Below, piece by piece: positions 1 to 13,259 of a DNA stretch of 13,259 nucleotides. The DNA is from Thermoplasmata archaeon (GTDB lineage: Archaea > Thermoplasmatota > Thermoplasmata > Halarchaeoplasmatales > Halarchaeoplasmataceae), in NCBI GenBank assembly GCA_019594195.1, contig JAFDTP010000049.1, forward strand, positions 1-13,259, given 5' to 3'. Every line of letters begins with the position of its first letter. The first letter of the stretch is position 1. Made by a program: the position numbers and the translations under genes. The notes beneath the pieces were generated by a model. That model saw only the letters and a program-made list of their open reading frames with translations. It was not told where the DNA came from and made no database searches.

Positions 1-246
1 GATGAAACTGGAAAGAAGAAGCCGGATCCTCGACCATTTCTTTACTGTTTGGAAAAGATGGGGTTGGAACCGGGAGAGGTCGTTTTGGTGGGAGATAGCT
101 TGGATAGAGACGTAGTTCCTGGTAAAGAGATCGGGATGCTTACCGTTCATGCGAAGTACGGTGATAAAAATTACGATGAAGAACGGGATGTTGAAGCGGA
201 TCATTCTATCGAGGAAGTGGAAGAGTTGATGGATTTGTTGGGATAG
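1..246 (+). CDS. HAD-family phosphohydrolase, 3' end (5' part outside window)
   Basis: The frame is open from base 1 to the TAG at 244-246, giving the last 81 residues of a HAD-superfamily hydrolase. The fragment shows the family's motif III lysine region (GKKKPDP, fragment residues 4-10) and motif IV with the metal-binding acidic pair (GDSLDRD, residues 31-37, Asp32 and Asp37). After these comes the usual GKEIGMLTVHAKYG strand-loop. The nucleophile motif I (DxD) and the cap domain must lie upstream of the window. Known family role: phosphate-ester or phosphonate hydrolysis in the cytosol; the substrate cannot be predicted. A TTG at 49 could be read as a start, but the conserved motif III upstream of it argues against that. 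The gene converges on the minus-strand operon ending at 359. Its last 192 bp recur at 9533-9724. Confidence 0.9.
   Translation, partial: DETGKKKPDPRPFLYCLEKMGLEPGEVVLVGDSLDRDVVPGKEIGMLTVHAKYGDKNYDEERDVEADHSIEEVEELMDLLG
55..246 (+). repeat. Left copy of a 192-bp direct repeat (HAD 3' end)
   Basis: This segment matches 9533-9724 without gaps. By hand I count 17 mismatches in 192 positions (about 91% identity). The match is uneven: bases 100-188 are identical to 9578-9666 (89 bp), while 189-246 carries 13 of the mismatches. Upstream of base 55 the DNA is diverged, though the protein frame still aligns at the G-x-K-[KR]-P motif. The two copies bracket the AAA/Mre11/Rad50/regulator/helicase block in the same orientation. 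Confidence 0.9.
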
Positions 247-323
247 TTCCAATTTTCCTTGACTGAATCATAGAAATTCTCGCAAAATTTATTCTAATTT
301 AGATAAAATATTTCTAAGATTTT

Positions 324-340
324 AAGAAAAAAAGAAAAAG
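324..340 (-). terminator. T-rich tract ending the AAA/Mre11/Rad50 operon
   Basis: Read on the minus strand, this tract is almost pure T (CTTTTTCTTTTTTTCTT), starting 18 bases after the stop of the Rad50-like gene. Oligo-T tracts without a strong hairpin are the usual archaeal intrinsic termination signal. I see no comparable T run on the plus strand behind the HAD gene. Confidence 0.55.
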
Positions 341-358
341 TGTTCGCTTGATATACTC

Positions 359-2554
359 TCATAAGTTCTCTATGTTTGCCTCGGAGAAAAGGTCAGCATT
401 GTCTGGGTTACAGGTCATCATGATGACCTGCTTATCCTCTGATAGATCATCTATAAGCTCCGCAGCGTTCTCTCTCCTAGTATTGTCCAAATTCACCAGT
501 GGATCATCCATCACTAAGAATCCATCGGCCTCCTCAAGATGATATTCAGCCATAGCCAATCTGATAGAAAGAGCTGCTATATCTCCTTGGCCCTTGGAGA
601 GGTACACTCTAGGGATATCATATCCCTCAGGATGGTAAATACCTTCGATCTCCATCTCGTCCATATTTACTCCTTTGAATTCTTTTCCGTATATCCTACC
701 GAAATATTCTTCTAGACTTTCTTTGAGCTGCTCGTATATCAGTTCACCTTCTTCTAGTAATTCTTCTGTCTTTTCTTGCAAGAACCTGTAAGCTTTTCCT
801 TTCTTCAGGACTCGTTGGAATTTCCTTTTCTTTTCTTCAAGTTCTTCTTCAAGCTCCTCTGAAGGTATATCTGGTGTATCGATATCCTTCAACTCGTTCA
901 AAATAGATGTCTTTTCTTTAATGAGCTCGTCTTTTCTGACATCTCTAAGTTTTTCATATTCCTCTCTGAACTCGGCCGATGCATCAGAGAACTTTTCTGG
1001 AACATCCTCTAACTGATCTAATTCTTCATTGAGTTTATCTATCCCTTTTTTGACATCACTCTTTTTATCACCTATCTTGGAGAGAGATGAAACCTCGTGT
1101 TTTTCTTTTATCTCCTGTATAGTATCTTCAGCATCTTCGATGTCTTTCTCAGCATAAGATATATCATTTTTCAATTCTGTTATTTCGCCTTTTGTTGCTT
1201 CCAATTTATCTTTTGGATCTTCTCTCCCTAATGGTAACTCTATGTCATGTTCCTCTGCTGTTTGCTCCTTTTCCTCTCTAAGAGATTCTATCTTACCTAA
1301 ACGTTCTTCGAGCTTTCCCTCTCCTGAGAGTATCTCTATATCGAGAGGATCGCTCACTATTTTCAATCGCCCGTCGGCTTCGATTTGTTTTTTATCACCC
1401 TTTTTTAACGAGTGTTCATCGATTTCAGATCCCATGTCTTTCTGGATCTTGATATAGATATCTTCTTTCGCTTCAAGACTACCACCCAATTTTCCTGCCT
1501 GGAGTTTTTCCTTCTCTTGCTCTATCTCTTCTGATAAATCTTGGATTTCGACAAGCCTTTCTAGCTCTTCCTTTGTCTCCTTTTTTTCCTCAAGATTGTT
1601 TTGGAGTATATTCGACTCACCTTTCTTGGTAGATATAGTTTCCTTAGCTTCTTCCCAAGCATCAAAATCTTTCTCTAACTGTTCGTGTTTTTCTTCTTTG
1701 TTTTTCAATTTCAACTCGAGCCTTTCTCTTTCACTTGAATCTTCATATGCCTTCTTGTGAGTCTTTAAGAACTCTTCGACCTTCTCAAGCTCTTCACTAC
1801 ATCTGTTCAACTCTTTGTTTTTCTCCCCGATCTTCTCTTCTTTAGATCTTACTTTCTCTAGCTTATCTTCCTTGTTTTTCTTTTCCTTGTAGGTCTCGTA
1901 GATCTTACCTATGTTCTGTTTGAATAATCCACCACTACTTTTTCTTTCAGGTCTTCCTCTTTCGAAATCCCATCTTTTTGCATAGTTACTGTAATATTCT
2001 TCAACCCTTTTTAAAAATTCTTGAGGAGAGACGCCTTCTGTTTTCAATTTTTTCCTCAATTTCTCATCGAGTTCTGAATACACTTCGTCATCTTCTATCG
2101 AGAAAACCTCCTGGATCGATGCTTGATAGGCCATCAGAACGTTCTTGAAAGTACCTTTATTGCTAGGTAAGATCTGTTTCAACTTCTCGTTCACCTCTTT
2201 ATCACCTTCCAGTCTGCTGATATCGTCTCCCTCGATGATCGCCTCACTCTTGTCCTTGTCTTTACACCATTTTTTTGTGAGGTTGTATTCTTTCCCTTCA
2301 TGTTCGAATCCGATAGTGACTTCGATCACGTTACCGCCATCCAACGGGTATCTCTTTTTGATGTATTTTTTGTATTCTGGGTTATTTCTCCGAACTTTAG
2401 AATCGATGAAAAGGGCACTATACAGAGCGTCGAAGACGGTCGTTTTACCAGCACCTGTTTCTCCTAGAAGCACGTTCGTTTTACCCTTTTCGAACTCGAA
2501 TGATGCATCCGATAGATTGCCGAATGGATGTGTATTTATCCTTTTGATTATCAT
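359..2554 (-). CDS. Rad50/SbcC/YhaN-like ABC ATPase without zinc hook
   Basis: 731 residues with SMC/Rad50 architecture. The N-terminal ATPase lobe has a Walker A (GETGAGKT, 31-38). A long Glu/Lys-rich coiled coil follows (roughly 190-630). The C-terminal lobe has an ABC signature (LSKGQGD, 652-658), a Walker B (FLVMDDP, 679-685) and a D-loop (LVNLD, 686-690). The partner is the nuclease encoded just upstream (4-bp ATGA overlap; GAGGAG 8 bases before the ATG), so it probably forms an ATP-gated end-processing complex with it. Oddities: only three cysteines and no CxxC, so the zinc hook that dimerises classical Rad50 is missing. The Walker B glutamate is Asp684, and the switch histidine region reads MTCNP. 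DDP plus TCxP is, as I recall, typical of the YhaN branch rather than classical Rad50. It is also shorter than typical Rad50/SbcC. The family call is firm; the exact branch and function are inferred. Confidence 0.93.
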   Translation of the reverse strand: MIIKRINTHPFGNLSDASFEFEKGKTNVLLGETGAGKTTVFDALYSALFIDSKVRRNNPEYKKYIKKRYPLDGGNVIEVTIGFEHEGKEYNLTKKWCKDKDKSEAIIEGDDISRLEGDKEVNEKLKQILPSNKGTFKNVLMAYQASIQEVFSIEDDEVYSELDEKLRKKLKTEGVSPQEFLKRVEEYYSNYAKRWDFERGRPERKSSGGLFKQNIGKIYETYKEKKNKEDKLEKVRSKEEKIGEKNKELNRCSEELEKVEEFLKTHKKAYEDSSERERLELKLKNKEEKHEQLEKDFDAWEEAKETISTKKGESNILQNNLEEKKETKEELERLVEIQDLSEEIEQEKEKLQAGKLGGSLEAKEDIYIKIQKDMGSEIDEHSLKKGDKKQIEADGRLKIVSDPLDIEILSGEGKLEERLGKIESLREEKEQTAEEHDIELPLGREDPKDKLEATKGEITELKNDISYAEKDIEDAEDTIQEIKEKHEVSSLSKIGDKKSDVKKGIDKLNEELDQLEDVPEKFSDASAEFREEYEKLRDVRKDELIKEKTSILNELKDIDTPDIPSEELEEELEEKKRKFQRVLKKGKAYRFLQEKTEELLEEGELIYEQLKESLEEYFGRIYGKEFKGVNMDEMEIEGIYHPEGYDIPRVYLSKGQGDIAALSIRLAMAEYHLEEADGFLVMDDPLVNLDNTRRENAAELIDDLSEDKQVIMMTCNPDNADLFSEANIENL

Positions 2555-3708
2555 CCTTTCATCTCCTCTATCATCTCATAAGCTAGTTCCGCAGCTGTAT
2601 CACTCAACTCGCTGTCTTCTTCTAAGACACCATCCAAAAGTTGATACGAGAATGACCCTTCAGAGAACTCGTCCTTCACAACATCTAGATCTATCCTGGG
2701 GTTGAATTCCTCGTCATCTAGCTCTATGTACTTGAAACCTTTTGGATCACTTCTTAGGCCGTTGATGTACTTTTGTGCCTCTTCAAAATCATCCTTGTCC
2801 ATCTTACCTTTGACGGTCAGTCTCAACAGCTGTTTTTCGTGTTCATCGTCTTCGATGAAATCTTTCAACTGTTCGAGATCCTCCATGTCCTCAACTGTTA
2901 TATCATCATGCTTGAACTCGTGTCTACCGACATCGATACTTTTTGCAGATATCTTCTTATCATCTTTTATCTCGATGATCCATGCTTTGCCCTTTTCACT
3001 CTCTTCAGCTGTCCTTTTGAATCCATCCTCCTCTGGAGTACCGGGATAGAAATGATCCTGAGCTCTCGTTTCCTTTCTAGGTATCATCACGTGTACATGC
3101 CCCAAAAGCCATAAGTCTAGATCAAAATCTTTTAGTTCATCCTTGGTCATCGGGAAGTAAACACCCTTTTCATCATAAGAGCATCCTTCTAGGTGACCGT
3201 GAGCGACACCTATGTGGAATATATCGTCTTCCTTTTCCGACTCTTCTATCCATCCTAAGTTGTTCTCCTGAGATATCTTCTGGTCACATGGGGCTGGATA
3301 TATATATGTTTCATTTCCCTCTTCAAGACGATCTGATATATCGTACTTATCTTTGTTTTTTAGCACTATCACACCGTCTATATCTTCTAGCCATCTCCAA
3401 TGATCTTTGTTCCTCTCAGAATGGTAATCGTGGTTACCAGGAAGGATCAATATGGCTCTTCCTTCAAACCTTTCTAAAGAAGGTCTGATCTTTTCCACGT
3501 CCTTTCTTTTCCTGAAGTTGGGATCGTCGAAAAGGTCACCAGATACAACGAAGAGTTCACAGTCGTTTTCGTTTGCCTTCGATATTAATCGATCGAGGAC
3601 TTTATACCTCTCTTCAACTAGATCTTTTTTTACCTCAGGGTATTCGTTATATCTCCCGTAGTTCTTTCCTATATGCAAGTCCGCAGTATGCAAAATCTTT
3701 ATGGCCAT
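2551..3708 (-). CDS. Mre11/SbcD/YhaO-like metallophosphoesterase nuclease
   Basis: 385 residues. The N-terminal calcineurin-type phosphoesterase domain has all the metal-binding motifs in order: DLHIG (10-14), GDLFDDP (57-63), GNHDY (91-95), AHGH (169-172) and GHVHV (203-207), followed by the Mre11-like YPGTPEEDGF (221-230). Known role: Mn-dependent exo/endonuclease working with a Rad50-type ATPase on DNA ends. The acidic C-terminal part (about 240-385) would carry the capping and ATPase-binding regions. The ATG at 3708 is preceded by GGAAGGTG with about 8 bases of spacing. It lies 16 bases downstream of the 34-residue ORF and overlaps the Rad50-like gene by 4 bp, so the two proteins should be made together. 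Catalytic residues appear intact. Confidence 0.94.
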   Translation of the reverse strand: MAIKILHTADLHIGKNYGRYNEYPEVKKDLVEERYKVLDRLISKANENDCELFVVSGDLFDDPNFRKRKDVEKIRPSLERFEGRAILILPGNHDYHSERNKDHWRWLEDIDGVIVLKNKDKYDISDRLEEGNETYIYPAPCDQKISQENNLGWIEESEKEDDIFHIGVAHGHLEGCSYDEKGVYFPMTKDELKDFDLDLWLLGHVHVMIPRKETRAQDHFYPGTPEEDGFKRTAEESEKGKAWIIEIKDDKKISAKSIDVGRHEFKHDDITVEDMEDLEQLKDFIEDDEHEKQLLRLTVKGKMDKDDFEEAQKYINGLRSDPKGFKYIELDDEEFNPRIDLDVVKDEFSEGSFSYQLLDGVLEEDSELSDTAAELAYEMIEEMKG

Positions 3709-3724
3709 CTTTAATACACCTTCC

Positions 3725-3829
3725 TCATATTTTCATCCTCATCTCTAGCTGTTTTAGAGTTTCATCCTTTGGCAGGTCTTCGACCAATCCTTTTATATTC
3801 TTTAGCGCTCTCTCTATTTTTTTATCCAT
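3725..3829 (-). CDS. Small ORF, 34 residues, coupled between AAA+ and Mre11-like genes
   Basis: The ATG at 3829 lies inside the last codons of the AAA+ gene (8-bp overlap, ATGGATAA). The frame runs to a TGA at 3725-3727, and the Mre11-like ATG follows 16 bases later. The product begins MDKKIERALKNIKGLVEDLP and ends in a Lys/Glu/Met-rich stretch. It has no cysteine, no signal peptide and no membrane segment. The pattern of hydrophobic residues suggests one amphipathic helix, with a break at the Pro-Lys-Asp. A GAGGT ribosome-binding site 10 bases before the ATG and the termination-reinitiation geometry support real translation. I do not recognise a family. It could be a small adaptor of the AAA+ or nuclease proteins, or merely a coupling peptide that keeps ribosomes moving to the next gene. 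Confidence 0.6.
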   Translation of the reverse strand: MDKKIERALKNIKGLVEDLPKDETLKQLEMRMKI

Positions 3830-5378
3830 ATATATCGAAACCTCTTAAATTATCGTGCCTTTCCTCATCAGAGTGAAGAGAGTAGTCCATAGCATCTTTT
3901 TTCTCCGACTCGATCCCACTGACAAAATCCTCTTGACACACCGTCTCTCTACCTTCACTCAAGGCAGTCCTTGCAGCATAAAGGACCGCATTCTTTATAT
4001 TTCCTCCGCTGATTTTAAATCTTTTAGCTAGTTCTTCTACGTTGACATCATCAGCAAGTGGTAAGGAATCAGGGATATGGTTCTCCCATATCTTCTGTCT
4101 TGCCTCCTTGTCTGGTCTTGGAAACTTGACTTTAAGATCGAACCTCCTTGAAAGGGCTTTATCTAATGCTATGGAATAGTTCGTTGTGAAAACTAGGATT
4201 CCCTTTGCGGTCTCCATCTCTCTGAGGAAAATATCCACTATCCTATCTTCAGTAGCGCTCGCAGCATCAGTGCTCCCGTGACGTTTGCTAAGGATACCCT
4301 CGGCTTCGTCTACTATTATGATTGGTTCTTCATCGTTCAAAGCCTCGAACATCTTTTTTACATTCTTCTCTGTTTTCCCGTACCAGCTACTCATCAGATT
4401 TTCACAAGGGAGATGATACACATCATTACCCATATATTTTCCAATAGCTTTGGCCATCATCGTTTTGCCAGTTCCTGAAGGCCCGCTGAATAGAAGAGAA
4501 ACTCCAGATCTATCACCTGTTATCTCTTTCATGCCCCACTCCTCATAAAACTTGTCCCTGTGCTGAAGTTGATCTATAGTTGATAAGATTTTATTTTTTA
4601 GTCCAGTTGGTAAGACTACATCTCGCGGATCGATGACTTCATCGAGTTCCTCTAAGATATCACCATCTTTTTCATCCTTATCGCGATCACTAAAGATAGG
4701 ATGAGATTCTACTGTAGAATCGAAGTAGTTCCTTATCTTCTTCGCTCTCTCTACTTCATCTAATATCCTTGATACAGAATACTCACTGATCCCGTACCTC
4801 TTCCCTTCTATCTCTTCATCAGGTGGATAATCATTCACGGGGGCGATGATCTTTTTATCTTTTATCAATTTAGAAGTGTCGATCAGGTATTTCCTACCTT
4901 CTTCTAAAGGCGTATCATGGACGATCTTTAGACATGCTAGTATCTTCTCGCCTTGGAGAGTTGGATCCGATACATTTATGCCTAGACCGTTTTTAGCGAG
5001 AAGAAGATTGGTTATTGTTATCTCTTCTTCCGAGAGCATATGATCTTCTCGGAACTCAGTTATAGGATATTTTTCGCCGATCTTTTCCTCCGTTGATATC
5101 CTTTTCTTCTCTATCTTTTTGAATTTTTGATTGAATTTAGTTTCGGCTCTTTTAAAACGATATCTAGCCTTCTCTTTGAATGCTCGAGAAACTTCATCGA
5201 TCAGATCGAGATTTGAACCGATCATAACGCCAAGATATTCCGCGTAGTTTTCGAACCTTTCTCCGACCTCATCAACATCTCTTAAAGGCAGCAGGAGATT
5301 CTGCTTGTTCCTATCCGCCGAACTATCGCTTCTTCTTTCTCTTCTCATAGTTTTCACTAAGATCTTTATTCTCAACAC
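3822..5378 (-). CDS. AAA+ ATPase (Cdc48/SpoVK-like module) with unassigned N-terminal domain
   Basis: 518 residues from a GTG at 5378; an ATG at 5348 (residue 11) is an equally good or better start. Residues 1-230 are a charged helical region I do not recognise. The AAA+ module spans about 255-490: Walker A GPSGTGKT (299-306), a pore-loop-like SSWYGK (330-335), Walker B IIIVDEAEG (353-361), sensor 1 TTN (398-400), arginine-finger SRRFD (410-414) and sensor 2 SGGNIKNAV (457-465). All key residues are present, so it should form an active hexamer that remodels or unfolds a protein or nucleoprotein partner. It is the first gene of the operon leading into the Mre11- and Rad50-like genes. That is the position HerA holds in typical archaeal herA-mre11-rad50-nurA clusters, but this is not HerA-like: it lacks the HerA domain layout. 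The substrate is unknown. Confidence 0.9.
   Translation of the reverse strand: MLRIKILVKTMRRERRSDSSADRNKQNLLLPLRDVDEVGERFENYAEYLGVMIGSNLDLIDEVSRAFKEKARYRFKRAETKFNQKFKKIEKKRISTEEKIGEKYPITEFREDHMLSEEEITITNLLLAKNGLGINVSDPTLQGEKILACLKIVHDTPLEEGRKYLIDTSKLIKDKKIIAPVNDYPPDEEIEGKRYGISEYSVSRILDEVERAKKIRNYFDSTVESHPIFSDRDKDEKDGDILEELDEVIDPRDVVLPTGLKNKILSTIDQLQHRDKFYEEWGMKEITGDRSGVSLLFSGPSGTGKTMMAKAIGKYMGNDVYHLPCENLMSSWYGKTEKNVKKMFEALNDEEPIIIVDEAEGILSKRHGSTDAASATEDRIVDIFLREMETAKGILVFTTNYSIALDKALSRRFDLKVKFPRPDKEARQKIWENHIPDSLPLADDVNVEELAKRFKISGGNIKNAVLYAARTALSEGRETVCQEDFVSGIESEKKDAMDYSLHSDEERHDNLRGFDIYG
3840..3844 (-). promoter_or_regulatory. Ribosome-binding site of the 34-residue ORF
   Basis: The minus strand reads GAGGT here, within the coding end of the AAA+ gene and 10 bases before the ATG at 3829. 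It matches the archaeal anti-Shine-Dalgarno and is the main reason to treat the small ORF as translated. Confidence 0.55.
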
Positions 5379-5389
5379 TTAGTAAAGTT

Positions 5390-5425
5390 GTTTCGTTGCG
5401 ACGGTTTTGCTCGTTGCAACAAAAC
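5390..5425. promoter_or_regulatory. Candidate divergent operator: two TCGTTGCRAC boxes
   Basis: The 92-base gap between the divergent AAA+ and winged-helix genes holds TCGTTGCGAC (5393-5402) and TCGTTGCAAC (5411-5420), 18 bases apart. The second contains the perfect palindrome GTTGCAAC. The whole stretch is also an imperfect inverted repeat: GTTTCGTTGCGAC (5390-5402) against the complement of 5413-5425, with two mismatches. A partial third box, TCGTTGTA, lies at 5461-5468, directly before the plus-strand ATG. The placement suits a regulator controlling both directions, most simply the adjacent winged-helix protein; that pairing is inferred. Confidence 0.5.
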
Positions 5426-5439
5426 TAAAATAAGACAAG

Positions 5440-5448
5440 AAATAAATA
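5440..5448 (+). promoter_or_regulatory. TATA-like box of the winged-helix gene
   Basis: AAATAAATA is centred about 27 bases before the ATG at 5471. No ribosome-binding site precedes that ATG. The spacing fits an archaeal TATA box serving a leaderless or near-leaderless transcript. Confidence 0.45.
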
Positions 5449-5470
5449 GTGTTCCTTTTATCGTTGTATT

Positions 5471-6490
5471 ATGTCATCAGAACGATCTAGGGGGCTATCA
5501 AGAGGGTCCATATACAGGTCAGCCATCCTTGAGGTCCTATATTTAGTAGATGAGGTAGGTGAGGAAGGAGTAATTAATACAGACAAGGATGATAAACCTT
5601 ACGACGGCGCTTTTTGGAAGAGCGCCATCAAAAGACAGATCGATGTACTTCATCCAGACATCAGTGAGGAAGATGATGGCATCCCCCGATCGACCGTCGC
5701 TAGGCGCATCAACTCCTTAAAGGAAGAAGGATCGGTCGAGCAAGTGGACATGCCGGAAAATTTCAATAGATACACGAACGAGGGATACAGAATCACTGAA
5801 AAGGGCAAAAGAGAGTATCGAGAGGTGGTCGGAGATTTTTATGCTACTCTAGCGGCTAGCTGTTTCTACGATTTCGTGCTTGAGAGGTACCGAGGAGATT
5901 GTGAGTCTTGTGAGGAAGATGGAGAAAACTGTGAGAACACCGCTATCGATGTCTTGACAAGCGGACAGGTACATCCATCCGTGAACATGGATAAAAAAAC
6001 GATGTACAACATCGCAGATCAGGCCGAAAGTCCAAAAGAGGTCAAGGAGATGGCTGGTTTGATCTTGAGTTGGGCCTATCTTACCGATGCTGTTGAAAGA
6101 AGGAATTTACCGAACACTGGGAAGGAGACAAGTGAGGCTTTGAAGCAACTTTCTATAAAAAATCCAGCAGTCGCAGAGATAGCGTTATCCACTTATAGAT
6201 TGCCATTATCTGACATCTTCGATATATTCGAAGCATGGGATGAATATCCAGGTTTTCAGATGCCCGCCGATCAATACATGGTGACCAAATCTGTTCTCGA
6301 ACTTCAAAGAGAAGATGAAGGAGTTTTATATGAGGAGATAAAACAATGGTTGGAAGAAAAGGAAATAGAATACGATCCTAGGAACACGATTCGGCAGTGT
6401 AAGGAAAATGGCTTTCTCAGAGTAGGAGAAGACGAAGAAGGGATTAAGAGATACAAAGTGACGGAAAAGATCGCCGAGTTCGTGAGATAA
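5471..6490 (+). CDS. Double winged-helix DNA-binding regulator with Cys cluster
   Basis: 339 residues, acidic. An N-terminal winged helix spans about 13-120; its recognition-helix segment IPRSTVARRINSLKEEGSVE (71-90) is followed by the wing strand YRITEKGKREYREV. A second winged-helix-like segment is at the C-terminus (about 285-338: YEEIKQWLEE, RNTIRQCKENGFLRV, RYKVTEKIAEF). Between them are Cys131, Cys144, Cys147 and Cys154 (C-x12-C-x2-C-x6-C), a spacing able to hold Fe-S or zinc, and a helical middle region of unknown function. It is transcribed divergently from the AAA/Mre11/Rad50 operon across the TCGTTGCRAC boxes, so it probably senses a signal and regulates that operon and itself. DNA binding by the N-terminal domain is well supported; metal binding and the target are inferred. 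I cannot assign a named family. Confidence 0.8.
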   Translation: MSSERSRGLSRGSIYRSAILEVLYLVDEVGEEGVINTDKDDKPYDGAFWKSAIKRQIDVLHPDISEEDDGIPRSTVARRINSLKEEGSVEQVDMPENFNRYTNEGYRITEKGKREYREVVGDFYATLAASCFYDFVLERYRGDCESCEEDGENCENTAIDVLTSGQVHPSVNMDKKTMYNIADQAESPKEVKEMAGLILSWAYLTDAVERRNLPNTGKETSEALKQLSIKNPAVAEIALSTYRLPLSDIFDIFEAWDEYPGFQMPADQYMVTKSVLELQREDEGVLYEEIKQWLEEKEIEYDPRNTIRQCKENGFLRVGEDEEGIKRYKVTEKIAEFVR

Positions 6491-6565
6491 ATCGATCCAA
6501 AAATAGATAAGCAAAAAAACTTTCTTTGTATCTAGTAAAAAGAAATAATCATTATTGAACAAACA

Positions 6566-6584
6566 CGTCATCTATCTGATGACG
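6566..6584. repeat. Perfect inverted repeat, 7-bp arms
   Basis: CGTCATC (6566-6572) and GATGACG (6578-6584) flank the 5-base loop TATCT. It lies 75 bases behind the winged-helix gene and 127 bases before the helicase ATG. No T run follows on either strand, so it is not a standard terminator; an operator or RNA hairpin is possible. Apart from this, GATCT-AAA-AGATC at about 6626-6638, and the helicase promoter, the 221 bases 6491-6711 contain nothing I recognise and no ORF. Confidence 0.5.
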
Positions 6585-6665
6585 GATAAAAGGTTGGATT
6601 AATAATTGATCAGGCATGTATGTCGATCTAAAAGATCCTCTTCTAGATTTGATATAACATATTTA

Positions 6666-6696
6666 TTATGTAAACATAAAAAATATATATTTATTA
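6666..6696 (+). promoter_or_regulatory. Helicase gene promoter: palindrome plus TATA box
   Basis: TTATGT-AA-ACATAA (6666-6679, perfect 6-bp arms) sits immediately upstream of an AT box, ATATATATTTATTA (about 6683-6696), which lies about 20-28 bases before the helicase ATG. A weak ribosome-binding site AAGGA (6702-6706) is 5 bases before the ATG. The palindrome occupies the BRE/upstream position, where an archaeal repressor or activator would act. It does not resemble the TCGTTGCRAC boxes. Confidence 0.45.
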
Positions 6697-6711
6697 GGCA
6701 TAAGGAAAATC

Positions 6712-9078
6712 ATGAGTCTTGGGTTCGATCCTGATGATGCAACGAGTCATCTTTCTTATGAGGAGATGTTCAAAGAAGAAAGATTGAAAAAAGATTACAT
6801 ACGTAAGAAAGATTGGCCTGCTCAGGTAGATCGTGCTGCTTTAGATATACTCTATGGAATAGCTGTAGGGAAAAGCAAAGATCCTAATGACCCAGGAGGG
6901 ATGATCAGCAAATTCGATTTTGGAGAAGCTACTGGTGAATTCTATGTAAATGGTCTTGAAGAGTTAGCCTCTAACAGATATCATCTGAAAAGAAATTTAG
7001 AAATATATGCGAGCGATGAGATAGGAGACTTAGCACTCAAATTGAACGAACTTAGAGATGAATTAGATTCTTTAGAAGATGATTTGGATCTTAGTCCGGT
7101 TCTTAAAGCTGTTGTCGAAAAGATCGCTAGTGAAAAAATTGATGATCCACCGACATTGGAATTAGACGAACCAGAATCATCTACGGACTTGATCCTTCAA
7201 ATCCTTTCAAATCCTGGAGGACAAGAATACATCGATGTCCTTATCAATGGATTGAAAGACATACCAAAAGATGAAAGATTGCTAAGTTTGATGGATAGAC
7301 CTCAGATGACAACACCGCTCTGGGATCATCAACAAGATGCTTTGAAAGCTTGGACTCAAGAAGGATATAGAGGATATGTAGATATGGCTACAGCTACAGG
7401 TAAAACCGTTTTAGGATTAGCAGCGATCGCTTTATTCTTTGGTAGACTACATCAACAGGATGAAAAAGAGATAATCGGTGAAAAAGATGGATGGGGTCGC
7501 AAAAGTGATGGAAGAGTGTTGGTCATCGCTGGTACTGACCTTTTACTAGAACAATGGAGGGAAGAATTCGATAAACATCTCAGTATACCACTAGATAGGA
7601 CGAAAAGGATGTACTCGGAGAGAAATATCTCACTTCAATGGGGAACGATAGAATTCCGAACCGCTCAGAAACTTACACAGATGAGCTCTTTTAAAAATTA
7701 TGATCTGATCATCCTAGACGAAGCTCATCGTTATAGAAAAGGTTCAACAAAAGGCATGGCATGGAAAACATTGTTCAAAAAGTTAGCATCTGATTGTGAA
7801 GCTATATTAGCTATGTCAGGCTCGATAGACAAAAAGTGGATAGGAGACGATAGTGCTAAAGAAGCTTTAGAGGAAAGATTGAACTTGTTAAGGAGCTTCA
7901 CTGTCAAGGAAGCAAGAGAAAAGGGGATAATTGCAGACTTCGATTGGAACGTGCATTATGCACCAGCAGATAAAGAAGATCAAAATGCTCTTAGTAAGTC
8001 TACGGAACCATTGTATGAGATATACGATGAAAAGGAACATCTATTCGATCTAAAAAAGATGAATATTGATGTATCTTCAGATACACATCCTACAACTTTC
8101 CGAACAGTTTCAGGATTGAGAGGATTTATCCAGTCAAAAGAAGGGTCTAAAATCCGAGATAGCTCAGAGGAATTCGATATGATCTCTAATTCTGCACAAA
8201 CTAGATGGGCTGATTGGGATAATCTAAACCCTTCTGATGAAGTAGTTCTAGATATAGTAAAAAAACATGCACCTGAAGAGAAATGTGTCGTACTAGTGAA
8301 GAGCTATCCCCAAGCTAAAACCATAGGAGAAAAATTGAAAGGCATATTTACTCAGGAAGTCGTACAGATACCAAAAAGCGACCCAGAGGATCAATTAAAA
8401 AAGATCGAGAAGTTCAAAGATAAAGATGATTCAGCCAAGATAATAATAGGACCTGGATCAGTCCTTGGGAGAGGGATAGATATGCCTGATGCAGAGGTCG
8501 CGATCAATTTTGCTAAAGGAGGGATGAATGTCTCGTTGATCCAGCGTATAGGAAGAGTATTGAGGAATCCCAAAGGCGAAAAAGAGGCTACTTTTTATCA
8601 TATCGTTGCTTTACCTGATGAATATAACGCCCTTTTGATAGGTGATGACGGACGGAGGATCTTGAAACAAGGTGCTGAATTCAGGGCATTAGGTGATCGG
8701 TTAGACGAATCCCCTGTGTTTGAATGTAAGGATACAAAGAAGGTGTTAGTAGAACTTGAACGAGCTGGATTTGAATCTTACCAAAATGACGAAAGGAGCT
8801 TAAAAGAAATAATAAAAGATAAAAAGGTCCGAAATGAATTGAGACAACTGTCTGAAAAAAAGATCGAAGAGAACGTCGAGTCATCAAAGATTTTGAAATA
8901 TTGGGGTCCTGATAAAACCAAGAAAAAAATAGAAAAAGAAAGTAAAGTTGAATCTGGTGAAAGACTTAAAGAAAGAAAAGAAAAAACCCGGGACGGGATC
9001 AAAGAAAAATCTGAAAAAGGGACTTTATCAAAGATCAAGAAAAAATTGAAAGGTATATTCAGACGTGATCGAGAGTAG
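6712..9078 (+). CDS. SF2 DEAH-box helicase, XPB/restriction-helicase-like
   Basis: 788 residues. Residues 1-195 are an acidic, helical N-terminal region without a recognised motif. The RecA1 domain follows: a Q-motif-like region WDHQQDAL (204-211), Walker A ATATGKT (226-232), motif Ib area VIAGTDLLLEQW (271-282), DEAH (336-339) and motif III MSGS (368-371). An insert of about 100 residues precedes RecA2, which has motif V GRGIDMPDAEVAINF (586-600) and motif VI QRIGRVLRNP (611-620). The last 90 residues are a Lys/Glu-rich tail ending in a basic cluster. No nuclease motif is visible, so it should be an ATP-driven DNA or RNA translocase acting alone or with the neighbouring nuclease. The ATG is the first start after a TAA at 6655-6657. 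It has its own promoter, so coupling to the preceding regulator is by location only. Confidence 0.92.
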   Translation: MSLGFDPDDATSHLSYEEMFKEERLKKDYIRKKDWPAQVDRAALDILYGIAVGKSKDPNDPGGMISKFDFGEATGEFYVNGLEELASNRYHLKRNLEIYASDEIGDLALKLNELRDELDSLEDDLDLSPVLKAVVEKIASEKIDDPPTLELDEPESSTDLILQILSNPGGQEYIDVLINGLKDIPKDERLLSLMDRPQMTTPLWDHQQDALKAWTQEGYRGYVDMATATGKTVLGLAAIALFFGRLHQQDEKEIIGEKDGWGRKSDGRVLVIAGTDLLLEQWREEFDKHLSIPLDRTKRMYSERNISLQWGTIEFRTAQKLTQMSSFKNYDLIILDEAHRYRKGSTKGMAWKTLFKKLASDCEAILAMSGSIDKKWIGDDSAKEALEERLNLLRSFTVKEAREKGIIADFDWNVHYAPADKEDQNALSKSTEPLYEIYDEKEHLFDLKKMNIDVSSDTHPTTFRTVSGLRGFIQSKEGSKIRDSSEEFDMISNSAQTRWADWDNLNPSDEVVLDIVKKHAPEEKCVVLVKSYPQAKTIGEKLKGIFTQEVVQIPKSDPEDQLKKIEKFKDKDDSAKIIIGPGSVLGRGIDMPDAEVAINFAKGGMNVSLIQRIGRVLRNPKGEKEATFYHIVALPDEYNALLIGDDGRRILKQGAEFRALGDRLDESPVFECKDTKKVLVELERAGFESYQNDERSLKEIIKDKKVRNELRQLSEKKIEENVESSKILKYWGPDKTKKKIEKESKVESGERLKERKEKTRDGIKEKSEKGTLSKIKKKLKGIFRRDRE

Positions 9079-9334
9079 AAGTGAGAGAAATAAATTTGTA
9101 TAAGAACAGATGGAAACAGCACCTCACCAAATAATACTACTTCTAGCATTGAAAAAAACTATCTACAGATGATAAGATAGATTTGAAAAGCATTACTCTC
9201 CGATCAGAGGAACTATTATGCACCTTAGAAGAGATTTGGGAAAATTGACTTGGAGATAATAGGGATTTCAATATTAAAAACCTCTATTCTATTTGGGAAA
9301 CATCAAGGAGTTTTGAAAATACGAAGTAAAATAG
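9079..9334. other. Gene-free, apparently decayed stretch after the helicase
   Basis: 256 bases without a plausible gene. A 20-residue frame from the ATG at 9110 (METAPHQIILLLALKKTIYR) stops at 9172. The same frame resumes after a second stop with about 28 codons before two more stops. This stop-riddled, codon-like texture suggests an eroded gene, perhaps a small helix-turn-helix protein, but I cannot identify it. I see no terminator, RNA gene or repeat here. Confidence 0.4.
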
Positions 9335-9724
9335 GTATCCGAAGAGTCAAAAGGACCTGAGAATGTTCCCACAGATGTTGAAGTATTTTATATAGATGAT
9401 GATGGATTAATAAAACTAATAAACAATGAAGTATCTAGAAACAAACTAATAGAAGCACTAGTGGAGAGCGGAAGAGTATTAAAAAATGGAGCTAAACGAC
9501 CATGTTTTGAGTATAGAGACAAAATCAAAGAAAAGATGGGATTGGAACCGGGAGAGGTCGTTTTGGTAGTAGATAGTTTGGATAGAGACGTAGTTCCTGG
9601 TAAAGAGATCGGGATGCTTACCGTTCATGCGAAGTACGGTGATAAAAATTACGATGAAGAACGGGAGGTCGAAGCTGATCATTCTCTCAAGTATGTGGAA
9701 GAGTTGATGGATGTTTTAGGGTGA
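9335..9724 (+). pseudogene. Chimeric HAD-hydrolase 3' fragment
   Basis: The frame is open from just after a TAG (9332-9334) to the TGA at 9722-9724, but the first usable start is a GTG at 9461, so no complete HAD enzyme can be made. Codons 9335-9476 give an unrecognised sequence (it contains VEVFYIDDDGLIKL). From about 9488 it follows the C-terminal end of the HAD protein at 1-246: G-A-K-R-P aligns with motif III, and motif IV is VDSLDRD, with the usual Gly replaced by Val. Motif I and the cap are absent. It is either the relic left by duplication or insertion into the HAD gene, or a paralogue fused to foreign sequence. If translated from 9461 it would give 87 residues. Confidence 0.65.
9533..9724 (+). 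repeat. Right copy of the 192-bp direct repeat (HAD 3' end)
   Basis: Partner of 55-246, same orientation, start-to-start distance 9478 bp. Bases 9578-9666 are identical to 100-188. The remaining 103 bases carry all 17 mismatches. Some loose similarity continues past the stop codons (AGTTCCAATTTTC against AGTTCAATCTTAT). Confidence 0.9.
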
Positions 9725-9752
9725 ATAGGAGTTCAATCTTATGAAATGAGGG

Positions 9753-9774
9753 ATGTCGAAAGACGTTTTTTTTT
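9753..9774 (+). terminator. Hairpin plus T9 terminator after the HAD fragment
   Basis: ATGTC-GAAA-GACGT forms a 5-bp stem (one G-T pair) closed by a GAAA tetraloop. It runs straight into nine T residues (9766-9774), 28 bases after the TGA of the HAD fragment. It is a good plus-strand intrinsic terminator, and its survival suggests the HAD fragment was once, or still is, transcribed. Confidence 0.6.
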
Positions 9775-9784
9775 CGCGAACTGC

Positions 9785-9850
9785 GTTAGCGAGGAATGCC
9801 TTCTTAGCATACTACCAAACGTCTATCGCGTGCAAAAGGTGGTAGCTAAC
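9785..9850 (+). other. Foldable segment, possible structured RNA
   Basis: GTTAGC (9785-9790) pairs with GCTAAC (9845-9850). Directly stacked on it, TACCA (9813-9817) pairs with TGGTA (9840-9844). The 22-base bulge can form GAGG-AATG-CCTT (9791-9802). The result resembles a three-way junction. No promoter is obvious: the T9 terminator ends 10 bases upstream. This could be a small RNA, a recombination-site relic or chance. It does not fit tRNA or another RNA family I know. Confidence 0.3.
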
Positions 9851-9889
9851 TGCCATAGTTGATATATGATCTAACTGCTATAGTTGATA
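9846..9889 (+). repeat. Tandem repeat CTAACTGCYATAGTTGATA, two copies plus a degenerate third
   Basis: Copies at 9846-9864 and 9871-9889 differ at one of 19 bases and are spaced 25 bp start to start. A degenerate copy lies at 9972-9990 (14 of 19). Each has the short inverted arms AACT...AGTT. Iteron-like or operator-like; too few copies for a CRISPR array. Confidence 0.6.
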
Positions 9890-9898
9890 ATTTTTCCA

Positions 9899-9935
9899 GG
9901 TAGAACTACCGTCGTTCATATATGAAAGATGGCAG
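9899..9935. repeat. Nested palindromes
   Basis: GGTAG-AA-CTACC (9899-9910) overlaps a longer palindrome centred at 9920/9921. TTCATATATGAA (9915-9926) is a perfect 12-mer. Its arms extend through CCGTC (9909-9913) and GATGG (9928-9932, one G-T pair), with single mismatches, out to 9906 and 9935. In RNA the two hairpins would be mutually exclusive because they share CTACC. The remaining DNA from 9936 to about 10140 has no gene and nothing else I recognise. Confidence 0.6.
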
Positions 9936-10143
9936 ACAGAAGTGGATTTTTTTATTTTCTGGGCATGAGGGTGAACTGCTGTGCTTGATAATTATGGGAT
10001 TGGGTAGTGGGGTTAAAGGGGTGAAGTGAGCTGGTTTTGGTGGAAATCATCGTCTGTTAACTTGATTTGGACCTTCAGTTTATTCCTTTCTCTATTCTCG
10101 TTCGTTATTTTAAGATTTTTAGCGGAAGATTATTATGGTTCGA

Positions 10144-10152
10144 TTTTAATAA
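10144..10152 (+). promoter_or_regulatory. TATA-like box of the TPR-HEPN gene
   Basis: TTTTAATAA is centred about 23 bases before the ATG at 10171. There is no convincing ribosome-binding site next to the ATG, which suggests a leaderless transcript. Confidence 0.4.
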
Positions 10153-10170
10153 GGATTTGAGTCTGAGAAT

Positions 10171-13095
10171 ATGACTACGCTTAGGGATAAAATCCCTGAT
10201 AAAAAAATTGATAACTTACTCACCGATTATTGGATAAAGTATTATACTAAAATTGTTAAACAAATAAATGAAGGTGACGAAAGTATAAGAGATCAGAAAG
10301 TAAAGATAATAGGATTAGATAATATTTTTTTAAAGAGAATGTTCAAGGATCCTAGATTTCAGAGTTTTGTTCTCGAAAAGGTAGTAAACAATGATTTCGT
10401 TATAGAAAACATAAGAGATTACATTAGAAATGTGAGAGGTGAGATGGATAAGGATACTAAAAAAATGATCTTCAATACTGGGGACAAAGCTATTTCCAAA
10501 GATACTTCTAAAAAGTCAGAAACTGAAGTTAAAACAAGTCCTCCCAGTTCTTTTGATTCTATCGTAGAAATTTATCGAAAAAAATCGCTTAAAACAGAAA
10601 ACATACGTAAATATCTTTTTGATGAATTACGATCGATAAAACCGGGGGAAGAAAAATACTCTGAAAAGGCGATACAATATCTTCTCGAAAGTCTTGACAA
10701 ACCACATGATATAACTATTTTATTCTCACCAATTTTCCCTTATTATTACAAAATAGAAAATAACCCATCTTATTATAGGACATTAGAGAAAAAATACATA
10801 ATAAAAAATATCAAATTCGCATCAAAATTTGAAGAAGACGAATCTTTTGATAACAGGATGATAAATCAACTATTTTATGGTTTAAGAGTTAAAACGAGCG
10901 TGTTAGATGTTTTAACCCTTACTCTTACTGAATCTTTAATTAGGAAAATATTTGATGAATCAATCAAATCAAATGATTTTTCAGAGTTAACTAGATATTC
11001 AAATTTCATAACGGATATTATTACAATATCTTGTATCACCTGGTTCCGTAATAATTCCTTGGAAGAAAGAATCAAGATTTTAAATGATGAATATCCCAAG
11101 AATTTTGATATGGAAAGGATCAGTCTCAGTCATGTATCCCTAGACACATTACGTTCGTTAGTCCCGAGGTATATTGAAAGTGGAGAATATAATAATTCTG
11201 AAAAAGTACTGAAATATTTAATAGGGAATGATAGTTCCGATCTTCATATACATTATAAGGACCTTGACAACTTAGCTACTCTGTATAGAAAAAAAAGAAA
11301 TTTTGATAAAGCAATTACATATTACAAAAAAGCATTAGAGACTTCGAAAAGTCTTACCTGTGAGAACCGGGAATATAAAAGAGTAATAGAGTTAAAAAAT
11401 TTATTTGAATGTCATCTCAGATCGGGAAGCAAAGAAAAGGCTGATGAGTATTTAGAACAGATCGAAAAGGATATAGAAAGTTTAGATGTGAAATGCAAAG
11501 CTAAATTTTTATTTAATCTTGCAAAGTCCTACAAGCGGGCTCGAAATTTTAAAAAGGAATTCGAAACATTAAATCAGTTATCAGATATCGAGTCAGTTAA
11601 GGAAATAATAGGATGGGAGAACTATATATATATGAATAATAGATTTATATTACTAAATAAAAACTATAATAAATTTGATAATTTGGTCCAAAAGGTACTG
11701 CAAGAGGAATTCAAAAAAGTAATATCAAATGCCTATAGGAAATTAGAATTATTTCAATACGACGAAGCAATTCATTGGTTAGAAGTAGCAAATACCCTGA
11801 TTCCTAACTCCGAAGAGTACTATCTGATTATGTCAAAGATTTACTTATGGAAAAATGATTATGAAAAGGCAACTAAACATTTAAAGATGATGAAGGAACA
11901 TTCCCCGGAAGTCAGAGGTCCTAATCTGTATCTAGGTTTAATTGATCTTAAAAATGGAAACAGGGATATGGGAATTCAAAAAATCACAGCTTTTTTTAAT
12001 CAACTTTTCGATGAAGCTGGATATAATGAGTTATTAAATTATTTGAAAGAATTACTGAGAGAATTAGCATCTAAGGATTTTGATGTATTGGATATAATCT
12101 TTGAAATTGGAGAAAATGTAACATTTTCTAAAACTGACTTTTTTTACAATACCGGAAAAGTGCTTTCATCGAATAAAATAGGATTTATGGAAGAGGCAAA
12201 AGTCATACTTGAAAAGGCTTTAGATCAATGTTCAGAGGATTTTAAGAGAACCCAGATATTGATGGAGGTCAAGAAATGTTATTATCATCAGGGAAATTAT
12301 AATAAAGCGTTGAACATATTTGATGATTTAATCGAAAAACACCCCGAATCCGATGATTTATTTATTAGAGGTGCCAAAATTTTAAGATGTTTAGGACAAA
12401 AGAAAAAAGCTTTAGAATATCTAAACAAAGTTAGTGATATCGATGATGACAATTTTAGACATACAAAATATTTAATAGAAAATGATGAAGCCATAATATC
12501 ACTAGATTTATTAGATAATAAAAAATCACGCAAGTTCTTATATTCCGCTGAGAAACAGTTCTTCGATAATATAGTCAGTAAAAATAATGACATAGATGTT
12601 TCAAATCTTAAAGTTGAATATTCTAAAGGGATCGAAGATTTGTTCAACGAAAACATCGCTAAAAAAGCTTGGGAATTTGCAGTTGAAGATAATAACTTAT
12701 CCTCAAAGACTAGATTTATACCTGATGAATTTTGGAGGGGGGATAAAGACAATGGAAAAGAACCTCTTCGCGGTTATCTTAAAGGTTTGAGATATGAAAA
12801 ATCTGTCTCGGTAGGTAAATGGATTGAAATAATGGATGATACAAACAAAAAGAATCTAAATAATCCTCTTAATAAATCCTTCTTATCTTATGTAAAGAAT
12901 CATTTTACCCACAAAGAAAGAAAGCAGTTAAAAATGTATTTTGATTTCCTTTGTGAGGAAAGAGGTCCTTCAGCTCACACTGGGGAGGCAGGTATTGATG
13001 ACCTAGAAGAAATTAGAGAGGAGTTAATTGAAAATATTAACAGCATTGTTTATATTTATTATAAATCGAAGAAAAATCTAAATAATTTAGTTTAG
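10171..13095 (+). CDS. TPR-repeat protein with C-terminal HEPN-like domain
   Basis: 974 residues; the ATG is the first start after two in-frame TAA codons (10147-10152). Residues 1-330 are helical and unrecognised. TPR-like helix pairs follow: about 364-400 (LATLYRKKRNFDKAITYYKK), 440-470, 520-610 (YLIMSKIYLWKNDYEKATKH) and 690-760 (KKCYYHQGNYNKALNIFDDL). The C-terminal 180 residues look like an all-helical HEPN domain, with a YSKGIEDLFNENI helix at about 817 and the motif R931-GPSA-H936 (R-x4-H) followed by an acidic helix. HEPN proteins with intact Rx4-6H are typically metal-independent RNases in toxin, abortive-infection and CRISPR systems; TPR arrays usually sense or scaffold. The polar residue often following the Arg is Gly here, so catalytic competence is uncertain. 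The gene is strongly AT-rich compared with its neighbours, suggesting transfer. TPR call firm; HEPN call probable; function inferred. Confidence 0.85.
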   Translation: MTTLRDKIPDKKIDNLLTDYWIKYYTKIVKQINEGDESIRDQKVKIIGLDNIFLKRMFKDPRFQSFVLEKVVNNDFVIENIRDYIRNVRGEMDKDTKKMIFNTGDKAISKDTSKKSETEVKTSPPSSFDSIVEIYRKKSLKTENIRKYLFDELRSIKPGEEKYSEKAIQYLLESLDKPHDITILFSPIFPYYYKIENNPSYYRTLEKKYIIKNIKFASKFEEDESFDNRMINQLFYGLRVKTSVLDVLTLTLTESLIRKIFDESIKSNDFSELTRYSNFITDIITISCITWFRNNSLEERIKILNDEYPKNFDMERISLSHVSLDTLRSLVPRYIESGEYNNSEKVLKYLIGNDSSDLHIHYKDLDNLATLYRKKRNFDKAITYYKKALETSKSLTCENREYKRVIELKNLFECHLRSGSKEKADEYLEQIEKDIESLDVKCKAKFLFNLAKSYKRARNFKKEFETLNQLSDIESVKEIIGWENYIYMNNRFILLNKNYNKFDNLVQKVLQEEFKKVISNAYRKLELFQYDEAIHWLEVANTLIPNSEEYYLIMSKIYLWKNDYEKATKHLKMMKEHSPEVRGPNLYLGLIDLKNGNRDMGIQKITAFFNQLFDEAGYNELLNYLKELLRELASKDFDVLDIIFEIGENVTFSKTDFFYNTGKVLSSNKIGFMEEAKVILEKALDQCSEDFKRTQILMEVKKCYYHQGNYNKALNIFDDLIEKHPESDDLFIRGAKILRCLGQKKKALEYLNKVSDIDDDNFRHTKYLIENDEAIISLDLLDNKKSRKFLYSAEKQFFDNIVSKNNDIDVSNLKVEYSKGIEDLFNENIAKKAWEFAVEDNNLSSKTRFIPDEFWRGDKDNGKEPLRGYLKGLRYEKSVSVGKWIEIMDDTNKKNLNNPLNKSFLSYVKNHFTHKERKQLKMYFDFLCEERGPSAHTGEAGIDDLEEIREELIENINSIVYIYYKSKKNLNNLV

Positions 13096-13097
13096 CT

Positions 13098-13259
13098 TCA
13101 TCCATCTTCGATCACCTTCAACATAAGCCTCCCATTTTCCGTGATCTCATTCGAATTTTCCCTCCTAGATCTTCCCTCTTCTATGCTTATAAGATCCCAT
13201 TCTTCTAGATTACGAAGCATACTCGAAAGATTCCCTGGGGTAAGTTTTTCGGTTTTACC
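13098..13259 (-). CDS. Winged-helix transcriptional regulator, C-terminal part (runs off window)
   Basis: On the minus strand the frame is open from the window edge to the TGA at 13098-13100, giving the last 53 residues. The pattern is a recognition helix (LTPGNLSSMLRNLEEWDLIS), a short basic wing (EEGRSRREN) and a strand-helix end (EITENGRLMLKVIEDG), as in MarR/ArsR-like archaeal regulators. The start and N-terminal helices lie outside the window. It converges on the TPR-HEPN gene with 2 bp between stop codons. It may regulate that neighbour or belong to an unrelated unit. Confidence 0.7.
   Translation of the reverse strand, partial: GKTEKLTPGNLSSMLRNLEEWDLISIEEGRSRRENSNEITENGRLMLKVIEDG

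Follow-up and report, generated by a model that had tools for sequence, protein, structure and literature searches.

Viperin is an immune protein common to eukaryotes and prokaryotes. The combination of viperin with a tetratricopeptide-repeat (TPR) protein has been described as the one system type exclusive to Archaea (PMC12988326, citing Bernheim et al. 2021), and some Asgard viperins protect E. coli against T7 (PMC11291487). In the literature searched, which lay mostly outside subscription journals and was available in part, no stated function was found for the large partner of archaeal viperin, and the viperin-linked TPR protein was nowhere called a HEPN RNase. The predicted RNase site of HEPN domains is an Rx4-6H motif (Anantharaman et al. 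2013, PMC3710099), in which the arginine is usually followed by N, D or H, and which is accompanied by a second acidic residue, typically in an Ex3[KR] motif (PMC3710099). A HEPN family fused to TPRs, LA2681, is listed in Table 1 of the same paper, so that a TPR-HEPN architecture as such has a precedent. The available part of a text on validated HEPN defence systems (PMC13092281) does not mention viperin. Among the CRISPR Csa3 regulators, the ligand reported for Csa3a of Saccharolobus solfataricus is cyclic tetra-adenylate (PMC8699464).

In the 13,259-nucleotide stretch of Thermoplasmata archaeon DNA analysed here (the window), the plus-strand gene at 10171..13095 encodes a protein of 974 aa, from ATG to TAG, which we annotate as a viperin-associated TPR protein of the PDLC02907 family with a HEPN-like C-terminus. 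With moderate confidence, we read its product as the large TPR partner in a viperin system of Archaea and as a putative HEPN RNase effector acting beside chain-terminating nucleotides. An earlier note on the same DNA had described an ORF with TPRs and a C-terminal R-x4-H motif, and this description was borne out by the exact ORF, the Pfam TPR matches and the presence of R931-GPSA-H936. The N-terminal region, residues 1-325 (10171..11145, plus strand), is family-specific and is defined by a profile match of its own and by its kept residues. The TPR region follows at about residues 338-765 (11182..12465, plus strand), with approximate boundaries that we set from the Pfam TPR models; the best TPR stretches lie at about residues 365-430 and 701-761, and TPR_19 is matched with an E-value of 6.4e-14. 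The HEPN-like C-terminal domain (12550..13092, plus strand) is delimited by the profile match of the last 181 aa and by an alignment of 21 C-terminal domains, and it contains the putative catalytic Rx4H motif R931-G-P-S-A-H936 at 12961..12978 on the plus strand (codons 12961-12963 for R931 and 12976-12978 for H936).

The profile search suggested in the earlier note gave a full-length match, in which residues 16-960 of the window protein cover positions 12-863/864 of the PADLOC profile PDLC02907 ('TPR') with an E-value of 1.4e-32. This match is not TPR noise, because the two ends that are not TPRs match the same profile separately: residues 1-325 taken by themselves match positions 12-277 (E 9.4e-10), and the final 181 aa on their own give an E-value of 1.4e-16. 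In the alignment of 21 full-length rows (20 relatives and the window protein), D60, W291, F292, L304, N305, D809, R931, H936 and N957 are invariant in 21/21. The N-terminus of some 330 residues, left unassigned in the earlier note, is thus a real and conserved region with its own profile match and five residues kept in every row. By these criteria of sequence, the TPR protein is a very divergent, full-length member of the PDLC02907 family, and its branch in the family tree is long and could not be placed (terminal length 1.95; best identity, 21%).

Searches by other means returned little. Word-based protein searches with the whole TPR protein and with its last 210 aa found the protein itself only, and a word-based alignment query (58 proteins) found itself and proteins with generic TPR domains only. 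One of these generic TPR matches was inspected by eye; its TPRs are followed by another domain, without a HEPN-like end. The peptide scan of genome contigs with the TPR protein and the peptide scans of viral contigs gave no match, and a DNA pattern taken from the window end was absent from the viral contigs. The TPR protein gave one TPR-level match among plasmids and none among phages, and its one match in PHROGs was a weak one (7.8e-6), within the TPR region, to a family without functional annotation. The AAA ATPase of the window, searched in 294 genomes, gave matches to generic AAA proteins in every one of them and was of no further use.

The PDLC02907 profile was then used in 392 genomes of one phylum (that of a haloarchaeal genome reached via the helicase of the window) and in 185 genomes of one order, a set that overlaps the 392. 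At E ≤ 1e-3, matches were obtained in 48 of the 392 genomes, many of them short and inside the TPR part, and in 20 of the 185. Neighbourhoods were examined at 26 places, 20 from the larger search and six from the smaller one; the remaining matches, short and mostly in the TPR region, were left uncounted. A full-length gene is present at 20 of the 26 places, and the other six (L043, L049, L050, L053, L054 and L080) hold the C-terminal domain only or a partial match.

The survey of these neighbourhoods for defence genes, which the earlier note had put forward as a check, gave a uniform picture. In all 20 full-length relatives mapped, the TPR gene has a prokaryotic viperin gene (pVip) and a gene for a Csa3-like CARF-wHTH regulator no more than about 3 kb away, and a VakA nucleotide kinase gene (VakA being, in our reading, the viperin-associated kinase) is found nearby in ten, in one of them as a piece of 101 aa. 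In 19 of the 20 loci the TPR gene comes after a viperin gene and has the same orientation; in L036 it is convergent. One example of each protein was scanned with the PADLOC models, with E-values of 8.1e-77 for pVip, 6.2e-102 for Csa3 and 1.2e-39 for VakA, and the pVip example is also recognised as Radical_SAM in Pfam; the other viperin, Csa3 and VakA genes were identified with profiles built from these loci. As an independent check, the PADLOC pVip model was run on the 392 genomes of the phylum and matched in 28 of them at E ≤ 1e-30. In these 392-genome searches, the PADLOC pVip gene adjoins the TPR gene in every genome with a full-length TPR gene (15/15), and the TPR gene is present in 15 of the 28 pVip genomes. 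The CX3CX2C motif is kept in all 26 strong pVip genes. Five of the six places without a full-length gene gave no viperin match; at the sixth, L080, viperin is matched weakly (E 3e-22), at a distance of about 5 kb. From the numbering of the models and from the neighbourhoods, we read PDLC02907, the pVip models PDLC02903/02904, PDLC02909 (Csa3) and PDLC02911 (VakA) as one PADLOC system. The defence role proposed in the earlier note is supported.

The gene adjoining the TPR gene in the window was analysed in the same manner. It lies at 13098..13259 on the minus strand, convergent with the TPR gene, and is cut by the window end, so that of this gene for a Csa3-like CARF-wHTH regulator the window contains the last 53 codons, which encode the C-terminus. 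Against 5,027 PADLOC models, the fragment matched PDLC02909 'Csa3' alone at E ≤ 10 (E 7.7e-6, profile positions 189-233 of 237), and in Pfam it gave weak winged-helix matches only (0.004 and 0.012). The viperin-linked regulators give CARF-type and wHTH matches, and three that were scanned at full length match PDLC02909 at 1e-65 or better; the fragment in the window corresponds to the wHTH end only, the CARF part falling beyond the window edge. A wHTH-only profile built from 13 viperin-linked regulators gave the fragment 30.7 bits. When the same profile was run on 6,387 control ORFs, 22 were reported at E ≤ 1000, all with at least 67.7 bits, and these 22 are the Csa3 genes of the examined loci (20 loci, two of them present twice). 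With the full-length regulator profile the fragment scored 24.8 bits, and the two best control ORFs other than Csa3 scored 14.6 and 12.5 bits. On the basis of the exclusive PDLC02909 match and of the profile scores relative to the controls, the sequence identifies the window as carrying the TPR gene together with the convergent end of a viperin-type regulator. The "small regulator" of the earlier note, downstream of the TPR gene, is thus no small gene but the end of one that the window edge truncates. Taken with the 20 viperin-linked relatives, the fragment indicates that the window is most likely one side of an archaeal viperin locus.

Neither viperin nor kinase was found inside the 13.3 kb window (best viperin tblastn E-value 0.063, and no profile match among the ORFs), and the viperin gene of this locus is predicted to lie beyond position 13259. 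The contig on which the identical protein is encoded has 15,586 bases, of which 2,327 are outside the window; these would have room for the remainder of the regulator and for viperin, if they are on that side. What lies upstream of the TPR gene is limited to short direct repeats and the C-terminal part of a HAD protein (9461-9724), and the nearest upstream ORF of at least 80 aa is 446 bases away. The mobile block that the earlier note had suspected beside the gene was not confirmed, as the scan of seven proteins of the window recognised no mobile-element gene. No tRNA or Rfam family was found in the window. The repeats, four imperfect direct copies of AACTGCYRTAGTTGATA at 9848..9990 on the plus strand, give 4 matches at up to 3 mismatches, compared with 0.10 expected from shuffles, and could possibly represent an operator. 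Outside the window, at 2 mismatches, the repeat was found at one site only, in the overlapping L015/L045 (912,748 bases searched, including the window). The TPR gene has a GC content of 0.29 and its product no net charge, unlike the neighbouring genes, which have a GC content of 0.38-0.44 and an excess of acidic residues; this suggests that the TPR gene has a history differing from that of its neighbours.

The 10 kb upstream without viperin and the 446 bases to the next ORF of that size would suit an abortive-infection RNase that acts as a single protein and is no longer part of the viperin system. We regard such a departure as improbable, because the 20 full-length relatives mapped are all viperin-linked and because the adjoining cut gene matches the viperin-type Csa3 regulator. 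The same observations speak against the single-protein system envisaged in the earlier note: viperin and a CARF-wHTH gene accompany the TPR gene in 20/20 full-length relatives, and the C-terminal fragment encoded beside it in the window belongs to the same regulator family. The TPR protein would probably be the RNase arm of viperin immunity rather than a lone protein.

The nature of the C-terminal domain was analysed with an alignment of 21 such domains, taken from 15 full-length relatives, the window protein and five further proteins that lack the remainder of the family sequence. R931 and H936 are the sole invariant columns of this alignment. The conservation of these two residues in homologues, on which the earlier note had made its HEPN proposal depend, is therefore complete in both sets (21/21 full-length rows and 21/21 C-terminal domains), and for this reason we consider the R-x4-H pattern to be more than chance. 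The domain occurs with variable partners, being joined to a YaaA-like protein with or without HEAT repeats (L049, L053) and to an AAA_12 helicase (L054). After the arginine, 20 of the 21 full-length rows have N, which together with D and H is typical, though not strictly required, at this place in HEPN; the window protein has G instead, as do L049 and L050. Upstream of the motif, position 822 is E in 20 and D in one of the 21 rows, but the window protein lacks the K or R that the Ex3[KR] motif of HEPN would place at +4.

In an alignment-mode scan, the 21 C-terminal domains matched 15 Pfam families at E ≤ 1, among them HEPN_Apea (three members), HEPN_MAE_28990 (two), HEPN_RiboL-PSP (two) and HEPN_Swt1 (one). 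When ten of the domains were scanned singly, HEPN matches were obtained in L037, L038 and L042 only, all of them viperin-linked (HEPN_MAE_28990 7.9e-6, HEPN_RiboL-PSP 2.6e-4, HEPN_Apea 0.0013), and the other seven gave none. These matches cover the motif region and are all below the Pfam cut-offs, the closest with 26.6 against 26.8 bits. The window protein itself had no match to the Pfam HEPN models. A comparison by hhalign with 16 ApeA-type HEPN sequences placed both R-N-x3-H motifs in register, with a score of 25.2, an E-value of 0.003 and a probability of 10% over 19 columns; the controls scored at most 16.7 for 60 column shuffles, 19.0 for the reversed profile and at most 15.1 for three unrelated profiles. 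An earlier comparison with a thin ApeA alignment of three sequences had been negative (probability 0.1%). The single-sequence AlphaFold2 model of the C-terminus, although mostly helical, was unusable (mean pLDDT 41.5). Among PDB sequences, the C-terminal profile matched a single entry, a designed repeat protein, with an E-value of 5.7. PF18737 had no match in 60 genomes; the control genomes likewise had none, which makes this search uninformative.

Taking this evidence together, we consider it likely that the C-terminal domain is a HEPN domain. The proposal of a TPR array joined to a HEPN-like domain, made in the earlier note, is supported. The domain could instead be an unrelated helical one whose R-x4-H resembles the HEPN motif by likeness only, as the weak profile support, the lack of a confident fold and the G after the arginine in the window protein might suggest; this we find unlikely in view of the four HEPN families that are among the 15 matched, over the motif region, and of the register with the ApeA motif.

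For a viperin-linked HEPN RNase, the following working can be proposed. Infection would raise a nucleotide signal, plausibly cyclic oligoadenylate as with CRISPR Csa3, and the CARF-wHTH regulator would bind it and switch on the viperin and TPR genes. Viperin would produce ddh-nucleotides that halt RNA synthesis by the virus. In the TPR protein, the N-terminal and TPR parts would keep the HEPN domain inactive until a trigger is met, for which a viral protein, a stalled transcription product or viperin itself are candidates, and a triggered HEPN dimer would then cut RNA, as a HEPN RNase independently of metal, and stop translation. The analysis itself establishes the family membership, the neighbourhood rule among the relatives, the regulator end beside the gene and the invariant R-x4-H in a domain that other proteins carry as well; the HEPN ribonuclease identity of this domain, its role as an RNA-cutting effector, the gating by the N-terminal and TPR parts, the induction by the CARF regulator and the joint action with ddh-nucleotides are inferred.

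TPRs are binding modules, and the TPR protein might accordingly be a non-catalytic partner, a scaffold or a chaperone for the docking of viperin, the viperin kinase or the viral polymerase, with a HEPN-like domain that merely binds RNA or dimerises. Viperin loci without the TPR gene do exist (15 of the 28 pVip genomes have it), so that viperin can do without it in places. We nevertheless give a non-catalytic role only a small chance, since R and H alone are retained throughout the 21 C-terminal domains, some of which are fused to unrelated proteins, and this is better explained by catalysis than by binding. Another arrangement would resemble a toxin-antitoxin pair, in which a TPR-HEPN toxin is restrained by viperin, the kinase or a nucleotidase and is released when a virus disturbs the product of that gene. 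The position of the TPR gene behind the viperin gene on the same strand in 19/20 loci would suit it, as would the nucleotide kinase of ten loci (counting the 101-aa piece) and a neighbour that is conserved in three loci and that, in the two scanned, matched a deoxyribonucleotidase family. The kinase is, however, absent from half of the loci, and clustering of the neighbours revealed no gene common to all loci besides viperin and Csa3, which makes this arrangement improbable.

The preferred reading, that of a HEPN RNase partner, has a broader and more tentative form, to which we assign somewhat less than an even chance: in about half of the viperin genomes sampled in this phylum (15/28), the locus would be two-armed, with the chain terminators of viperin as one arm, a TPR-gated HEPN RNase as the other, and a CARF sensor over both. 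If this were true, viperin immunity would be tied to cyclic-nucleotide signalling and would have an abortive back-up arm. Should the partner prove to be a HEPN ribonuclease controlled by a CARF regulator, viperin immunity in Archaea would go beyond poisoning with nucleotide analogues.

The locus can finally be compared with the known systems introduced above. With LA2681-type HEPN proteins it shares the order of TPRs followed by a (probable) HEPN domain with Rx4-6H; however, the LA2681 Pfam model had no match at E ≤ 1 among the 21 C-terminal domains. In the reverse test, the profile of the C-terminal domain gave an LA2681 protein of the same phylum 0.1 bits, and the profile of the full-length TPR protein gave it 7.8 bits. 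The ApeA-type HEPN domain (PF18739), with E, R and H invariant in the 16 ApeA sequences and an R-x4-H, provides the best alignment of the motif, whereas that local alignment is limited to 19 columns at 10% probability. The viperin-linked regulators resemble the CRISPR Csa3 regulators in their CARF-type and wHTH matches and differ from them in being encoded with viperin, the window showing the wHTH end alone. The methanogen CARF regulator MM_0565 was also weighed as a possible homologue and then dropped, because in the source available it is linked to a type I-B CRISPR locus. The closest counterpart is the viperin and TPR system of PADLOC, of which the window has a full-length TPR member and an adjoining Csa3-like regulator end. 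It differs in that the TPR protein has about 20% identity to its relatives, the regulator is convergent with the TPR gene instead of lying behind viperin, viperin is not within the window, and the HEPN reading of the C-terminus is our own. The pairing of viperin with a TPR protein was already known; the present analysis adds the proposed RNase reading of the partner and the rearranged gene order in the window.

The TPR gene of the window (10171-13095, + strand) is AT-rich, with a GC content of 0.29 and a GC3 of 0.26, as compared to a GC content of 0.38-0.44 for the neighbouring genes. Its product has no net charge overall, and the neighbouring products are acidic. In the non-coding region upstream of this gene, four imperfect direct copies of AACTGCYRTAGTTGATA can be observed at 9848-9990 (4 observed versus 0.10 expected), and these copies could possibly serve as regulator sites. 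Further upstream, an 87-aa ORF (9461-9724) matches TIGR02253 (E 1.7e-9) over the C-terminal part of the HAD hydrolases only; it is probably a gene remnant.

In three loci of relatives (L044:11423-11959, L045:11120-11647 and L036:112-645), the TPR gene adjoins a conserved gene whose product has about 175 residues, and the two copies scanned, those of L044 and L045, match a phage 5'-3' deoxyribonucleotidase family. Six viperin loci (L045, L047, L048, L076, L077 and L079) each contain two viperin genes, the kinase gene and the TPR-HEPN gene, and the CX3CX2C motif is present in both viperin copies of every one of them. The kinase gene is located inside the viperin pair in all of these loci except L077, where it lies outside the pair.

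The C-terminal domain with the R-x4-H motif was also identified in L049, L050, L053 and L054, with no viperin gene nearby. The scan for its partner domains, which covered L049, L053 and L054, showed that in L049 and L053 the domain is carried by a YaaA-like protein that either has or lacks HEAT repeats, and in L054 by an AAA_12 helicase.

The upstream part of the window contains a defence-like block (359-9078) of Rad50-like, Mre11-like, AAA ATPase, wHTH and helicase genes. On plasmids, the helicase has its closest relative in Haloferax lucentense (40% identity), where genes for a PD-(D/E)XK nuclease and a UvrD helicase are located downstream of that relative. The AAA ATPase resembles IetA (PDLC02196, E 1.9e-37, partial match), and the helicase resembles PbeA and the Dnd restriction helicases.
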